A DNA stretch of 64,000 nucleotides, taken from assembly GCF_003073135.1 (NCBI RefSeq), contig NZ_PGDQ01000007.1:124001-188000 (forward strand), given 5' to 3'. The notes below the pieces were generated by a model. It had not been told where the DNA came from and searched no databases. It was given only the letters and a program-made list of their open reading frames with translations. The position numbers and the translations under genes were made by a program. This stretch comes from Euzebya rosea. Its GTDB lineage: Bacteria > Actinomycetota > Nitriliruptoria > Euzebyales > Euzebyaceae. Shown piece after piece: positions 1-64,000 of the stretch (its first letter is position 1; each line of letters starts with the position of its first letter).

Positions 1-1596
1 ACCGACGCGGTCGGCCGGCGGCGCACGTTCGCGATCATCTCCCACCCCGACGCGGGAAAGACGACGCTGACGGAGAAGTTCCTGCTGTACGCGGGGGCCG
101 TGGGCGAAGCGGGGGCCGTCAAGTCCCGTCGGGTCGCCCGTGCCGCACGAAGCGACTGGATGAAGCTGGAGCAGGAGCGCGGCATCTCGGTGTCCTCCAC
201 GGTCCTGCACTTCGCCTACCGGGACTGGCGCTTCAACCTGCTGGACACCCCCGGACACGCCGACTTCTCCGAGGACACCTACCGAACGCTCTGCGCCGCC
301 GACGCCGCGGTGATGGTGCTCGACATCGCCAAGGGCCTCGAGCCGCAGACGCTCAAGCTGTTCCAGGTCTGCCGTGACCGCGGCCTGCCGATCGTGACGT
401 TCGTCAACAAGTGCGACCGACCCGGCCTGCCGCCGCTCGGGCTGCTCGACGAGATCACCGAGCAGATCGGCCTGCAGCCGGTCCCGATCACCTGGCCGGT
501 GGCCGACGGGTCGGACTTCGCCGGGATCGTCGACCGTCGCACCGACGAGCTCGTGCGCTACGACCGCACCGCCCACGGCGCCCGCAAGGGCCAGGAGGTC
601 GTCGAACCCTGGGCGACCGCCGACCCGAAGGGGTGCCCGCCCGACCGCTGGGACGCGGCCAAGGAGGAGCTGGAGCTGCTGGACATGGAGGAGCGCGAGC
701 TGGACCAGGACGCCTTCCTGGGTGGCACGCAGACCCCGGTGTTCTTCGGCTCGGCCCTGCAGAACTTCGGGGTGCGCCTGCTGCTGGAGGGGTTCGCCGA
801 GCTCGCCCCCGCACCGTCTGCCTCGCCCGTCGACCAGCCCGCCGACGTCGGTGCCCGTCCGGTCGCCGCACCCTTCGCCGGCCAGGTGTTCAAGGTCCAG
901 GCCAACATGAACCCCCGCCATCGTGACCGCATGGCCTTCCTGCGCGTCAACTCGGGCACCTTCGAGCGGGGCATGAGCGCCACCCTTGCGAGGACCGGCC
1001 GGACCTACCAGCTGAAGTACGCCCACCAGCTGTTCGCGGCGGACCGCAACACCGTGGACCTGGCCGTCGCCGGCGACATCGTGGGTCTGGTCAACGCCGC
1101 CGACCTCGTGCCGGGCGACACGCTGTACACCGACGACGCCGTGACGTTCCCGCCCATCCCGACCTTCGCCCCGGAGAAGTTCGTGTCGGTGCGGACCACC
1201 GACACCAAGCGCTACAAGCAGTTCCGCAAGGGGCTGGTGCAGCTGGACGAGGAGGGGGTCATCCACGTGCTGCGCCGTCCCGAGTTCGGTGACCAGGAAC
1301 CAATCCTCGCCGGCGTCGGGCAGCTGCAGTTCGAGGTCGCCGAGCATCGCTTCGAGCACGAGTTCGGGTGCCCCGTCCGCATGCAGCCTCTCCAGTGGGA
1401 GGTGGCGCGACGCATCGACTCCAGCGCCGTCGATGCGCTGCGGGGGCAGTTCAAGACGATGGTCGTGGAGGACTCCCAGGGCAACCACATGGCCCTCTTC
1501 GCGTCCTCCGTGGCCCTGGACAAGGCCGAGCGCGACCACCCCGACATCACCTTCGAACCGCTCGGGACGGGCCTGGCCCGCCGCGTCGCAGCCTGA
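1..1596 (+). CDS. prfC: Peptide chain release factor 3 (RF3), 5' end cut by window
   Basis: RF3 is a translational GTPase that removes RF1/RF2 from the ribosome after peptide release. The reading frame is open from the first base, so the true start lies outside the window. The fragment has 531 residues, against about 530 for the family, so only a few N-terminal residues are missing. Visible GTPase motifs are the P-loop SHPDAGKTT (residues 14-22), the RF3-typical DWMKLEQERGISV switch region (about 52-64), DTPGHADFSED (about 82-92) and NKCD (about 137-140). Elongation-factor-type domains II and III follow. The RF3 signature around switch I separates it from EF-G. Confidence 0.95.
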   Translation, partial: TDAVGRRRTFAIISHPDAGKTTLTEKFLLYAGAVGEAGAVKSRRVARAARSDWMKLEQERGISVSSTVLHFAYRDWRFNLLDTPGHADFSEDTYRTLCAADAAVMVLDIAKGLEPQTLKLFQVCRDRGLPIVTFVNKCDRPGLPPLGLLDEITEQIGLQPVPITWPVADGSDFAGIVDRRTDELVRYDRTAHGARKGQEVVEPWATADPKGCPPDRWDAAKEELELLDMEERELDQDAFLGGTQTPVFFGSALQNFGVRLLLEGFAELAPAPSASPVDQPADVGARPVAAPFAGQVFKVQANMNPRHRDRMAFLRVNSGTFERGMSATLARTGRTYQLKYAHQLFAADRNTVDLAVAGDIVGLVNAADLVPGDTLYTDDAVTFPPIPTFAPEKFVSVRTTDTKRYKQFRKGLVQLDEEGVIHVLRRPEFGDQEPILAGVGQLQFEVAEHRFEHEFGCPVRMQPLQWEVARRIDSSAVDALRGQFKTMVVEDSQGNHMALFASSVALDKAERDHPDITFEPLGTGLARRVAA

Positions 1597-1633
1597 TGCA
1601 GGAGTGAGCCCCGCAGGGGTGACCGCCGCGGGG

Positions 1634-3142
1634 ATGCCCGAACGCGTCCTCTGGGTCGGCCGGGGCCTTGCCGACGTCGGCGGGGTCGACCCGAGCCATC
1701 GCGCCGTCCTGGTCGACGGCGACCACATCGCCTGGACCGGTCCCGACCCGGCCGCCGCCCCCGCCCACGACAGGGTCGAGGACCTCGGTGAGGTGTGGTT
1801 CGCCCCCGGGTTCGTCGACGCACACGTCCACGCCACCGCGACCGGGCTCGAACGGGTCGGCGTCACGCTCGCCGGCGCCGGATCGGTCAGCGAGGCCCTC
1901 GCCCGCGTCCGCGCCCACGTCGAGCGGACCGATCCGGCGGTCGTCCACGGCACCGGCTGGGACGACCAGGCGTGGCCCGAACAACGCCCGCCGACCGCCG
2001 ATGAGCTGTTCGAGGCGGCTGGGGGTCGGCCGACGGTGCTGTTCCGCGTGGACGGGCACTCCTGCGTGGTCGACCGTGGACTGCTCGGCAGCCTCGACCT
2101 GCGCCACGTCGACCAGCACGTCACCCGCGACGTCGACGGCCTCCCGACGGGCTGGCTGCTGGAGGATGCCGTCGCTGTCGCCCAGACCGCGCTCGTGGGG
2201 CTCCTGGGCCCCGAGGCGATCGGCCGAGCACGCCGGGAGACCTGCCGGGCGGCGCTGGCGCTCGGCATCACCTCCCTCCACGAGATGGGCATCCCCGAGC
2301 TGTCCGACATCGAGGACGCCCTGGCCTGGGCCGACGGCGACTGGCCGCTGGAGGTACACGCCTACTGGGCCGACATGGCGTGGCAACCCGGGGGCCCCCT
2401 GCGACCCGGCGGTGACCTGTTCCTCGACGGCTCGATCGGCTCGTGCACCGCCGCCGCCAGCGCCCCCTACCTGACCAACGACGGGGTCCGGACCAACGGC
2501 GCGCTGTTCCACGACGACGACGCCGTGACCGACTTCTTCGTCCGGGCGACCAGGGCCGGCCTGGGTGCTGGCGTGCACGCCATCGGCGACGACGCCACCG
2601 GCCAGGCCGTGCGGGCCCTGTCGCGGGCCGCCGAGGCCTGCGGGGTCGACGCAGTCCGGCGGGCGCGGCACCGCATCGAACACCTCGAGCTCGTCAGCCG
2701 CGAGGACGTCGCGACGCTGGGACGCCTCGGTGTCGTGGCCAGCGTGCAACCGGCGTTCGACGCCACCTGGAACGGACCGGGTGGCCTGTACGAGCACCGC
2801 TTCGGCCGCGAACGCGCCGACGTGACCAACCCCTTCTCCTGGCTGACCGCCCACGGCGTCGACATGTGCTTCTCCTCCGACTCCACCGTCACCCCGATGG
2901 ACCCGTGGGGCGGCATCCGGGCCGCCGAGCGGCACCACGGCGGCCTTGGCATCGACCGGCGGACCGCGCTTTCGGCCGCGACCATCGGCGGCCATGTCGC
3001 GGTCGGCCGCGACCACCTGGTCGGTGCGCTGCTCCCGGGGCACCGAGCCGACCTCGTCGCGTGGCCCGGAGACCCCGTCACGGACGCCGACCCCTGGGAC
3101 TGGTCCCCCACCCTCGTGCTCGCCGCCGGACGCGCGACCTGA
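1634..3142 (+). CDS. YtcJ-type metal-dependent amidohydrolase
   Basis: A 502-residue protein of the amidohydrolase family 3 group, which hydrolyses C-N bonds with a metal-bound water; the substrate is unknown. GFVDAHVHA (59-67) carries the first two metal-ligand histidines. Later elements are DGSIGS, HAIGDDA, RIEHLEL and SSDS near the C-terminus, in the order seen in YtcJ proteins. The start is uncertain: ATG at 1634 is used, but in-frame GTG codons lie at 1619 and 1604, close to a GGAG at 1601-1604. It follows prfC by under 40 bases and may be co-transcribed. A second family member is at 39490-41013. Confidence 0.85.
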   Translation: MPERVLWVGRGLADVGGVDPSHRAVLVDGDHIAWTGPDPAAAPAHDRVEDLGEVWFAPGFVDAHVHATATGLERVGVTLAGAGSVSEALARVRAHVERTDPAVVHGTGWDDQAWPEQRPPTADELFEAAGGRPTVLFRVDGHSCVVDRGLLGSLDLRHVDQHVTRDVDGLPTGWLLEDAVAVAQTALVGLLGPEAIGRARRETCRAALALGITSLHEMGIPELSDIEDALAWADGDWPLEVHAYWADMAWQPGGPLRPGGDLFLDGSIGSCTAAASAPYLTNDGVRTNGALFHDDDAVTDFFVRATRAGLGAGVHAIGDDATGQAVRALSRAAEACGVDAVRRARHRIEHLELVSREDVATLGRLGVVASVQPAFDATWNGPGGLYEHRFGRERADVTNPFSWLTAHGVDMCFSSDSTVTPMDPWGGIRAAERHHGGLGIDRRTALSAATIGGHVAVGRDHLVGALLPGHRADLVAWPGDPVTDADPWDWSPTLVLAAGRAT

Positions 3143-3151
3143 CCCCTCGCC

Positions 3152-3181
3152 TTCACGTGCCATCAAACGATGGTGCACAAT
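3152..3181 (+). promoter_or_regulatory. Possible promoter of the monooxygenase gene
   Basis: TTCACG and CACAAT are separated by 18 bases. The -10-like box ends 7 bases before the ATG at 3189, which would give a leaderless transcript. No Shine-Dalgarno sequence precedes that ATG, consistent with this reading. The match is modest. Confidence 0.35.
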
Positions 3182-3188
3182 CCGTGTC

Positions 3189-4727
3189 ATGTTGAGCCTG
3201 CTCCTCGCCAAGGTGCCCACGTCCCGTCCAGCCCGGTCCCTGCGCGTGGTGATCGTCGGTGCCGGGTTCAGCGGCATCGCGATGGCCCTGGCGATGACGC
3301 GGGACGGACACGCCGACGAGATGGTGATCGTCGACGCCGCCGACGACCTGGGCGGCACCTGGCGCGACAACACCTACCCCGGGTGTGCCTGCGACGTGCC
3401 CTCCCCGGTCTACTCCCTGCGGGACGAACCCAACGACTGGCCACGCTTCTTCTCCGAGCAGCCCGACATCCTCCGCTACATGCAGCGGGTCGCCGACGAC
3501 CACGACCTGCGTCGCCACATCCGGTTCGGTACCGAGATCGTCCGCCAGGAGTGGGACGAGGCCACCGCCTGCTGGACCCTGACGACCGCCGACGGCGAGA
3601 CGATCGAGGCCGACGTCGTCGTCAACGGCGTGGGCCCGCTCACCAAGGCGGTGATCCCCGACATCCCCGGCCGCGACGACTTCGCCGGGCCCGCGTTCCA
3701 CTCGGCCCACTGGCGCGACGACGTCCAGCTCGCCGGGGCCAGGGTCGGCATCATCGGGACCGGTGCGTCGGCGGTGCAGATCGTCCCGAGCATCGTCGAC
3801 GAGGTCGAGGAGATGACGGTCTTCCAGCGCACACCCGGGTGGGTGCTGCCCAAGCTCGACCGAGAGTTCTCCGGCCTCGAACGACTGCTGCTCCGCAGTG
3901 TTCCCGGTGCCCACCGCCTCCTGCGCGAGGTCACCAACCTGATCCTCGAGCACGGCGTCTGGCGGATGCTCGAGCGGGACCCGCGTGTAGCCGCACGCCT
4001 GCGGAAGGCCGGCACCTGGAACATCCACCGGGCGGTGGGGGACCCAGAGCTCCGGGAGAAGCTGACCCCGACCATCGAGCCGGGCTGCAAGCGCCTGCTG
4101 CTGTCCAACACCTACTACCCGGCCCTCGCCCGGGATCACGTCACGGTCGCGACGGAGGGCATCGAACGGATCACCCCGTCGGGCGTCCGGCTGGCCGACG
4201 GCACCGAGGTCGAGCTCGACGTGATCATCTGGGGCACCGGCTTCGACGCCCACCACTTCTGGGCGCCGATGGAGGTCATCGGCCGTGACGGGCAGGACCT
4301 CCACGACGCCTGGTCCGATCACGGCGCGGCGTACAACTCCCTGGCCGCCCCGGGTTTCCCCAACACCTTCTTCCTCCTCGGGCCCAACAGCGGCACCGGG
4401 CACAACTCCGTCGTCCTGATGGCCGAGGCGCAGGCCGACTACATCGTCCAGGCGCTCGAGCACCTGCGGGCAGGCCGGGCCGACTGGCTGGAGCCGACCC
4501 GCGAGGCCGCCGACGCCTACGCCGAGGAGATGGCCGAACGACACGCGGACCTGGTGTGGGCGTCGGGCTGCGGCAGCTGGTACCTCAACGACGACGGCGT
4601 CAACGACACGCTCTACCCGGGACGCGTCGGGCACTACCAGCGACGGGTTGCGACCTTCGACCCCGAGGCGTGGTCCTTCGGCCGCCGGCGGGTGGCGCCC
4701 GCCGAGGCCGAACCGGCCATCGCCTGA
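3189..4727 (+). CDS. Flavin-containing / Baeyer-Villiger-type monooxygenase
   Basis: A 512-residue NAD(P)H- and FAD-dependent monooxygenase that inserts oxygen into a ketone or hydroxylates its substrate; the natural substrate cannot be told. The FAD Rossmann motif GAGFSG is at 24-29 and the NADPH Rossmann motif GTGASA near residue 190. Between them is FAGPAFHSAHWRDD (about 164-177), a good match to the Baeyer-Villiger fingerprint FxGxxxHxxxW. A GGTWRDNTYPGCACD segment, common in this family, follows the FAD motif. It starts 46 bases after the amidohydrolase, probably from its own promoter. Confidence 0.88.
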   Translation: MLSLLLAKVPTSRPARSLRVVIVGAGFSGIAMALAMTRDGHADEMVIVDAADDLGGTWRDNTYPGCACDVPSPVYSLRDEPNDWPRFFSEQPDILRYMQRVADDHDLRRHIRFGTEIVRQEWDEATACWTLTTADGETIEADVVVNGVGPLTKAVIPDIPGRDDFAGPAFHSAHWRDDVQLAGARVGIIGTGASAVQIVPSIVDEVEEMTVFQRTPGWVLPKLDREFSGLERLLLRSVPGAHRLLREVTNLILEHGVWRMLERDPRVAARLRKAGTWNIHRAVGDPELREKLTPTIEPGCKRLLLSNTYYPALARDHVTVATEGIERITPSGVRLADGTEVELDVIIWGTGFDAHHFWAPMEVIGRDGQDLHDAWSDHGAAYNSLAAPGFPNTFFLLGPNSGTGHNSVVLMAEAQADYIVQALEHLRAGRADWLEPTREAADAYAEEMAERHADLVWASGCGSWYLNDDGVNDTLYPGRVGHYQRRVATFDPEAWSFGRRRVAPAEAEPAIA

Positions 4728-4824
4728 GCCCGGGCGCGCGGTGGGCCGGTCCGGACGATGACGACCGCCTGACGGTCGTGGCGGAGCCCGGCCCCCGACG
4801 GGCCACCGGCCTATCGTTGGGGTC

Positions 4825-6183
4825 GTGCGGAACCTGGTCGTCCTGACGCTGATCGCCGTCGTCTGGACGATGGTCGGAACCAGCGTGTCGACGGCCGTCC
4901 CCACCACCCATGCCGAAGCGAGCCGGCACGTCCTCGACGACCACGTCCGGTTCCGGCCCACCACCGAGGGGGCGTCCGACGAGTTCCAGGCACCCGAGGG
5001 ACAGCGATACCACGTCGACACCCCGCACTTCCGCATCCACTTCACGGACACCGGACCCGACGCGGCCCGCATCGCCTTCGTCAAGGAGGCCGCGACGGTC
5101 ATGGAGGAGGTGTGGGACGCCGAGATCGAGCGGCTCGGTTGGCCCGAACCCCTCCCCGACCAGGGGCTCGGGGGGACCGATCGCACCGGGCGGGACCTGG
5201 TGGACGTCTACCTGGTCGACCTCGACGACGGGCCCTACGGCTACGTCGCGGCGGACGAGGAGAACCCGTGCGTCCTGTGCCGCTCGGTCCACGGCTTCCT
5301 CGTCCTGGAGAACGACTACGTCGGCTACGCGCCCAACCCGTCGGATGCGCTGCGGTCGACCGCGGCCCACGAGTTCGCCCACCTGATCCACATGCGGATG
5401 GCCTGGGACGGGGAACCCTGGGCCTACGAGGCCACCGCCGTGTGGATGGAGCAGGCCGTCTACCCCGACGCCGATGCCCGCACCGCCTACCTGCAGGACT
5501 TCGCCGCCCTGCCGGAGCTGTCGTTGTCGGACTTCTCCCAGGGCGGAGGTGGCTTCGACCGTGCCTACGGCGCCTACGTCTGGAACCTGTGGCTGGCCGA
5601 GCGCTACGGCGACGACATGATCCGCCAGGTGTGGCAGGCGGCTGCCGACACCGACTCCCACCTGCTCGGCGGGTACGCGACCGTCCTGGCCGACCGAGGG
5701 ACCTCCCTCGACGAGGAGATGGTGGCGTTCGTCGCCGCCACGGCCGCATGGGAGGTCGCCGGGTTCCCGGGCGAGCCCCTCGCCTACCCCACCGTGTCCC
5801 GCGCCGGCACGCTCACGAGCGGTGACGTGGTGACGGTCGTCGTCGACCACGCCGCGGCCCACGTCGTCGACCTCGAGGGTGTCGGTGACTCGGTCACGAT
5901 CACCGTCCGCGGGCCCAGGCACGTGGCCGGCGGGGTGGCCCTCGTCGCGTCGGGTGCCGGTCGCGTGGTCCAGGCCATCGACGGGACGCTGTTCGACGGG
6001 CAGGCAACGGTGACGCTGGACGGCATCGGCGAGGCCGGCCGGGTGTCGGTTGTCGTGGTCAACGCCGACACCGCTCTGGCCCGCCCGAAGCGGCCGGGCG
6101 ATGACCGCGCGTCCTACCTCAACGACGACATCGAGTGGGTCGTCGGCGTCGACGCCGACCCGGGAATGCCGCTGAAGCGCTGA
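4825..6183 (+). CDS. Secreted HEXXH metallopeptidase-like protein
   Basis: A 452-residue protein with a hydrophobic N-terminal segment (residues 4-28) typical of a signal peptide, so probably exported. HEFAH (182-186) provides a zinc-binding HEXXH motif. Sixteen residues later comes E202 in EATAVWMEQ, a plausible third ligand, so this is a gluzincin-like arrangement. The layout resembles MXAN_6640-type putative metalloproteases; that assignment is from memory of the family. The C-terminal half is beta-rich without recognised motifs. GTG at 4825 is used; a TATCGT -10-like box ends 7 bases upstream and no Shine-Dalgarno is visible, so it may be leaderless. Confidence 0.75.
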   Translation: MRNLVVLTLIAVVWTMVGTSVSTAVPTTHAEASRHVLDDHVRFRPTTEGASDEFQAPEGQRYHVDTPHFRIHFTDTGPDAARIAFVKEAATVMEEVWDAEIERLGWPEPLPDQGLGGTDRTGRDLVDVYLVDLDDGPYGYVAADEENPCVLCRSVHGFLVLENDYVGYAPNPSDALRSTAAHEFAHLIHMRMAWDGEPWAYEATAVWMEQAVYPDADARTAYLQDFAALPELSLSDFSQGGGGFDRAYGAYVWNLWLAERYGDDMIRQVWQAAADTDSHLLGGYATVLADRGTSLDEEMVAFVAATAAWEVAGFPGEPLAYPTVSRAGTLTSGDVVTVVVDHAAAHVVDLEGVGDSVTITVRGPRHVAGGVALVASGAGRVVQAIDGTLFDGQATVTLDGIGEAGRVSVVVVNADTALARPKRPGDDRASYLNDDIEWVVGVDADPGMPLKR

Positions 6184-6194
6184 GCGCCGCGGGG

Positions 6195-6833
6195 TCACAG
6201 GAACGTGATCGGCGCGTCCCGGACGGCGTGCAGCACGTCGAGGAAGGACGACCGGCCCACCATGCGGGCCCCCATCGACTCGAGGTGGTCGGTGTGCAGC
6301 TGGGCGTCGATGAGGGCGAAGCCCCGCTCGAGCAGGTGGTCGTCCAGGGCGACGAGCGCCACCTTCGAGGCGTTGCTGACCCGATGGAACATTGACTCGC
6401 CGGTGAAGACCCCACCGATGGTGATGCCGTACAGGCCACCCACCAGGGTGCCGTCCCTCCACACCTCCACGGAGTGGGCGTGGCCCATGCGGTGCAGCGC
6501 CTCGTAGGCCGCGCGCATGCGCCGGGTGATCCACGTCCCCTCCTCCGCCCGTTGGGCGCAGGCGGCCATCACCGCCGGGAAGGCCGTGTCGAAGGTGACG
6601 TGGAGGTCGCCCCTGCGGATCACCTGACGCAACGACCGGGATCGCTTGACCGACCCGACGACGAACACCGCGCGGGGGTCCGGCGACCACCAGAAGACCT
6701 CACCGCTGCCGTCCGGCCACGGGAAGATGCCGTTGCGGTAGGCCTCCACCAGGGTCGATGGACGGTAGTCCTCACCGATGGCCAGCGGCGCATCCGCCGG
6801 CGCGAGCCTCGGGTCGGGGAACATCGCGCTCAC
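6195..6833 (-). CDS. aat: Leucyl/phenylalanyl-tRNA-protein transferase
   Basis: Transfers Leu or Phe from tRNA to N-terminal Arg/Lys of proteins, marking them for ClpS/ClpAP-type degradation. The 212-residue sequence shows the family hallmarks: FPDPRLA near the start, LVEAYRNGIFPW, WWSPDPRAV, and the C-terminal GGLYGITIGGVFTGESMF followed by IDAQLHTDHLESMGA. The GTG at 6833 overlaps the stop of the upstream patatin gene as GTGA, which favours this start over the ATG at 6824. It is the last gene of the minus-strand lipid cluster. Confidence 0.93.
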   Translation of the reverse strand: MSAMFPDPRLAPADAPLAIGEDYRPSTLVEAYRNGIFPWPDGSGEVFWWSPDPRAVFVVGSVKRSRSLRQVIRRGDLHVTFDTAFPAVMAACAQRAEEGTWITRRMRAAYEALHRMGHAHSVEVWRDGTLVGGLYGITIGGVFTGESMFHRVSNASKVALVALDDHLLERGFALIDAQLHTDHLESMGARMVGRSSFLDVLHAVRDAPITFL

Positions 6834-7675
6834 CCGTCCAGCAGCTCCAGCACGGCGCCGAGCTGGTCGCGCATGGCGTCGTAGCCGAGCTGGGCCAGGT
6901 CGTCGGCCCGGTCGAACGACAGCCACGACACCCCCGCGCCGAACGGCGGGGCGACGACCACGTCGGCCTGAACGAGGCGTGACTGGACGAACTCGGCGAC
7001 GCCGATCTCGAGGCCGCGCAGGACGCCCTTGAGGGCCCCGTCCACCGTCGCGTCGCCCAGGCCGATCGGGGCCGACCCGACGTGCACCATCACCACGACG
7101 TCGGCACCCATCGCACGGGCCACGTCGACGGGCGCCGGGTCGGCGAAGCCGCCGTCGAGGTAGCGACCCTGCTCGAGCTCCAGCGGCTTGGTCAGCACCG
7201 GCAGGGCAGCGCTTGCCATCACGGCGTCGGTCACGTCACCCGCGTCGAGCACCGCCCGCCGGCCGCCGGCGAGGTCGGTGGCGACGGCCGCGAACGGGAT
7301 GCGAAGGTCGGCGAACGCGGGGGTGCCCCCCAGCAGCTCGGCCATCGTGCGCCGCCCGAAGTCCTCGTAGCCGTTCACGCCGAAGCTGACGACCTTCGGT
7401 GCCATGCGGACGGCGCTGCGGACGACCGCCATCAGCAGGTCCATCCCCTCGGCACCCACGAGGTTCTCGTGACCGGGCAGGGCGCTGCGGTCCAGCGACT
7501 GCAACGCCGCCAGCCAGTCGGGCCGTGCGGCGTAGGTCGCGCCCACGACGGCCCCCATCGACACCCCCACCACGACGTCGGGATGCACGTCGACGTCGGC
7601 GAGCGCGCGGAGGACCCCGACATGGGCCAGCCCGCGGGCGCCGCCTCCACCGAGGACGATTCCGAGCGTGGTCAT
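6830..7675 (-). CDS. Patatin-like phospholipase family protein (RssA-like)
   Basis: A 281-residue predicted serine lipid hydrolase. The glycine-rich oxyanion loop GGGGARG is at 9-15, the nucleophile serine is S39 in GVSMG, and the catalytic aspartate lies in DGGFADP near residue 175. These are the three diagnostic elements of bacterial patatins in the expected order. It sits between fabI and aat and overlaps aat by 4 bases, so it is likely co-transcribed with the fatty-acid genes and may act in lipid turnover. The ATG at 7675 places the oxyanion loop at the normal distance. Confidence 0.88.
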   Translation of the reverse strand: MTTLGIVLGGGGARGLAHVGVLRALADVDVHPDVVVGVSMGAVVGATYAARPDWLAALQSLDRSALPGHENLVGAEGMDLLMAVVRSAVRMAPKVVSFGVNGYEDFGRRTMAELLGGTPAFADLRIPFAAVATDLAGGRRAVLDAGDVTDAVMASAALPVLTKPLELEQGRYLDGGFADPAPVDVARAMGADVVVMVHVGSAPIGLGDATVDGALKGVLRGLEIGVAEFVQSRLVQADVVVAPPFGAGVSWLSFDRADDLAQLGYDAMRDQLGAVLELLDG

Positions 7676-7715
7676 GTCCCCATCATCGCAGGACCGACGA
7701 TCCGGTCCTCGTGCG

Positions 7716-8513
7716 TCACGCGCCGATGGCGTGCACACCCCCGTCGCAGTGGACGATCTCACCGGTGACACCGGGCATCCAGTCACCGAGCAGGCTGCAG
7801 ACCACGCGGGCCACCGGTTCGGTGTCGGTGATGTCCCAGCCCAGCGGCGCCCGTTCGCCCCACGTGTCCTCGAAGGACTTGAAGCCCTCGATCTGCCGGG
7901 CGGCCATGGTCTTCAGCGGGCCGGCGGCCACGAGGTTCACCCGGGTTCCCTGCGGGCCGAGCTCACGGGCGGTGTACCGGCAGGCGCTCTCCAGCCCGGC
8001 CTTGGCGACCCCCATCCAGTCGTAGCTGGGCCAGGCGACGGTGGCGTCGAAGTCCAGGCCGACGTACGAGCCGCCCCCGCCCGCCTTCAGCAGCGGGGCC
8101 ATGACCCGTGCCAGCGAGGCGAAGCTGTAGGTGGACACCTGCACCGCGGTCGCGACGTCCTCCCACGGGGTCTCCAGGAAGTTGCCGCCGATCGCGCTCG
8201 CCGGGGCGAAGCCGATGGCGTGCACGACCCCGTCGACGGCACCCCAGCGGTCACCTAGCTCGGCCACGACGGCACCCATCTGCTCGGTGTCGGTGACGTC
8301 CATCTCCAGCACGTCGGGGGTGGACGGCAGGCGTTCGGCGACACGGGTCGTCAGGCGGATGCCCTTGCCGAACCCGGTCAGGACGATCTCCGCGCCCAGC
8401 TGCTGGGCCATGCGTGCCGTGGCGAAGGCGATCGACGCCTCGGTCAGCACACCGGTCACGAGCAGGCGCTTGCCGGCCAGGAGCTGCGGCAGGTCGGTGG
8501 TCTGGCTGGTCAT
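7716..8513 (-). CDS. fabI: Enoyl-[acyl-carrier-protein] reductase (NADH)
   Basis: Catalyses the last step of each FAS-II elongation cycle, reducing the enoyl-ACP double bond. At 265 residues it is a classical SDR-fold FabI/InhA. It begins with GKRLLVTGVLTEASIA (cofactor loop, about 14-29), then LEMDVTD, HAIGFAP, and YDWMGVAKAGLES with the catalytic Tyr and Lys separated by six residues. RVNLVAAGPLKTMAA is close to the mycobacterial InhA substrate-loop region. GGAGGAA lies 8 bases before ATG 8513. It follows accD in the minus-strand cluster. Confidence 0.93.
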   Translation of the reverse strand: MTSQTTDLPQLLAGKRLLVTGVLTEASIAFATARMAQQLGAEIVLTGFGKGIRLTTRVAERLPSTPDVLEMDVTDTEQMGAVVAELGDRWGAVDGVVHAIGFAPASAIGGNFLETPWEDVATAVQVSTYSFASLARVMAPLLKAGGGGSYVGLDFDATVAWPSYDWMGVAKAGLESACRYTARELGPQGTRVNLVAAGPLKTMAARQIEGFKSFEDTWGERAPLGWDITDTEPVARVVCSLLGDWMPGVTGEIVHCDGGVHAIGA

Positions 8514-8552
8514 CGGGCGGTTCCTCCGGTCGGCCCCGTGACGGGGACGGGT

Positions 8553-9998
8553 CTACTGCGGCAGGTTGTCGTGTCGGTAGCCGGGCTCCAGGGACCCACG
8601 CACCGCGTTGAGCGTCCCCAGCAGCACCCGCCGGGTGTCGCCGGGCTCGATGGTCTCGTCGACGCTCAGGATCTCGTTGGGCAGGTCGGGACGCAGTGCC
8701 TCGGCCCTGTACTTGGCCAGGTACTCCGGACGGCTGGAAGGGTCCTCGGCGATCGGACGGCGGTACAGCACGTCCACCGCACCCTCGGCCCCCATGACCG
8801 CAACCTCTGCGCCCGGCCACGAGTAGACCGCATCGGCACCGATGTTGCGGGAGTTCATGACGATGTAGGCGCCGCCGTAGGCCTTGCGCAGGATCACGGT
8901 CGCGCGGGGCACCGTCGCCTCGGAGAAGGCGTAGAGCAGCTTGGCGCCCTTGCGGATGATCCCCGCGGACTCCTGGCCCGTGCCCGGCAGGAACCCGGGC
9001 ACGTCGACGAGGACCACGAGGGGCAGGCCGAAGGCGTCGCACAGCCGCACGAAGCGGGCGGCCTTCTCGCTGGCGGCGATGTCGAGGCAGCCGGCCAGTA
9101 CCGACGGCTGGTTCGCGACGACCCCGACGGGGCGGCCGTCCATGCGGGCGAACGAGGTGACGATGTTGCGGGCGAAGGCCTCGGAGAGCTCCAGCATCGA
9201 CCCGCCGTCGACGATGCCGCGGATCACGTCGCGCACGTCGTAGGGCTGGCGGTGGTCCGTCGGGATCTCCGGCATCGGCTCGGGTGGGACCGGCGCGGCG
9301 AGCGGCGGCTCCTCCCAGGCGGAGGAGGGCAGGTAGGACAGGACCCGGCGGGTCAGCTCGAGCGCCCCCTCGGCGTCGTCGGCCACGAGGTGCGCCACAC
9401 CGCTGGTGGTGGAGTGCACGTCGGCGCCGCCGAGGTCGGCCAGCGAGACGTCCTCGAACGTGACCGCCTTCACGACCTTGGGGCCGGTGACGAACATGTG
9501 GGCGCGGTCCCGCGCCATGATGACGATGTCGGTCAGCGCCGGTGAGTACACCGCGCCACCGGCACACGGACCGAGCACCACGGAGATCTGCGGCACCCGG
9601 CCGGAGGAGCGGACGTTGCGGTGGAAGATGTGGGCGTAGCCGTCGAGGGCCGCAACCCCTTCCTGGATCCTGGCCCCACCGCTGTCGAGCAGCCCGACGA
9701 CGGGGATGCGACCCCGGCTGGCCTTGTCCTGGACCATCGCGATCTTCTGGGCGTGCACCTCCCCGAGGGACCCGCCGAGGGCGGTCGGGTCCTGGGCGAA
9801 CAGGGCCACGGGACGGCCGTCGACGGTCACGGTTCCGGTCACGACGCCGTCGCCGTCGGGGCGCTTGTCGGCCAGGCCGAAGGCGGTGACGTGATGGCGT
9901 GCCTGCGATCCGAACTCCACGAAGGAGCCGTCGTCGGCGAGCGTGTCGATGCGGGCCCGGGCGTCGGGCCGCTGGACGGGCGCGGCGGTCTCGGTCAT
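8553..9998 (-). CDS. Acyl-CoA carboxylase carboxyltransferase (beta) subunit
   Basis: A 481-residue carboxyltransferase subunit of the AccD/PccB family, which moves CO2 from biotin to acetyl-, propionyl- or longer acyl-CoA. Seen are FGSQARHHVTAFG near the N-terminus, GLLDSGGARIQEGVAAL, GPCAGGAVYSPALTDI and, in the C-terminal half, VPGFLPGTGQE and AYGGAYIVMNS. Such single-chain subunits contain both halves of the transferase. Its place between fabF and fabI suggests malonyl-CoA supply, but substrate specificity is not readable. No biotin carboxylase alpha subunit lies in the window. RBS AGAGGAA precedes the ATG. Confidence 0.9.
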   Translation of the reverse strand: MTETAAPVQRPDARARIDTLADDGSFVEFGSQARHHVTAFGLADKRPDGDGVVTGTVTVDGRPVALFAQDPTALGGSLGEVHAQKIAMVQDKASRGRIPVVGLLDSGGARIQEGVAALDGYAHIFHRNVRSSGRVPQISVVLGPCAGGAVYSPALTDIVIMARDRAHMFVTGPKVVKAVTFEDVSLADLGGADVHSTTSGVAHLVADDAEGALELTRRVLSYLPSSAWEEPPLAAPVPPEPMPEIPTDHRQPYDVRDVIRGIVDGGSMLELSEAFARNIVTSFARMDGRPVGVVANQPSVLAGCLDIAASEKAARFVRLCDAFGLPLVVLVDVPGFLPGTGQESAGIIRKGAKLLYAFSEATVPRATVILRKAYGGAYIVMNSRNIGADAVYSWPGAEVAVMGAEGAVDVLYRRPIAEDPSSRPEYLAKYRAEALRPDLPNEILSVDETIEPGDTRRVLLGTLNAVRGSLEPGYRHDNLPQ

Positions 9999-10044
9999 GC
10001 GTTCCTCTGCTGGCTGGTGGGGGTGTCGGCGGAGCCGGGGGCGG

Positions 10045-11259
10045 TCAGGCGGTGAACGCCAGGACGGCGTTCTGGCCGCCGAAGCCGAAGGAGTCGGAGA
10101 TGACGGCCTCGACCTTCGTCTCGCGCGGGGCCTTGGACACCACGTCGATCTCGATCTCGGGGTCCTGGCTGTCGAGGTTGGCCGTCGGCGGGATCACCTG
10201 GTGGTGCAGGGTCAGCGCGCTGAAGGCGGCTTCGATCGCGCCGGCGCCGCCGAGCGCATGGCCGGTGACGCCCTTGGTCGAGGTGACGGCCGGACGATCG
10301 CCGAGCACACGGCTGATCATGCGGGCCTCCGACACGTCGTTGAGGGGCGTCGAGGTCCCGTGGGCGTTCACGTGGTCGATGTCGCCGGGCTCGAGGCCGG
10401 CGTCGGCCAGGGCGGCACGGACGGCCATCTCGCCCCCGGCACCCTGCGGGTCCGGTGCGGTCACGTGGTGCCCGTCGGCGCTGGCGCCGTAGCCGGCCAG
10501 CTTGGCGTAGGTCCGCACCCCACGGGCATCGGCATCGGCCACCCGTTCGAGCACGAGCACGCCGGCGGCCTCGGCCGCGACGAAGCCGTCACGTCCGACG
10601 TCGAACGGACGCGACGCGGCGGTGGGGTCCTCCCGCCTCGTCGACAGCGCGGTCATGTTGTTGAAGCCGGCGATCGACAGGGGGGTGATGCCGGCCTCGG
10701 TCCCGCCGGCGATGACGATGTCGCAGCGGCCGACCCGCAGCAGGTCCAGGGCGTAGCCGATCGCCGTGGCCCCTGACGCGCAGGCCGTGGCGGTCGCCAG
10801 GTTGGGACCGTGGGCCCCGAAGTCCATGGCGATGTGTCCAGCCGCCATGTTGGGGATCATCCGTGGGATCAGGTGCGGGGAGACCCGGTTGGGGCCCCGC
10901 TCCATCAGGACGCTGTGCTGCTCCTCCCACGTCGGCGCACCGCCCATGCCACAGCCGAGCACGACACCCACGCGGGGGCCGTCCCAGGTCTCGTGGTCAA
11001 GGTCGGCGTCGCCGATGGCCTCTCGTGCCGCCACCAGGGCGAGCTGCACGAACCGGTCGAGCTTTCGAGCACGTCGGCCCAGCAGGGCGTTGGCGTCGAA
11101 GTCGGGGATCCGGCAGGAGAAGTCGACGTCCATCCCCTCCAGGACGGGGTCCGGCGTGGCGGTGCTCTCGCCACGCAGGACGGCCTCCCAGGAGGCGGCC
11201 GCGCCGATTCCGCCGGGGGTGACCAGGCCGATGCCGGTGATCGCAACGGGTGTGCTCAT
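10045..11259 (-). CDS. fabF: 3-oxoacyl-[acyl-carrier-protein] synthase II
   Basis: Condenses malonyl-ACP with a growing acyl-ACP. The 404-residue protein starts at ATG 11259 (MSTPVAITGIGLVTPGG). The KAS active site is complete: the nucleophile cysteine in ATACASGATAIG, the first histidine in NAHGTSTPLND and the second in TKGVTGHALGGAG. EAGITPLSIAGFNNMTALS and the C-terminal SFGFGGQNAVL are typical of FabF. It lies 70 bases downstream of acpP on the same strand. Confidence 0.95.
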   Translation of the reverse strand: MSTPVAITGIGLVTPGGIGAAASWEAVLRGESTATPDPVLEGMDVDFSCRIPDFDANALLGRRARKLDRFVQLALVAAREAIGDADLDHETWDGPRVGVVLGCGMGGAPTWEEQHSVLMERGPNRVSPHLIPRMIPNMAAGHIAMDFGAHGPNLATATACASGATAIGYALDLLRVGRCDIVIAGGTEAGITPLSIAGFNNMTALSTRREDPTAASRPFDVGRDGFVAAEAAGVLVLERVADADARGVRTYAKLAGYGASADGHHVTAPDPQGAGGEMAVRAALADAGLEPGDIDHVNAHGTSTPLNDVSEARMISRVLGDRPAVTSTKGVTGHALGGAGAIEAAFSALTLHHQVIPPTANLDSQDPEIEIDVVSKAPRETKVEAVISDSFGFGGQNAVLAFTA

Positions 11260-11329
11260 GGCGTATGTGCTCCTCGGGAGTCGTTGAAGGGTGTTCGGCC
11301 GGGACGGCGTCCGGCCGGGACGGCCGGTG

Positions 11330-11566
11330 CTAGACCGACGCGCCCTTGGACTCCAGCAGCTTGACGGCGTCGCCGACGGTCTTGAGCTCGGCGGCCTCCT
11401 CGTCCTCGATCTTGACGCCCAGCTCGTCCTCGGCGGCCATGGAGAACTCGACGAGGTCGAGGGAGTCCAGGTCGAGCTCCTCGAAGGTGGTGGTCTCGGT
11501 GACCTCGTCGGCGGCGATGCCGAACTTGTCGTCGAGCAGGGCGACGATCTTGGTGTAGACAGACAT
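11330..11566 (-). CDS. acpP: Acyl carrier protein
   Basis: A 78-residue acidic carrier protein that holds acyl chains on a 4'-phosphopantetheine arm. The attachment serine is S35 in LDLDSLDLVE, the standard DSL motif. Length, helix pattern and location between fabH and fabF are all normal for the FAS-II carrier. The ATG is preceded by GAAGGAACCC. A small perfect hairpin lies in the fabH-acpP gap at 11628-11647. Confidence 0.95.
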   Translation of the reverse strand: MSVYTKIVALLDDKFGIAADEVTETTTFEELDLDSLDLVEFSMAAEDELGVKIEDEEAAELKTVGDAVKLLESKGASV

Positions 11567-11627
11567 TGCGGGTTCCTTCGTGTGTTGGTGGTTGTGGGAT
11601 CGGTGCGGCCGACGATGGCACACACCA

Positions 11628-11647
11628 CCGATGCCGGTCGGCATCGG
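11628..11647 (-). terminator. Hairpin between fabH and acpP
   Basis: A perfect 8-bp stem (CCGATGCC with GGCATCGG) with a GGTC loop lies in the 125-bp gap between fabH and acpP. No clear U-tract follows. It could be a partial terminator or an RNA processing/stability element that raises ACP expression relative to FabH. Confidence 0.3.
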
Positions 11648-11691
11648 ATGCAGAACCCTCCGATGTCGGAGGGCCAGGTCTGTGGGCTGCC

Positions 11692-12708
11692 TCAGATGGT
11701 GGGCAGCTCGGGCCAGGTCAGCGTGGTGGATCCCCACGTCAGCCCGGCTCCGAAGGCCGTCAGGAGCACGCGGTCGCCGGCACGCACGGCGCCGTCGGCG
11801 TGGGCGTGGGCCATGGCGATGGGGATCGAGGCCCCCGCGGTGTTGCCCACCCGGTCGATGTTGACGTAGCACTTCTCGCGCTCGAGCTCGAGGTTGCGGG
11901 CCACGGCGTCGAGGATGCGGATGTTTGCCTGGTGGCCGATCATCACGTCGACGTCGTCGACGGTCCAGCCGCGCCGGTCGAGGGCGACGCGGCAGGAATC
12001 GGCCATGCCCGGGATGGACCGGCGGTAGACCTCACGGCCCTCCATGGCCAGGAAGTGGTCCCGGCTGGCGGGCGAGTCCTCGCTGGGGGGCATGCTGCCG
12101 GCGCCGCCGATGGTGATCAGGTCCGACCCCTCGCCGTCGGACCCCAGGTCGAAGCTGCCGAACGCCCCCGGCTCGTCGTGGTCACCGGCGCGCACGACGG
12201 CCGCGCCGGCCCCGTCCCCGAAGATGACCCGCGTGTTGCGGTCGGTGGGGTACAGGAAGCTGGAGAAGACATCGCTGCCGATGACCAGCACGGTCCGGGC
12301 AGTGCCGGCCGCGATGAGGCCCTGGGCGGTGGCCGCCGCGTACACGAACCCGCTGCAGACCGCGGCAACGTCGAAGGCGGGTATGGGGCCGAGACCCAAC
12401 GCGCTGGCCACGTCCGGGGCCGTGGCAGGGCACAGCCGGTGGGGAGTGGACGTGGCGAGGACCACCGCGTCGATCGCCGTGCCCTCACCGTAGTGCTTCA
12501 GGGCCTCGCGTCCGGCCTCGACGGCCAGGTGCAGCGAGGTCTGTCCCTCCGCCGCACGCCGCCGCTGGCTGATCCCCGTGCGAGAGGAGATCCACTCGTC
12601 GGAGGTGTCCATGACCCGGGAGAGGTCGTCGTTGGTCACGACGTCCTCCGGCAGGTGGGCACCCAGTCCGGCGAGGACCATGGCGGGGACGTGCTGGTGG
12701 TGGGTCAT
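11692..12708 (-). CDS. fabH: 3-oxoacyl-[acyl-carrier-protein] synthase III
   Basis: Starts fatty-acid synthesis by condensing acyl-CoA with malonyl-ACP. The 338-residue protein has the KAS III triad: cysteine in VAAVCSGFVYA, histidine in MIGHQANIRILDA and asparagine in VGNTAGASIPI. SRTGISQRR near the N-terminus and the C-terminal FGAGLTWGS are family signatures. The acyl-CoA chain preference (acetyl or branched) cannot be judged. It is the second gene of the operon-like run downstream of the palindrome at 13143. Confidence 0.94.
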   Translation of the reverse strand: MTHHQHVPAMVLAGLGAHLPEDVVTNDDLSRVMDTSDEWISSRTGISQRRRAAEGQTSLHLAVEAGREALKHYGEGTAIDAVVLATSTPHRLCPATAPDVASALGLGPIPAFDVAAVCSGFVYAAATAQGLIAAGTARTVLVIGSDVFSSFLYPTDRNTRVIFGDGAGAAVVRAGDHDEPGAFGSFDLGSDGEGSDLITIGGAGSMPPSEDSPASRDHFLAMEGREVYRRSIPGMADSCRVALDRRGWTVDDVDVMIGHQANIRILDAVARNLELEREKCYVNIDRVGNTAGASIPIAMAHAHADGAVRAGDRVLLTAFGAGLTWGSTTLTWPELPTI

Positions 12709-12750
12709 GCGACTCGGGTGGGTCGTGACGGCTGCGATGTGGCCAGGTGC

Positions 12751-13065
12751 CTACGCGCCCTCGAGGCCCGTGGGTGCGACGCGCTCCATGTAGGCCAGGC
12801 CCTGGCCGAGGCCGACCAGCTGGCCGGGGCGGGCCAGCATCTCCTTGAGGGTGGCGCCGATCGGGGCGATGACCGCGTCCGCGCGGCCGTTCCCGCCGGT
12901 GATGTGACCGATGATGTCGCCGGGGGCGACGGTGGCCGGGGCGTCGATCGCAGGTGCGAAGCGGCCCGTGGAGGGCGCGACCGCGATGGACATGCGGTCG
13001 GCGACGGTGCCGGCGAAGATCTCGATCTCGTTGGCTGCGGGGATGTCGGTGACGACGTCGAACAT
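12751..13065 (-). CDS. Biotinyl/lipoyl-fold protein without the modified lysine
   Basis: A 104-residue protein first in the FAS-II gene run. Its C-terminal two thirds read like a biotinyl domain: VAPSTGRFAP, TVAPGDIIGHI, then VIAPIGATLKEMLARPGQLVGLGQGLAYME. Where a true biotin carrier has an EAMKM-like loop, it has TGGNGRAD with no lysine, so biotinylation there is not possible. It may be a structural or regulatory relative of the acyl-CoA carboxylase carrier. Function is inferred only from fold-like pattern and neighbours (accD, fab genes). Confidence 0.6.
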   Translation of the reverse strand: MFDVVTDIPAANEIEIFAGTVADRMSIAVAPSTGRFAPAIDAPATVAPGDIIGHITGGNGRADAVIAPIGATLKEMLARPGQLVGLGQGLAYMERVAPTGLEGA

Positions 13066-13142
13066 GTGGGGGTCTCCCTGTGGGTGTTCTGCGGTTGGAC
13101 GGGTCCCGGGGGTGCGGGTTCCGGCTCTTGTCACCACCATTC

Positions 13143-13164
13143 TTGACATTGACGTCAATGTCAA
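13143..13164. promoter_or_regulatory. Perfect 22-bp palindrome, probable FAS-II operator
   Basis: Each half reads TTGACATTGAC and the two halves are exact reverse complements with no spacer. It lies 78 bases upstream of the first gene of the minus-strand fatty-acid run, so it is well placed as a repressor or activator site. Its outer arms include a TTGACA that could act as a -35 box. Actinobacterial FAS-II operons are known to be controlled by TetR-type regulators such as FasR; the regulator here is not in the window. Confidence 0.65.
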
Positions 13165-13263
13165 CTTCTTCTCCCCGCCCGATGGGACAACCCTGACGGA
13201 GATGCATGACCAACGGGATGAAGTTCCCGTTTCGTGGGCGTTTCGGACCCCTTGACAACACGA

Positions 13264-13286
13264 GGACACCACCCTCGGTGGTGTCC
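13264..13286 (-). terminator. Terminator-like hairpin after thymidine kinase
   Basis: A perfect 10-bp stem (GGACACCACC) with a 3-base loop lies about 20 bases beyond the thymidine kinase stop on the minus strand. It separates that gene from the FAS-II promoter region. The following U-tract is weak. Confidence 0.6.
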
Positions 13287-13305
13287 ATGTGACCCGTGGT
13301 GTGGC

Positions 13306-13908
13306 CTAGGGCAGGGTGATCCGTGCCGGGTCGTTGACGACCGCGTGGCAGCCGCGGCACACCGGCTCGTAGCGGACCCGATCGCCCGTGACGTCGCCGA
13401 CCAGGACCTGGTCGCCGTCGGTCACCATGACGCCGTCGACCAGCCGGGCGTTGTGGGTCGCGATGTTCCCGCACGCGCACAGCGGCTGGGTCGGCAGGGC
13501 GACGTGGCGGTCGGCGAGCTCGATCAGGCGGGCAGACGCCGGGAACAGCTTGGTCCGGAAGTCCGTGAGCAGGCCGTAGGCCTCGACGGGGATGTCGAGC
13601 TGGTCGGCCACGCGGGCGAGCTGGTCGATCTGTTGCGGTGCGTAGAAGTGCGCCTCGTCGGCGACGACGTGGTGCACGTTCTCCTCACGAAGCCCCTCGG
13701 CGACCATGGCGAAGACATCGGACGTGGTCGTGATGACGTTGGCCGGGGCGGACACCCCGACACGGGACGCAACGACCCCCTCCTGCCGGGGCTGCATGAC
13801 GATGAGCATGCCCTTGAGCCCACGTGCGGTGACGTGATGATGGCGGACGAGCGCCGCCAGGCTCTTGCCACCGCCCATGGGGGCGTGGGAGAAGGTGAGG
13901 GTTGCCAC
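13306..13908 (-). CDS. tdk: Thymidine kinase (type II)
   Basis: Phosphorylates thymidine in the salvage pathway. The 200-residue protein has the P-loop APMGGGKS (9-16), a DEAHF Walker-B motif near residue 84, and the lasso/zinc region with two pairs of cysteines, CACG (about 143) and CRGC (about 184). GLLTDFRTKLFPAS is the conserved substrate segment. The start is GTG at 13908. Length and motif order match the family well. Confidence 0.93.
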   Translation of the reverse strand: MATLTFSHAPMGGGKSLAALVRHHHVTARGLKGMLIVMQPRQEGVVASRVGVSAPANVITTTSDVFAMVAEGLREENVHHVVADEAHFYAPQQIDQLARVADQLDIPVEAYGLLTDFRTKLFPASARLIELADRHVALPTQPLCACGNIATHNARLVDGVMVTDGDQVLVGDVTGDRVRYEPVCRGCHAVVNDPARITLP

Positions 13909-13998
13909 GGGTCGTCCTCGTCGGTCGCGGAACGTCCGTCCATCGTGTCATGCCCGGTCCCCCATCGGGCGCAACCACCACCGGCCGGTCGACCCCCG

Positions 13999-14424
13999 TC
14001 AGCCCACGGGGCCGAGCAGCGGCTCGACCGGGTCCAGCGCCTCGCGGAGGAAGTCGGGGATCGACCGCTTCCCCGACCCGTCGGTGGCGATCACGACGTA
14101 GACGGTGCGGCCGGTGACGCACTCCTGCGCCTCGACCCGGACCGAGAAGTCGAGGACGAACGACGTGGTCCCCATCCGGGCGGTCGACACGGCCACACCG
14201 ACGTCGTCGCCCCAGCCGACCCCACGACGCCACGTGATGTCGGTGTTGACCAGCTGGACGTCGAACCCCCGCTCCATCATCTCCCGGTAGGGCACGCCAC
14301 GGTGGGCGAGGAAGGCCGTGAGGGCGTCGTCGAAGTAAGCCAGGTACCACATGTTGAAGACCACCCCCTGCTGGTCGACCTCGAGGTAGCGGACGTCGAT
14401 CGGGTGGGTGAAGGTGGGGTGCAC
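13999..14424 (-). CDS. Acyl-CoA thioesterase, hot-dog fold
   Basis: A 141-residue protein of the 4-hydroxybenzoyl-CoA thioesterase/YbgC type. It opens with FTHPIDVRYLEVDQQGVVFNMWYLAYFDDA, which matches the family's N-terminal strand, catalytic-loop aspartate and helix. GFDVQLVNTDITWRRG and FVLDFSVRV are later strands. The GTG at 14424 is chosen because no nearer ATG precedes the conserved region. It diverges from the M20 peptidase with only 21 bases between starts, so the promoters overlap. Substrate unknown. Confidence 0.8.
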   Translation of the reverse strand: MHPTFTHPIDVRYLEVDQQGVVFNMWYLAYFDDALTAFLAHRGVPYREMMERGFDVQLVNTDITWRRGVGWGDDVGVAVSTARMGTTSFVLDFSVRVEAQECVTGRTVYVVIATDGSGKRSIPDFLREALDPVEPLLGPVG

Positions 14425-14445
14425 GCCGCCGTAGGATGCCTGACC

Positions 14446-15831
14446 ATGGCTCCGACCACATCCGAGATCATCGCCGCCGTCGACGCCGGGCACGAGACCG
14501 CCCGAGCCGACCTCGAGGCGTTGTGCCGCATCCCCTCCATCGCCTTCGACGGCTTCGACCCGGCGCCGGTGCACGAGAGCGCCCGAGCGACCGCCGAGCT
14601 GCTGGAGCGGTCCGGCCTGCAGGACGTTCGCCTGCTGGAGGGTGGTGGGGCGCCCCCTGCGGTGTTCGGGGAGGTCCACGTCGGCGACGACAGGCCCACG
14701 GTCCTGCTGTACGCCCACCACGACGTCCAGCCCACCGGTGATGTCGACGCGTGGACCTCGCCCCCGTTCGAGCCGACGGAACGCGACGGCCGTCTGTACG
14801 GGCGGGGCTGCGCCGACGACAAGGCCGGCGTGGTCGCCCATGCCACCGCGGTCGCAGCCTGGAACCAGCTGGGCGGTCCGCCGGTCAACGTGAAGGTCAT
14901 CATCGAGGGCGAGGAGGAGATCGGCTCGCCACACCTCGAGGAGTTCCTCGCCGAGCACGGCGCCCTCCTTGCCGCCGACGCCGTCGTGGTCGCCGACCTC
15001 GTGAACTGGAAGGTCGGCACACCCTCCCTCACCTACCTGCTGCGCGGCATGGTCGACGTCGGTGTGGAGATCCGGGTGCTGGAGCACGCGGTGCACAGCG
15101 GCATGTACGGCGGCCCGGTCCCCGACCCGCTGACGGCGCTGGCCAAGCTCATCGCCGACCTGACCGACGAGACGGGCGCCCTCGTGAACCCCGAGCTGCG
15201 CAAGGGGCTCCGGTCCCCGTCGGCGGAGGAGATGCGGCGCCTGGAGGCCCTGGACTTCGACGAGGGCAGGTTCCGCGGTGAGGCCAGCCTGGGCGCCGAC
15301 GTGCGCCTGGGCGGCGACCCGGGACTGCCGGCCCTCCAGAAGATCTGGATGGAACCGAACCTGACGGTGCTCGGCATCGACGCGCCGTCGGTGCAGCTGG
15401 CCAGCAACGCCATCCAGCCGAGCGCCCGCGCCAAGCTGGGCCTGCGCCTGGGCCCCGGTCAGGACGCCAAGGTCGCCCGGCAGGCCCTCGTCGACCACCT
15501 CAACGCCCAGTCCCCCATGGGCCTGGAGGTCACCGCCACGCCGGGTGCCGCCGGCGACCCCTTCGAGACCGAGCTTGACCGGGCACCCGTCCGCGCCATG
15601 CTGGCCGCCCTGGAGAAGGGCTACGGAGCCGCCCCCGTGCTCATGGGCAGCGGCGGATCCATCCCCCTGCTTGGGCCGCTGCAGACGGCCAACCCGGACG
15701 CCACCATGCTGCTGCTCGGCGTCGAGGACCCCGACTCACGGGCCCACGGCATCGACGAGTCGCTGCACCTCGGCGACTGGAAGGCCGCCTGCCGTTCCGT
15801 CGCGCTGCTGTTCGCCGAGCTGGCCGGCTGA
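14446..15831 (+). CDS. M20 family metallopeptidase / dipeptidase
   Basis: A 461-residue zinc peptidase of the M20 (carnosinase/PepV-like) family. Metal and catalytic residues are visible in YAHHDVQP (H92 region), GRGCADDKAG (D124-D125) and IIEGEEEIGS (E156-E158). A lid/dimerisation domain follows (about 200-370). The C-terminal segment GSGGSIPLLGPLQ and HGIDESLHLGDW carry the remaining substrate and metal residues. A TAGGAT box ends 8 bases before the ATG, so it may be transcribed leaderless. Specificity within the family is not readable. Confidence 0.9.
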   Translation: MAPTTSEIIAAVDAGHETARADLEALCRIPSIAFDGFDPAPVHESARATAELLERSGLQDVRLLEGGGAPPAVFGEVHVGDDRPTVLLYAHHDVQPTGDVDAWTSPPFEPTERDGRLYGRGCADDKAGVVAHATAVAAWNQLGGPPVNVKVIIEGEEEIGSPHLEEFLAEHGALLAADAVVVADLVNWKVGTPSLTYLLRGMVDVGVEIRVLEHAVHSGMYGGPVPDPLTALAKLIADLTDETGALVNPELRKGLRSPSAEEMRRLEALDFDEGRFRGEASLGADVRLGGDPGLPALQKIWMEPNLTVLGIDAPSVQLASNAIQPSARAKLGLRLGPGQDAKVARQALVDHLNAQSPMGLEVTATPGAAGDPFETELDRAPVRAMLAALEKGYGAAPVLMGSGGSIPLLGPLQTANPDATMLLLGVEDPDSRAHGIDESLHLGDWKAACRSVALLFAELAG

Positions 15832-15844
15832 CCGGCGGTCGTCG

Positions 15845-16171
15845 ATGAGCCAGAAGTCCGACTACGACGCAGCGTACTTCACGCTGCTGCGGGCCCACGA
15901 GGAGCTGGACCACCTGCGGCGGTACCAGGAGTACCTCGGCGAGGAGCTGGCCAGGCTGGGGCGGTTCGCGCGTGAGATCCACGACGCCTCGAACGTGGTG
16001 CCCCGCAAGTTCCGCCGGCTGATCGACTCCACCGACAAGCCGACGCTGGAGGCCATCGGCAAGCGCCGGGCGGTCGTGCTCGCCGAACGCGATGCGATCC
16101 CCGAGCGGCTCGCCGCCCAGGAGGCGTTCGTGCTGGAGATGGAGGAGGAGGTCGCGGCCCTGCGGCCGTGA
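15845..16171 (+). CDS. Small helical coiled-coil protein, unknown
   Basis: A 108-residue protein that starts 13 bases after the M20 peptidase stop, so probably co-transcribed. It is rich in Glu, Arg, Leu and Ala with heptad-like spacing (EELDHLRRYQEYLGEELARL and RDAIPERLAAQEAFVLEMEEEVAAL), suggesting two coiled-coil helices around a basic centre. I recognise no family. Codon use matches the neighbours. Confidence 0.6.
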   Translation: MSQKSDYDAAYFTLLRAHEELDHLRRYQEYLGEELARLGRFAREIHDASNVVPRKFRRLIDSTDKPTLEAIGKRRAVVLAERDAIPERLAAQEAFVLEMEEEVAALRP

Positions 16172-16190
16172 CCATCCGCCGAGGAAGGAC

Positions 16191-16664
16191 CTAGACGTTG
16201 GAGGGCACGACGCCCTCGAACCGCAGCACCAGGTCGTTGGGCTGCACGGTCAGGCCCAGCTCCTCGCGGGGGGCCCACAGGGGAATGCAGTCCCCTTGGC
16301 CGGCGTGGCCGCAGAGGCAGACGACGAGGTCGCCCTCGGGGGTCATGCCGATGAGCTGACGGGCGTAGCTGAGCAGCTCCTCCATCGTCACCTCGCCGCC
16401 CATGCGACGCCAGTAGGCCATGGCCCAGCGGGACTCGGGGCGACCGAAGATGGCCAGCGCCGTCCCGGGGGTCAGCTTGGTGATGGCGTCGAGGGTCTTG
16501 AGCTTGCCCTCGATGATCGAGTCCTGCTTCGGCTGCTTGCCGATGCGCGCCCCCGCGGTCGGCTGGCCGAGTCCGCCGGGCAGGTCCGACAGGTCGTAGT
16601 TCCCCGCCGCCTGTGCCGCCTTCTGCCGATCGACCTCGACCTCGTAGACCTGCTTGGTCGCCAC
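16191..16664 (-). CDS. Hypothetical protein
   Basis: A 157-residue soluble protein of unknown function. GTG at 16664 is preceded 8 bases upstream by GAAGAGG, which decides the start. It has an alpha-helical N-terminal half (TKQVYEVEVDRQKAAQAAG; KLKTLDAITKLTPGTALAIFGRPESRWAMAYWRRMG) and a C-terminal part with two cysteines in VVCLCGHAGQGDCIP. It converges with the coiled-coil gene with a 19-base gap. Confidence 0.6.
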   Translation of the reverse strand: MATKQVYEVEVDRQKAAQAAGNYDLSDLPGGLGQPTAGARIGKQPKQDSIIEGKLKTLDAITKLTPGTALAIFGRPESRWAMAYWRRMGGEVTMEELLSYARQLIGMTPEGDLVVCLCGHAGQGDCIPLWAPREELGLTVQPNDLVLRFEGVVPSNV

Positions 16665-16773
16665 GCTGTATGCCTCTTCCTCAACCGTTGACGCAGGTGA
16701 CAGCCGGTCGCGCCACCTCCCACGAAGCCTAGCGGCCAATCGCCGTCCCGCCGATCACTGTCGCTGTCGGTGA

Positions 16774-17220
16774 TCAGGGGTCGAGGCACTCCAGCCAGGC
16801 CACGACCTCGACCGCCGGCCGGTCCGGGCCGCCGGGTTCGGTGACCAGCCCGAGCCGGACCATCGTGTCGACGTCGTCCGGCCCGACGCACGTGGGGTAG
16901 CCCTCCTCCGACAGGGATCGTTGCCACTCCCCCTCACCGTCCCGCCACAGGACGCCCACCAGGCCCAGCCCCGTGTCGGCCAGGTCCACGGGCTCGGAGA
17001 CGGCGATGGCGCTGCCGGTCGGGTCGACGGCGGCGACAACCGCGGTCACGGTTCGGCCCGACGGGGCAACGGTCCACGTCAGCGTTGCCACCGCCCCGAA
17101 GACCGCCCCGATCACGAGCAGCAGCACCGCCCGCAGGCCGGGCCGTCGCGTCAGGCCCTCCGGGGGCCAGTCCGCGTGGGGGTCGTGGTCGTGGTCCTCG
17201 TGGCTGCTCACCGACTGCAC
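16774..17220 (-). CDS. Membrane-anchored hypothetical protein
   Basis: A 148-residue protein with a His/Asp-rich N-terminus (SSHEDHDHDPHAD), one transmembrane segment (about 32-52, LRAVLLLVIGAVFGAVATLTW) and an exported-looking C-terminal domain of about 95 residues with two cysteines. In-frame GTG codons at 17220 and 17211 are both possible starts. No known family recognised. Confidence 0.5.
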   Translation of the reverse strand: MQSVSSHEDHDHDPHADWPPEGLTRRPGLRAVLLLVIGAVFGAVATLTWTVAPSGRTVTAVVAAVDPTGSAIAVSEPVDLADTGLGLVGVLWRDGEGEWQRSLSEEGYPTCVGPDDVDTMVRLGLVTEPGGPDRPAVEVVAWLECLDP

Positions 17221-17370
17221 GCTATCCGTCCGGAGGCGCAGGTGGCACGAGCCGGGGTCGACCGGTCCCCACCCTGATCGGTCGACCCCCTCCGCAGCGG
17301 CGGAGCACCCCCTCTGGGTGGCTGCGTGCGGCGACAGGTCATCACGAGGTCGTCGCACCGACGTCGCACC

Positions 17371-17399
17371 TTGGCCTCCGGGTACCCCCTGTCTAGTAT
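17371..17399 (+). promoter_or_regulatory. Sigma-70-type promoter
   Basis: TTGGCC and TAGTAT are separated by exactly 17 bases, ahead of the gene at 17430. A purine-rich GACAGGGAG follows before the GTG start. It is among the best housekeeping promoter matches in the window. Confidence 0.65.
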
Positions 17400-17429
17400 C
17401 AACCCCAACCAACGACAGGGAGATCAGGG

Positions 17430-18359
17430 GTGACTGATTCGCTGGCAGCCGCAGCAGTGCTGCGGCAGGTCCTGCTGCAGCCGGGACCGCGCCGGCTGTG
17501 GCTGCGCCACGCCATCGTCGGGCCGGCCGACGGGATCAACCAGCGTGCGGTGGCGGCGGTGCTGGCCGGCTACCTCGCCGACCGTGGCGAGCGCGCCGAC
17601 ACCCCGGACCTGCCGCGGCAGCTGAAGGACCGGGTCAACCGGGCCCTGAACGGCTCGTCCCTGAGCGCGGAGACGCTGCGGTGGTTCATCGAGGCGTTCG
17701 AGCTGGACCCCGACCAGGAGGCCGCGCTGTTCCAGGGATGGCTCGGCCCGCAGGCCGCCGACGGGAACCCCAATCGTCCAGCCGCACCCGACGCAGCAGC
17801 TGGAGGTGGCGTCGGGGATGCCGGGGACGACGACGGTCATCGGACCCTGCACCTGCAGGAATGGCACCGCATCGGACCGGACGGCATCCCGAGCGTCCAC
17901 GAGACGGTGCAGACGATCCAGGCCACCGCCGAGTCGCTCGAGGCCTACCTGTACCGCTTCGACCGCAGGGAGGTGGTGGTCGACGCCCTCCACGGCGGGC
18001 AGGCGGGGCCCGTGCATCCCGTGGACGACGGGTTGCACGGCGTGCGGATCAGCTTCCCCACGCCGCTGTCGAAGGGCGACACCGCCACGCTGCGGTACCG
18101 GACTCGCTTCGCGTTCGAGACGCCGCCGCCGCCGCGGTTCCGCCGGGCGAGCAGGCGCAGGATCGACCAGGTCCTGATCATCGTGGAGTTCCACCCGGCA
18201 CGGCTGCCGTCGCGCGTGAGCTGGTGCCACTGGGACGGGTACGGCCCGGACGCCCGGGTGGTGGTGGAGGAAGCGGTCTCGTTGGGCCGGTCGCACGACG
18301 TGCACCGGGTCGTCAGCCCCCTGCAGCACGCCACCGTGGGCTTTCGGTGGGAATGGTGA
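17430..18359 (+). CDS. HTH-like N-terminal domain protein with unknown C-terminal domain
   Basis: A 309-residue protein. Residues 1-107 resemble an XRE-like helical domain (LSAETLRWFIEAFELDPDQEAALFQGW). A Gly/Ala/Asp-rich linker (108-135) leads to a beta-rich domain with HETVQTIQA, YLYRFDRREV, LRYRTRFAFE and a terminal FRWEW. I have seen similarly patterned proteins in other actinobacteria but know no named function. GTG 17430 follows GGGAG, with a clear promoter just upstream. Possibly a regulator; this is inference. Confidence 0.55.
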   Translation: MTDSLAAAAVLRQVLLQPGPRRLWLRHAIVGPADGINQRAVAAVLAGYLADRGERADTPDLPRQLKDRVNRALNGSSLSAETLRWFIEAFELDPDQEAALFQGWLGPQAADGNPNRPAAPDAAAGGGVGDAGDDDGHRTLHLQEWHRIGPDGIPSVHETVQTIQATAESLEAYLYRFDRREVVVDALHGGQAGPVHPVDDGLHGVRISFPTPLSKGDTATLRYRTRFAFETPPPPRFRRASRRRIDQVLIIVEFHPARLPSRVSWCHWDGYGPDARVVVEEAVSLGRSHDVHRVVSPLQHATVGFRWEW

Positions 18360-18387
18360 CGGCCGGTCCATCACCGGACCGGCCGTC
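18358..18387. terminator. Bidirectional hairpin terminator
   Basis: A perfect 12-bp stem (GACGGCCGGTCC) with a 6-base loop lies between two convergent genes (stops at 18359 and 18405). It can serve both. No long U-tract on either side. Confidence 0.6.
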
Positions 18388-18404
18388 CCCCCGTGGTGAT
18401 CGGA

Positions 18405-19874
18405 TCAGTCGCGAACGGTGCGGCGGCGCGAGGTCTCGGCGACCATCAGACCGAACCCGAGCAGCAACATCGCGGCGGGGGCGACCCCGTCGGTGTGCAG
18501 CGGCGACGCCGGCGTGAAGCTGCTGGTCAGCAGCTGCGCGGAGGTGGCGCTGCGGTAGGTGCCGGTGGCCTCGCCGTCGAGGCGAACGACCTCCAGCCCG
18601 CGGGTGTAGTCGTGGATGTAGAGGATGTCGTCGGTGACCCACTGGACGGAGCCCGAGTAGCCCTGCAGCGGGACGATCCAGCCGTCCTCGCTCATCGTCC
18701 CGTCGGCGTCGACCGACAGGAACCGAGTGCCGCGGTCGTAGTAGGACACGGCGATCTGCCCGCCGGCGCTGTCGCTGTTCGGGCTGAACTCCATCCAGTG
18801 CGCGCAGTACAGGACGTTGCCGGGTGCGTTGCCGTCCAGGTAGATCCCGCGACCGGACACGTCGAAGGTGTCGACGAGGACGAACTGGGCAGCGCGCACC
18901 TGGGCTGCCGTGGCCTCACCGGCGTCGTAGCGCTCGATGGCGTCGACGACGGCGCTGGCGTCGAAGGTCTCGATGACGGATTCCTCGCCCTGGCAGTCGG
19001 TGCCGGCCGAGGCACCGCTGAGGACACCCACCCCGCCGAGGTCGGGGGAGATCTCGGTCCCGGCGACGAACAGGTCGCTGAGCCCGTTGCCGTCCTCCAG
19101 CGCCCACTCGACGCTGTGGTAGCCGAGGCCACGGAACGCGTGGGTGCCGGAGATGCGGTTCAGCTCCACGGGAACCGCGGGGTCGGTCGTGTCCATCAGG
19201 ATGTTGCTGGAGCCCGCGGACATGACCAGGCCGGGACGGATCTCGGTCAGGTCGTGGGCGTAGGGACTGTTGGTCGCAGTGCCGTAGCCCACGACGGTCC
19301 GCCAGGTGTGGGGCAGCTTGACCGGGTTCGCCGGGTCACGGAGGTCGATGATGTGCCCGGTCCGGCCGTAGGCGTACGCGCAGCCGTTGGTGCCCTCGGT
19401 CACGCAGGTCCAGGTGTGGTCGGTGACCGGCAGGGTGGACAGGACCGACAGGTCGGTCGGATCCGACACGTCGATGACGCTCAGCTGGGCGTTGCCGTAC
19501 GGCGTGGTGGCGCCGTCGACGACGAGGATCTCGCCGTTGGTGTTGGGGTCCTCCTGGGCCAGTGCCGCCCCGGTACCGGTCTGGTAGAGCGGGACGTACC
19601 CGAGCAGCTCGGGGGCCTCGGCCTTGTCGCCGGCCACGTCGTAGGTGAACACGCCACGGGGGTCGGTGACGTAGTAGACGTCACCGAGCCGCATGCCACC
19701 GGCCGTCCCGGCGTGCTCGGGGAACCGCCCGAGGTACTCGACGTTGTCGGTCGCGGAGTAGGTGACGTCAGCGGGCAGCGTCGGGTCCAACGAGACGCCG
19801 GGATGCGCCATCGCCGTGCCCCCCATCGCCATCAGCAGGGCACCGGTCAGGACCGAGAGGAACACACGTCGCAA
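18405..19874 (-). CDS. Secreted LVIVD-repeat surface protein with C-terminal anchor
   Basis: A 489-residue exported protein. The start is taken as TTG 19874: GGAG lies 7 bases upstream, and it gives a classical signal peptide (RR, then a hydrophobic stretch ending AMA). The body contains repeated beta-propeller-like units of the LVIVD type (LSVIDVSDPTDLSVLSTL; HIIDLRDPANPVKL; ILMDTTDPAVPVEL). A C-terminal membrane segment (APAAMLLLGFGLMV) followed by basic residues should anchor it. No enzyme motif seen. It diverges from the CocE-type hydrolase with 181 bases between starts. Confidence 0.7.
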   Translation of the reverse strand: MRRVFLSVLTGALLMAMGGTAMAHPGVSLDPTLPADVTYSATDNVEYLGRFPEHAGTAGGMRLGDVYYVTDPRGVFTYDVAGDKAEAPELLGYVPLYQTGTGAALAQEDPNTNGEILVVDGATTPYGNAQLSVIDVSDPTDLSVLSTLPVTDHTWTCVTEGTNGCAYAYGRTGHIIDLRDPANPVKLPHTWRTVVGYGTATNSPYAHDLTEIRPGLVMSAGSSNILMDTTDPAVPVELNRISGTHAFRGLGYHSVEWALEDGNGLSDLFVAGTEISPDLGGVGVLSGASAGTDCQGEESVIETFDASAVVDAIERYDAGEATAAQVRAAQFVLVDTFDVSGRGIYLDGNAPGNVLYCAHWMEFSPNSDSAGGQIAVSYYDRGTRFLSVDADGTMSEDGWIVPLQGYSGSVQWVTDDILYIHDYTRGLEVVRLDGEATGTYRSATSAQLLTSSFTPASPLHTDGVAPAAMLLLGFGLMVAETSRRRTVRD

Positions 19875-20055
19875 GGATCTACTCCATCGTGGAAGCGGGA
19901 TGCCCCTGTGTTCGACGCTCGCGGCCCGAAATCCTTCCGGATCGTGCGAACGGGTCACGTCGTCCTGGCGGTGTCGACGTCGGCGGACGACCGCTCGAAC
20001 GGGGTGTTGCCGGCAGCCGGCAGGACTCGCGCGGTCGGTGTCGAACTGCACGGGC

Positions 20056-21747
20056 ATGCGCTCCGCCCTCCTCCTCGTCGTGCTCGCCCTGACCGCGGCC
20101 GTGCTGGCCCTCGCGCCGTCCGGCGCCGGGGCCGACACCGTCCCGGCCGGCTACTCCTTCTCCCACGAGTGGTTCGAGAGCCACGACGGGCTGCAGCTGC
20201 ACGCAGGGGTGTTCCTGCCCTCGGACCACGTCACGGGTGAGGAGCACCCGGTCATCCTCGTGCCCACGCCCTACACCTCGCCCAACGGCGGGGCGACGGG
20301 GTTGAACCTGTCCGGGCCGGAGATCCGCTTCCCCGAGCTGTTCGCCCACCAGTCCTTCCGGGAGGACCGCTGGGCGTACGTGCAGTTCGACATCCGCGGC
20401 TTCGGCGGGTCGGAGGGGTGCTTCCAGTACTACATGCCCAACGAGGCCGCCGACGTCGAGACCGCGGTCGAGCACATCGCCGGGCTGGACTGGGCCGGCG
20501 ACGTCGCCCTGTGGGGCAAGTCCTACGACGCCGCCCAGCACGTGCTGGCCCTGGGTCGCGAGGACGTCGAGGGGCTGGCCGCCACGGTCATCCAGGCGCC
20601 CGGCCTGTCGGCTTACACCGCGCTGTGGGACAACGGGGTCCACTACGCGACCGGTCGGTACGCCACGACCAGCGTCTACACCGCCGACGACCTGTTCCCG
20701 GCCCACAACACCTCCACCCTCGGCGAGCCGAACTACTGGCGGGCGACGCTGTCGCCGGTGACGACGGCGGCGAACTACCCGACCTGCCGCACCGACGGCA
20801 TCGTGATGATGAACACCGTCTGGGATCGAGAGGACGCGTTCTGGGCCGACAAGGAGCCCTACCTCGACGCCGTCGGCTCGGACGTCCCGACCTTCTGGCT
20901 GCACGGCTTCCACGACGCCAACACCAAGCCGCGGCACATGGACGTGTACTCGTCCCTGACCGGGCCGACGCAGGCCTGGTTCGGCCAGTTCACCCACGTC
21001 CGTGGCCACGAGGCTGGCGTCGGCCGCAGCGAGTACTTCCTCGACGAGGTCTTCCGCTTCCTGGACCGCCACGTCCTGGGTCGCGCGTCCGGCGCGGACG
21101 ACGCGGCGGTCACCGTGCAGCAGGGTGACACCGGCGAATGGCGCCACGAGGAGCAGTGGCCGCCCGCCGACGGGTTCGACTGGGCGATGCCGCTCAACGA
21201 GGGCGCCTACGTCGACGAGCAGGGCAACAACGCCGGTGGCAGCTCTGCCGGCACCGGCGTCCTCAGCGTCAGCCCGGTGCTGCCGCACGACGTCCACCTC
21301 GGCGGCGAGGTCACGATCGACGCGACCGTCTCCACGACCCTGCCGATGGCCCACATGGTCGGGCTGCTCTACGACATCGCCCCGAACGGTCGAGCCCGGT
21401 TCGTGCAGCGCGGCGCCCAGCTGATCGACGGCACCGGCGAGCAGGACCTGTCCTTCAACCTGTACCCGCAGGACTGGGAGTTCCGCGCCGGCCACCGCAT
21501 CGGGGTCCTGCTGTCCCCCGGCGACGACAGCTGGTACTCCCCCGGTGTGACCGGCCAGGACGTCGACGTCGTGGCCGGGCAGGCGACCCTCCCCCTCATC
21601 GCGGTCGACCGCACCGACCTGATCGACGGTGGCATCTCCGACGGTGCCGACGACGTCTCCCCGTTCGTCCTTCCCGCCGATCGGATCGTGCAGGCCGAGG
21701 TCGACGTGAGCCTGCCGCCGGCGCAGACCGCCCCCGACGGCAGCTGA
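20056..21747 (+). CDS. Secreted CocE/NonD-family alpha/beta hydrolase
   Basis: A 563-residue hydrolase related to X-Pro dipeptidyl-peptidase and cocaine esterase. It has a signal peptide (1-30), then [32 protein letters not shown], and the nucleophile serine in [13 protein letters not shown]. Catalytic Asp and His candidates lie in [10 protein letters not shown] and [10 protein letters not shown]-terminal jelly-roll-like domain (after about residue 390) ends in family-typical [14 protein letters not shown]. The exported substrate is unknown. Confidence 0.83.
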
Positions 21748-21753
21748 CCCGGA

Positions 21754-22833
21754 TCAGGCGTCGGCGCCGATGATCTCGGTGACCGACGAGTGACCGCCGG
21801 CACGGAGGCGAGCCGCCAGCTGGCGGCTGATCGTGGTCGGCCAGGCCGGCCCGCCGTACACGACCCCCGTGTAGGCCTGGACCAGCGACGCCCCGGCACG
21901 GAGGCGCTCCCAGACATCGTCGACGTCCTCCACCCCACCGACCGACACCAGTGCGATCCGGTCGCCGACGCGGGCGTGCAGCCGGGCGAGCACCTCCACC
22001 GCGCGGTCGCGCAGGGGTGCTCCGGACAGACCACCCGCCTCCGCCGCCAGGCGACCCCCGGTGCGCAGGCCCTCCCGGCTGATGGTGGTGTTGGTGGCGA
22101 TGATGCCGGCCAGCCCCAGGTCGACGGCCAGGTCGGCGACGGCGTCGACGTCCTCGTCGGCCAGGTCGGGGGCGATCTTGACGAGGACCGGCAGGTCGTC
22201 CGGTGCGGCGCCCCTGACGGCATCCAGCAGCGGCCGGAGCTGTTCGGTGGCCTGCAGGTCACGAAGCCCGGGGGTGTTGGGCGAGCTGACGTTGACGACC
22301 AGGTAGTCGGCGAACGGGGCGAGGCGCTGGGTCGACACGACGTAGTCCGACGGCGCGTCCTCGGCGGGGACGACCTTGGTCTTGCCGATGTTCACGCCCA
22401 CCACGCCGCTGTCACCGGTCGACAGCCGCTCGGTCAGCCGCTGACGGGCAGCCGCCGACCCGTCGTTGTTGAAGCCCATCCGGTTGATCAGCGCCCGGTC
22501 GGCGGGCAGGCGGAACATGCGGGGGCGCGGGTTGCCGGGCTGGGGTTGCCCGGTGACGGTGCCGATCTCCACGAAGCCGAACCCGAACGCGTCGAGGGCC
22601 CGGTACACCTTCGCGTCCTTGTCGAACCCGGCGGCCATCCCCAGTGGGCTCGGGAAGCGCACCCCGAACACCTCGGTGGCCAGGATCGGGTCGGGGCGGC
22701 CCACCAGGCGACGGGTCAGCCAGAGGCCACCCGGGATGCCCTGGAGGAGCCTGAGCAGCCGGATCGCGACGTGGTGGGCCTGCTCGGCGTCGAGGCGCAC
22801 GAGGACACGGGAGAACAACAAGCGGTACAGCAC
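21754..22833 (-). CDS. pyrD: Dihydroorotate dehydrogenase (quinone)
   Basis: Oxidises dihydroorotate to orotate in pyrimidine synthesis, passing electrons to quinone at the membrane. The 359-residue protein is class 2: an N-terminal amphipathic helix ([20 protein letters not shown]) precedes the barrel. Motifs are [53 protein letters not shown] (with the class-2 catalytic serine), [16 protein letters not shown] and [13 protein letters not shown] at 22833 is the best start although the Shine-Dalgarno is weak. Confidence 0.93.
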
Positions 22834-22883
22834 GCCGCCGGAGGGTAACCGCCCCGTGGTCGGCTGCCCGGCCGGGACGGGGC

Positions 22884-23861
22884 TCACAACCACTTGCGGG
22901 TGCGGAAGACGATGTAGAGGGCGACCGAGCACGCCACCATGACGCCGAGGAGGATGGGGTAGCCCAGCGGGTGGCTGAGCTCCGGCATGTGCTCGAAGTT
23001 CATGCCGTACACGCCGGCCAGCAACGTCGGCACCGCGGCGATGGCCACCCAGGCGGAGATCTTGCGCATGTCCTCGTTCTGCCGGAGCGCAACGTCGGTC
23101 TGGTAGGCAGCCAGGATGCCGCTCAGCAGGCCGTCGACGGCCTCGGCACGGTCGACCAGGCGGACCAGGCGGTCCCGAAGGACCTCCCACTCCCCTCGCC
23201 CGACCTCGGACAGCATGGGCACCGCGCCGTCCATGAGGTCGTCGAGGGGGTCGATGAGGGTCGCCGTGCCCTGCTGGAAGTCGATGGCCTCGCGCTTGAA
23301 CAGGTAGATGCGCTTGGACGCGTCCGACGAGCCGTTGTCGTCGAAGACCTCCCGCTCGAGGACCTCGACGTCCTGGCGGAGGTCGGCGAGCACATCGGCG
23401 TATCCGGCGATTACCGCCTGGAGGTGGGCACGCACGATGCCCGCCGGGCCACGGGCCAGGTCCGACGCCTGCTGCTCCAGCTGCCACCGCAGGTCCCTGA
23501 CGTCGGTCGGCGCGTGCCGGGACACCGAGATGACGAGGTCGCCGTGCACGATGAGGACGAGGTTGCCGATCTCCACGAGGTCGCGGCCCTGGTCGTAGCG
23601 GGCCGCGGCCACGGTCAGGACGAGTGCACCGTCGGGCTGGCTCAGCGACGCACGGCTGGAGGACTGCTCCATGGCCATGCTGAGCGCCGGGGGCAGGTGG
23701 GCGACCTGTGCCAGCCGGTGGACCTCCTCCCGTGACGGGTCGCTGAGGGCGATCCAGCACGTCCGTCCGTGCCCCGCGGCCAGGGCGGCCAGCGCCCCGA
23801 CGGGCGTGTCGGTGTCGGGCAACGCCACCCCTGCCCGGTAGGTCGCACAGCCGTTGATCAT
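22884..23861 (-). CDS. CorA-family divalent cation (Mg) transporter
   Basis: A 325-residue inner-membrane channel protein. A long cytoplasmic alpha/beta domain with the stalk helix ([27 protein letters not shown]) is followed by two C-terminal membrane helices. The CorA selectivity motif is intact as [11 protein letters not shown] at the end of the first membrane helix. Positively charged C-terminus (RTRKWL). The magnesium role is from family knowledge. ATG 23861 gives a normal length. Confidence 0.92.
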
Positions 23862-24240
23862 CCGGGCATCATCGCGCACGGCGAGTCCGTCCGTCGGCAG
23901 GTTCGGGGAGTCGTGGCGAGGGTTCGGTGCAGGGGTGTCCGCACGGCCTCCCCCCGCTGCGTCACTAAACGGGTACCGTTGGTGCTCACGCGTCGAGCTG
24001 CGCCACATGTTGGCCGGACACGACGCCGTCCCGGCCGCAGTGGCTGCGACGACGCTCGGCCGCCGGCCACGGACACGATCCGGGGCACGCGAGCACCACC
24101 GACCCCGCGGCACCTCCCCCTGACCCGCCGCCGGCGCGTACATCTGCGCGCCAGCCGTCCCGCACGAGCGGGACCGGCACTGCGCAACGTGCGCGTGCCC
24201 GATCGCGCTGCCCCACGGGCGCGCCCCGAAAGGTTTCACC
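23862..24240. other. 379-bp gap upstream of the DEAD-box helicase
   Basis: No convincing gene is seen. Near the helicase the plus strand carries small hairpins: GTCCCGC/GCGGGAC (24157-24174, 4-base loop) and GCGCA/TGCGC just after it. A GAAAGG lies 8 bases before the helicase ATG. The stretch probably holds divergent promoters for corA and the helicase and a long helicase leader. Confidence 0.4.
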
Positions 24241-25617
24241 ATGTCCCCGACATCCACCCCCACCCGCGAGCGATCCCGTCGCCGCACCGACGGCGACCAG
24301 CCCTCCTTCGAGGCCCTCGGCGTCGACCAGGAGCTCGTCCGCATCCTCGGACGCCAGCAGATCCGTACCCCCCGACCGATCCAGGCCGACACGATCGAGG
24401 CCGCCCTCGACGGCCTCGACGTCTGTGGCCGCGCGCCCACCGGGTCGGGCAAGACCCTGGCCTTCGTCCTGCCGCTGGCGCACATGAAGCCCGGCAACGG
24501 TCGTCCCGTCGGCCTGGTGCTGGCCCCCACCCGTGAGCTGGCCGTGCAGATCGACGAGGTGCTGGCGCCGCTGGCGGATCGTCGTGGGCTGCGCACCCGG
24601 GTCCTCATCGGTGGCACCAGCATCAACAAGGACATCAACGCCCTCAAGCGAGGCGTCGACATCCTCGTCGGCTGCCCCGGCCGGATGATCGACCTGAAGA
24701 ACCGGGGCAACCTGGACCTGTCCCGCGTGCGCATGGCGGTGCTCGACGAGGCCGACCGCATGGCCGACATGGGCTTCATCCCCGACGTCACCCGCCTGCT
24801 GGACGCCACCGACTGCGCCGACGGGCAGCTGCTGCTGTTCTCCGCGACCCTCGACGACACGACCGCCAAGCTCGAGCGTCGCTACCAGTCCGATCCCGTC
24901 CGCGTCGACGTGGGCGCTGCCGTCAAGGCCACCGGCAACGTCAGCCACACCTGGCACGTCGTCCCCCGCCAGGAGCGTCGCCCGATCACCGAGAAGCTGC
25001 TGGCCGACAGCCGGTCGGCGATCGTGTTCACCCGCACCAAGCGCGGGGCCGACCGACTGGCCAAGCAGCTGTCCCGCGGCGGCCTGAAGGCCGCCCCCAT
25101 CCACGGCGACCGATCGCAGAGCCAGCGTCAGCGGGCCCTCAACGACTTCACCGACGGTCGCGTCGGCGTCCTGGTCGCCACCGACATCGCCGCACGCGGC
25201 ATCCACGTCGACGACGTGGACGTGGTCCTGCACTACGACCTGCCGGCGACGGCCGAGGACTACACCCACCGGTCGGGTCGTACCGGCCGCGCCGGCGCCG
25301 ACGGGACCGTGCACGCCGTGGTGTGCGACGACTCGCGGGCCGATGCCCGGACCCTCGCCAAGGACCTGACCGTGGACCTGGGCTGGGTCGGCGACAAGAA
25401 CGGCCCCAACACCGCACCGCCCAAGCAGCCCGGCAACGGCGGCAACGGGGGCGGTGGCCGGGGTGGCAACGGCCGCAACGGCGGCGGTCGCAACGGCGGC
25501 GGCAACGGGGGCGGGAACACCAACGGTGGCGGCAACAGCAGCCGCCGTCGTCGCAACGGCAACGGCCAGGCCAGCGGCGGACAGCGGTCCGGCCGCAACC
25601 AGTCGCGTCGCGGCTGA
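24241..25617 (+). CDS. DEAD-box ATP-dependent RNA helicase
   Basis: A 458-residue RNA-unwinding enzyme. The Q-motif (SFEALGVDQELVRILGRQQIRTPRPIQ) precedes motif I APTGSGKT (65-72), Ia APTRELA, II DEAD (170-173) and III SAT. Helicase domain 2 carries IVFTRTKRGAD, VLVATDIAARGIHV and HRSGRTGRAG. The last 70 residues are a low-complexity Gly/Asn/Arg tail, a common RNA-binding or condensate-forming extension in RhlE/DeaD-type proteins. A strong terminator follows. Confidence 0.93.
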   Translation: MSPTSTPTRERSRRRTDGDQPSFEALGVDQELVRILGRQQIRTPRPIQADTIEAALDGLDVCGRAPTGSGKTLAFVLPLAHMKPGNGRPVGLVLAPTRELAVQIDEVLAPLADRRGLRTRVLIGGTSINKDINALKRGVDILVGCPGRMIDLKNRGNLDLSRVRMAVLDEADRMADMGFIPDVTRLLDATDCADGQLLLFSATLDDTTAKLERRYQSDPVRVDVGAAVKATGNVSHTWHVVPRQERRPITEKLLADSRSAIVFTRTKRGADRLAKQLSRGGLKAAPIHGDRSQSQRQRALNDFTDGRVGVLVATDIAARGIHVDDVDVVLHYDLPATAEDYTHRSGRTGRAGADGTVHAVVCDDSRADARTLAKDLTVDLGWVGDKNGPNTAPPKQPGNGGNGGGGRGGNGRNGGGRNGGGNGGGNTNGGGNSSRRRRNGNGQASGGQRSGRNQSRRG

Positions 25618-25640
25618 CCAGTCCCGAACCGAACCAACGA

Positions 25641-25670
25641 CGCGGCCCGATCCGGACGGATCGGGCCGCG
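25641..25670 (+). terminator. Terminator of the helicase gene
   Basis: A perfect 13-bp stem (CGCGGCCCGATCC) with a GGAC loop lies 24 bases after the helicase stop, followed by a T-containing stretch (CTGTCGTCTGTCG). It is the last chromosomal feature before the integrated element. Confidence 0.75.
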
Positions 25671-25708
25671 CTGTCGTCTGTCGTACCCACTCGGCCTGTG
25701 GGCCGTGG

Positions 25709-25759
25709 TGGTAGCCCCGACGGGATTCGAACCCGCGTCGCCGGCTTGAAAGGCCGGTA
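25709..25759 (-). repeat. attL: displaced 3' fragment of tRNA-Glu
   Basis: 51 bases identical to 34056-34106. On the minus strand they run from the anticodon stem through the T-arm to the encoded CCA. The sequence beyond 25759 has no D-arm or 5' acceptor strand, so this is not a functional tRNA but the old 3' end pushed away by integration. Confidence 0.92.
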
Positions 25760-25838
25760 GCGCACCCTCGCGTTGGGCCAGCATCGCCGCAGGTCAGCGG
25801 CCTGTTCGTGCCGGCATCGTACACCCTTGCAGACCGTT

Positions 25839-25860
25839 CGTGCCACGTACGTGCCATAAG
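25839..25860 (+). repeat. Integrase arm-type repeat, left copy
   Basis: A 22-base sequence identical to 33954-33975, made of two tandem units beginning CGTGCCA. An inverted relative (GTGGCACGCTG) follows at 25870-25880. It sits just upstream of the integrase gene and mirrors the right end, as expected of integrase arm-binding sites flanking a core. Confidence 0.7.
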
Positions 25861-25885
25861 AATCCGGAAGTGGCACGCTGAGGGC

Positions 25886-27025
25886 ATGGCCAAGCGCTCT
25901 CGCCGACACTCCGGCGGCACCATCCGCCAGCTCCCCTCGGGGCGGTGGCAGGTCCGGGTGCGCGACGGCGCCACGTCCAAGCTCGTGGCGCTCGGCACCT
26001 ACGCGACCAAGGCCGATGCCAACGCCGCCCTGCGGCACGCCGGGGCCGATCAGGACCGGGGCGCCTGGGTGCCCCCCGAGCGTGGCAGCGTGCGGCTCGA
26101 GGACTACGCCCGCGATTGGCTCGACTCCAACCCTCGGATCCGGTCCCCCAGGACGCGCGAGCGGTACGACGGCCTCCTGCGTCTCCACATCGGCCCGACC
26201 ATCGGTCAGGCCGCCATCGGCAAGATCACCCCCGCCTCGGTCCGTCGCTGGCACACCGACCTCGCCGCCTCAGCTTCGAGCGACACCGCGGCCAAGGCGT
26301 ACCGGATGCTCCGCGCCGTCCTGAACACCGCCGTTGCCGACGAGCTGATCGTGCGCAACCCGTGCCGCCTCGATGGGGCCGGCCAGGAGCGAGCCGAGGA
26401 ACGTCCGCTTGCCACCGTGGCCGAGGTCAACGAGCTGGCCGACCTCGTTGACCCGCGTTGGCGCCTGCTCGTGCTCATGGGCGCGTGGACCTCCCTGCGC
26501 TTCGGCGAACTGGCCGCGCTGACCCGGGCCGACGTCGACCTGATGCGTGGCGTCGTGCGCGTCACGAAGAGCCGTCAGCGACTGGACGACGGCACCTCGG
26601 TCGTGGTCCCGCCCAAGAGTGCTGCCGGCCGCCGGACCGTCGCCATCCCTCCCCCGCTGGTCCCCGAGATCGAGCACCACCTCGCCGCCTTCGCCCAGGA
26701 GGGGGCCGACGGGCTCCTGTTCGTCGGCGCCAAGGGTGCGCCGCTGGACCGCTCGCACTGGAACCGACGGTGGCGCAGGGCCCGCGCCGCGATCGGGCGC
26801 GACGACCTGCGGTTCCACGACCTACGGCACACCGGCAACACCCTTGCCGCCGCCACGGGCGCGTCCACGAAGGAACTGATGACGCGGATGGGCCACTCCT
26901 CGATGGCGGCCGCGCTGCGCTACCAGCACGCCACCGATGATCGCGACCAGGCCATCGCCCGGGCCCTGGGTGAGGCCATGGAACGCGGTAAGGTCGTCGA
27001 GCTCGACGACCGGCGGTCCGGTTAG
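25886..27025 (+). CDS. int: Tyrosine site-specific integrase
   Basis: A 379-residue phage-type integrase that would integrate and excise this element at tRNA-Glu. An arm-binding N-terminal domain (GTIRQLPSGRWQVRVRDG) and a SAM-like core-binding domain (RLEDYARDWLD...RERYDGLLRLHIGPTIG) precede the catalytic domain. Catalytic residues are visible: R in TSLRFGELAAL (about 206), HDLRH (about 311-315), H in MGHSS (about 336) and the tyrosine in RYQHAT (about 347). ATG 25886 gives the standard N-terminus. It lies directly next to attL. Confidence 0.95.
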   Translation: MAKRSRRHSGGTIRQLPSGRWQVRVRDGATSKLVALGTYATKADANAALRHAGADQDRGAWVPPERGSVRLEDYARDWLDSNPRIRSPRTRERYDGLLRLHIGPTIGQAAIGKITPASVRRWHTDLAASASSDTAAKAYRMLRAVLNTAVADELIVRNPCRLDGAGQERAEERPLATVAEVNELADLVDPRWRLLVLMGAWTSLRFGELAALTRADVDLMRGVVRVTKSRQRLDDGTSVVVPPKSAAGRRTVAIPPPLVPEIEHHLAAFAQEGADGLLFVGAKGAPLDRSHWNRRWRRARAAIGRDDLRFHDLRHTGNTLAAATGASTKELMTRMGHSSMAAALRYQHATDDRDQAIARALGEAMERGKVVELDDRRSG

Positions 27026-27462
27026 GGGACGAACACGACGCCGCGACCCCTCGCGTCCGCTTCACGGCCCAGAGTGGTGCACCGGGCCTTCTTCAACGAC
27101 GTCTTGAGGCCACAGCCGCGGCACCTCAGGTGCGCGGCGCGGCCGGGGACCTCCAACCACGCCAGACGCTTGTCGCCGATCACCGCGCCATCGGTGCCGT
27201 AGCCGCCCCTGGCCACTCGTTCGCTTAGCGCCCCGTGCCGCGCTCGTTCGAAAGCGGTAGCCCCGTTCCGCTGCAAGACGAGGGGTTCCCACAGCATGCC
27301 CCGGCGCCAGTCGTCGCCCTCCGGTCGGAACCTCGGGGCGGACTCCCACTGGGGGACGAGGATCGCCAGCAGCGGGGAGCGGTCGCCAAGCCGGTCCGCG
27401 CACCGCGAGCAGCGGACGTGGACGCGTGGCTCGTTGTTCCAGTCAATAGTCGTGGCACTCAT
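27022..27462 (-). CDS. Zinc-ribbon-like hypothetical protein of the element
   Basis: A 146-residue protein with two Cys pairs, CSRC near residue 19 and CRGC near residue 114, suggesting a split zinc-binding site. It overlaps the integrase stop by 4 bases tail to tail and is divergent from the excisionase candidate, the position of a phage regulator. The start ATG lies inside an inverted repeat (27455-27469). No family recognised; a regulatory or nuclease-accessory role is inference. Confidence 0.6.
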   Translation of the reverse strand: MSATTIDWNNEPRVHVRCSRCADRLGDRSPLLAILVPQWESAPRFRPEGDDWRRGMLWEPLVLQRNGATAFERARHGALSERVARGGYGTDGAVIGDKRLAWLEVPGRAAHLRCRGCGLKTSLKKARCTTLGREADARGRGVVFVP

Positions 27463-27469
27463 GGAGTGC
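27455..27469. promoter_or_regulatory. Inverted repeat over the divergent start region
   Basis: GCACTC and GAGTGC arms with a 3-base spacer overlap the start codon of the minus-strand zinc-ribbon gene. A TACGAT box lies just upstream on the minus strand (27471-27476). The 110-bp divergent gap is richer in A and T than its surroundings and probably holds the element's control switch. Confidence 0.35.
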
Positions 27470-27572
27470 TATCGTACATTCCGGTAACTACATAGCTGTG
27501 GGCTCCGCCCCGACAGGTTCCAGGGATTCGCGTTCAGACGATACCGACGGGCCGTCGATTGGAGCGTGCCCG

Positions 27573-27755
27573 ATGAGCGATCAGCTCGTTGATGTGAAGT
27601 CCGCAGCGGAGCGCCTCGGCGTGACCGAGCGCTGGGTCCGGCGGGCCGTGGCCGAGCGCCGCATCCCCTTCGTGAAGCTTGGACGTCTGGTCCGCTTCCG
27701 CCCGGCCGACCTCGACGCGTACACCGAGGACCACACCGTCGCGGCGGTCCACTGA
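27573..27755 (+). CDS. Excisionase-like helix-turn-helix protein
   Basis: A 60-residue DNA-binding protein of the MerR/excisionase type. DVKSAAERLGVTERWVRRAVAERRIPFVKLGRLVRFRPADLDAY matches the winged helix-turn-helix of small excisionases almost end to end. GGAG lies 8 bases before ATG 27573. In such elements this protein steers the integrase toward excision. It starts the rightward gene train and is followed 1 base later by the next gene. Confidence 0.82.
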   Translation: MSDQLVDVKSAAERLGVTERWVRRAVAERRIPFVKLGRLVRFRPADLDAYTEDHTVAAVH

Positions 27756-27756
27756 G

Positions 27757-28125
27757 ATGCCCCGCAACAGAACGGGCCCCCGCCAAGGGGCCCGGTCCGG
27801 ATCAGTCACCGCCACAGCGACTGTTGCCAATGGTAACAGCCCCGACCCGCGGACAGAGGGTATGGCCGATGCCGTGGCGGCGATGTCGGCGCCGGACCGC
27901 GACCGGGCCGCCCTCGCCCTGGAGGCGCTCAGCGTCGACGGGTTCGCGTGGACCGTCGACGATCTGCGCGACCGCGTCGAGCCCCTCACCCTGTCCGGCG
28001 GCAACGCCGCGTGGGGCGGGCTCCTGTCGTCCTGGGCCCGCGCCGGGCTGATCCGCTGCGTCGGCGTCACCGAGTCGCGCCGCCGGCCGGGCGCGTTCGT
28101 CCGGCAGTGGGAGGGTGCGCTGTGA
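27757..28125 (+). CDS. Small basic protein with winged-helix-like C-terminus
   Basis: A 122-residue protein. Residues 1-35 are basic and disordered-looking; the rest (DRDRAALALEALSVDGFAWTVDDLRDRVEP...GLLSSWARAGLIRCVG) has the rhythm of a winged helix ending in a beta hairpin. It begins 1 base after the excisionase stop and ends in a GTGA overlap with the next gene. Probably a replication or regulatory accessory of the element. Confidence 0.6.
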   Translation: MPRNRTGPRQGARSGSVTATATVANGNSPDPRTEGMADAVAAMSAPDRDRAALALEALSVDGFAWTVDDLRDRVEPLTLSGGNAAWGGLLSSWARAGLIRCVGVTESRRRPGAFVRQWEGAL

Positions 28126-28508
28126 CGCACCACCTCCAGATCCTCGACCCCGCCGTCGACGGCGTCGCCGAGCTCCTCGACGGGGCCAGGGCGGCACTGC
28201 TCGTGCTGTCCCTCGACACCTGCGGCCACATCACCGACTCCGCGTCGGCGTGCGTGGCCTGCCCCGCCGACGGGCTGCGCTGCACCCCGTGCGCGAAGCT
28301 GCACTACGCCGACGACCACGAGCTTGGCTGGCGGTTCACCTGCGACCGCTGCGGGACCGTCGACCACCAGCTGTCCAGCGTCATGTGCGCCGGCGTGACC
28401 GCGCTGCTGACCGGCCACCCGCTGCCCGTCGACGTCCGACTCGACGGGCTCGGGCTGTGCGCCGCGTGCTGTCTCCACGTCAGCGGTACCGCCGGGGGCG
28501 TCGGATGA
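28122..28508 (+). CDS. Cysteine-rich zinc-finger-like protein
   Basis: A 128-residue protein with many Cys residues in paired spacing (CGH, CVACPADGLRCTPC, CDRCGTVDHQ, LCAACC), likely binding one or more zinc ions. GTG 28122 overlaps the previous stop as GTGA, and its own stop overlaps the primase start as ATGA. Function unknown; such proteins often sit before primases in small actinobacterial prophages. Confidence 0.62.
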   Translation: MTHHLQILDPAVDGVAELLDGARAALLVLSLDTCGHITDSASACVACPADGLRCTPCAKLHYADDHELGWRFTCDRCGTVDHQLSSVMCAGVTALLTGHPLPVDVRLDGLGLCAACCLHVSGTAGGVG

Positions 28509-29329
28509 GCGGCTCCACGATGCTCGACGCCGCCCTCGACCTCGCCCGCCGGGGCTGGAACGTGTTCCCCTCGGCCGCTGGATCGAAGCTGCCACTGATC
28601 AAGTCGTGGCCCGACGTGGCCACGACCGACCCCGCCCAGGTCCGCGCGTGGTGGACGCGCTGGCCTGACGCCAACGTCTCCCACTGCACGGGCGCCTCGG
28701 GCACGATGGTCCTCGACCTCGACGGGCCCGAGGGCTTCGCCTCCTGGCGCAACCTCCAGCGCGTGCACGGGCGGGCCCCGGTCACGCGCATGGTCGTGTC
28801 GCCCCGGCCCGAGGGTGGCGTCCACCTGTACTGGCGAGCCCCCGCCGATCTGTACGTGAAGTCCACGGCAGGACGGATCGGCTCGACCCACACGACCGGC
28901 ATCGACGTGCGCGGAACCCGCGGGCAGGCCGTCCTGCCGCCGAGCGTCCGCGACGACGGCGGCGCCTACCGTTGGCACGACCCCGAGGCCCGGATTGCCG
29001 ACCCGCCCCGCTGGCTCGTGGCCATGCTCACCCCCAAACCGCCGGTGTTCGCCAGACCGGCCCGGATCGGCACGGTTGGGTCGCGCCTCGACGGGCTCGT
29101 CCGCGTCGTGACCGGCTGCGGCAAGGGTGACCTGAACAATCGCCTCCACTGGGCGGCCTGCCGGGCCGGCGAGATGGTCCGGGACGGCGCGGGCTCGGCC
29201 GACGAAGCCGCCCGAGCCCTGCTGGCGGCAGCCATCGACAAGGGGCACCCGCGCCCCGGCGCCGAGGCCACCATCCGGTCCGGCATGGGCAAGTACGGCG
29301 TGACGCCCGCGTCAGGGGAGGCGCTGTGA
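28505..29329 (+). CDS. Bifunctional DNA primase/polymerase (prim-pol)
   Basis: A 274-residue replication protein of the element. The N-terminal prim-pol domain shows DLARRGWNVFPSAAGSKLPLI, a catalytic-looking VLDLDGPEGF (acidic pair), GGVHLYWRAP and IDVRGTRGQAVLPPS, all standard for phage and plasmid prim-pol proteins. The C-terminal helical region (about 185-274) resembles the small domain linking to a helicase. ATGA and GTGA overlaps couple it to both neighbours. Confidence 0.88.
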   Translation: MSGSTMLDAALDLARRGWNVFPSAAGSKLPLIKSWPDVATTDPAQVRAWWTRWPDANVSHCTGASGTMVLDLDGPEGFASWRNLQRVHGRAPVTRMVVSPRPEGGVHLYWRAPADLYVKSTAGRIGSTHTTGIDVRGTRGQAVLPPSVRDDGGAYRWHDPEARIADPPRWLVAMLTPKPPVFARPARIGTVGSRLDGLVRVVTGCGKGDLNNRLHWAACRAGEMVRDGAGSADEAARALLAAAIDKGHPRPGAEATIRSGMGKYGVTPASGEAL

Positions 29330-30531
29330 ACCTCGCCGACCTCGTGCCCGACGACGCTGGCACCACCGGCGCCCAGCTCCTCGACGACGTCCACGCCTTC
29401 CTGCGGCGGTTCGTCGCCTACCCGTCCCCGCCCGCCGCCGTCGCCCACGCCCTGTGGATCCTCCACTGCCACCTCATGGAGGCATGGGAGTCCACGCCCC
29501 GACTGGCGCTGCTGTCACCCGAACCGGGATCGGGCAAGACCCGAGCCCTTGAGATCACCGAGCTGCTGGTCCCCAACCCCGTCGAGGCCGTCAACGTCAC
29601 CCCGGCCTACCTGTTCCGCAAGGTCGGCGACGAGGAGGCCGGCCGGCCCACCATCCTGTTCGACGAGATCGACACCGTGTTCGGGCCCAAGGCCCGCGAC
29701 AACGAGGAGATCCGCGGACTGCTGAACGCCGGGCACCGGCGGGGCGCCGTCGCCGGCCGCTGCGTCGTGCGCGGCAAGCAGGTGTTCACCGAGGAGATCC
29801 CCGCCTACTGCGCCGTCGCGCTGGCGGGGCTGGGCGACCTGCCCGACACCATCATCACCCGCTCCGTCGTGGTCCCCATGCGTCGCCGTGCCGCCGGCGA
29901 GGTGGTCGAGCCCTACCGGCGCCGGCTGCACGCCCCCGAGGGCGACGCCCTCCGGACCCGCATCGAGGCCTGGGCGGCGATGGTGCTGCCCGTCGTGGAC
30001 GGGGCAATACCCGATATGCCCGACGGCATCACCGACCGTCCCGCCGACGTCTGGGAACCCCTGCTGTCGGTCGCCGACGCGGCCGGCGGCGACTGGCCCG
30101 AACGGGCCCGCGGTGCGGCTGTTGCGCTTGTTGCGCATTCCAAGGCAGCCACTCCCAGCCTCGGCGTCCGGCTCCTCTCCGACCTGCTCGAGGTGTTCGG
30201 CGACAGCGAGGCGATGCCGACCGAGCTCGTGCTCGCCCGGCTCAACCAGCTGGAGGAGGCGCCCTGGGGCGACCTCAAGGGACGGGCGCTTAACGCCCGC
30301 GGGCTCGCCCAGCGGCTCCGCAAGTACGGCGTCCGGCCGGTCACCATCCGGTTCGGCGACACCACGCCGAAGGGCTACCGCCGCGAGGACCTGCACGACC
30401 CGTGGTCACGCTACCTCCCCTCATATCCCCTTAACACACGATCAGAGGGAAGCCAGTCGGTGCGGGGACCGGCCCCCATTGAATCCGCAACATCCGCAAC
30501 ACCCGCAACGTGGACCGGTGGCGTGCTGTGA
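29326..30531 (+). CDS. DUF3631 ATPase, replication partner of the primase
   Basis: A 401-residue P-loop protein. Walker A is PEPGSGKT (about 65-72) and Walker B is TILFDEIDTVFG (about 110-121). Later SKAATPSLGVRLLSDLLEVFGD, LVLARLNQLEEAPW and the C-terminal LAQRLRKYGVRPVTIRFGDTTPKGYRREDL are typical of DUF3631 proteins found next to prim-pol genes. It probably acts as the replicative or loader ATPase of the element. GTG 29326 overlaps the primase stop. Confidence 0.87.
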   Translation: MNLADLVPDDAGTTGAQLLDDVHAFLRRFVAYPSPPAAVAHALWILHCHLMEAWESTPRLALLSPEPGSGKTRALEITELLVPNPVEAVNVTPAYLFRKVGDEEAGRPTILFDEIDTVFGPKARDNEEIRGLLNAGHRRGAVAGRCVVRGKQVFTEEIPAYCAVALAGLGDLPDTIITRSVVVPMRRRAAGEVVEPYRRRLHAPEGDALRTRIEAWAAMVLPVVDGAIPDMPDGITDRPADVWEPLLSVADAAGGDWPERARGAAVALVAHSKAATPSLGVRLLSDLLEVFGDSEAMPTELVLARLNQLEEAPWGDLKGRALNARGLAQRLRKYGVRPVTIRFGDTTPKGYRREDLHDPWSRYLPSYPLNTRSEGSQSVRGPAPIESATSATPATWTGGVL

Positions 30532-30758
30532 CGCGCCCCGGACAGCCCGACCACCGGACCGAGGTGCGAGCCGCCCGCGACCGCCTCGCCCACCTGTGCC
30601 AGCTCCGCGCCCAAGGCTGCGCCGGTCACGCCGACGCGGCTGCCCGCACGGGCCGGAGAGGGGGCGGGGTCGAATCACTGGAACGTAAAGCGCCCCTGGA
30701 CACCCCGGCTCCTTCCGTTTCCCCCTCCCGAGAAATTCGAAAAGGACATGCACTGTGA
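30528..30758 (+). CDS. Small basic protein, unknown
   Basis: A 76-residue Arg-rich protein whose GTG start overlaps the DUF3631 stop and whose stop overlaps the next GTG, both in the GTGA manner seen throughout this run. That chain is the main evidence that it is translated. TEVRAARDRLAHLCQLRAQGCAGH suggests one helix. No family recognised. Confidence 0.5.
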   Translation: MTRPGQPDHRTEVRAARDRLAHLCQLRAQGCAGHADAAARTGRRGGGVESLERKAPLDTPAPSVSPSREIRKGHAL

Positions 30759-31003
30759 ACATCGAGCTCCCCGACCTGATCGACGCCTCCCGGACCGCCG
30801 TCGGCATGGTCCGCTGCCGCCTCGCCGGCGACCGGGCCGGCGAGGTCGCGCTGATGCGCGACGCCGACCACGAGGCGCTGCTGCTGCAGCTCGTCGCCAT
30901 GGCCGCCCGGCTGACCGAGGCCAAGGCCGCCACCGACGGCACCACCCCCGACGCCCTGGTCGCCGAGTGGGCCCGCCTCCTGGCAACAGGTGCTGGCCAA
31001 TGA
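30755..31003 (+). CDS. Small helical acidic protein, unknown
   Basis: An 82-residue protein predicted almost fully helical (DLIDASRTAVGMVRCRLAGD; EALLLQLVAMAARLTEAKAA). GTG 30755 overlaps the previous stop. It lies in the usual place for a small head-completion, scaffold or terminase-small-like protein just before a capsid gene, but no signature supports any of those. Confidence 0.55.
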   Translation: MNIELPDLIDASRTAVGMVRCRLAGDRAGEVALMRDADHEALLLQLVAMAARLTEAKAATDGTTPDALVAEWARLLATGAGQ

Positions 31004-31197
31004 CGCGCTCCTCCCGTACGCTGGTGACAGGTTTACTCACCGAGGAACCGAGGCCGGCCGGCCGGGACCCCGTCCCCCGCGCCAACCGCACCGCAAGCCC
31101 CCACGAAGGTCGCCAGAGGCACCGCCCGGACCGCGGGGAACGCACCGCCAAGCCCATTCCTCGGAAGGAACCACGCCATGCCACAGATCACGTCTGA
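31000..31197 (+). CDS. Possible small basic protein overlapping the capsid start
   Basis: A 65-residue frame beginning with an ATGA overlap to the previous gene, continuing the coupling pattern, but running 20 bases into the capsid gene. Composition is very basic (many Arg, His, Pro) and not convincingly protein-like. It may instead be leader sequence of the capsid mRNA. Confidence 0.28.
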   Translation: MTRSSRTLVTGLLTEEPRPAGRDPVPRANRTASPHEGRQRHRPDRGERTAKPIPRKEPRHATDHV

Positions 31198-32446
31198 GAC
31201 CCTCCAGCGGGCCAACAGCCAGCGCGACCACGGGATCGCCCTCGAGTCGCTCCGCGGCGTCCAGCGCGGCCTGCTCGACTCCATGACCGCCCTTGTCGAC
31301 GGCGCCAAGGCCGAGAACCGCGACCTGCTCGCCTCGGAGGCCAGGGAGATGGACCGCCTGACCCTGCTGCACGCGGAGGCCGAGGTTCTCGCCGGCAGCC
31401 GGCAGGAGCAGCGCAACCGCACCGTCGACGCCATGAACCGCTCGATCGCCAAGCACGGCGTCGACGTCCGCCCCCAGGGCGAGGTCCGCGACGACCGGGG
31501 CGGCCCGGCGCCCGGCTGGCTGCCCGGCTGGAACGAGTACCGCACCCTGGAGGCCCGAGCCGTCGCCGAGGGCACCGGCTCGGCCGGCGGGTTCTTCGTC
31601 CCCACCGAGCACGCCAACACCTTCGTGGACCGTCTCGCCGCGCAATCGGTGTTCCTCAACGCCGGCCCGCGGATCTTCACCATGTCCACCGACCGGCTGG
31701 AGGTGCCCAAGATCGGCAGCTCCGTCACTGCGGAGTTCGTGGCCGAGAACACCGCGATCACCGCGTCGGACCCGACCTTCGCCCAGGTCGTGCTGACCCC
31801 GAAGAAGGCCGCCGCGCTGACCCTGGCGTCAAACGAGTCCCTCGCCGACTCCCGGCCCGAGCTGCGCGAGGTTCTGGCCTACGACCACCTCCGGTCCGTG
31901 GCGCTGCTGCTGGACCTGCAGATGCTGCAGGGCGACGGCACCGGGAACGGCCTGATCGGCGTCCGCAACTTCTCCGGCGTCACCGACACCGAGCTCGGCG
32001 CGGGCGACGGGGCGATACCCACCCTCGACGACGTCGCCGACGCCATCGAGCGGCTGGAGACCGACGACGCCACCGCGACCGCCATCTTCATGGCGCCGCG
32101 GACCTGGGCGACGTTCCGCAAGCTCGTCGACGTGGACGAGCGCTACCAGCTGGCCCCCGACCCGACGATGGAGTCCCGCCGCCAGCTGTTCGGCGTGCCG
32201 GTCCGCACCTCCTCCCAGATCGCCGTCGACGAGACCACCGGCACCTCCACCGACACCTCGTGGATCGCCGTCGTCGACATGTCCCAGATCGCCGTCGGCC
32301 GGCGCGACGGCGTCCGGCTGGAGTACAGCCGCGACTACGCCTTCGACGCCGACCAGACCGCAATCCGCACCATCTCCCGCTGGGACGTCGCCCCGATCAA
32401 CGCCGGCGGCGTCGAGCTCATCACCGGCGTCCGCAACACGGCCTAG
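31178..32446 (+). CDS. HK97-type phage major capsid protein
   Basis: A 422-residue structural protein. Residues 1-95 are a charged coiled-coil delta-like scaffold region. Residues about 125-420 have the HK97 capsid pattern: GSAGGFFVPTEHANTFVDRL, RIFTMSTDRLEVPKI, FAQVVLTPKKAAALTLASNESLADS, LLDLQMLQGDGTGNGLIGV, ATAIFMAPRTWATFRKL, LFGVPVRTSSQI, VDMSQIAVGRRDGVRLEYS and DQTAIRTISRWDVAPINAGGV. GGAAGGA precedes the ATG. No prohead protease, portal or terminase accompanies it, which is unusual. Confidence 0.9.
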   Translation: MPQITSETLQRANSQRDHGIALESLRGVQRGLLDSMTALVDGAKAENRDLLASEAREMDRLTLLHAEAEVLAGSRQEQRNRTVDAMNRSIAKHGVDVRPQGEVRDDRGGPAPGWLPGWNEYRTLEARAVAEGTGSAGGFFVPTEHANTFVDRLAAQSVFLNAGPRIFTMSTDRLEVPKIGSSVTAEFVAENTAITASDPTFAQVVLTPKKAAALTLASNESLADSRPELREVLAYDHLRSVALLLDLQMLQGDGTGNGLIGVRNFSGVTDTELGAGDGAIPTLDDVADAIERLETDDATATAIFMAPRTWATFRKLVDVDERYQLAPDPTMESRRQLFGVPVRTSSQIAVDETTGTSTDTSWIAVVDMSQIAVGRRDGVRLEYSRDYAFDADQTAIRTISRWDVAPINAGGVELITGVRNTA

Positions 32447-32454
32447 CCAAGCCA

Positions 32455-32491
32455 CGGCCGGGCCCCCTCATCCTTCGTGGGGCCCGGGCCG
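32455..32491 (+). terminator. Hairpin after the capsid gene
   Basis: Arms CGGCCGGGCCCC and GGGGCCCGGGCCG pair with one bulged base around a 12-base loop, 8 bases beyond the capsid stop. Likely the first terminator of the rightward element transcript. Confidence 0.6.
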
Positions 32492-32531
32492 CTCCGCAAC
32501 CGGGTTCGTTGGTGGCCCGGCCGGAGACCCC

Positions 32532-32559
32532 GACGCCCCCGGCAGCAACCGGGGGCGTC
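32532..32559 (+). terminator. Second terminator after the capsid gene
   Basis: A perfect 11-bp stem (GACGCCCCCGG) with a CAGCAA loop, followed by ACTCGTTCTT. This is the best rho-independent shape of the three. Confidence 0.7.
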
Positions 32560-32660
32560 ACTCGTTCTTGGAGAACACCCACACTGGCATCAACTCGCCC
32601 CGTTGACCGCGACCGACACGTTGACCCGTCGAGGCCTGCGAGTAGGCCCCAACAGAGAAA

Positions 32661-32685
32661 CGGCCCGGAGCGAGGCTCCGGGCCG
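32661..32685. terminator. Third hairpin in the stack
   Basis: A perfect 11-bp stem (CGGCCCGGAGC) with a GAG loop. It could end transcription from either side. Confidence 0.55.
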
Positions 32686-32773
32686 TCGAAGCCGCATGAA
32701 CGGGGTGGGTGCTCACGCGACTGGTGCGGGAGGCTACACGCGCTGCCCCAGCGAGTTGGGGAGAGGTCCCCAC

Positions 32774-32807
32774 CTCGGCAGGTGAACAGTCCTGTTCACC
32801 TGCCGAG
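32774..32807. repeat. Perfect 34-base palindromic hairpin
   Basis: Arms of 16 bases (CTCGGCAGGTGAACAG) around a 2-base loop. It lies just beyond the stop of the minus-strand broken gene. The right arm and following bases (CACCTGCCGAGTAGCG) recur after the next minus-strand gene at 33265-33280 with a different upper stem. Confidence 0.8.
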
Positions 32808-32818
32808 TAGCGTGGACG

Positions 32819-33200
32819 TTAGGTGGTGGCCGAGGTGCCGAGCGCGTCGGCAACCTTCTCCCGGGTAAACCAAGTGCGGCTTGATGTCGCGGGCCACACG
32901 GCACCGGGCCGGAACGCTTGTGACCAGTTGGGCACAAGCGTTCGGACCCTCGGTCCCTCCATCCGCTCCAGCACCCGGCCTGCACAACCTGCCTGCACAA
33001 CCTGCTTGGCCCGCTCCGTGACCGACGAGGTCCGCGACCGCATCTTGGCGCTCGGTGAGTTCCACCACGGTGGAACCGGCCGCCGACTCCAACTCCACGT
33101 CCTCCGAGCTGGTCGCCCTCGGCGAGACGAGAACACCTGCCGCAAGGACATGACGGATGTCCGGTCGTTGGTCGTCGGGCAGACCAGGTGATTTCCACAT
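32819..33200 (-). pseudogene. Possible frameshifted element gene
   Basis: Two overlapping minus-strand frames each look coding for half of this stretch. Upstream, a frame from ATG 33200 gives SSEDVELESAAGSTVVELTERQDAV-like acidic sequence; downstream, another frame ends TWFTREKVADALGTSATT and stops at 32819. Between them lies a 13-base tandem duplication (32980-33005); removing one copy joins the two frames. Alternatively a short intact gene of 74 residues starts within the downstream frame. Function unknown; the end looks helix-turn-helix-like. Confidence 0.35.
32980..33005 (+). repeat. 13-base exact tandem duplication
   Basis: CTGCACAACCTGC occurs twice in a row. Thirteen is not a multiple of three, so the duplication shifts any reading frame that crosses it. 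Confidence 0.9.
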
Positions 33201-33248
33201 CTGTGGAACCCCAAGCGACGACAGGACGTGGGGGACCGACTTGGCTGA

Positions 33249-33280
33249 GGTGCGTAGGACTACGCACCTGCCGAGTAGCG
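33249..33280. repeat. Second hairpin with shared 3' flank
   Basis: GGTGCGTAG and CTACGCACC form a perfect 9-bp stem with a 2-base loop, followed by TGCCGAGTAGCG as in the copy at 32774. It lies 8 bases beyond the stop of the minus-strand gene at 33288, so it may be its terminator. Confidence 0.7.
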
Positions 33281-33287
33281 GGGACAG

Positions 33288-33872
33288 TCAGTCCCCGGAA
33301 TGGGGATGGAGGATCGTGAACGCGTCCGTCAGGCACTCCATCGCGTCACCGAGATCATCCGCGGTCAGCTTCTCGTCCGGCCACTGTGTCCAGCGGTAGA
33401 GGGCGTGCATGGCCTGGCTCACGCGGCGCTCGATGAGGACCAGGTCGTCCCTCGGGACGACGCGTTCGCCCGGCAGGACCCGCCGGCCCACGATCTCTGA
33501 TACCGCGTACCCGGCTGCGAGCCCCCACGCCATCGCCTCGTTGATCTCGGCCGCGTGTGCGCACCTGATCGGGTCGGCCACGGCGAAGTCGACATCGAGA
33601 TCGTTCACCAGGCGGTCTGTCTCGCCGAGCTCGGGGTGAGCGAACCCCTCGATGTAGCGGAGGCCGTCCTGTAGGGCAAAGACATTCCCGAGAACGGGGT
33701 GGTTCGGCGTGTTGCCCTCCTCCTCTCGCGCCTCCAACACGGCGTTGAGAACCTGACCTGTCACCTTCCGCCCCCACGGGTGCTCGTACGGCAGGTCCTG
33801 ACCGTCAACAGAGGTAGACACCTCCCCGTCCTGGCCGCCGCGCACGTCCTCGATGCTCGATACCTTGCCCAT
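33288..33872 (-). CDS. Hypothetical element cargo protein
   Basis: A 194-residue acidic soluble protein on the strand opposite the replication genes. AGGAGG lies 9 bases before ATG 33872, a strong start. It shows a disordered charged N-terminus (1-40), then helices (DRLVNDLDVDFAVADPIRCAHAAEINEAMAWGLAAGYAV; LIERRVSQAMHALYRWTQWPDEKLTADDLGDAMECLTDAFTIL). It shows no known signature. Its independent transcription at the right end is typical of cargo (moron) genes, so a host-benefit or phage-interference role is possible but unproven. Confidence 0.65.
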   Translation of the reverse strand: MGKVSSIEDVRGGQDGEVSTSVDGQDLPYEHPWGRKVTGQVLNAVLEAREEEGNTPNHPVLGNVFALQDGLRYIEGFAHPELGETDRLVNDLDVDFAVADPIRCAHAAEINEAMAWGLAAGYAVSEIVGRRVLPGERVVPRDDLVLIERRVSQAMHALYRWTQWPDEKLTADDLGDAMECLTDAFTILHPHSGD

Positions 33873-33953
33873 TGTCAGCGCCTCCTCATGGTGCTGGCCG
33901 GGCTCGGAGGCGTCCTAATCGCCTGCCGAGCCGCCTGCTGTTGGAGGCTCTGC

Positions 33954-33975
33954 CGTGCCACGTACGTGCCATAAG
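33954..33975 (+). repeat. Integrase arm-type repeat, right copy
   Basis: 22 bases identical to 25839-25860. An inverted relative (CTATGGCACGTAGC, 33987-34000) follows. With the left copy these give four or more CGTGCCA-type sites placed symmetrically around the element ends. Confidence 0.7.
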
Positions 33976-34009
33976 GAACGGATTCCTATGGCACGTAGCG
34001 GTAAGTCAC

Positions 34010-34044
34010 GGTCAGAGCCAGTTGATACGAAACTGGCTCTGACC
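34010..34044 (+). terminator. Strong terminator next to attR
   Basis: A perfect 14-bp stem (GGTCAGAGCCAGTT) with a 7-base loop, followed by TGCGTTTTCG on the plus strand. It would stop rightward element transcripts before they run antisense through tRNA-Glu, and may also act downstream of the tRNA on the minus strand. Confidence 0.72.
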
Positions 34045-34055
34045 TGCGTTTTCGC

Positions 34056-34106
34056 TGGTAGCCCCGACGGGATTCGAACCCGCGTCGCCGGCTTGAAAGG
34101 CCGGTA
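34056..34106 (-). repeat. attR: core identity inside tRNA-Glu
   Basis: Exact copy of 25709-25759. Identity begins at the anticodon stem and ends with the encoded CCA, the usual region for tyrosine-integrase crossover in tRNA genes. Confidence 0.92.
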
Positions 34107-34132
34107 TCCTAGGCCAGCTAGATGACGGGGCC
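34056..34132 (-). tRNA. tRNA-Glu (anticodon TTC), intact copy at attR
   Basis: The minus strand folds as a full cloverleaf. GGCCCCG pairs with CGGGGCT (first pair G-U, as in Bacillus tRNA-Glu). A D-arm follows, then anticodon stem CCGGC/GCCGG with loop CTTTCAA (TTC anticodon) and T-arm GGGTTCGAATCCC. Discriminator A and CCA are encoded. The 3' 51 bases were supplied by the integrated element; the 5' part (34107-34132) is chromosomal. Confidence 0.93.
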
Positions 34133-34283
34133 AGGAGAGAGGGCAGTGTAGCGGCTCCTCCCCGCTCCCACGCCCATCCGGTCCCCCGGCGGATACGGAC
34201 CCCCGGTGGGCGCACCACGAACGGCGTTTCGAGGAATCTGGTCCAGCCACGCAACTTCGGCGACGAACTCGCGTCCAACGGGC

Positions 34284-34562
34284 ATGACCAGTCCCGCGTC
34301 ACCCACTCCGTCGTTCGGTTCCCGCCTCGCCCGCGCCTGGCTGCAGCTGCCTGCCGAACGGCGGCGGGCCGTGGTCAGCCTGCTCGCCGCGATCGCGGCC
34401 GTCCTCGCCGTGGCCGCGGTCTCCGGCGTGATGGTGGCCAACGGCCTGAGCAACCTCGTCGGACCGGTCGACCTGGTGCCCACGGCTGACGCCGTCACCC
34501 GGACCTCCGGTGAGTGGGACCCCAACGCGCCGGCCCTTCCCGCTGCGGACGAAGGGGACTGA
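34284..34562 (+). CDS. Small single-pass membrane protein
   Basis: A 92-residue protein with a basic N-terminal part (RLARAWLQLPAERRR), one transmembrane segment (about 31-56, rich in Ala, Val, Leu) and an acidic outward tail. ATG 34284 is chosen over an upstream in-frame ATG that reads through the tRNA promoter region. No family recognised. It is followed by the DUF4112 gene. Confidence 0.5.
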   Translation: MTSPASPTPSFGSRLARAWLQLPAERRRAVVSLLAAIAAVLAVAAVSGVMVANGLSNLVGPVDLVPTADAVTRTSGEWDPNAPALPAADEGD

Positions 34563-34621
34563 TCACGGTGGGGGGATCATCGTCAGTGACCGAGCGCAGC
34601 TACGTTACGCTGCTGCGCCAG

Positions 34622-35278
34622 ATGGCCGAGACCTCACCGCAGCCCGACGGGCCACCGTCGAACGAGCGGGCCGACACCGTCCTCCCGGACCCCGGGCCTG
34701 CGGTCGTGCCTGCTCCCCGGGTCGAGATGACTGCGGCGGCGGGCGATGTGCCTGCGGTGTCCGACGACGCACCCGGGGCGTCGGCCAACCCGTGGGCCAC
34801 TCGAGCGGGCCTGGATCCTGCCGGGCGGGAACGCCTCGCGCGGGTGCAGCGGCTCGCCAAGCTGCTCGACAGCCAGTTCCGGGTGCCCGGCACGTCGCGC
34901 ACCTTCGGGGTGGACGCCGTGCTGGGCCTCGTGCCCGGGATCGGTGGCAGCGCCGGGCTTGTGCTCTCCGTGGGCCTCGTCGTCCAGGCGATCCATGCCG
35001 GTGCCCGCCCGGCCACCGTGGCCCGGATGATGGGCATCGCGGGAGTCGATGCGCTGATCGGCACCATCCCGGTCCTCGGCACGGTGTTCGACTTCGTGTT
35101 CAAGGCCAACGAGCGCAACACCCGGGTCCTGGCAAGCCAGGCCCTTCAGCCGGACCGGACGACCAAGGACAGCCAGCGGCTGGTCGCCACGACCGTCCTC
35201 GGTGCCGTCGCGCTCGTCCTGCTGGTCCTCGTCGTGGCCGTCGTCGGCGTGGTCCTGCTCCTCCGGGCCGTCTTCTAG
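34622..35278 (+). CDS. DUF4112 domain membrane protein
   Basis: A 218-residue protein. After a disordered Pro/Ala-rich N-terminus comes the DUF4112 core: RLAKLLDSQFRVPGTSRTFGVDAVLGLVPGIGG, GLVVQAIHAGARPATVARMMGIAGVDALIGTIPVLGTVFDFVFKANERN. A C-terminal hydrophobic helix (LGAVALVLLVLVVAVVGVVL) follows. Role unknown. In-frame GTG codons at 34586 and 34568 could extend the N-terminus. Confidence 0.75.
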   Translation: MAETSPQPDGPPSNERADTVLPDPGPAVVPAPRVEMTAAAGDVPAVSDDAPGASANPWATRAGLDPAGRERLARVQRLAKLLDSQFRVPGTSRTFGVDAVLGLVPGIGGSAGLVLSVGLVVQAIHAGARPATVARMMGIAGVDALIGTIPVLGTVFDFVFKANERNTRVLASQALQPDRTTKDSQRLVATTVLGAVALVLLVLVVAVVGVVLLLRAVF

Positions 35279-35389
35279 GGATCACGAACGGCCAGCGGCG
35301 CAGGCGTCCTCCTGCGAGGGGTCCGTGTGGAACCGTCGATGGCATGGCACGCTGGCACGGACGCGCAGCCGTTCCGTCGGAGCAGATGG

Positions 35390-35419
35390 TTGCCGACACC
35401 CCCACCCGTGACGTACACT
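35390..35419 (+). promoter_or_regulatory. Promoter of the rpmB-rpmG-rpmE2 operon
   Basis: TTGCCG and TACACT are 18 bases apart, about 85 bases before rpmB. The -10 context CGTACACT is shared with the rpsN promoter at 43320. No Zur-box-like AT-rich palindrome is seen nearby. Confidence 0.6.
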
Positions 35420-35503
35420 CGTCCGTCCGCGCATGGGGCGTGCGGTCAGCCGTGCCCGCGCCGCCCGCGCCATTCGTCCTCCAATACCTTTAGGAGCCCT
35501 GCC

Positions 35504-35740
35504 GTGAGCAAGGTCTGCCAGGTAACGGGCAAGCGCCCGACCTCCGGTAACAACGTGTCGTTCTCGAACAAGAAGACCAAGCGTCGCTTCGAGCCGAACC
35601 TTCAGAAGAAGCGCTACTACCTCCCTTCCGAGAAGCGGTGGGTCACGCTGACGCTGTCGACCAAGGCCATGAAGACGATCACCAAGAATGGGATCGAGAC
35701 CGTGGTCGCTGACATGCGCCGCAACGGGGTGAAGGTCTGA
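35504..35740 (+). CDS. rpmB: 50S ribosomal protein L28, zinc-free form
   Basis: A 78-residue large-subunit protein. [33 protein letters not shown] is the family signature. It lacks the CxxC pairs of the zinc-binding form. GTG 35504 follows TAGGAG. Its stop overlaps the rpmG start (TGATG), so the two are translationally coupled. Confidence 0.95.
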
Positions 35741-35904
35741 TGGCACGCAACGACAACCGCATCAAGGTCAAGCTGCGCTCCTCCGCGGGCACCGGCTTCA
35801 CCTACATGACCACCAAGAACAAGAGCACCCAGCGCGAGCGCATCACCATGAAGAAGTACGACCCGGTGATCCGCAAGCACGTGGACTTCAAGGAAGAGAA
35901 GTAG
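35740..35904 (+). CDS. rpmG: 50S ribosomal protein L33, zinc-free form
   Basis: A 54-residue protein read from the sequence directly: [17 protein letters not shown] at the start, then FTYMTTKNK and a C-terminal [17 protein letters not shown]. These are standard L33 features. The CxxC zinc pairs are absent. It overlaps rpmB by one base and is followed 2 bases later by rpmE2. Confidence 0.95.
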
Positions 35905-35906
35905 GC

Positions 35907-36152
35907 ATGAAGGCTGACATCCACCCCGAGTACCGGCCGGTCGTCTTCCAGGACACCGGCGCCAACGGCTGGACCTTCATCACCCGGTCCACCATCGAGA
36001 CCAGCGACACCATCGAGCTGGACGGCACGACCTACCCCCTGAAGAAGGTCGACATCTCCGCCGCCAGCCACCCGTACTACACGGGCAAGATGAAGATGGT
36101 CGACACCGCGGGCCGTGTGGACCGCTACAACCGCCGCTACGCCAAGGGCTAG
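35907..36152 (+). CDS. rpmE2: 50S ribosomal protein L31 type B
   Basis: An 81-residue type B L31. MKADIHPEYRPVVFQDTGANGWTFITRSTI is characteristic, and the CxxC motif of type A is absent. In many actinobacteria the Cys-less set L28-L33-L31B-S14 is induced by zinc shortage through Zur. Here three are together and S14 lies 7 kb away. A strong terminator follows. Confidence 0.95.
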   Translation: MKADIHPEYRPVVFQDTGANGWTFITRSTIETSDTIELDGTTYPLKKVDISAASHPYYTGKMKMVDTAGRVDRYNRRYAKG

Positions 36153-36176
36153 CGCCGGCCAGATCGAAGAACCGCG

Positions 36177-36203
36177 CAACGGCACCCCGACGGGGTGCCG
36201 TTG
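36177..36203 (+). terminator. Terminator after rpmE2
   Basis: A perfect 12-bp stem (CAACGGCACCCC) with a GAC loop, followed by TTCGTTG. It ends the ribosomal protein operon and also faces the convergent lnt gene. Confidence 0.75.
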
Positions 36204-36248
36204 TTCGTTGTGGGGACCGTGACCCCGCGGGGTCAGGTCACCCGGCCG

Positions 36249-37829
36249 TCAGTCGTCGGCGTCCCGGCGACCACGAACGCGCTCGCCGAGCACCGATGCA
36301 AGGGCGGCGACCGCCACCAGCTGTGCCAGCCCGGGCACCAGGCTGCCCAGGCGCATGGCCATGGTCGTGCCGTCGAGGAGCGGGACCTCCATGCGCGGTG
36401 ACGCCGGTTCGAACAGCTCGGTCCGCTCCAGCACCTCCCCTTCCGGGGAGATGAAGGCGCTGATGCCCGATATGCCGGCGTGCACCACCCATCGGCCCGT
36501 CTCGACGGCCCTGAGGGTGCTGAACGCCAGGTGCTGGGCCGACATGGGGGTGTCGCCGAAGGAGGAGTTGTTGGTGCTGACCACGATCAGGTCGGCGCCG
36601 GCCAGCACCTGATCCCGGACCAGCATCGGGAAGATGTTCTCGAAGCAGATGACCCCGCCGATGTGCGCACCCGCGACCTCGAGGACCTGCGCCTCGTCCC
36701 CCGGCAGGGTGTCGTTGGGGATCTGCTCCAGCGGTGGGAACCAGTCCAGCAGCTCCCGCGCCGGGACGTACTCCCCGAAGGGCACGGGCTTGCGCTTGAC
36801 GTAGCTCTCGCCCTCGCCATCCTCGGTGAACACCGTCATGCGGTTGAAGAGGGTGTTCGATCGTGGACCGCCGATGTACTCACCCGCCAGGATCGGTGTG
36901 GGTGCAACCGCCGCCAGCCCCTCCTCCAGCAGGTCGGCGATCGGCGCGCCCCGAGGGGTACGGATGTCGATGTCGAGGGAGTTCTCGGGCCAGATCACCA
37001 GATCGGGTGGGTCCGCGGCGAACGGTCGGGTCGCCAGCAGGGCGAGCTCGGCCACGCGCTGGATGCGATCGCTGTCCAGCCGGTTCACCCCTGCCGCCGC
37101 CGTGGCGCGTGTGTCGCCGCCCTGGGCGATGCCGACCTCGATGGCACGACCGGTCGACGTGGGGGTCTCACCGGTCAGGAGGACGGCCAGGGAGAGGGTC
37201 CCGAGCACCACGAGGAGGGGGGTGCGGATGGCGCCGAAGAGGTGTTCGGCCGGGATCTCGGCCTCGCGTGCGGCCGGCCACGTCCGGCTGCCGGTCCTGA
37301 TGCCCGCCTCTGCCGCGACGGCGATGGTGGCCAGGCAGAGGGACACCCCGTGCACGCCGAGCGTGCGAGCGACCCCGAGCAGCGGTCCCCCGGCGTGCTG
37401 GGTGTAGCCGAGGCCACCCCAGCCGAAGCCGCCGAGCGGCCAGACGCCCCGGGCCGCCTCGATCCCCACCCACAGGGCCACGACGACCGCGGGCCGCCAC
37501 AGCCGTTCGCCGTACACGGCGCCCAGCCCGACGAACAGTCCAAGCCACATGGCCTGGATCACCACGAGCAGGCCGAAGGCGGCGACCCCGAAGGGCAACA
37601 ACCAGTACAGCAGCGGCCCGAACGCCACGAGCCCCGCCAGGGTTCCCCAGCCGAAGCCCGCACGGAACGGCCTGACCGTCGCAGCCAGATCCCGGGACAG
37701 CGCCACCAACGGCACCAGGGCGACGTAGCCGAGCCATCCCGCGTCCATGGGGGGATGGGCGGCGAACAGCATCGTGCCGCCCGTCAGCGCCATCAGCAGG
37801 CGCAGGAGGACGGGCGGGACGGGTCTCAC
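36249..37829 (-). CDS. lnt: Apolipoprotein N-acyltransferase
   Basis: A 526-residue membrane enzyme that adds the third acyl chain to lipoproteins. About six hydrophobic helices occupy residues 1-215, followed by a nitrilase-fold domain. Catalytic residues are visible: Glu in LVIWPENSLDID, Lys in KRKPVPFGEYVP and Cys in GGVICFENIFP. STNNSSFGDTPMSAQHLAFSTLRAVETGRWVV is also typical. A last hydrophobic helix closes the protein. The start is GTG 37829 without a clear Shine-Dalgarno. Confidence 0.93.
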   Translation of the reverse strand: MRPVPPVLLRLLMALTGGTMLFAAHPPMDAGWLGYVALVPLVALSRDLAATVRPFRAGFGWGTLAGLVAFGPLLYWLLPFGVAAFGLLVVIQAMWLGLFVGLGAVYGERLWRPAVVVALWVGIEAARGVWPLGGFGWGGLGYTQHAGGPLLGVARTLGVHGVSLCLATIAVAAEAGIRTGSRTWPAAREAEIPAEHLFGAIRTPLLVVLGTLSLAVLLTGETPTSTGRAIEVGIAQGGDTRATAAAGVNRLDSDRIQRVAELALLATRPFAADPPDLVIWPENSLDIDIRTPRGAPIADLLEEGLAAVAPTPILAGEYIGGPRSNTLFNRMTVFTEDGEGESYVKRKPVPFGEYVPARELLDWFPPLEQIPNDTLPGDEAQVLEVAGAHIGGVICFENIFPMLVRDQVLAGADLIVVSTNNSSFGDTPMSAQHLAFSTLRAVETGRWVVHAGISGISAFISPEGEVLERTELFEPASPRMEVPLLDGTTMAMRLGSLVPGLAQLVAVAALASVLGERVRGRRDADD

Positions 37830-37866
37830 CGGGAGGGGGATGTGTGCGGATGCTGCGTGGGGACGA

Positions 37867-38331
37867 TCACACGCAGTCGAAGCACAGCATCTCCTCTCGG
37901 TCGGCGAGCTGGGATGGCTTCTTGACCAGGAAGCAGGACCGGCAGGTGAACTCGTCCTCGCTGATCAGCTCGACCTTGCGGCGAGGCTTGGCGCCCTTCT
38001 TGCTGCCCTCGTCGCCGTCGACGTCGAGGGGCTGGACCTCCTCGTCCTCCTCCAGGAGTTCGTCGAGCTCGTCGTCGAGGTCGTCGGCGTCGTCGTCGTC
38101 CTCCTCGGCGACGTCCTCCACGTCGTCGTCGTCTTCGTCATCGTCATCGACGACGTCGGTGTCGTCGTCGGCGTCGTCGTCGTAGATCTCGTCGTCGTCG
38201 GCGATGTCGTCACCCAGGTCGTCGAGGTCGTCGTCACCGTCGAGGTCGTCGTCACCGTCGAGGTCATCGTCGTCCTCGAGGTCGTCGTCGAGGTCGTCGG
38301 CTGCTGTGGACTCGAGCTCGCGGTCTGTCAA
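37867..38331 (-). CDS. DUF4193 protein with very long acidic region
   Basis: A 154-residue protein. Its C-terminus, DEFTCRSCFLVKKPSQLAD...LCFDCV, is the DUF4193 zinc-ribbon-like signature known from actinobacteria. Residues about 12-100 are almost all Asp, Glu and Leu, encoded by GAC/GAG triplet runs. TTG 38331 is the start, since GGAGG lies 6 bases upstream and no ATG or GTG fits. A clear promoter is at 38434-38462. Function of the family is unknown. Confidence 0.8.
   Translation of the reverse strand: MTDRELESTAADDLDDDLEDDDDLDGDDDLDGDDDLDDLGDDIADDDEIYDDDADDDTDVVDDDDEDDDDVEDVAEEDDDDADDLDDELDELLEEDEEVQPLDVDGDEGSKKGAKPRRKVELISEDEFTCRSCFLVKKPSQLADREEMLCFDCV
38040..38303 (-). repeat. GAC/GAG triplet low-complexity tract
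   Basis: A stretch of mostly GTCGTC-type triplets on the plus strand encodes the poly-acidic segment of the DUF4193 protein. Such tracts vary in length by replication slippage. Confidence 0.8.
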
Positions 38332-38433
38332 CGCGGGCCTCCATGGGTCGGGGATTGGTGCCGCAGTGGCGAGGGACCGGCAGGGTAGCCCGTCGAGCCG
38401 CCCGCACACGTGCGGGTCACCGAAGCGGGCGCA

Positions 38434-38462
38434 TGTGTAGCGGTTCGGAGGCCGCCGTGCAA
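38434..38462 (-). promoter_or_regulatory. Promoter of the DUF4193 gene
   Basis: On the minus strand TTGCAC and TACACA are separated by 17 bases, about 100 bases before the TTG start. It lies between the upstream terminator hairpin and the gene. Confidence 0.6.
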
Positions 38463-38482
38463 CGTCTTGGCACGAACACGCA

Positions 38483-38512
38483 CCGGCCCCGAACGGTGGC
38501 GTTCGGGGCCGG
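38483..38512 (-). terminator. Terminator of the candidate small RNA
   Basis: A perfect 13-bp stem (CCGGCCCCGAACG) with a 4-base loop. On the minus strand it is followed by TGCGTGTTCGT. It separates the upstream promoter at 38792 from the DUF4193 gene's own promoter. Confidence 0.72.
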
Positions 38513-38785
38513 CTGCGGTTGAGGGATGGGCGACAGGTGGCACCACCGGATTGTCGTGACGAACTCCAATCCGCCGTTCTCTACTGTGTCGCTCTTCCCT
38601 TCCGATCAATCGATCCGGGCCGCCCGTACTGGGAACCGAACCGGCGGTGCGGTTGCGGTCCGTACACATGTGCCGTCGTTGGCACCTTGGGAGGCGGGAC
38701 AGAACCGGGTGAAGTTCCCCTTCACCCGTCGCCCCACCTCGTCACACCCAACGTGTCCAGCGGACGCCTTCTCCTTGATCTCGTT
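38483..38785 (-). ncRNA. Candidate ~300-nt structured non-coding RNA
   Basis: A 608-bp stretch has no credible gene, yet the minus strand has a near-consensus promoter (38792-38820) and, about 300 bases later, a perfect terminator. The interval contains several hairpins: CGGGTGAAG/CTTCACCCG (38706-38728, 5-base loop), GTGCC/GGCAC and GGATTG/CAATCC. It is not tmRNA, RNase P RNA or SRP RNA by the signatures I could check. Its size and isolation recall Ms1, an abundant RNA-polymerase-binding RNA of mycobacteria, but identity is unproven. Confidence 0.5.
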
Positions 38786-38791
38786 CGCCAG

Positions 38792-38820
38792 ACGTTAGGA
38801 CTCCGACCCGTCGTCGTCAA
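38792..38820 (-). promoter_or_regulatory. Strong promoter of the candidate small RNA
   Basis: On the minus strand TTGACG and TAACGT are separated by exactly 17 bases. No start codon with a Shine-Dalgarno follows within the transcript. It is the closest match to a housekeeping promoter found in the window. Confidence 0.7.
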
Positions 38821-38939
38821 CCCTTCCCTTCGGAGGCCGAATGGGCGCTGACCTGCGGTTTCGATGATCCGGGAAACCTCGACGGAAAATCCGTGCGATT
38901 CGTCCGAATTCTCCCGTTCACCTTCGGGGCGTCGATCGG

Positions 38940-39497
38940 TCAGGTGCGGAGCAGCCGGTCCCACCCAACGAGGACGCCGGTGTCGCGATCGTCCTCCGAC
39001 TCGGCCTCCTGGGCGACAGGCCCGTGACCCTCGGTCACGAGGTGGATGCCCAGTCGCTGGGCCAGCGAGGCCACACGGACGCGGGTCACGTCCTCGGTGT
39101 CGGAGTCGAGCCGCCAGGCCTTCCGGCCCTCCACCGCCCCGACGGCCGCGGCCATCTCGGCGTCGTCGGCCGGCAGCAGGACGACGCCGGTGTCCACGAC
39201 GTCCCAGAGGCGGGCGGTCAGCAGGTCGAGGGCGCGGTCGAGGTCGTCGCTGGCCTCCTCGACGGCGAAGCGGATCTCGTAGTCGCTCGTGCTGCCACGG
39301 AGTGGTTCGGCGTCGGCCAGCCGTTGGATCGCCGGGACGAGGTCGACGCCCCACCGCGCCGCGGCGACCGCACCGGCCACGAGCAGGCCGAGCCCCGGCC
39401 AGTCGTCGGCCACGCGACCCGCGGCGGCCACCGCCGCCTCCGCGGTGGCGCCGACGAGCACGCCGAGGGCGGCGTCGGTCCGAGTGGGATCAGGCAT
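38940..39497 (-). CDS. Hypothetical protein
   Basis: A 185-residue soluble, Ala/Asp/Val-rich protein. LGVLVGATAEAAVAAAGRVADDWPGLGLLVAGAVAAARWGVDLVPA could be a helical bundle; DSDTEDVTRVRVASLAQRLGIHLV looks like an alpha/beta tail. Its ATG overlaps the end of the amidohydrolase gene by 8 bases, so it is probably translated from the same mRNA. No family recognised. Confidence 0.6.
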   Translation of the reverse strand: MPDPTRTDAALGVLVGATAEAAVAAAGRVADDWPGLGLLVAGAVAAARWGVDLVPAIQRLADAEPLRGSTSDYEIRFAVEEASDDLDRALDLLTARLWDVVDTGVVLLPADDAEMAAAVGAVEGRKAWRLDSDTEDVTRVRVASLAQRLGIHLVTEGHGPVAQEAESEDDRDTGVLVGWDRLLRT

Positions 39498-41013
39498 GCA
39501 CGCGTCCGTCCTCGAACACCGGGCGGCCGGCGACCATCGTCATCACGCAGCGACGTTGCTCCGGGTCGGCGGGGTGCTCGAAGGCGGCGAGATCGGCCCG
39601 CTGGCCCGGCCGGAGCACCCCGACGTTGGCCTGATGTGCGGCGGTCCGCCCGCCGAGGGTTGCCGCACGGATGCCGAGGTGGCGTTCGAGGGCCGGCAGC
39701 CCGACACGCGGTTCGGCCGCCGCGTCCACGGAGCGCCAGGGATCGAGGTTCACCACGCTGTCGGATCCGAAGGCCAGCGGGATGCCGTGGGCGGCCAGGG
39801 AGCTGAGCGGGTTGGAGGTCCGGGCACGCTCGGCACCGAGCCGCAGCTCGTAGGCGCCGCCGTCGACGCCGAGGCTCAGGTCGGTCGCCGGCTGGATGAC
39901 GACGACGACGCCGAGGCGCGCCAGGCGGACCATCTGCTCGGGCTGGATGAGCGCGGCGTACTCGATCCGGTGGGCCAGGCGTCGCAGCTGGGCGACACCG
40001 ACCTCCGCCGCGACCTTCTCCAGCACCTCGATGGCCTGGGCGACGGCACGGTCCCCGATGGCATGCAGCGCGACCTGGATGCCCCGACGCGTCGCCTCCA
40101 GGGCGAACTCGGTGAGCTCGGCGGAGTCGCGGTAGAGCTGTCCGGATCCCGCACGGTCGACGTAGGGCTCGACCAGGGCGGCGCTGTGGCTGCCGATCGT
40201 CCCGTCCAGCAGGAGGGAGCCGCCGACCCGGCGCAGGCCCCGCTCGACGACGAACTCCAGGTCGAGGTCGCCCCAGTAGGGGACGACCTCGATGGGCCAC
40301 TTGCCCTGCAGCCAGGCGTCGAAGTCGGCGGGGCCCATGCGATGGGGGCCGCCCATCTCGTGGACGCTGGCCACGCCGAGGGTGACGAGGTGCTCCGCGG
40401 CGGAGGAGCGTGCCTCGGACAGGACGCCATCGGGCATCTCGGCGCTGAACCAGCGCTGGGCGACCTGGGCGGCTTCCTGGCGCAGCAGGCCGGTGGGGCG
40501 GCCGTCGGGGCCGCGTTCGACGCCGCGGGACCGCGCGATGGGCAGGGCCGACAACGAGGTGCGGTCCACCACGACGCAGTGGCCATCCGCTCGCACGAGC
40601 ATGACGGGCCGGTCGTCACCGGCCCGCGCGAGGTCGTCGGCGGACGGGGCCCGGTGCTCGGGCCACCGGGTCTCGTCCCAGCCACCGGCCCAGATCACCC
40701 GGTGGGGTGTCACGGTTGCGATGGCCTGGACCGCGCCGAGGCAGTCCGACAGGGACTCGGCGATCGAGAGGTCCATGGCGTTCAGGGCCAGGCCGACGTT
40801 GGTGAGGTGGCTGTGGGCGTTGACGAAGGCCGGCATCACCGTTGCACCGGTCAGGTCGATCCGCCGCACGCCGGGGACCGTCGGTGTGTCCTCCACCGCG
40901 CCGAGCCAAGCGATCCGACGTCGCTTGACGAGCAGGGCGCTGGCGTGGGGTCTCGCGTCGTCGAGTGTGACGACGTCAGCACCGACCAGCAGCAACGGTT
41001 CGTCGCCAACCAT
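39490..41013 (-). CDS. YtcJ-type metal-dependent amidohydrolase
   Basis: A 507-residue amidohydrolase family 3 protein, paralogous in layout to 1634-3142. VMPAFVNAHSHL has the first metal histidines; WDETRWPE, LLLDGTIGSHSAALVEPY, ALHAIGDRAV, LAHRIEYAALI and FGSDSVVNLDPW follow in the family order. ATG 41013 is preferred; a TTG 9 bases earlier is in frame. A TAGTCT box ends 8 bases before the ATG, so it may be leaderless. Substrate unknown. Confidence 0.85.
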   Translation of the reverse strand: MVGDEPLLLVGADVVTLDDARPHASALLVKRRRIAWLGAVEDTPTVPGVRRIDLTGATVMPAFVNAHSHLTNVGLALNAMDLSIAESLSDCLGAVQAIATVTPHRVIWAGGWDETRWPEHRAPSADDLARAGDDRPVMLVRADGHCVVVDRTSLSALPIARSRGVERGPDGRPTGLLRQEAAQVAQRWFSAEMPDGVLSEARSSAAEHLVTLGVASVHEMGGPHRMGPADFDAWLQGKWPIEVVPYWGDLDLEFVVERGLRRVGGSLLLDGTIGSHSAALVEPYVDRAGSGQLYRDSAELTEFALEATRRGIQVALHAIGDRAVAQAIEVLEKVAAEVGVAQLRRLAHRIEYAALIQPEQMVRLARLGVVVVIQPATDLSLGVDGGAYELRLGAERARTSNPLSSLAAHGIPLAFGSDSVVNLDPWRSVDAAAEPRVGLPALERHLGIRAATLGGRTAAHQANVGVLRPGQRADLAAFEHPADPEQRRCVMTMVAGRPVFEDGRVHA

Positions 41014-41077
41014 CGTGGCCAAGACTACGGGATGTGACGCGTTGTGCCCGTGAGGCGGGTGCGTCGACCGTGTTCCG

Positions 41078-41746
41078 TCACACTTCGTCCCGCATCCAGG
41101 CGGTGGAGAGCGAGTCGGCGTACTCGTTCCACCGGTTGCCGGAGTGTGCGGCGATCCAGCGGATCTCCACCTCGGGTCGTTCGGCGACCAGCCGGTACAG
41201 CGGCTTGATGAGGTCGAGGTTCTTGATCTCGCCGCCCTTGCGCGTCCAGCCCTTGGCCTCCCACCCCTTGGCCCACTTGGTGAGGGTGTCCACGGCGAGT
41301 CGCGAGTCGGTGTAGAGGACCGCCGGCGTGCCGGTGGGGACCAGCTTGATGCCGGCGTCGATGGCGGCGAGCTCCATGCGGTTGTTGGTGGTGGCCGGGT
41401 CGTGCCCGTAGGCCCGGTCCACGACCTCGCCGTCGACGACGTAGACCGCCCCCCATCCGCCCGGACCGGGGTTGGGACTGGAGCTGCCGTCGGTGAAGAC
41501 CCCGTCGGTTGGGCCGTCGGTGTACTTCTCGAGCACCTCTGCGGTGGTCAGGTTCTCCTCGGTGAGGGTGCCCCGTCGGCCGCCTCCTCCTCCGCCGCGC
41601 CCCTTGCCGCCGGTTCGCTTGCTGCCCGACCCCTTGCGGCCCTTCTTCCAGCACGCCGAGCACTCCTTGGGGGTCCAGCCGGGGAACCGGCCGGTCAGCT
41701 CGGTGTCGACCTCGAAGGTCGTTCCACACGTCGAACACTTGGGCAT
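41078..41746 (-). CDS. rnhA: Ribonuclease HI with N-terminal zinc ribbon
   Basis: A 222-residue nuclease that cuts RNA in RNA-DNA hybrids. Residues 1-35 form a zinc ribbon (CSTC and CSAC pairs), and a Gly/Arg/Lys-rich linker follows. The RNase H core shows DGVFTDGSSSPNPGPGGWGAV (first Asp), NNRMELAAI (Glu), LYTDSRLAVDTL (Asp) and AAHSGNRWNEYAD (His and last Asp). GWEAKGWTRKGGEIKNLDLI is the basic handle region. The zinc-ribbon fusion is less common than plain RNase HI. Confidence 0.93.
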   Translation of the reverse strand: MPKCSTCGTTFEVDTELTGRFPGWTPKECSACWKKGRKGSGSKRTGGKGRGGGGGGRRGTLTEENLTTAEVLEKYTDGPTDGVFTDGSSSPNPGPGGWGAVYVVDGEVVDRAYGHDPATTNNRMELAAIDAGIKLVPTGTPAVLYTDSRLAVDTLTKWAKGWEAKGWTRKGGEIKNLDLIKPLYRLVAERPEVEIRWIAAHSGNRWNEYADSLSTAWMRDEV

Positions 41747-41753
41747 CTGGCGA

Positions 41754-42149
41754 TCAGCTCCCTGCGGCGGCCTGCAGGGCGGCTGCAGGCAGGATCGGGC
41801 TGACGAAGGCCAGGACGAACGCAACCGCGGTCCAGACCAGTCGTCGTCGGCCGGGCACCGTACCGGCGATGACGTCCAGCAGCAGGACCAGGACCAGCCA
41901 GCCGGACCAGACCAGCAGGCCGACGACGATGGCCGCCATGAACCACACGAGGGCGCCCCGACCGTCGCCACCGAACGCGGCGTTCAGCCCGAGGACGATG
42001 ATCGCCGTGACCGCGAACGCGATGGCACCGGCGACCGCCGCCCGCCGGAGGACACGCTGGTCGGCGCTGGGTCGCGAGTCGTCGATCCCGACGTCCGGGT
42101 GGGTCTCCGGGCTGGCGTCGTGCGTGGTGTCGGAGTCGGGGGTGCTCAC
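41754..42149 (-). CDS. Small multi-pass membrane protein, unknown
   Basis: A 131-residue protein with an acidic N-terminus (about 35 residues) and three predicted membrane helices (AAVAGAIAFAVTAIIVLGL; LVWFMAAIVVGLLVWSGWLVLVLLL; LVWTAVAFVLAFVSPIL). GTG 42149 overlaps the peptidase stop as GTGA, so it is coupled to it. No family recognised. Confidence 0.6.
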   Translation of the reverse strand: MSTPDSDTTHDASPETHPDVGIDDSRPSADQRVLRRAAVAGAIAFAVTAIIVLGLNAAFGGDGRGALVWFMAAIVVGLLVWSGWLVLVLLLDVIAGTVPGRRRLVWTAVAFVLAFVSPILPAAALQAAAGS

Positions 42150-43279
42150 GGGGTGACGGGGACCAGGATCCGGTCGTGGTCGGCGACGTTCAGGCGCTCC
42201 ACCCCGTCGGCGGTGACCGCGACGATGTCCTCCAGCCGCATCCCGAAGCGCCCCTCCAGGTAGATGCCGGGTTCGATGGAGAAGGTCATGCCCTCTGCCA
42301 GGACCAGGTCGTTGCCTTCCACGATGTAGGGCTCCTCGTGGACCTCCAGGCCGATGCCGTGCCCCGTGCGGTGGATGAACGCCTCGCCGTAGCCGGCGTC
42401 GGTGATGATTTGTCGGGCGGCACGGTCCACGGACTCGGCGGTGACACCCGGCCGGACGTGGTCGACGGCGGCCTGCTGCGCAGCCCTCAGGACTGCGTAC
42501 GCCTCGGCGTACCCCTCGGGCTCCTCCCCCACGACGTAGCAGCGAGTGCAGTCGCTGAACCACCCGTCGACGGGACCCCCGATGTCCACCACGACCGCGT
42601 CGCCGGCCCGGATGACACGATCGGAGGTCTCGTGGTGCGGGGATGCGCCGTTGGGTCCGCTGGCGACGATCACGAAGTCGATCGCATCGTGGCCGGCGGC
42701 GAGCATGGCCTCGGCGATGTCGCGGCCGACCTCGTCCTCGGTCCGGCCGGGGCGCAGCAGCTCGGGCACGCGGGCGTGGACGGCGTCGATGGCCCGTCCG
42801 GCGGCGCGGAGCCCGGCGACCTCGTCGGGGGTCTTGGCCATGCGGACCTGGCGGGTCACCGCCGACGCCGGTGTCCACGTGGCGCCCGGCATGGCGTCCT
42901 GCAGTCCCAGGACGAAGCGGGCCCACAGCTGGTCGCCGACGCCGATCGCCTCGTCCGCCCGGCCGCCGTCGAGGTGGCCGGCCACCAGCGCGAACGGGTC
43001 CTCGGTCTCCCCGTAGCCGTGCACGGGCACGCCGACGCCGGCCGCTTCCGCACGTGCGCGCTCGAGCTCGGGGACGACCAGCAGGTGGTTGCCGTCCGCG
43101 GCGACGACCAGGAGGGTCATCCGCTCCAGCGGGTGGGTGTCGTAGCCGATCAGGTGGCGCAGGTCGGCGCCGGGGCCGATCAGCAGAGCGCGGACGCCCG
43201 CGTCCTCCATGGCGGTGACGGCACGGTCCACGCGGGACGTGCTGGTGGTCGAGGCGGTGTGGGTGGTGGTGGCTGACAC
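42146..43279 (-). CDS. M24 family Xaa-Pro aminopeptidase-like protein
   Basis: A 377-residue metallopeptidase with the pita-bread fold. An N-terminal creatinase-like domain (1-150) precedes the catalytic domain. Metal ligands are visible: both aspartates in AVVVDIGGPVDGWFSDCTRCY, His in IHRTGHGIGLEVHEEP, Glu in FSIEPGIYL and Glu in MRLEDIVAV. GTG 43279 is the start. It is divergent from rpsN. Proline specificity is inferred from the family. Confidence 0.9.
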   Translation of the reverse strand: MSATTTHTASTTSTSRVDRAVTAMEDAGVRALLIGPGADLRHLIGYDTHPLERMTLLVVAADGNHLLVVPELERARAEAAGVGVPVHGYGETEDPFALVAGHLDGGRADEAIGVGDQLWARFVLGLQDAMPGATWTPASAVTRQVRMAKTPDEVAGLRAAGRAIDAVHARVPELLRPGRTEDEVGRDIAEAMLAAGHDAIDFVIVASGPNGASPHHETSDRVIRAGDAVVVDIGGPVDGWFSDCTRCYVVGEEPEGYAEAYAVLRAAQQAAVDHVRPGVTAESVDRAARQIITDAGYGEAFIHRTGHGIGLEVHEEPYIVEGNDLVLAEGMTFSIEPGIYLEGRFGMRLEDIVAVTADGVERLNVADHDRILVPVTP

Positions 43280-43295
43280 GCGGCCGATGATACGG

Positions 43296-43325
43296 CTGGC
43301 ACGGATTCCGGCCGGCGCGTACACT
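43296..43325 (+). promoter_or_regulatory. Promoter of rpsN
   Basis: CTGGCA and TACACT are 18 bases apart. The -10 context CGTACACT matches that of the rpmB operon at 35412-35419, which suggests shared control of the Cys-less ribosomal proteins. Confidence 0.5.
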
Positions 43326-43436
43326 TCTCCATCCGCCGTTGCGCGGCCCATCGTGCTGCCTGCGCCCCAGCGTCCTCGCTGTACGGCATCATCGGAAAGT
43401 CCTCACCACCGCACACCCTCGTCGAAAGACACAGTC

Positions 43437-43742
43437 GTGGCCAAGAAGAGCAAGATCGCAAGGAACATCCAGCGCCAGAAGATGGTCGCTCAGCAGGCCG
43501 AGCGCCGCGCCGAGCTCAAGGCCATCATCAGCAACCCGGACACGCCGTTCGAGGAGAAGCTGGTCGCCCGTGACACCCTCAACGCCATGAAGGTGAACGG
43601 CAGCCCGGTGCGCCTGCGCAACCGTGACCGCCTGAACGGTCGCCCGCGCGGCCACATCGGTTTCGCCGGCCTCTCCCGCGTGACCTTCCGCGAGCTGGCC
43701 CACAAGGGCGAGCTCCCGGGCATCACCAAGTCCTCCTGGTAG
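43437..43742 (+). CDS. rpsN: 30S ribosomal protein S14, zinc-free form
   Basis: A 101-residue small-subunit protein. KKSKIARNIQRQKM, LKAIISNPDTPFEEKLVARDTLNAM and RNRDRLNGRPRGHIGFAGLSRVTFRELAHKGELPGITKSSW are typical of the long Cys-less S14. The short zinc-binding form would carry two CxxC pairs, which are absent. Start is GTG 43437 with GAAAG upstream. It is a single-gene unit ended by tandem hairpins. Confidence 0.95.
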   Translation: MAKKSKIARNIQRQKMVAQQAERRAELKAIISNPDTPFEEKLVARDTLNAMKVNGSPVRLRNRDRLNGRPRGHIGFAGLSRVTFRELAHKGELPGITKSSW

Positions 43743-43751
43743 GACGCGGCT

Positions 43752-43805
43752 GAGGGGCGTCGCCCGCCCCTCGCCCCCGATGACCGCCGACCTCGGGTCG
43801 GCGGT
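43752..43805 (+). terminator. Tandem hairpin terminator after rpsN
   Basis: First an 8-bp stem (GAGGGGCG/CGCCCCTC, 43752-43772), then a perfect 10-bp stem (ACCGCCGACC, 43783-43805) with a TCG loop followed by TTCGTCGTT. Confidence 0.72.
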
Positions 43806-43913
43806 TTCGTCGTTCCCGGAGCGAACGGGCTTTCCCCGCTGGGTTAACAGCGATAGGTTGCCGGCCGGCGGCGTCGCCCCGACGCTGCATGTCGAGCCGA
43901 GGAGCACTCCAGC

Positions 43914-44753
43914 ATGACCGTCGAGCTGAACGGCAAGGTCGCCGCCATCACCGGTGGCGCCCGCGGGATCGGGAAGGCCATCGCCGAGGCCTTCGTGGCC
44001 GAGGGCATGTCGGTCGCGATCGGCGACCTCGACCTCGAGCTGGCGCAGGCCACCGCCGAGGAGCTGGGCGACCGCGTCGTCGCCTTCGAGCTGGACGTGA
44101 CCGTCCCCTCCTCGATGGATGCCTTCGTGCGCTCCACCGAGCAGGCGTTCGGCCCGCTCGACGTGATGGTCAACAACGCCGGGATCATGGTCGTCGGCGA
44201 CTTCCTCAAGGAGGACGACCGCGCGACCGACCTGCAGATCGACGTCAACGTCCGCGGCGTGCTCCTCGGCGCCAAGTCAGCCGGCCGGGTGATGGCCGAC
44301 CGCGGGCAGGGCCACATCGTCAACATCGCCTCTGCTGCTGGCAAGGTCCCGATCGCCAGGCTGGTCACCTACGTCGGGACCAAGCACGCGGTCGTCGGGA
44401 TCAGCGACGCCCTGCGCGCCGAGCTGCGTCCGCACGGCATCCAGGTGTCCTCGATCATGCCGAACGTGGTCAACACCCGGCTGGGCGCCGGGTTGGGGTC
44501 CAGCATGATCCCGTCCGTGGAGCCGGAGGACGTCGCAGCCGCGGTCGTGCGGGTCGTGCGGGGTCGCAGGAACGAAGCGATGGTCCCATGGATCCTGGAG
44601 CCCCTCCGGATGCTCACCGCCGGCCTGCCGTCGGTGGCCCGTGACTTCCTCACCCGGGCGCTCGGGGGTCACGACGTGATGGCCAACACCGACGACGCCG
44701 TCCGCGACGCCTACCAGGCCGAGGCGCTGCAGGGACAGAACGCGCGGCGCTGA
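43914..44753 (+). CDS. Short-chain dehydrogenase/reductase
   Basis: A 279-residue NAD(P)-dependent oxidoreductase. The cofactor motif TGGARGIGKAIAE is at 14-26, NNAG near residue 89, the catalytic serine in IVNIASAAGKV, and the Tyr-Lys pair in TYVGTKHAVVG. After the Rossmann core, a C-terminal extension (about 210-279) resembles membrane- or lipid-associated SDRs. An acidic GDLDLE loop after strand 2 suggests NAD rather than NADP. Substrate unknown. Confidence 0.9.
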   Translation: MTVELNGKVAAITGGARGIGKAIAEAFVAEGMSVAIGDLDLELAQATAEELGDRVVAFELDVTVPSSMDAFVRSTEQAFGPLDVMVNNAGIMVVGDFLKEDDRATDLQIDVNVRGVLLGAKSAGRVMADRGQGHIVNIASAAGKVPIARLVTYVGTKHAVVGISDALRAELRPHGIQVSSIMPNVVNTRLGAGLGSSMIPSVEPEDVAAAVVRVVRGRRNEAMVPWILEPLRMLTAGLPSVARDFLTRALGGHDVMANTDDAVRDAYQAEALQGQNARR

Positions 44754-44786
44754 CCGGTTGGGGTCGGGGGGCTACTGTCCTGCGAC

Positions 44787-47700
44787 ATGGCTGCCCCCGC
44801 TGACTACCTCCGTCACCCGGCCGTTCACGGCGACACCCTCCTGGTCGTCGCCGACGACGACATCTGGATCGCCGACCTCGGCGGGGGCCGTGCACATCGG
44901 GTGACCGACGGCCGCACGGCCGCAAGCCACCCGCTGCCGTCACCCGACGGGTCGTGGCTGGCGTTCACCTCGAGGGAGGAGAGCCACCCCGAGGTCTACC
45001 GGATGCCGCTGGAGGGCGGGTCGCACGACCGGTGGACCCACCTCGGGGCCAGCGTCAGCGTGCCGCGGGCCTGGCGGGGCGAGGATCGGCTGGTCCTTGC
45101 CACCAACGCCCGGCTGCCGTTCGTGCGGGACAGCCAGCTGATGGAGATCGGTGGGGACGGTCCCGAACCCCGGCCGCTGGGCTGGGGCACCGCCCACGAA
45201 GTCGCCTTCGGGGACGACGGCCGGGTGCTGCTCGGCCGCAACACGACCAACCAGGGGCGGTGGAAGCGGTACCGCGGGGGGACGGCCGGTCACCTGTGGC
45301 TGGACGTCGACGGGACGGGCACGTTCGAGCGGCTGCTCCCGGACCTGCCCGGTGACATCTCCTCCCCCATGCTGATCGGCAACCGGGTCTGGTTCGTCTC
45401 CGACCACGACGGCGTCGGCAACGTCCACTCCTGCGACCTGGAAGGCGGCGACCTGCGCCGCCACACCGACCACCACGACTTCTACGCCCGCTTCGCCCAC
45501 ACCGACGGCACGACGATCGTCTACACCGCCGGCGGGGACGTCTGGCGGCTGGACCCCACATCCGACGCGGCACCCGCACGGGTCGAGCTGCGCCTCGGGT
45601 CGCCGCGGACCGAGCGGTCACGACGGTTCGTCGACCCGTCCCGATGGCTGCAGTCCTACGCGGTGCATCCCAAGGGCACCCACGTCGCCATGCGCGTTCG
45701 TGGCCGGCCGTTCTCGATGCCGCTGTACGACGGCCCGGTCGTGCAGCACGGGGCGAGGGATGGGGTCAACCACCGGCTGGTCGACTGGCTGCCCGACGGC
45801 GAGCGGCTGGTCCTGCTCGCCGACACCGACGGCGAGGAGCGGTTGGAGGTCCACGGGCCCGACGGGACGGTGACCCGGTTCGACGACGTCGAGGTCGGGG
45901 TGCCCCTGGACCTGGTCGTCTCGCCCCTGGAGGACCTGGTGGCCCTCGTCGACCAGGGCGGCCGCCTGCGCGTCGTCGACCTGACGGACGGCTCGGTGAC
46001 TGAGGTGGCGTCGTCGGTGTACGGCGTGGACCATCCCCGCTGGTCGCCCGACGGCCGCTGGCTGGCGTGGTCGCACCGCGAGAGCAACTGGTACACCGCG
46101 TCCATCCGCATCTGGCATCGCGAGGACGGCACCGAGGCGGTCGTGGCCGAGGGCCGACATGCCAACCGTGCACCGGCGTGGGACCCACAGGGGAAGTTCC
46201 TGTACTGGATCGCCAGCTCGCGGCTGTCGCCCGTGCCGGACGGGGTCCGGTTCGACCACGGGTTCCCCATGCCCGACCTGGTCGTCGCGGCGGTGCTGAC
46301 CGAGGACGGTCGGGCCCCGATGGACCACGACCCGCATGCACCCGGACAGCGACCAGGCGGCAAGAAGCGGCCCACGCCGCCGCCCCTCCCCTCCCCGGCC
46401 CGCGGCACCGACGAGGACCAGCCGGCCCCCGTGGCACCGCTGGACGGTGACCCCGCGAACGGCGGGGATGCCGACGGCGACCCGGTCGACCCGACCGATC
46501 CGGACGGTCCGACCGATGACGGCGGCGCGCCGGACGGGGACGCGCCCAACGGCGCCGACTTGGACGCGGATGCCGCTGACCCGCTCGGCGTCGGGAAGGC
46601 CGACAAGAAGGAGCCGCCGCCGATGCGGCTCGACGTCGAGGGGCTGTCGGAGCGTGTCGTGACGTTGCCGTTCCCGACCGGTCGCTACCGGGCGGTCACC
46701 GGGCTGCGCGGCAAGGTCATGGCGATGGGCATGCCGCTGCGTCCCCAGCCGCTGGTGCCCCGGCCGCCCAACGACCGGCCGCCGATGGCGCAGCTCGAGG
46801 TGCTGGACCTGCTGACCGGCAAGCACGAGGTGCAGATCCCCTCGGTCAGCTCCTACGCGGTGTCGGAGGACCGGTCGACCCTCGTGTACTCGGTGAAGCG
46901 TCGCCTGCGAGCGGTCCGGGCCGGCGTCAAGCCGCCGGAGGGGCCGGCGGCCGACGGTCCGCCGCGGGTGTCGGGCTGGCTGCAGCTGGGTCGGTTGTCG
47001 GTGGAGGTCTCCCCGCCGGCGGAATGGCGGCAGATCCTGGCCGAGGCCTGGCGGCTGCAGCGGGAGCTCTTCTGGCACGCCGAGATGTCCGGGGTGGACT
47101 GGGACGCCGTCCGTGACCGGTACCTGTCGCTGGTCGACCGGATCGCCACCAGGGCAGAGCTGTCGGACCTGATCTGGGAGATGCTGGGCGAGCTCGGGAC
47201 CGGCCACGCCTACGAGCGCGGCGGTGACCATCCGTCGGCGCCGCAGGCACCGCTCGGCCACCTGGGCGCGGACGTGGAGTTCGGCGAGGAGGGGTGGACC
47301 GTCGGGCGGGTGCTCGTCGGGGACCCGACCGACAGGTCCCGTCGGATGCCGCTGCGGGCACCCGGTGTGCGGGTGTCGGAGGGTGCGCGGCTGCTGGCCG
47401 TCGACGGGGTGCCGGTGGACGAGACCACCTCACCGGCCAGCCTGCTGGTCAACCGTGCCGGCAAGGAGGTGACGCTGCGCGTGGCCGACCCCGAGGAGCG
47501 GACCGTCCGCGTGCGGCCGCTGTCCTCGGAGACGCCGCTTCGCTACGCCGACTGGGTGGCCGGCAACCGGGCCCGGGTGGCCGAGCGGTCCGGCGGGCGC
47601 ATCGGCTACGTGCACATCCCCGACATGAGCGCCGGCGGGTACGCCGAGTTCACCGACCAGTACCTGTCGACCATGCACTGCGAGTCGCTGGTCGTGGACG

Positions 47701-48221
47701 TGCGGTTCAACGGTGGCGGGAACGTCTCGTCGCTGATCCTCGAGACGCTGAGCGGCCGGCGGATCGGCTACCAGCTGCGGCGGACCGGCGCGCTGGAGCC
47801 GTACCCGCACCACGCCCCGGCGGGCCCGCTGGTCGCGGTCACCAACGAGCGGTGCGGATCCGACGGCGACATCTTCACGCACGCGTGGAAGCGGCTGGAG
47901 CTCGGCCCCGTCGTGGGCACCCGGACGTGGGGCGGCGTGATCGGCATCCAGCCCCGCAACCCCAGCGTCGACGGCACCGTGACGACCCAACCGGGCTTCG
48001 CCTTCTGGTTCGACGACGTCGGCTTCGGCGTGGAGAACTACGGCACCGACCCGACCAACCCCGTCGAGATCGCCCCCCACGACGCAGCCGCCGGCCTGGA
48101 CCCCCAGCTGGACACGGCCATCGACCTGGCCCTGGAGGCCCTGGAGGCCCAGGGCCCACCCGAGCTGCCCGACGTGGGCACGGCGCCGATGCTGACCAGA
48201 CCCGACCTGCCACCCCGGTAG
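44787..48221 (+). CDS. Tricorn-type S41 peptidase with acidic insert
   Basis: A 1144-residue protease thought to cut peptides released by larger proteases. Residues 1-500 form TolB-like beta-propeller repeats (FTSREESHPEVYRMPL; VWFVSDHDGVGNVHSCDL; HPRWSPDGRWLAWSHRES). Residues about 510-620 are a Pro/Asp/Gly-rich insert. Then come a C1 helical domain with YLSLVDRIATRAELSDLIWEMLGELGTGHAY, a PDZ-like domain and the S41 core with DVRFNGGGNVSSLI and the nucleophile S1025 in RCGSDGDIFTHAWK. A TACTGT box ends 8 bases before the ATG (possible leaderless start). Confidence 0.92.
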   Translation: MAAPADYLRHPAVHGDTLLVVADDDIWIADLGGGRAHRVTDGRTAASHPLPSPDGSWLAFTSREESHPEVYRMPLEGGSHDRWTHLGASVSVPRAWRGEDRLVLATNARLPFVRDSQLMEIGGDGPEPRPLGWGTAHEVAFGDDGRVLLGRNTTNQGRWKRYRGGTAGHLWLDVDGTGTFERLLPDLPGDISSPMLIGNRVWFVSDHDGVGNVHSCDLEGGDLRRHTDHHDFYARFAHTDGTTIVYTAGGDVWRLDPTSDAAPARVELRLGSPRTERSRRFVDPSRWLQSYAVHPKGTHVAMRVRGRPFSMPLYDGPVVQHGARDGVNHRLVDWLPDGERLVLLADTDGEERLEVHGPDGTVTRFDDVEVGVPLDLVVSPLEDLVALVDQGGRLRVVDLTDGSVTEVASSVYGVDHPRWSPDGRWLAWSHRESNWYTASIRIWHREDGTEAVVAEGRHANRAPAWDPQGKFLYWIASSRLSPVPDGVRFDHGFPMPDLVVAAVLTEDGRAPMDHDPHAPGQRPGGKKRPTPPPLPSPARGTDEDQPAPVAPLDGDPANGGDADGDPVDPTDPDGPTDDGGAPDGDAPNGADLDADAADPLGVGKADKKEPPPMRLDVEGLSERVVTLPFPTGRYRAVTGLRGKVMAMGMPLRPQPLVPRPPNDRPPMAQLEVLDLLTGKHEVQIPSVSSYAVSEDRSTLVYSVKRRLRAVRAGVKPPEGPAADGPPRVSGWLQLGRLSVEVSPPAEWRQILAEAWRLQRELFWHAEMSGVDWDAVRDRYLSLVDRIATRAELSDLIWEMLGELGTGHAYERGGDHPSAPQAPLGHLGADVEFGEEGWTVGRVLVGDPTDRSRRMPLRAPGVRVSEGARLLAVDGVPVDETTSPASLLVNRAGKEVTLRVADPEERTVRVRPLSSETPLRYADWVAGNRARVAERSGGRIGYVHIPDMSAGGYAEFTDQYLSTMHCESLVVDVRFNGGGNVSSLILETLSGRRIGYQLRRTGALEPYPHHAPAGPLVAVTNERCGSDGDIFTHAWKRLELGPVVGTRTWGGVIGIQPRNPSVDGTVTTQPGFAFWFDDVGFGVENYGTDPTNPVEIAPHDAAAGLDPQLDTAIDLALEALEAQGPPELPDVGTAPMLTRPDLPPR

Positions 48222-48233
48222 CGGCGGCGGGGA

Positions 48234-49856
48234 TCACAGGACCTCCTCCAGGGCCTGGGCGAGCTGCTCGGTGGCTGCGGCGTCGCGGACGGCGATGCGC
48301 AGGCAGCGGGGTGGCAGCAGCGGGAAGGTGGAGGGGCGGACGGCGATCCCCCGGGCCAGCAGGGCACGATGCACGGCAGGGCCGCCGTCGACCTCGATCA
48401 GGACGAAGTTCGCGGCGCCGTCGTGCACGGTCACGCCGTGGATGCGTTCCAGCCGACGCACCATCGCGGTTCGCCGTCGAGCGATGCCGGCGGCCGTGTC
48501 CAGCCTCCAGGACTCCTCCGCTAGGGACGCGCTGATGACCCCGAGCGCCGAGGTCGACACCGGCCACGGCTGCTGGTGCGCCCGCAGGCGCTCGGCGATC
48601 GCCGGGGCGGCCACCAGCCAACCGGCCCGTACCCCCGGCACCGCCCACAGCTTGGTGACCGACCGCACGACGACCAGGCCCGGCATGTCGACCCGACCGG
48701 TCAGGGACGACCGGTTGTCGGTGACGAAGTCCATGAACGCCTCGTCGACCAGGACGGTCCTGCCGGGACGGCACAGCTCCACGATCCGGCCGGGTTCGTC
48801 GAGGGTTCCCGTCGGGTTGTTGGGGTTGCCCACGACGACCAGGTCGGCGTCGTCGGGCACCCGGTCGGGCCGCAGCGCCCAGCCGTTGGCCGCGTCGCGC
48901 GGGACCCGGGTGATCCGTACGTCACATGCCCGCAGCGCCGCCTCGGGTGCGGTGAAGGTTGGATGCACGATCGCCGCGTGCCGGGGCCGCAGCGCATGGG
49001 GCACCAACCAGAACGCCTCCGCCGCTCCCGCGAGCAGCACCACGTGGTCGCGGGTCAGCCCGGTGTGCGCGGCGACGACATCGCGGGTCTCGTCCAGGTT
49101 GGGGTAGCGCCCGACGGCCGCGTCACCGAGGGCGCGGCGGATGTGCGCGGGTGGACGGTCGCCCCAGACGTTGACCGCGAAGTCCAGCGCCCCGTCGGGG
49201 ACCATCGTGTCGCCATGGGCCGCCAGGATCCGTTCCCCGTTGGACGGCGCCGCGTCGCGCCCCTCCTCGTTGTCGCTGAGAGGTGCGACCGAAGGGGGTG
49301 GGGACACGCCGCCACGGGGTGCGGACTCGACCGCCGGCACGGGCGGCAGGTCGACCATCCGTCCCGCCACCACCAGCACGACGCGGTCCGCGACCGCCGA
49401 CAGGGCCTGCGACACCGCGCCGACGGTGTCGATCCAGCGACGGGTGCCGCGTCCCGTCGCCACCACTCCCCCGCCGACCTGCTCGGCCACCACGACCACA
49501 CGGCCGGACGCCCCGTCCCGCCAGGCAGCGGCCACCTCGGCGAACCCGTCGAGGTCACCGGCCTCCCACAGGTCGTCGGCGTCCATCCCGGCCTGCACCC
49601 ACGTCCCGACGGAGTCCACCAGCACGGTGCCGGCCGCCTCCGCGACAACACCTGCCACATCGGCGGTCTCCACCGTTGTCCACGAGGACGGCCGACGGGC
49701 ACGGTGTGCTGCCACCCGCCGATCCATCTCCGGGTCCGTGACGGTGCCGGTCGCCACGTACGTGACGGCGTCGCCGGGCTCGGCGGCCAACCGCTCGGCC
49801 ACCGCGCTCTTCCCCGACCGCGTCCCCCCGACGACGAGGATCAGCTCGCCGGTCAC
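48234..49856 (-). CDS. CobU-CobC fusion: cobinamide kinase/guanylyltransferase plus PLP enzyme
   Basis: A 540-residue cobalamin-synthesis protein joining two enzymes. Residues 1-180 are CobU/CobP: P-loop GGTRSGKS (10-17), VTYVATGTVTDPEMDRRVAAHRARRP, and EQVGGGVVATGRGTRRWIDTVGAV. A linker (about 180-215) leads to an aminotransferase-fold domain like CobD/CobC threonine-phosphate decarboxylase, with VVGNPNNPTGTL, VDEAFMDF and the PLP lysine near residue 402 in RSVTKLWAVPGVRAGW. GTG 49856 overlaps the upstream phosphatase stop. Confidence 0.88.
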   Translation of the reverse strand: MTGELILVVGGTRSGKSAVAERLAAEPGDAVTYVATGTVTDPEMDRRVAAHRARRPSSWTTVETADVAGVVAEAAGTVLVDSVGTWVQAGMDADDLWEAGDLDGFAEVAAAWRDGASGRVVVVAEQVGGGVVATGRGTRRWIDTVGAVSQALSAVADRVVLVVAGRMVDLPPVPAVESAPRGGVSPPPSVAPLSDNEEGRDAAPSNGERILAAHGDTMVPDGALDFAVNVWGDRPPAHIRRALGDAAVGRYPNLDETRDVVAAHTGLTRDHVVLLAGAAEAFWLVPHALRPRHAAIVHPTFTAPEAALRACDVRITRVPRDAANGWALRPDRVPDDADLVVVGNPNNPTGTLDEPGRIVELCRPGRTVLVDEAFMDFVTDNRSSLTGRVDMPGLVVVRSVTKLWAVPGVRAGWLVAAPAIAERLRAHQQPWPVSTSALGVISASLAEESWRLDTAAGIARRRTAMVRRLERIHGVTVHDGAANFVLIEVDGGPAVHRALLARGIAVRPSTFPLLPPRCLRIAVRDAAATEQLAQALEEVL

Positions 49857-50470
49857 GAGATGGCCTCGGGGAGGGTCGGTCGCCAGCCGACCATGACGAG
49901 CTGCCAGTGGTCCGGGTCGCCGTCACCGGTCAGCACGGTCACCGAGGCGGGGGCCAGCTGCAGACCCCAGGCCGCGCTGCTCGGGGCGCCCAGCACCTCG
50001 GTGACGAGCGCACGGACGAAGCCGCCGTGGGAGACGGCCACGACGGTCCCGTCGACGGCGGCCGCGCCCTCCAGCACCCGGCGTGCCCGCGTGCGCACGG
50101 CCGCGAAGGACTCGCCTCCCGGGGGCGTGGCGTCGACGTCGGCCATCCAGCTGCGCAGCTGCGCCGGTGCGGTCGCGTCGACGTCGGCGACCGTGCGGCC
50201 GGCCCACTCCCCGAAGGACGCCTCGGCCAGGTCCCCGGACCGTTCGTCGGGCTCGCGGACGGCGAGGGTGGCGGTCTGCACCGCTCGGGTCGCCCAGGAG
50301 GACCACACGACGTCGGCGTGGGGCAGGTGATCGGCCAACGACCGTGCGGCGCGATGACCCGGGAGGTCGAGCTCGACACCACCGTCCTCGCCCTCGCGGC
50401 CGCACGACGACGGGAACGCCCGCCGGGTCTCTCCGGTGGTGGCGTGTCGCAGCACGTAGAGGGTGGGCAC
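49853..50470 (-). CDS. Histidine phosphatase family protein (alpha-ribazole phosphatase-like)
   Basis: A 205-residue phosphoglycerate-mutase-fold phosphatase. The phosphohistidine motif is LRHATTGET near the start, WSSWATRAVQTA follows, EASFGEWAGRT has the family Glu, and VVAVSHGGFVRAL carries the second histidine. Its 4-base overlap with the CobU-CobC gene suggests it removes phosphate from alpha-ribazole phosphate in cobalamin synthesis; that is inference from context. GTG start at 50470. Confidence 0.78.
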   Translation of the reverse strand: MPTLYVLRHATTGETRRAFPSSCGREGEDGGVELDLPGHRAARSLADHLPHADVVWSSWATRAVQTATLAVREPDERSGDLAEASFGEWAGRTVADVDATAPAQLRSWMADVDATPPGGESFAAVRTRARRVLEGAAAVDGTVVAVSHGGFVRALVTEVLGAPSSAAWGLQLAPASVTVLTGDGDPDHWQLVMVGWRPTLPEAIS

Positions 50471-50575
50471 GGCCGCGCACCCTACCGCCCGCAGGACCCC
50501 TCATCGGTGCCCCGGCCGCCACGATCCGCAGTGGCCACTTGATTGGTTCGGTCCACTCCACGAACATCCATCAGC

Positions 50576-52069
50576 ATGGCGAAGGTCCTTGTGTCACAGG
50601 TGGATGCTGTCTGGCTGGCCGAACGGCTGCACGACTGGCCCGACGGCAGCGGGCCGATGTACCAGCGGCTCGCGCAGGCCATCGAACGCCTGGTGCAGGC
50701 CGGTGAGGTCCAGGGCGGGGCCCGCCTCCCCGCCGAACGGCTGCTGTCCACGGAGCTGAAGGTCTCGCGGACCACGGTCGCCGGCGCCTACGAGCTGCTT
50801 GCCGACCGCCGCCTCGTGACTCGTCGCCACGGCTCGGGCACCTACATCGAGAGCGTTCGCACCGAGACCCCGCCGCCTCGCGAGTCCGTCCTCATGCGCA
50901 GCCTCGAGCGCAACGAGATCTTCGACGGGCTGCTCGACCCACCGCGCGAGCTGCTCGACATGCGCTCCGCCGTGATCCACGACTCGCCGGGCCTGCCCCA
51001 ACGTGCGATGGACGCCATGGCCGCCGACGTCGCCCAGGCGTCCAGCCTTCAGGGCTACGTGCCCGCAGGGCTCCCAGCCCTGCGTGCGGCCATCGCTGCC
51101 CGCTACACCGCCCTCGGCCTGCCGACCGAACCAGGCGAGGTGCTGGTCACCTCGGGGGCCCAGCAGGCCCTGGCCCTGATCGCCATGCTGCACGTCCGGC
51201 CCGACGACGAAGTCGTCACCGAGGCGCTGACCCACACCGGCGCCATCGACCTGTTCATCGCCTCCGGGGCGCGCCTGCGGACCGTTCCGGTCGGACAGCA
51301 GGGCGCCGATGTCGACGCGATCGAACGGGTCCTGGCCGAGCGCCCGCGCCTGCTGTACCTGATCCCCTCCATCCACAACCCGCTCGGGAGCGTCATGCCG
51401 GCCCGCGAGCGCCGCCGCCTGGCGTCCCTGCTGGAGGAACACCCCGACCTCGTCGTCATCGCCGACGACACGCTGGCCGACACCTACCGCGACCGCCGGC
51501 CACCGCCCCCGCTGGGCAGCTATCCCGGTGCCCACCGGGTCCTGCACACCGGGTCGCTGTCGAAGCTGATCTGGGGAGGCCTGCGGGTGGGATGGGTTCG
51601 CGGTCCGGTCCCCGAGATCCGCCGCCTGGCCCGACTCAAGGCGCTGACCGACCTCGGCTCCAGCATCCCCTCCCAGCTGCTGGCGATCCGCCTGATGGAG
51701 GAGGGCGAGGACTTCGCCGACGAACGCCGGGCCATGATCACCCAACGCGGACGCACGCTGGAACGTGCGCTGGCCCACCGGCTGCCGTCGTGGAGCTTCG
51801 ACACCCCCGAGGGGGGCCTGTGCCTGTGGATCCGCCTCCCCGGCGGGTCGGCAAGGGACCTCACCATGCGGGCCGCTCGGCACGGAGTGGCCCTTGCAGC
51901 CGGCAGCATCCAGTCACCGCAGGGCCACTTCTCCGACCACCTGCGGATCCCCTACAGCCACTCCGAGCTGGTGCTCACCCGTGCGGTGGACCGCCTGGCC
52001 GAGGCATGGGAGCAGCATGCCGACCCCTCCCCGATCTGCGAGCTGGAGGACCTCCGCGTCGTCGTGTGA
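50576..52069 (+). CDS. MocR-type transcription regulator (GntR HTH plus aminotransferase fold)
   Basis: A 497-residue regulator. The N-terminal GntR-type winged helix shows YQRLAQAIERLVQAGEVQGGARLPAERLLSTELKVSRTTVAGAYELLADRRLVTRRHGSGTYI (about 28-90). A class-I aminotransferase-like domain follows, with TSGAQQALALIAML, IPSIHNPLGSVMP, VIADDTLAD and the PLP lysine in HTGSLSKLIWGGLRVGW. MocR proteins usually sense PLP or an amine and control nearby genes. Its target is not clear. GTG 50589 is an alternative start. Confidence 0.88.
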   Translation: MAKVLVSQVDAVWLAERLHDWPDGSGPMYQRLAQAIERLVQAGEVQGGARLPAERLLSTELKVSRTTVAGAYELLADRRLVTRRHGSGTYIESVRTETPPPRESVLMRSLERNEIFDGLLDPPRELLDMRSAVIHDSPGLPQRAMDAMAADVAQASSLQGYVPAGLPALRAAIAARYTALGLPTEPGEVLVTSGAQQALALIAMLHVRPDDEVVTEALTHTGAIDLFIASGARLRTVPVGQQGADVDAIERVLAERPRLLYLIPSIHNPLGSVMPARERRRLASLLEEHPDLVVIADDTLADTYRDRRPPPPLGSYPGAHRVLHTGSLSKLIWGGLRVGWVRGPVPEIRRLARLKALTDLGSSIPSQLLAIRLMEEGEDFADERRAMITQRGRTLERALAHRLPSWSFDTPEGGLCLWIRLPGGSARDLTMRAARHGVALAAGSIQSPQGHFSDHLRIPYSHSELVLTRAVDRLAEAWEQHADPSPICELEDLRVVV

Positions 52070-52094
52070 CCGCCGCGACGACGCGGACGTCGCA

Positions 52095-53000
52095 TCAGCT
52101 GGGGAACGTGCCGGCCCGCCCGAGCAGCGCAGGGGTGCGATCCGCCCCGAGCGCCGCGGCGATCCAGCTGGCCGGGTCGACGAGATCCTCCACCACGAGG
52201 CCGACGTCCAGACCGGAGCGGCCGAGCAGGTAGACGAGGTCCTCGGTCGCGATGTTCCCGGTCGCCGCCGGTGCGAACGGGCAGCCCCCGAACCCACCGG
52301 CGCTGGCGTCGATGGCGACGACCCCGGCCTCGACCGCAGCCCATGCGTTGGCGTATCCGGTGTTGCGGGTGTTGTGCAGGTGGACCCGTAGCGGCACGTC
52401 GGTGATGTCGCGGACCGCGCCGACGAGGCGTCGGACGTCGGCGGGCACGCCCACGCCGATGGTGTCGGCCAGCGCGATCTCGTCGGGGCCAGCGGGCAGG
52501 ACGGCCTCGACGACGCGGAGCACCTGCTCGGTGGTGACCTCGCCCTCGAACGGGCAGCCGAACGCGGCGGCCACGGTCACGGTCGACGACACGCGCGCCT
52601 GTCCCGCGCGTTCCACCATGCGGGCCGTGGCGTCGAGCACGGCGTCGAGCCCGGCACCCTGGTTCCGCTGGTTGAACGTCTCGGTCGTGACGGCCACGAG
52701 GTTGACCTCGTCGACCCCCGCAGCGATGGCCCGTTCCAGGCCCCGCTCGTTGAGGACCAGCCCGATGTGGCTGACCGCCCGGCCGTCCGGGCCCACCCTG
52801 GGGACTGCCGCCATGACCTCCTCGGCACCGGCCATCTGCGGGACCCGCTCGGGGTGGACGAAGCTGACGGTCTCGATCCGATGGTGACCGGCCGCGACGA
52901 GCCGTGACACGAACGCCGACCGGGTGACGGGGTCGAGCACGACCGCCTCGTTCTGCAGGCCGTCGCGCGGCCCGACTTCCACGACATGCAGTTCAGCCAT
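52095..53000 (-). CDS. Hydroxymethylglutaryl-CoA lyase
   Basis: A 301-residue TIM-barrel lyase that splits HMG-CoA to acetyl-CoA and acetoacetate, the last step of leucine breakdown. VEVGPRDGLQNEAV near the start provides the metal aspartate and catalytic Arg; ETVSFVHPERVPQM, GVDEVNLVAVTTETFNQRN, ALADTIGVG, RVHLHNTRNTGYANA and the signature cysteine region GGFGGCPFAPAATGNIATEDLV follow. It diverges from the GntR gene across a gap holding TTGTATGCACAA. Related CoA lyases cannot be fully excluded. Confidence 0.9.
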   Translation of the reverse strand: MAELHVVEVGPRDGLQNEAVVLDPVTRSAFVSRLVAAGHHRIETVSFVHPERVPQMAGAEEVMAAVPRVGPDGRAVSHIGLVLNERGLERAIAAGVDEVNLVAVTTETFNQRNQGAGLDAVLDATARMVERAGQARVSSTVTVAAAFGCPFEGEVTTEQVLRVVEAVLPAGPDEIALADTIGVGVPADVRRLVGAVRDITDVPLRVHLHNTRNTGYANAWAAVEAGVVAIDASAGGFGGCPFAPAATGNIATEDLVYLLGRSGLDVGLVVEDLVDPASWIAAALGADRTPALLGRAGTFPS

Positions 53001-53008
53001 CGCCGGGA

Positions 53009-53020
53009 TTGTATGCACAA
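53009..53020. promoter_or_regulatory. Operator-like site 1 for the GntR regulator
   Basis: TTGTATGCACAA, a near-palindrome, lies 9 bases upstream of the HMG-CoA lyase start. It shares TGTATGCA with the second site at 53085-53092. Confidence 0.5.
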
Positions 53021-53078
53021 CGACGCACATGTGGCCCACAGATCCCGACATGGGGGTTGACAGGAGACCGTTTCGGCC

Positions 53079-53094
53079 CTTGCGTGTATGCAAG
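53079..53094. promoter_or_regulatory. Operator-like site 2 for the GntR regulator
   Basis: CTTGC and GCAAG arms enclose GTGTAT, directly abutting the GntR ATG at 53095. It contains TGTATGCA as in site 1. A TTGACA lies upstream at 53057-53062. This arrangement would allow autorepression and control of the divergent lyase. Confidence 0.5.
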
Positions 53095-53757
53095 ATGGAT
53101 GTCGTCGACCAGATACGCGCCCTGATCGTCCAGCGGGTCTACGGGCCGGGCGACCGGCTGGGAGAGGTCGAGCTCGCCGACCGGCTCGGGGTGTCCCGCA
53201 CGCCGGTTCGGGAGGCCTTGCAGCGACTCGCCGCCGACGGCCTGGTGGAGATCGTCCCACGACGAGGTGCCCGTGTCGTGGAGCTGACCACCGACGAGCT
53301 GGAGCACGTCTTCGAGCTCCGTGCCCGGGTCGAGGGGATGGCCGCACGCCGGGCCGCCGACAGCATCACCGAGGACGAGCTCGACCACCTCGAGGCGCTC
53401 GCCGAGCAGATCGCCCTCTTCGCCCTGCCCGGGCCATCGCAGGACCTCGACGCCGTCTACGAGCTCAACGCCCGGTTCCACCAGGGCCTGGCGGTGGCCA
53501 CCCGCTCCTCGACGGTGGCCGCCACGATCGACGGGTTGTTCCACACCGTCGCGGTCCTGCGCACCCTCAGCGGGTTCGACGAGGCCGCCGTCCGCCGTTC
53601 GGTGGCCCACCATCTGGAGATCGTGGCCGCCCTGCGGGCCCGGGACGGCGCGTGGGCGGAGAGCGTCATGCGCAGCCACCTCCTCAACGCCCGCGCCTCG
53701 GTCCTCGGACCGCGGACGACCACCCCCGCCCCCGACCGGAGCCACACCATCCCATGA
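53095..53757 (+). CDS. GntR-family regulator, FCD type
   Basis: A 220-residue repressor-type protein. The winged helix is at 1-75 (DQIRALIVQRVYGPGDRLGEVELADRLGVSRTPVREALQRLAADGLVEIVPRRGARV), followed by the all-helical FCD ligand domain (ELEHVFELRARVEGMAARRAAD; DAVYELNARFHQGLAVA with metal-type His; ARDGAWAESVMRSHLLNAR). It overlaps the CoA-transferase gene as ATGA, so it likely controls this catabolic operon and the divergent lyase. Confidence 0.92.
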   Translation: MDVVDQIRALIVQRVYGPGDRLGEVELADRLGVSRTPVREALQRLAADGLVEIVPRRGARVVELTTDELEHVFELRARVEGMAARRAADSITEDELDHLEALAEQIALFALPGPSQDLDAVYELNARFHQGLAVATRSSTVAATIDGLFHTVAVLRTLSGFDEAAVRRSVAHHLEIVAALRARDGAWAESVMRSHLLNARASVLGPRTTTPAPDRSHTIP

Positions 53758-54974
53758 CCACCGATGTGCACACCGACGGCACCCCGATGCCGCTGGAGGA
53801 CCTGCGGGTCATCGAGCTCGGACAGCTGCTCGCTGGCCCGTTCTGCGGGCAGCTGCTCGGCGACTTCGGCGCGGACGTCATCAAGGTCGAGGACCCCGGA
53901 CGCGGCGACCCCATGCGCCAGTGGGGCCGCGAGAAGCCGCACGGCAAGTCGCTGTGGTGGCCCGTCGTCGCCCGGAACAAGCGCTCGGTGACCTGTGACC
54001 TGCGGACCGAGGCCGGCCAGGACCTGGTCCGCAGGCTCGTGGCCGACGCCGACATCCTGATCGAGAACTTCCGGCCCGGGACGCTGGAGCGCTGGGGGCT
54101 GGCGCCCGAGGACCTCTGGACCGTCAACCCGCGGCTGATCGTGACCCGCGTCACCGGGTTCGGCCAGACCGGCCCCTACGCCCCCCGTCCGGGCTACGGC
54201 TCCATCGGCGAGGCGATGGGGGGCATCCGCCACGTCATCGGCGACCCCGACAAGCCACCCGCCCGGGCTGGCATCTCCCTCGGCGACTCCCTCGCGGCCA
54301 CGTTCGCATGCCTCGGCACGCTCGTGGCGCTGCACCACCGGCACACGACGGGGCGGGGCCAGGTCGTCGACTCCGCGATCTACGAAGCGGTGCTGGCCCT
54401 GATGGAGTCCCTGCTGCCCGAGTGGGAGGTCGCCGGCTACCAGCGCGAACGAACCGGGTCGGTCCTGCCCAACGTCGCCCCCTCCAACGCCTATCCGACG
54501 CGGGACGGCGAGATGGTCCTCGTGGCTGCCAACCAGGACACGGTCTTCACGCGGCTGGCCAAGGTCATGGACCAGCCCGAGCTGGCGACCGACGACCGCT
54601 TCGCCACCCACTCCGCCAGAGGCGCCAACGCGGCCCTGCTGGACGACATGATCGCGGAGTGGACGTCGACCATCGACGCCGACGACCTGCTCCGGCGGCT
54701 TGCCGACGGCGCGGTCCCGGCCGGCCGCATCTTCCGCGCCAAGGACATGCTGGCCGACCCGCACTTCGCCGCCCGGGAGGCCGTCGTCCGCGTCGCCCAT
54801 CCCGAGTTCGGCGACATCCCGATGCAGAACGTGGCCCCCCGGCTGACGGCGTCCCCCGGCCGTGTCCGACGGCCCGGACCCGCGCTCGGGGAGCACACCG
54901 ACGAGGTGCTCCGGAACCTCCTCGGCATGGACGACGCCGCCATCGCAACGCTCCGCGACGACGGCGTCATCTGA
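53754..54974 (+). CDS. CaiB/BaiF family CoA-transferase
   Basis: A 406-residue class III CoA-transferase that moves CoA between carboxylic acids. LRVIELGQLLAGPFCGQLLGDFGADVIKVEDPGRGDPMR, ILIENFRPGTLERWGL, GQTGPYAPRPGYGSIGEAMGGIRHV and the catalytic aspartate in GRGQVVDSAIYEAV are visible. Its neighbour HMG-CoA lyase suggests a branched or dicarboxylic acyl substrate, for instance succinate-hydroxymethylglutarate exchange as in the SUGCT group; this is inference. It is co-translated with GntR. Confidence 0.9.
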   Translation: MTTDVHTDGTPMPLEDLRVIELGQLLAGPFCGQLLGDFGADVIKVEDPGRGDPMRQWGREKPHGKSLWWPVVARNKRSVTCDLRTEAGQDLVRRLVADADILIENFRPGTLERWGLAPEDLWTVNPRLIVTRVTGFGQTGPYAPRPGYGSIGEAMGGIRHVIGDPDKPPARAGISLGDSLAATFACLGTLVALHHRHTTGRGQVVDSAIYEAVLALMESLLPEWEVAGYQRERTGSVLPNVAPSNAYPTRDGEMVLVAANQDTVFTRLAKVMDQPELATDDRFATHSARGANAALLDDMIAEWTSTIDADDLLRRLADGAVPAGRIFRAKDMLADPHFAAREAVVRVAHPEFGDIPMQNVAPRLTASPGRVRRPGPALGEHTDEVLRNLLGMDDAAIATLRDDGVI

Positions 54975-55045
54975 CCACGCACGCCACGCACCCCCGCTGA
55001 TCCAGCCACGCACGCAACCAGCCGACGATCCAGGAGGACGAGGAC

Positions 55046-57115
55046 ATGACCTACAGGCTCGGAGTCGACGTCGGTGGCACGTTCACCGACGTCCTGCTCA
55101 TCGACACCGACACGGGTGGGACATGGCGGGTCAAGACCGCCTCGACCCCTGCCGACCAGTCGGTCGGCGTGCTGCACGGCATCCGCCGGGTGTGTGACGA
55201 CGCCGGGATCGCGATGGCCGACATCGGCGAGGTCCTGCACGGCACCACCGTGGCGACCAACGCCATCCTGGAGCAGAAGGGCGCCACCGTCGGACTCGTG
55301 ACCACCAAGGGCTTCGAGCAGGTGCTCCAGATCGCCCGCTCGTTCGTCCCCGGTGGCCTTGCCGGCTGGATCATCTGGCCCAAGCCCGAGCCGCTCGCGG
55401 CGCTCGAGCACACCGTCGGCGCCGTCGAACGGGTGGCCTCCGACGGATCCGTGGTGACCCGTCTGGACGAGGACGCCATCAGGGCCGACCTGGAACGGCT
55501 GCGCAACGCCGGGATCGAGGCCCTGTGCGTCTCGTTGATCAACTCCTTCGCCAACGCCGACCACGAGAAGACGATCGGTGCCATCGCGACGGAGGTGCTC
55601 GGGAGCGACATCGGCATCTCGTTGTCCTCCAGCGTCCTCCCCGAGCTGCGGGAGTACGAGCGGACCGTCACCACCGTCGCCAACGGCTACGTCCAGCCGC
55701 AGGTGGCGCGGTACATCACCACCCTCGAGGCCGAGCTCACCGACGGTGGGGTGGCCTGCGACCTGAAGATCCTGCGGTCCGACGGCGGCCTCGCCTCCGT
55801 CGGCGCCGCGACGGCATCGCCGGTGAACATGCTGCTGAGCGGACCGGCGGGTGGTGTGACCGGCGCGGCCTGGGTCGCCGAGCAGGCCGGGCACCGTGAC
55901 TTCCTGACCTTCGACATGGGCGGCACGTCCACCGACGTGGCGCTGGTCCAGGACGGTGTGCCGCGCATCGGCCGCCAGACCCGGGTCGGTGACCTCGACG
56001 TGCGGGCGGCGTCGGTCGATGTCCGCACCGTCGGCGCCGGCGGCGGCTCGATCGCCCACGTGCCCGAGCTGACCCGCGCCCTGCGTGTCGGACCGCAGTC
56101 CGCCGGTGCGGACCCGGGCCCGGCCGCCTACGGCAAGGGCGGGGCCGATCCGACCGTCACCGACGCCAACCTGGTCCTCGGCTACCTGCCGTCCACCCTC
56201 GCGGGCGGCGAGATCGAGCTCGACGTCGAGGCGGCACGAACGGCGGTCGGCCGCATCGCCGACGCGACCGCCCTCGGCAGCGTCGAAGCCGCAGCGGCCG
56301 GCATCGTCGACATCGTCAACGAGAACATGTTCGGTGCGCTCCGGCTGGTCAGCGTCCAGCAGGGGTTCGACCCCCGGGACTTCGCCCTGGTCGCCTTCGG
56401 CGGCGCCGGGCCGCTCCACGCCAACGCCCTCGGCAAGCTGATGGGATCGTGGCCGGTCATCATCCCGCCGTCACCCGGTGTGCTGTGTGCCTACGGTGAC
56501 GCCACCACGTCGCTGCGCGACGAGAGCGCCCGGACGTGGATCCGCCAGCTTCCCGACACCTCCGACTCCGAGATCGCCACCGCGTTCGACGAGCTCGCTG
56601 CCGCCGCACGCACGACGCTGCGGGCCGAGGGCATCGACGACGGCGACATGGTCGTGGAGTTCGCCGCCGACGTTCGCTACCACGGGCAGGGCTTCGAGAT
56701 CCCGATTCCCGTCGACCGCGAGGCCTTCGACGGGGAGGGTGCCGGCCTGTCCGCGATCGCCTCGGCGTTCGACACCGAGCACGACCGGCTGTTCGGCTTC
56801 CTCCTCGACACGACCGCCCACGAGGTGGTGACGCTGCGAGCCACGGCGAGCGGACCACGACCCAACGTGACCCCCGACACCGTCGAGGAGGGCGGGTCGG
56901 TGGCCGACGCCACCGTCGGCCGCCACCGGATCTGGGTCGACGGTGCCCATCACGAGGCGGTCGTCATCGATAGGGCGCTGCTGGGCGCCGGGGCGGTCGT
57001 CGACGGCCCCGCCGTCATCACCGAGATGGACTCCACGACCTTGGTCCTGCCCGACCACATCGCGATGGTGCACCCGTCCGGATCACTGCTCATCACCCCC
57101 GCCGAGGAGGCTTGA
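55046..57115 (+). CDS. hyuA: Hydantoinase/oxoprolinase family protein, subunit A
   Basis: A 689-residue ATP-using subunit of the HyuA type, which works with HyuB in N-methylhydantoinase, 5-oxoprolinase and acetone/acetophenone carboxylases. The ASKHA-type ATP site opens the protein (YRLGVDVGGTFTDVLLIDTDTG); HGTTVATNAILEQKGA, LLSGPAGGVTGAAW, FDMGGTSTDVALV and GAGGGSIAHV follow. The C-terminal domain has VVEFAADVRYHGQGFEIPIPV. Strong RBS (CAGGAGGA). Subunit B follows after 2 bases. Confidence 0.9.
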   Translation: MTYRLGVDVGGTFTDVLLIDTDTGGTWRVKTASTPADQSVGVLHGIRRVCDDAGIAMADIGEVLHGTTVATNAILEQKGATVGLVTTKGFEQVLQIARSFVPGGLAGWIIWPKPEPLAALEHTVGAVERVASDGSVVTRLDEDAIRADLERLRNAGIEALCVSLINSFANADHEKTIGAIATEVLGSDIGISLSSSVLPELREYERTVTTVANGYVQPQVARYITTLEAELTDGGVACDLKILRSDGGLASVGAATASPVNMLLSGPAGGVTGAAWVAEQAGHRDFLTFDMGGTSTDVALVQDGVPRIGRQTRVGDLDVRAASVDVRTVGAGGGSIAHVPELTRALRVGPQSAGADPGPAAYGKGGADPTVTDANLVLGYLPSTLAGGEIELDVEAARTAVGRIADATALGSVEAAAAGIVDIVNENMFGALRLVSVQQGFDPRDFALVAFGGAGPLHANALGKLMGSWPVIIPPSPGVLCAYGDATTSLRDESARTWIRQLPDTSDSEIATAFDELAAAARTTLRAEGIDDGDMVVEFAADVRYHGQGFEIPIPVDREAFDGEGAGLSAIASAFDTEHDRLFGFLLDTTAHEVVTLRATASGPRPNVTPDTVEEGGSVADATVGRHRIWVDGAHHEAVVIDRALLGAGAVVDGPAVITEMDSTTLVLPDHIAMVHPSGSLLITPAEEA

Positions 57116-57117
57116 CC

Positions 57118-58992
57118 ATGGCGACGATCATCGAGACCAACACCGAGCCCGTCGAGGCGGTCGACGTCGACGTCGTGACCCTCGACCTGGTCGAGAACGC
57201 GTTGCGCAACGCCCGCTACGAGATGGACGAGGTCCTGTTCCGTACGGCGCTGTCCCCCGGCATCCGGGAACAACACGACGAGTTCCCCCTCATCGGTGAT
57301 CCCGAGGGGAAGATGGTCGTTGGCCAGTTCGGGCTGTCGATCCCCGACTTCCTCGACAACTACTCGGGGACGATCGAGGAGGGTGACGTCCTGCTCACGT
57401 CCGACCCGTACGCGTGTGGTGCGGCGATCTCCCACGCCAACGACTGGCTGGTCGTCATGCCGATCTTCCACTCGGGACGGGTGGTGGGCTGGGCCAGCAT
57501 GTTCGGGCACATGTCCGACGTGGGTGGCAAGACCCCGGCGTCGATGCCGACGGACGCCAGGACGATCTTCGAGGAGGGTGTGATCATCCCGCCCTTCAAG
57601 CTGTACCGGAAGGGCGAGCTGGCGGAGGAGGCGCTGGAGATCATCCTGCGGCAGGTCCGCAAGCCCGACTGGAACCGGGCGGACCTCAACGGCATCGTGG
57701 CGGCCTGCCGCACCGCCGGACGCCGGATAACCGAGCTGTGCGACCGGTTCGGGGTCGAGACCTACCTGTCGGCGCTCGACGCGTTGCTGCAGCGCAACCA
57801 CGACGCCATGAAGGCCTTGCTCGGCATGGTGTTCGCCGACGGCGAGACGATCGACTTCACCGACTACATCTGCGACGACGGGGTCGGCTTCGGCCCCTAC
57901 GAGCTGAAGCTGTCGCTGACCCGCAACGGCGACCGGGTGACGCTGGACTTCACCGGTTCCTCCCCCCAGGCCGCCGGCCCGATCAACTACTACATCAACG
58001 AGAACCTCATCCGGATGTTCTTCGGGATCTACATGATCACCGTGGCCGACCCCCAGATCCTCTGGAACGACGGGTTCTACCCGCTGATCGACGTGGTCAT
58101 CCCGGAGGACAGCTTCTGGAAGCCACGGTTCCCCGCAGCGCTCAGCGGACGCAACCACGGCATCGGTCGCGTCTTCGACCTGCTGGGTGGGCTCCTCGGC
58201 AAGACCAACCCCGACCTGATGAACGCGGCGGGCTTCTCCTCCTCGCCGCACTTCATGTACTCGGGCACGTACTCGGAGGGGGAACGCAAGGGCGAGTGGT
58301 TCCAGCTGTACTCCATCGGGTTCGGCGGGATCCCCGGCCGGCCCATGGGCGACGGACCGGACGGCCACAGCCTGTGGCCGTCGTTCACCAACATCCCGTG
58401 CGAGTACCTCGAGTCGTACTACCCGCTGCGGATCGAGACGTGGACGACCGTGACCGACACCGGCGGCGCCGGGCTGCATCGCGGCGGCAACGGCGTCGAG
58501 GTGGCCTACCGGTTCCTCTCCGACGGCGAGATCGCGATCCACGACGACCGGTGGCTGACCTATCCCTGGGGCGTCATCGGCGGCGAGCCGGGGGCACGTG
58601 GCACCAAGTGGATCGAGCGGCTCGACGGGACCACCGAGGTCCTCCCGTCGAAGTGCCACGACGTGCCCGTCCGGGCCGGCGAGCTGCTGCACTTCGTCAC
58701 CTGGGGCGGTGGCGGCTGGGGTGACCCGCTGGAGCGCGACCCGTCGTTGGTCGCGCTGGAGGTGCGGCGTCGCCTGGTCAGCGTGGACGGTGCCCGCCGG
58801 TACGGCGTGGTCTGCGACGAGGACGGCATCGTCGACGACGCGGCGACGACGGCCCTGCGCGAGGAGCTGCGCCGGTCCCGACCCGACGAGCGCCCCGTCA
58901 TCGACGCCGGTCCGCCGCTGGAGGAGATCCTGGCCCGCTGCGAGGAGGAGACGGGACTGCCGGCGCCCAGGCCACCGATGGCCCGACTGTGA
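57118..58992 (+). CDS. hyuB: Hydantoinase B/oxoprolinase family protein, subunit B
   Basis: A 624-residue partner of HyuA. LDLVENALRNARYEMDEVLFRTALSPGIREQHDEFPLI, GDVLLTSDPYACGAAISHANDWLVVMPIF, GWASMFGHMSDVGGKTP, VTLDFTGSSPQAAGPINYYIN and GAGLHRGGNGVEVAYRF are characteristic. ATG 57118 has GGAGG 8 bases upstream and is preferred to TTG 57112. The substrate (hydantoin, oxoproline or ketone) cannot be read directly; the downstream amidase favours an N-carbamoyl route. Confidence 0.9.
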   Translation: MATIIETNTEPVEAVDVDVVTLDLVENALRNARYEMDEVLFRTALSPGIREQHDEFPLIGDPEGKMVVGQFGLSIPDFLDNYSGTIEEGDVLLTSDPYACGAAISHANDWLVVMPIFHSGRVVGWASMFGHMSDVGGKTPASMPTDARTIFEEGVIIPPFKLYRKGELAEEALEIILRQVRKPDWNRADLNGIVAACRTAGRRITELCDRFGVETYLSALDALLQRNHDAMKALLGMVFADGETIDFTDYICDDGVGFGPYELKLSLTRNGDRVTLDFTGSSPQAAGPINYYINENLIRMFFGIYMITVADPQILWNDGFYPLIDVVIPEDSFWKPRFPAALSGRNHGIGRVFDLLGGLLGKTNPDLMNAAGFSSSPHFMYSGTYSEGERKGEWFQLYSIGFGGIPGRPMGDGPDGHSLWPSFTNIPCEYLESYYPLRIETWTTVTDTGGAGLHRGGNGVEVAYRFLSDGEIAIHDDRWLTYPWGVIGGEPGARGTKWIERLDGTTEVLPSKCHDVPVRAGELLHFVTWGGGGWGDPLERDPSLVALEVRRRLVSVDGARRYGVVCDEDGIVDDAATTALREELRRSRPDERPVIDAGPPLEEILARCEEETGLPAPRPPMARL

Positions 58993-59654
58993 GCCCACCC
59001 GGTGGCCCCGAGGACCCGGGGCACGCCAGCGGCCACGACCGGTCGGGCTGGGGCGGAACCCTTCGGCCCGGCCGTCGACCGGCGCTGCTGCTGGTCGACA
59101 TGGTCCGCGCCTACTTCGACGTCGGCGGCGCGTTCGAGCTCCCGTCGACCGGTGCGCTCGACGCGGCTGCCCGGTTGCTCGACGCGGCCCGGTCCTCTGG
59201 CGTGCCCGTCGTCCACACCTGCGTCCGCTATGCGCCCGGCGGCGCCGACGGGGGTGTGTTCTTCCGCAAGGTCGCGGGGCTCCGGGTGTTCGCCACCGAC
59301 ACGCCGGCCGACCCCGACGGCCCGGGGGCCATCCGTCCCGAGGTTGCGCCCGTCGACGGCGAGGTGGTGGTGGTCAAGCAGATGCCGAGCGCCTTCTTCG
59401 GCACGTCGCTGGCCGGCACGCTCGTCGCCCGTGGGGTGGACACCCTGGTCGTCGGCGGGGTGTCGACGTCTGGCTGCGTCCGGGCGTCGGTGGTGGACGC
59501 GATGTCCCACGGGTTAGTCCCGCTCGTCGTCGCCGACGCCTGCGGCGACCGGTCGGAGTCGGTCCATGACGCCAACCTCGGTGACCTGGCCGCCAAGTAC
59601 GCCGAGGTCATCGACCTCCAGCAGGGCCTGGACTACCTGGCCTCCGTCGGCTGA
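58989..59654 (+). CDS. Isochorismatase-fold cysteine hydrolase, N-carbamoylsarcosine amidase-like
   Basis: A 221-residue hydrolase. The catalytic aspartate is in ALLLVDMVRAYFD, the lysine in VVVKQMPSAFFGT and the nucleophile cysteine in VGGVSTSGCVRASVVDAMSHGLVP. The TSGCVRA motif is the one seen in N-carbamoylsarcosine amidohydrolase and maleamate amidohydrolase. GTG 58989 overlaps the HyuB stop. Together with HyuAB it could take a hydantoin ring to an amino acid plus ammonia and CO2; this is inference. Confidence 0.83.
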   Translation: MSPPGGPEDPGHASGHDRSGWGGTLRPGRRPALLLVDMVRAYFDVGGAFELPSTGALDAAARLLDAARSSGVPVVHTCVRYAPGGADGGVFFRKVAGLRVFATDTPADPDGPGAIRPEVAPVDGEVVVVKQMPSAFFGTSLAGTLVARGVDTLVVGGVSTSGCVRASVVDAMSHGLVPLVVADACGDRSESVHDANLGDLAAKYAEVIDLQQGLDYLASVG

Positions 59655-60588
59655 ACCCGGCGCCCGCTGCCAGGAGGGTGACGGCGGCGGTGATCCACCG
59701 GGACAACGCGACCGCGCGAGGGATGTCGCGTGGGCTCGGTGGTGGGCCGTCGCCGAGGGGACCACGCCGTTCGGCGCGCCCGTCGTAGGAGAGCGGTCCA
59801 CCGAGGGTCAGGTCGAGCGCACCTGCCGCGGCCGCCTCCACCGGGCCGGCGTTGGGCGAGGGATGACGGCGGCCGTCCCGTCTGGCGACGGCGAGCACTC
59901 GGCCGGGGGACCCGCCGACCAGCGGGGAGACGGCCGCCGTCACCGCGGCGGTCACCCGCGACGGGAGCAGGTTGGCGACGTCGTCCAGACGGGCCGAGGG
60001 CATGCCGAACCGCGCGTACCGCGGGCTGCGATGGCCGACCATGGCGTCCAGCGTGTTGACGGCCCGGTATCCCACCACGCCCGGGGTCCCGAACACCGCC
60101 CCCCACACGAGCGGGCCAACGACCGCGTCGGCGGTGTTCTCCGCCAGCGACTCCACGACCGCGCGGGCGATCCCGTCGCCGTCCAGGCCCGCGGGGTCCC
60201 GACCGACCAGCCACGGCAGCCACCGCCGGGCACCGTCGAGGTCACCGTCCTCCAGCAGTCCGCCGATCCGCTCCCCCACCTCGCGCAGCTGTCGTCCTCC
60301 GATGCTGGCCCAGACCACCACGGCCAGCAGCACCCCTCGTCCGACGGGGCCGACCCGCCGGTCGACGGCGCGATCGGCCGCCGACCCGGCGATCACCGGC
60401 AGGGCGACGGCGACGGCCGCGAACGCCGTGCCGCGAGACACGTCGTCGGCCCACAGCCGACGTTCCAGCCACCCCGCGGCCCGTCCGTACCCGGCGACCG
60501 GGTGCCATCGCTGGGGGTCCCCGAGCAGCTCGTCGGCGAGCACACCGGCGACCAGTCCGGCCGCCACCCACCCGCGATGCGGTGGCAC
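59608..60588 (-). CDS. cobD: Adenosylcobinamide-phosphate synthase
   Basis: A 326-residue membrane protein of the CobD/CbiB family, attaching the aminopropanol arm in cobalamin synthesis. DELLGDPQRWHPVAGYGRAAGWLERRLW, ENTADAVVGPLVWGAVFGTPGVVGYRAVNTLDAMVGHRSPRYARFGMPSARLDDVANLLPSRVTA and the later GGPLSYDGR region are classical. Several hydrophobic helices are predicted. GTG 60588 lies 3 bases after the lipid-kinase stop. Its last 47 bases overlap the convergent amidase gene, and its C-terminus is Pro/Gly/Arg-rich. Confidence 0.9.
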   Translation of the reverse strand: MPPHRGWVAAGLVAGVLADELLGDPQRWHPVAGYGRAAGWLERRLWADDVSRGTAFAAVAVALPVIAGSAADRAVDRRVGPVGRGVLLAVVVWASIGGRQLREVGERIGGLLEDGDLDGARRWLPWLVGRDPAGLDGDGIARAVVESLAENTADAVVGPLVWGAVFGTPGVVGYRAVNTLDAMVGHRSPRYARFGMPSARLDDVANLLPSRVTAAVTAAVSPLVGGSPGRVLAVARRDGRRHPSPNAGPVEAAAAGALDLTLGGPLSYDGRAERRGPLGDGPPPSPRDIPRAVALSRWITAAVTLLAAGAGFSRRRPGSPGPAGGR

Positions 60589-60590
60589 CC

Positions 60591-61517
60591 TCAGATCTTG
60601 AGGACGAGCGGCGTGTCCACGACGGTGAACGACGCCGGCGTCGTCCCCAGGACCTCGCCGTCGGCCTCCACCAGCATCGGTTCGTCGGGGGCGACCGACG
60701 CCGTGGCCGACTGCCACTCCGCGATGCGGGGGTTGGGCAGGTGCTCGCCCTGGTACAGCTTCGGCGTGAGCGTGAAGACCTGCGCCTTGCCCCCGGTGAA
60801 CGCCAGGACGTTGAACAGGCCGTCGTCGGGCAGCGCGCGTGGTGCCACCTTCATGCCACCCCCGAAGAACTGCCCGTTGGCCACCACGAGCTCGACCATG
60901 CCGATGTTGGCGGTCGTCTTGTCCAGCACGAGGGCGACCTTCTGGGGGTTGGCCGCCCGCACCGCGGCCAGGGCCGAGATCAGGTACCGCACCCGACCCA
61001 CGAAGCGGGGCAACCTCGCGGCACGCCGCACCACGTCGGCACCCCAGCCGACCTCGGCGATGTTGACGAAGAAGCAGGACTGCTCGCGGCCGTCCTTCTC
61101 GTAGGTCACGTGGCCGACGTCGAGCGGCATCGTGGCGGTCCCCGTCAGGTGCCGTCGCACGAGGCGTTCGACGGGACGGTCCAGCCCGAAGGTGCGGGCG
61201 AAGTCGCCTCCCGACCCGGCCCGGATGACCGCCAGGACGATCCCCTCGGCGATCGGCTGGCCATCGGCGTCCAGCAGGCCGTTGACGACCTCGTGCACGG
61301 TCCCGTCGCCCCCGACGGCGGCGATGTAGCGCCCACCCGCCTCCACGACCGTCCGGGCCAGCTCGCTGGCGTGTCCGGGCCCCGTCGTCATGTGGACCTC
61401 GTGGTCCAGCTCGTGCTCGTCGAGCAGGCGCCGAAGCTCGGGCATGGTCTTGCGGACCGCGCCGCTGCCGGACTTGGGGTTGGCGATCAGGTGGAGGGTG
61501 CCGAAGGGGTGGCTCAT
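60591..61517 (-). CDS. Diacylglycerol/sphingosine kinase-like lipid kinase
   Basis: A 308-residue cytosolic or membrane-associated kinase of the DagK/YegS group. LIANPKSGSGAVRKT near the start, the nucleotide motif AAVGGDGTVHEVVNGLL (about 65-81) and AGSGGDFART are conserved. The C-terminal beta domain has VVANGQFFGGGMKVAPRALPDDGLFNV and EADGEVLGTTP. ATG 61517 fits. Lipid substrate (diacylglycerol or other) is not decidable. Possibly transcribed with cobD. Confidence 0.88.
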   Translation of the reverse strand: MSHPFGTLHLIANPKSGSGAVRKTMPELRRLLDEHELDHEVHMTTGPGHASELARTVVEAGGRYIAAVGGDGTVHEVVNGLLDADGQPIAEGIVLAVIRAGSGGDFARTFGLDRPVERLVRRHLTGTATMPLDVGHVTYEKDGREQSCFFVNIAEVGWGADVVRRAARLPRFVGRVRYLISALAAVRAANPQKVALVLDKTTANIGMVELVVANGQFFGGGMKVAPRALPDDGLFNVLAFTGGKAQVFTLTPKLYQGEHLPNPRIAEWQSATASVAPDEPMLVEADGEVLGTTPASFTVVDTPLVLKI

Positions 61518-61587
61518 CGCCGCCGGATGGTACTCGTGGAGGTTGGGTTTCCCCGAAGCGGGCCACGCGCGTACCGTTTCGGGTCAC

Positions 61588-63486
61588 GTGACCGATCGAC
61601 CCGCCCCAGACACCGGCCCCCGGGCCACCACCGCCGCGCTCGACCGTCCCCTGCTGGACCGGTTGCACAGCGGCACGCCCCTCCTCGGCGACGGCGCCAC
61701 CGGCACGATGCTGCACCTGCGCGCCGACCTGCCCAGCGATGCCTGCTTCGAGGCGCTCGTGCTGACCGACCCCGAGGTGGTCCTCCGCCTGCACCGCGAC
61801 TACGTCGCTGCCGGTGTCGACCTGCTGTCCACCAACACCTTCGCCGCCAACGCGGTGCAGCTGCGCCGCCACGGGCACGCCGACGACGTCGAGGCGATCA
61901 ACCGGGCGGCGGTGGACCTTGCCCGAACCGCCATCGGCGACGCCGACGTGCTGCTGGCCGGCACGGTCGGCCCGCTGGGGGTGCCCATGGCGCCCTACGG
62001 CCGGCTGTCTGCCGCCGAGGCGAAGGCCTCCTTCGTCCAGCAGCTGCAGGCCCTCGACGGCGTCGACGTCATCGCGCTGGAGACGTTCGGCGACCACGGC
62101 GAGCTGCTGACCGCGCTCGACGCCGCCCACGAGGTCCACCCCGACGTCCCCGTCATCGCCCACGCGACGTTCGCCCGGGACGACCGCACCGTGCTCGGGG
62201 TGCTTCCGGGCCGGGTGGCCACCGAGCTGCACGCCGCAGGTGCCGACGTGATCGGCGTGAACTGCTCCGGCGGTCCCGCCCAGATCCAGCGCCTCATCGA
62301 GGCGATGCGCCGGTCGGTCCCCGACGCCCGCCTGTCGGCCTACCCCAACGCCGGGTTCGCCGAGCAGGTCGGTGGACGGGTCCTCTACCCGGCAACCCCG
62401 CAGTACTTCGCCCAGGCCACCGAACGCTTGCGGGCCGTGGGCGTGCAGCTCGTCGGCGGGTGCTGTGGCACCACCCCGGAGCACATCGCCGCCATGCGGG
62501 CGGTCCTGGACGACCCGACCCCGCCGGCGCCGGTGGCCCTCAGCGCCCCTGCCGCGGCTCCGGTCAGCGACGCCCCGACCGTGGAACCGACCGAGCTCGG
62601 CTACCGCCTGGCGCAGCAGCAGTTCACGGTGACCGTCGAGCTCAGCCCACCCCGGGGGCACGACACCGGCCGCCTGCTGCGTGCCGCCGAGCTGCTTCGC
62701 GATGCTGGCGCCCACCTGATCGACGTGGCCGACAGCCCCGCCGCGCGGATGCGGATGAGCCCGTGGGCGGCCGCACAGGTGCTGCAGTCACAGGTCGGCC
62801 TGGAGACGATCCTCCACTTCCCCACCCGCGGGCGGAACCTCCTGCGCGTGCAGGGCGACCTGCTGGCCGCCCATGCGCTCGGCCTGCGGAACCTGTTCGT
62901 GACCATGGGCGATCCCACCCGCATCGGGGACTTCCCCGAAGCGATGGATGCCTTCGACATCGCCCCGTCGGCCCTCATCGGGACCATCGCCGGACGCATG
63001 AACGCCGGCGAGGACCTGGGCGGCAACGACATCGGTCGGCCGACCGGGTTCACGGTCGGCTGCGCCCTGAACATGTTCGCCGACGACCTGGACCACGAGC
63101 TCGACGTCCTCGAGCGCAAGATGGAGGCCGGCGCGCACTTCGCGCTGGGGCAGGCGGTGTTCGAACCCGCCCGCATCCACCGGTTCCTCGAGGCGTTCGA
63201 GGCCCGCCACGGCCGACCGTTCGACCTGCCGGTCCTCATGGGCATCATGCCGCTGTTCGGCATCAAGCAGGCCCGGTTCCTGCACGAGGAGGTTCCGGGG
63301 ATCGTGATCCCCCGGGCCATCTTCGAGCGCCTCGACGCGGCGGGTGACCGAGCCCCCGACGAGGGGGTGGCCATCGCCGAGGAGCTGGTGGAGGCGGTCC
63401 GGCCGCTGGTCGCCGGCGCCTACGTGATCCCGGCGCTGGGCAAGTACGAGCTGGCCGCCCGCGTCGTCGCCTCGGCGACCCGGTAG
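61588..63486 (+). CDS. Fused homocysteine S-methyltransferase / 5,10-methylenetetrahydrofolate reductase
   Basis: A 632-residue two-domain enzyme. Residues 1-320 are a zinc-dependent homocysteine methyltransferase: GDGATGTMLHLR, STNTFAANAVQL, GVNCSGGPAQI and GGCCGTTPEHI, giving the three zinc cysteines. Residues about 340-630 are a MetF-type flavin reductase: TVELSPPRG, FVTMGDPTRIGDFP, FTVGCALNMF, KMEAGAHFALGQAVF and MGIMPLFGIKQARFL. Such fusions occur in Bacillus (YitJ) and other bacteria. The GTG start lacks a good Shine-Dalgarno. Confidence 0.92.
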   Translation: MTDRPAPDTGPRATTAALDRPLLDRLHSGTPLLGDGATGTMLHLRADLPSDACFEALVLTDPEVVLRLHRDYVAAGVDLLSTNTFAANAVQLRRHGHADDVEAINRAAVDLARTAIGDADVLLAGTVGPLGVPMAPYGRLSAAEAKASFVQQLQALDGVDVIALETFGDHGELLTALDAAHEVHPDVPVIAHATFARDDRTVLGVLPGRVATELHAAGADVIGVNCSGGPAQIQRLIEAMRRSVPDARLSAYPNAGFAEQVGGRVLYPATPQYFAQATERLRAVGVQLVGGCCGTTPEHIAAMRAVLDDPTPPAPVALSAPAAAPVSDAPTVEPTELGYRLAQQQFTVTVELSPPRGHDTGRLLRAAELLRDAGAHLIDVADSPAARMRMSPWAAAQVLQSQVGLETILHFPTRGRNLLRVQGDLLAAHALGLRNLFVTMGDPTRIGDFPEAMDAFDIAPSALIGTIAGRMNAGEDLGGNDIGRPTGFTVGCALNMFADDLDHELDVLERKMEAGAHFALGQAVFEPARIHRFLEAFEARHGRPFDLPVLMGIMPLFGIKQARFLHEEVPGIVIPRAIFERLDAAGDRAPDEGVAIAEELVEAVRPLVAGAYVIPALGKYELAARVVASATR

Positions 63487-63503
63487 GTCAGGCGCGGGCG
63501 ACG

Positions 63504-64000
63504 TCAGTCGTCCAGGTCCGACCCGTCGGGTTCGTGCTCGATGCGTTCGATGCCCTCGATGCCCACCTGGGCGACGCTGGAGAGGTTGGCGACGATGCGG
63601 CTGACGTAGCGGTACAGCAGCACGCGGGGCACGACGGCATGGGCCGGGTCGTCGGATCGGCTGGCGGCGCGGATGTGATCGTCCAGCTCGTGGCGGATCT
63701 CCGCGGCGCGCAGGGCGAAGGGGTCCAGGGCGTCCTCGTCCTGCTCGAGCAGGATCCGGCCGGCCTCGGCGAACATGCCCGACACCTCGGCCCGCAGGTC
63801 GAGGACGACGTCGGGTTCGTCGCCGTGCAGGCGCAGGCCGTCCTCGGCGAGGTCGAAGATGTTCTTGTTCTGGTCCCCGACCCGCTCGAGCTTCTTGACC
63901 AGCAGCAGGTAGGTCATGACCAGCCCGACGTCGTCGCCGCCCTGCACGGCGACGTGCACGACGAGGGCCCGCCGGACCTGCTCCTCCATGGCGTTGATTC
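63504..64000 (-). CDS. PhoU-like phosphate regulator, cut by window edge
   Basis: At least 165 residues of an all-helical PhoU-type protein. The frame is open to the right edge; the sequence INAMEEQVRRALVVHVAVQGGDDVGLVMTYLLLVKKLERVGDQNKNIFDLAED contains the conserved ERVGD metal-type segment of PhoU repeats, so the real start is beyond 64000. The rest is a second helical bundle ending in an acidic tail. Family members modulate phosphate uptake or the PhoR kinase, but some bind other transporters. Confidence 0.75.
   Translation of the reverse strand, partial: INAMEEQVRRALVVHVAVQGGDDVGLVMTYLLLVKKLERVGDQNKNIFDLAEDGLRLHGDEPDVVLDLRAEVSGMFAEAGRILLEQDEDALDPFALRAAEIRHELDDHIRAASRSDDPAHAVVPRVLLYRYVSRIVANLSSVAQVGIEGIERIEHEPDGSDLDD

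Follow-up and report, generated by a model that had tools for sequence, protein, structure and literature searches.

How could an integrated element that encodes a capsid protein make use of it when portal, terminase, protease, and tail genes are not recognized beside it? This question is raised by a locus in Euzebya rosea, which we analyzed within a window of 64,000 nucleotides (contig NZ_PGDQ01000007.1, forward-strand positions 124,001 to 188,000). All coordinates below refer to this window.

An intact mobile element in a tRNA-Glu gene

The element is 8,347 bp long and is bounded by exact 51-bp tRNA-Glu repeats. Its features are as follows.

25709–25759, minus strand: left attachment repeat (3' part of tRNA-Glu), 51 bp, identical to 34056–34106
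25848–25856, plus strand: TACGTGCCA repeat close to the left end that may be an integrase arm site
25877–27025, plus strand: tyrosine integrase (PF00589, 2e-17; phrog_1, 1e-70)
27022–27462, minus strand: hypothetical protein of 146 aa with paired-Cys motifs and coding GC3
27570–27755, plus strand: excisionase-like HTH protein (TIGR01764, 2e-13; phrog_1840 excisionase)
27757–28125, plus strand: hypothetical protein of 122 aa (phrog_27658, 3e-4)
28122–28508, plus strand: hypothetical Cys-rich protein of 128 aa (ORF, 4-bp overlap with its neighbors)
28505–29329, plus strand: Prim-Pol, bifunctional primase/polymerase N-terminal domain (PF09250, 4e-44)
29326–30531, plus strand: DUF3631/RepAM replication ATPase (PF12307, 9e-61; relatives up to 70% identical)
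30755–31003, plus strand: small hypothetical protein of 82 aa (Orf82), just upstream of the capsid gene (GC3 0.93)
31178–32446, plus strand: HK97-fold major capsid protein of 422 aa with a delta scaffolding domain (TIGR01554, PF05065, AF2 model, Foldseek)
32760–33290, no strand: candidate cis-acting region (possible packaging site or origin), flanked by convergent genes
33288–33872, minus strand: hypothetical protein of 194 aa (Orf194) with coding GC3
33963–33997, no strand: inverted TACGTGCCA pair close to the right end whose copies may be integrase arm sites
34056–34106, minus strand: right attachment repeat, 51 bp, identical to 25709–25759
34056–34132, minus strand: intact tRNA-Glu (TTC) (ARAGORN; Rfam, 60.5 bits), single copy in sister genome G024

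An earlier note on this DNA had placed the element at 25709–34106 between clean att repeats and had listed an integrase, an excisionase candidate, a primase-polymerase, a DUF3631 ATPase, and one capsid gene; the 51-mers at the two ends are indeed identical, and profile matches were obtained for every gene on that list. The left att copy is a weaker, tRNA-like hybrid (Rfam, 35.4 bits). Comparison of sister genomes showed that the element is mobile between them: G024 has one tRNA-Glu and one att copy and lacks the element, and in G022 the two repeats enclose another insert, of 2.7 kb. The integrase start codon is uncertain, with the frame open from 25808.

Two features by which PICIs are recognized are found here. 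The first is the att site with its integrase and TIGR01764 HTH protein, and the second is a replication module of its own, which Prim-Pol and the DUF3631 protein would provide. The 146-aa protein has no convincing family match in Pfam, PHROGs, NCBIfam, or PADLOC. For Orf194, neither these collections nor phage records gave any match, and no homolog was found; the 122-aa protein has a homolog (34%, 3e-7) in L113, a satellite-like island of Tsukamurella. Orf82 was considered as a conserved scaffold and rejected, being without homologs. Neither TerS nor a known cos/pac site was recognized in the element, and searches of Pfam, PHROGs, and NCBIfam revealed no Rpr/Stl-type master repressor, the excisionase-like HTH protein being the sole repressor-like protein recognized. 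The region between the convergent genes contains two hairpins with a common ACCTGCCGAGTAGCG, two TTCCACNNNNGTGGAA palindromes, and one more hairpin; no hairpin or origin motif common to this element and other lone-capsid elements was recognized.

The capsid protein and the missing head parts

The capsid gene is full-length and without frameshift (GC3 0.97), and its product matches TIGR01554 (8e-52) across residues 40–416 and PF05065 (3e-46); it is the sole PF05065 protein of the genome. The AF2 model predicts a helix at residues 6–70, within a delta region of about 130 residues, followed by the HK97 fold at about residues 135–420. Identity to phages and plasmids is 24–33% and reaches no more than about 30% in named phage records; single-protein patterns found no close relatives in IMG/VR, and an alignment search of IMG/VR gave weak matches only, mostly to ordinary phage head modules.

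The fold itself is shared with encapsulins, which re-align structurally with a Z of about 17, and an encapsulin-like use of the protein as a non-viral compartment was weighed. The capsid differs from encapsulins in its predicted phage-type delta helix and linker, phage capsids (HK97 proheads, with HK97 the best Foldseek match) fit better than encapsulins by both sequence and Foldseek, and no known cargo-enzyme family was recognized among the element genes with Pfam or PHROGs. We regard a compartment as the least probable of the explanations considered.

The capsid gene stands alone, as first proposed: among the called genes, Pfam, PHROGs, and NCBIfam gave no match to a portal, terminase, protease, or tail, and a sensitive six-frame scan of 25709–34106 using HMMs built from relatives found no TerL, portal, protease, TerS, or adaptor.

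Comparison with known element classes

The integrase, excisionase, replication module, and tRNA site are shared with AICEs, of which RepAM(DUF3631) plus Prim-Pol is a known replication module (PMC3218068), and 80 of the 86 relatives found for the DUF3631 protein lie in loci without head genes. These observations would fit an AICE-type integrative element that acquired its capsid gene by chance. The element has a capsid gene instead of a transfer gene, however, with no conjugation gene, including FtsK/SpoIIIE-type Tra, among the called proteins (Pfam, PHROGs), and capsid or packaging genes also accompany several DUF3631 relatives from unrelated bacteria; chance acquisition is thus very unlikely.

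Further parallels are found among satellites. Candidate PICIs of Mycobacterium were defined by an integrase and a capsid (PMC10654092), and the Euzebya locus likewise pairs integration machinery with a major capsid gene and is small without being an intact prophage. The Mycobacterium candidates, including phiRv1 and phiRv2, resemble it in gene content as small actinobacterial elements with integrase, replication genes, and capsid, and they too are often found in tRNA genes, although some also carry terminase or scaffold genes (PMC10654092). SatelliteFinder missed some of these capsid-bearing candidates (PMC10654092). The cfPICIs share an HK97 capsid of their own, integrase, and replication genes, but they encode protease, portal, connectors, TerL, TerS, and HNH, all of which are lacking here.

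The earlier note held that capsid-forming satellites normally bring portal, terminase, and protease, a generalization that overlooks both the Mycobacterium candidate PICIs and SaPIbov5 Ccm (PMC5052747, PMC8569155, PMC10654092). Ccm is a lone HK97-fold capsid homolog in a satellite, a staphylococcal pathogenicity island of the cos type, where it sits in pentamers and yields small heads (PMC5052747, PMC8569155). Like the Euzebya protein, it is an element's own capsid homolog with a helical delta domain, encoded without a portal or protease; Ccm needs helper head parts, and the Euzebya element, if a satellite, would need them likewise. The two proteins differ in that the delta region of Ccm is short (82–87 residues, compared with about 130) and its HK97 fold starts at residues 83–88 rather than near residue 135 (PMC5052747, PMC8569155), and in that Ccm has a known helper capsid protein. 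Because the delta region of the Euzebya capsid is not shortened, the protein may not work in exactly the way Ccm does. Ccm was absent among the PDB matches listed in sequence and structure searches with this capsid, a result that speaks neither for nor against kinship.

Ccm expressed alone cuts phi12 titers 10^3- to 10^4-fold (PMC5052747), and a single subunit is enough for interference. The Euzebya capsid might accordingly act mainly as an anti-phage decoy, a dominant negative that poisons head assembly of invading phages and shields the host, with packaging secondary or absent. Arguing against this role, the element retains a full set of mobility and replication genes, needless for pure defense, and PADLOC found no defense gene in it. 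We consider a decoy distinctly unlikely.

Lone-capsid elements in other lineages

The lone-capsid layout recurs in other lineages, and the Euzebya element is not a one-off remnant. Capsid-only elements that are complete and bounded by att sites occur in two further cases, L006 in tRNA-Leu (8.16 kb, helicase and capsid) and L099 in tRNA-Ala (7.5 kb, DnaB-like, O-like, and capsid); in L005 the capsid is nearly alone. Relatives carry graded subsets of head genes, from protease and capsid (L014) or capsid, tape measure, and TerS (L013) up to full TerL-portal-capsid modules, ordered TerL-capsid-protease-portal in L021 and TerL-portal-protease-scaffold-capsid-adaptor in L008; L021, L008, and L113 resemble cfPICIs. 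No further lone-capsid elements were found in 34 genomes from the classes of G332 and G104. In the capsid tree, six of the element capsids compared form one group (support 99/99) separate from the phage capsids sampled, and the Euzebya capsid falls outside it. Within the tree, L099 is sister to the TerL- and portal-bearing L105 (support 99/98), which suggests that capsids came to stand alone on more than one occasion.

The same tree bears on the possibility that the element is a reduced capsid-forming satellite or prophage from which TerL, portal, and protease were deleted, leaving a capsid with little or no role. Lone and full forms interleave within the capsid group, and capsid relatives adjoin TerL and portal in the small elements L098, L105, L113, and L021, which would fit an ancient reduction. 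Against it, the element is complete, with ends, integrase, replication genes, and capsid all intact; the capsid GC3 is high; the missing genes leave no remnant in six frames; and elements of about the same length with a lone capsid occur repeatedly at different tRNA genes, combined with different replication modules. Reduction appears unlikely to us, if less so than a decoy.

The resident prophage

The same genome contains a myovirus-type prophage with TerL, portal, scaffold, sheath, tube, tape measure, and baseplate; its terminase was found with phrog_9 and not with phrog_2. The prophage capsid belongs to phrog_29, a family different from that of the element capsid, and has a separate scaffold. 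Since the families differ, co-assembly of the element capsid with this prophage is unlikely, and we rejected the idea that the element relies on a capsid homolog from the resident prophage.

A model for propagation with a helper

We propose that the element is probably a PICI-like satellite in tRNA-Glu whose capsid protein joins helper head assembly. Judging from their families, the integrase and excisionase would excise the element and Prim-Pol and the DUF3631 protein would replicate it. The HK97-fold shell protein is then predicted to assemble heads with the portal, protease, terminase, and tail of a helper, and these heads would carry the satellite of about 8.3 kb. The capsid protein may replace part of the helper shell and presumably shrink the head, as in SaPIbov5, or it may build the entire shell, nucleated by helper parts; we rate these options about equally. 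Of the three readings offered by the earlier note, the satellite is the best supported, the remnant is weakened by recurrence and the lack of traces of lost genes, and the compartment is unsupported in view of the predicted delta helix and the HK97 match.

Satellites are usually sorted by whether they steal every head part or encode a complete head together with its packaging module. Elements whose only head gene specifies the capsid subunit, recurring at varied tRNA genes and with varied replication genes, lie in between. Such elements suggest that, of all head components, the shell subunit is the one it pays most to encode, since head size depends on it and it offers a means of sabotaging the helper. 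More tentatively, and with some doubt on our part, capsid-only satellites could represent a distinct and recurrent strategy, in which small tRNA-associated elements of different lineages supply their own complete small shell and have it accepted by the portals, proteases, terminases, and tails of heterologous helpers. The Ccm precedent makes the idea of a capsid-only satellite testable, and a whole shell, should the protein form one with foreign portals, would test how freely head parts can be swapped between unrelated phages.

Borders, Gene Content and Mobility of the Element

The element proposed in the earlier note proved real. An identical 51-bp stretch from the 3' part of the tRNA-Glu gene stands at both of its ends. 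The left copy makes a poor tRNA (35.4 bits versus 60.5 for the intact gene). The relevant features are as follows.

25709-25759, left copy of the tRNA-Glu 3' part
34056-34106, right copy of the tRNA-Glu 3' part
34056-34132, minus strand, intact tRNA-Glu gene (60.5 bits)
32760-33290, candidate cis region, on which the capsid gene and orf194 (hypothetical 194-aa protein, 33288-33872, minus strand) converge

The element encodes a tyrosine integrase, an excisionase-like helix-turn-helix protein, Prim-Pol, a DUF3631 protein and an HK97 capsid, along with five or six small hypothetical proteins. In one sister genome (G024) the element is absent and a single tRNA-Glu with one att copy is observed, and in another (G022) a different, 2.7-kb insert lies between the same tRNA-Glu repeats; the site therefore hosts more than one insert, and the window element is evolutionarily mobile. 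The G022 insert (L109, 3459-6214) is flanked by att-like repeats, and no integrase was recognised in it.

No protein of the element matched portal, terminase, maturation protease, connector or tail families. A six-frame HMM scan, its models derived from relatives' TerL, portal, protease, TerS and adaptor proteins, likewise found none of these five in the element, broken frames included, and picked up the genes in relatives known to possess them. The lack of portal, terminase, protease and tail genes reported from sequence alone is thus borne out. In three of the relatives described below (L006, L099 and L005), too, the scan detected neither TerL nor portal nor protease.

The candidate cis region contains two strong hairpins that share the 3' sequence ACCTGCCGAGTAGCG and whose arms differ from each other with complementarity kept, one more hairpin, and the palindrome TTCCACNNNNGTGGAA in two exact copies, where 0.01 would be expected in the window. 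Its position between converging genes makes a promoter unlikely, and we infer an origin or a packaging site.

Structure of the Capsid Protein

The 422-residue capsid matches TIGR01554 over nearly its full length. The AlphaFold2 model, built from a shallow alignment (mean pLDDT 73), is composed of an N-terminal helix (residues 6-70), a disordered linker (~68-130) and an HK97 fold (~135-420). The top Foldseek matches were HK97 heads and proheads, with an encapsulin first appearing at rank 47; by VIA-align, the capsid scored Z 19.3 with HK97 Prohead II and Z 19.1 with the cfPICI EcCI2 capsid, and slightly lower (Z ~16-18) with encapsulins. The delta domain is the portion cut away by the phage protease, as established for HK97, and its predicted presence here marks a capsid of phage type as opposed to an encapsulin. 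The closest named phage capsids are distant (≤~30% identity). Among solved structures, a profile of element capsids (A2) matched best (E 1e-48) to the capsid of the Rhodobacter gene transfer agent.

Related Elements

By profile search the capsid type is present in 5 of 396 genomes from the phylum, the window genome counted. L006, from the same class, measures 8,156 bp, has tRNA-Leu copies at its ends and encodes a helicase and a capsid; beside it lie an integrase fragment and one more tRNA-Leu copy of the att site (11155-12273), which suggests stacked insertions. In L099 (same phylum), tRNA-Ala copies bound a 7.5-kb element that encodes a capsid close to the right att site as well as a DnaB-like helicase and an O-like initiator. 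L005 combines a capsid with a serine recombinase, a primase/helicase and a single phrog_226-type protein. TerL and portal accompany the capsid in L098 (same phylum). A compact satellite-like island on Tsukamurella tyrosinosolvens plasmid 5 (L113, 378-10408) carries an integrase and the gene order HNH-TerL-portal-capsid-adaptor, and has in common with the window element the hypothetical 122-aa protein (27757-28125, plus strand).

Searching with DUF3631 recovered elements in actinobacterial and proteobacterial MAGs in which that protein is up to 70% identical, and capsid or terminase genes were present at 6 of 86 loci.

Virion genes at DUF3631 loci
L013, 7085-15875, Parvularculaceae tRNA-Asn element: capsid, tape measure and TerS-like genes
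L014: protease and capsid
L021, Burkholderiales tRNA-Pro element: TerL-capsid-protease-portal
L008, 10-kb IMG/VR contig: TerL-portal-protease-scaffold-capsid-adaptor
L026, Mycolicibacter senuensis: capsid and minor tail protein
L007, 312-3510, 10-kb IMG/VR contig: DUF3631, then terminase large subunit; no HK97 capsid recognised on the contig

L013, which has neither portal nor TerL, again holds an unusual selection of virion genes. Proteobacterial MAGs contain DUF3631 proteins that share 64-70% identity with that of the window (L012, 10001-11047; L013, 10001-11119; L014, 4489-5574), which suggests either that this replication gene has moved from one phylum to another or that the binning is wrong.

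A maximum-likelihood tree was built from 19 capsids, a set with few rows, long branches and thinly sampled phages. In it the capsids of six small elements or contigs (L013, L099, L105, L005, L006 and L098) cluster apart from phage capsids (99/99); the window capsid falls outside this group, without a supported position. Within the group, lone capsids and TerL/portal-bearing forms are mixed: lone L099 is sister to L105, which has TerL and portal (99/98), and lone L006 joins L098 (86/79). This interleaving suggests, without giving a count, that the lone state probably arose more than once.

A Candidate Helper and Comparison with Known Satellites

Contig C4 of the same genome carries a myovirus-type prophage (~137-179 kb, ~41 kb; L122, L123 and L124) with integrase-like, TerL, portal, scaffold, major head, tail sheath, tube, tape measure and baseplate genes. 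As a candidate helper, it could supply the parts missing from the element. Shells co-formed by its head protein and the satellite capsid look unlikely, since this head protein belongs to another family (phrog_29) and has a separate scaffold protein.

Capsid-forming satellites (cfPICIs) bring a whole head module (as summarised in PMC10690885). The earlier note set the element against these; a nearer precedent is Ccm of SaPIbov5. This capsid homologue, encoded by a satellite, has the HK97 fold and a delta domain and forms no capsids alone; positioned at pentamers, it converts prolate helper heads to small T=4 heads, and the helper is blocked (PMC5052747, PMC8569155). PmCI172 of Pasteurella likewise encodes a capsid homologue (PMC6092414), and in Mycobacterium the presence of integrase plus capsid is the definition used for candidate PICIs (PMC10654092). 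Satellites with a lone capsid gene were already known.

The window element combines parts of each of these systems, and its capsid has a longer delta region than Ccm. It lacks the head and packaging module that defines cfPICIs; it shares the RepAM(DUF3631) and Prim-Pol replication pair known in AICEs (PMC3218068) but not Tra; and, judged by gene families, no master repressor typical of classical PICIs was recognised. We therefore place it in none of these families and call it a PICI-like satellite with Ccm-like architecture. The lone-capsid element is real, complete and recurrent, and its best reading, which we consider reasonably probable, is a satellite that depends on a helper and in which the capsid gene, supplying all or part of the shell, serves to build or reshape heads.
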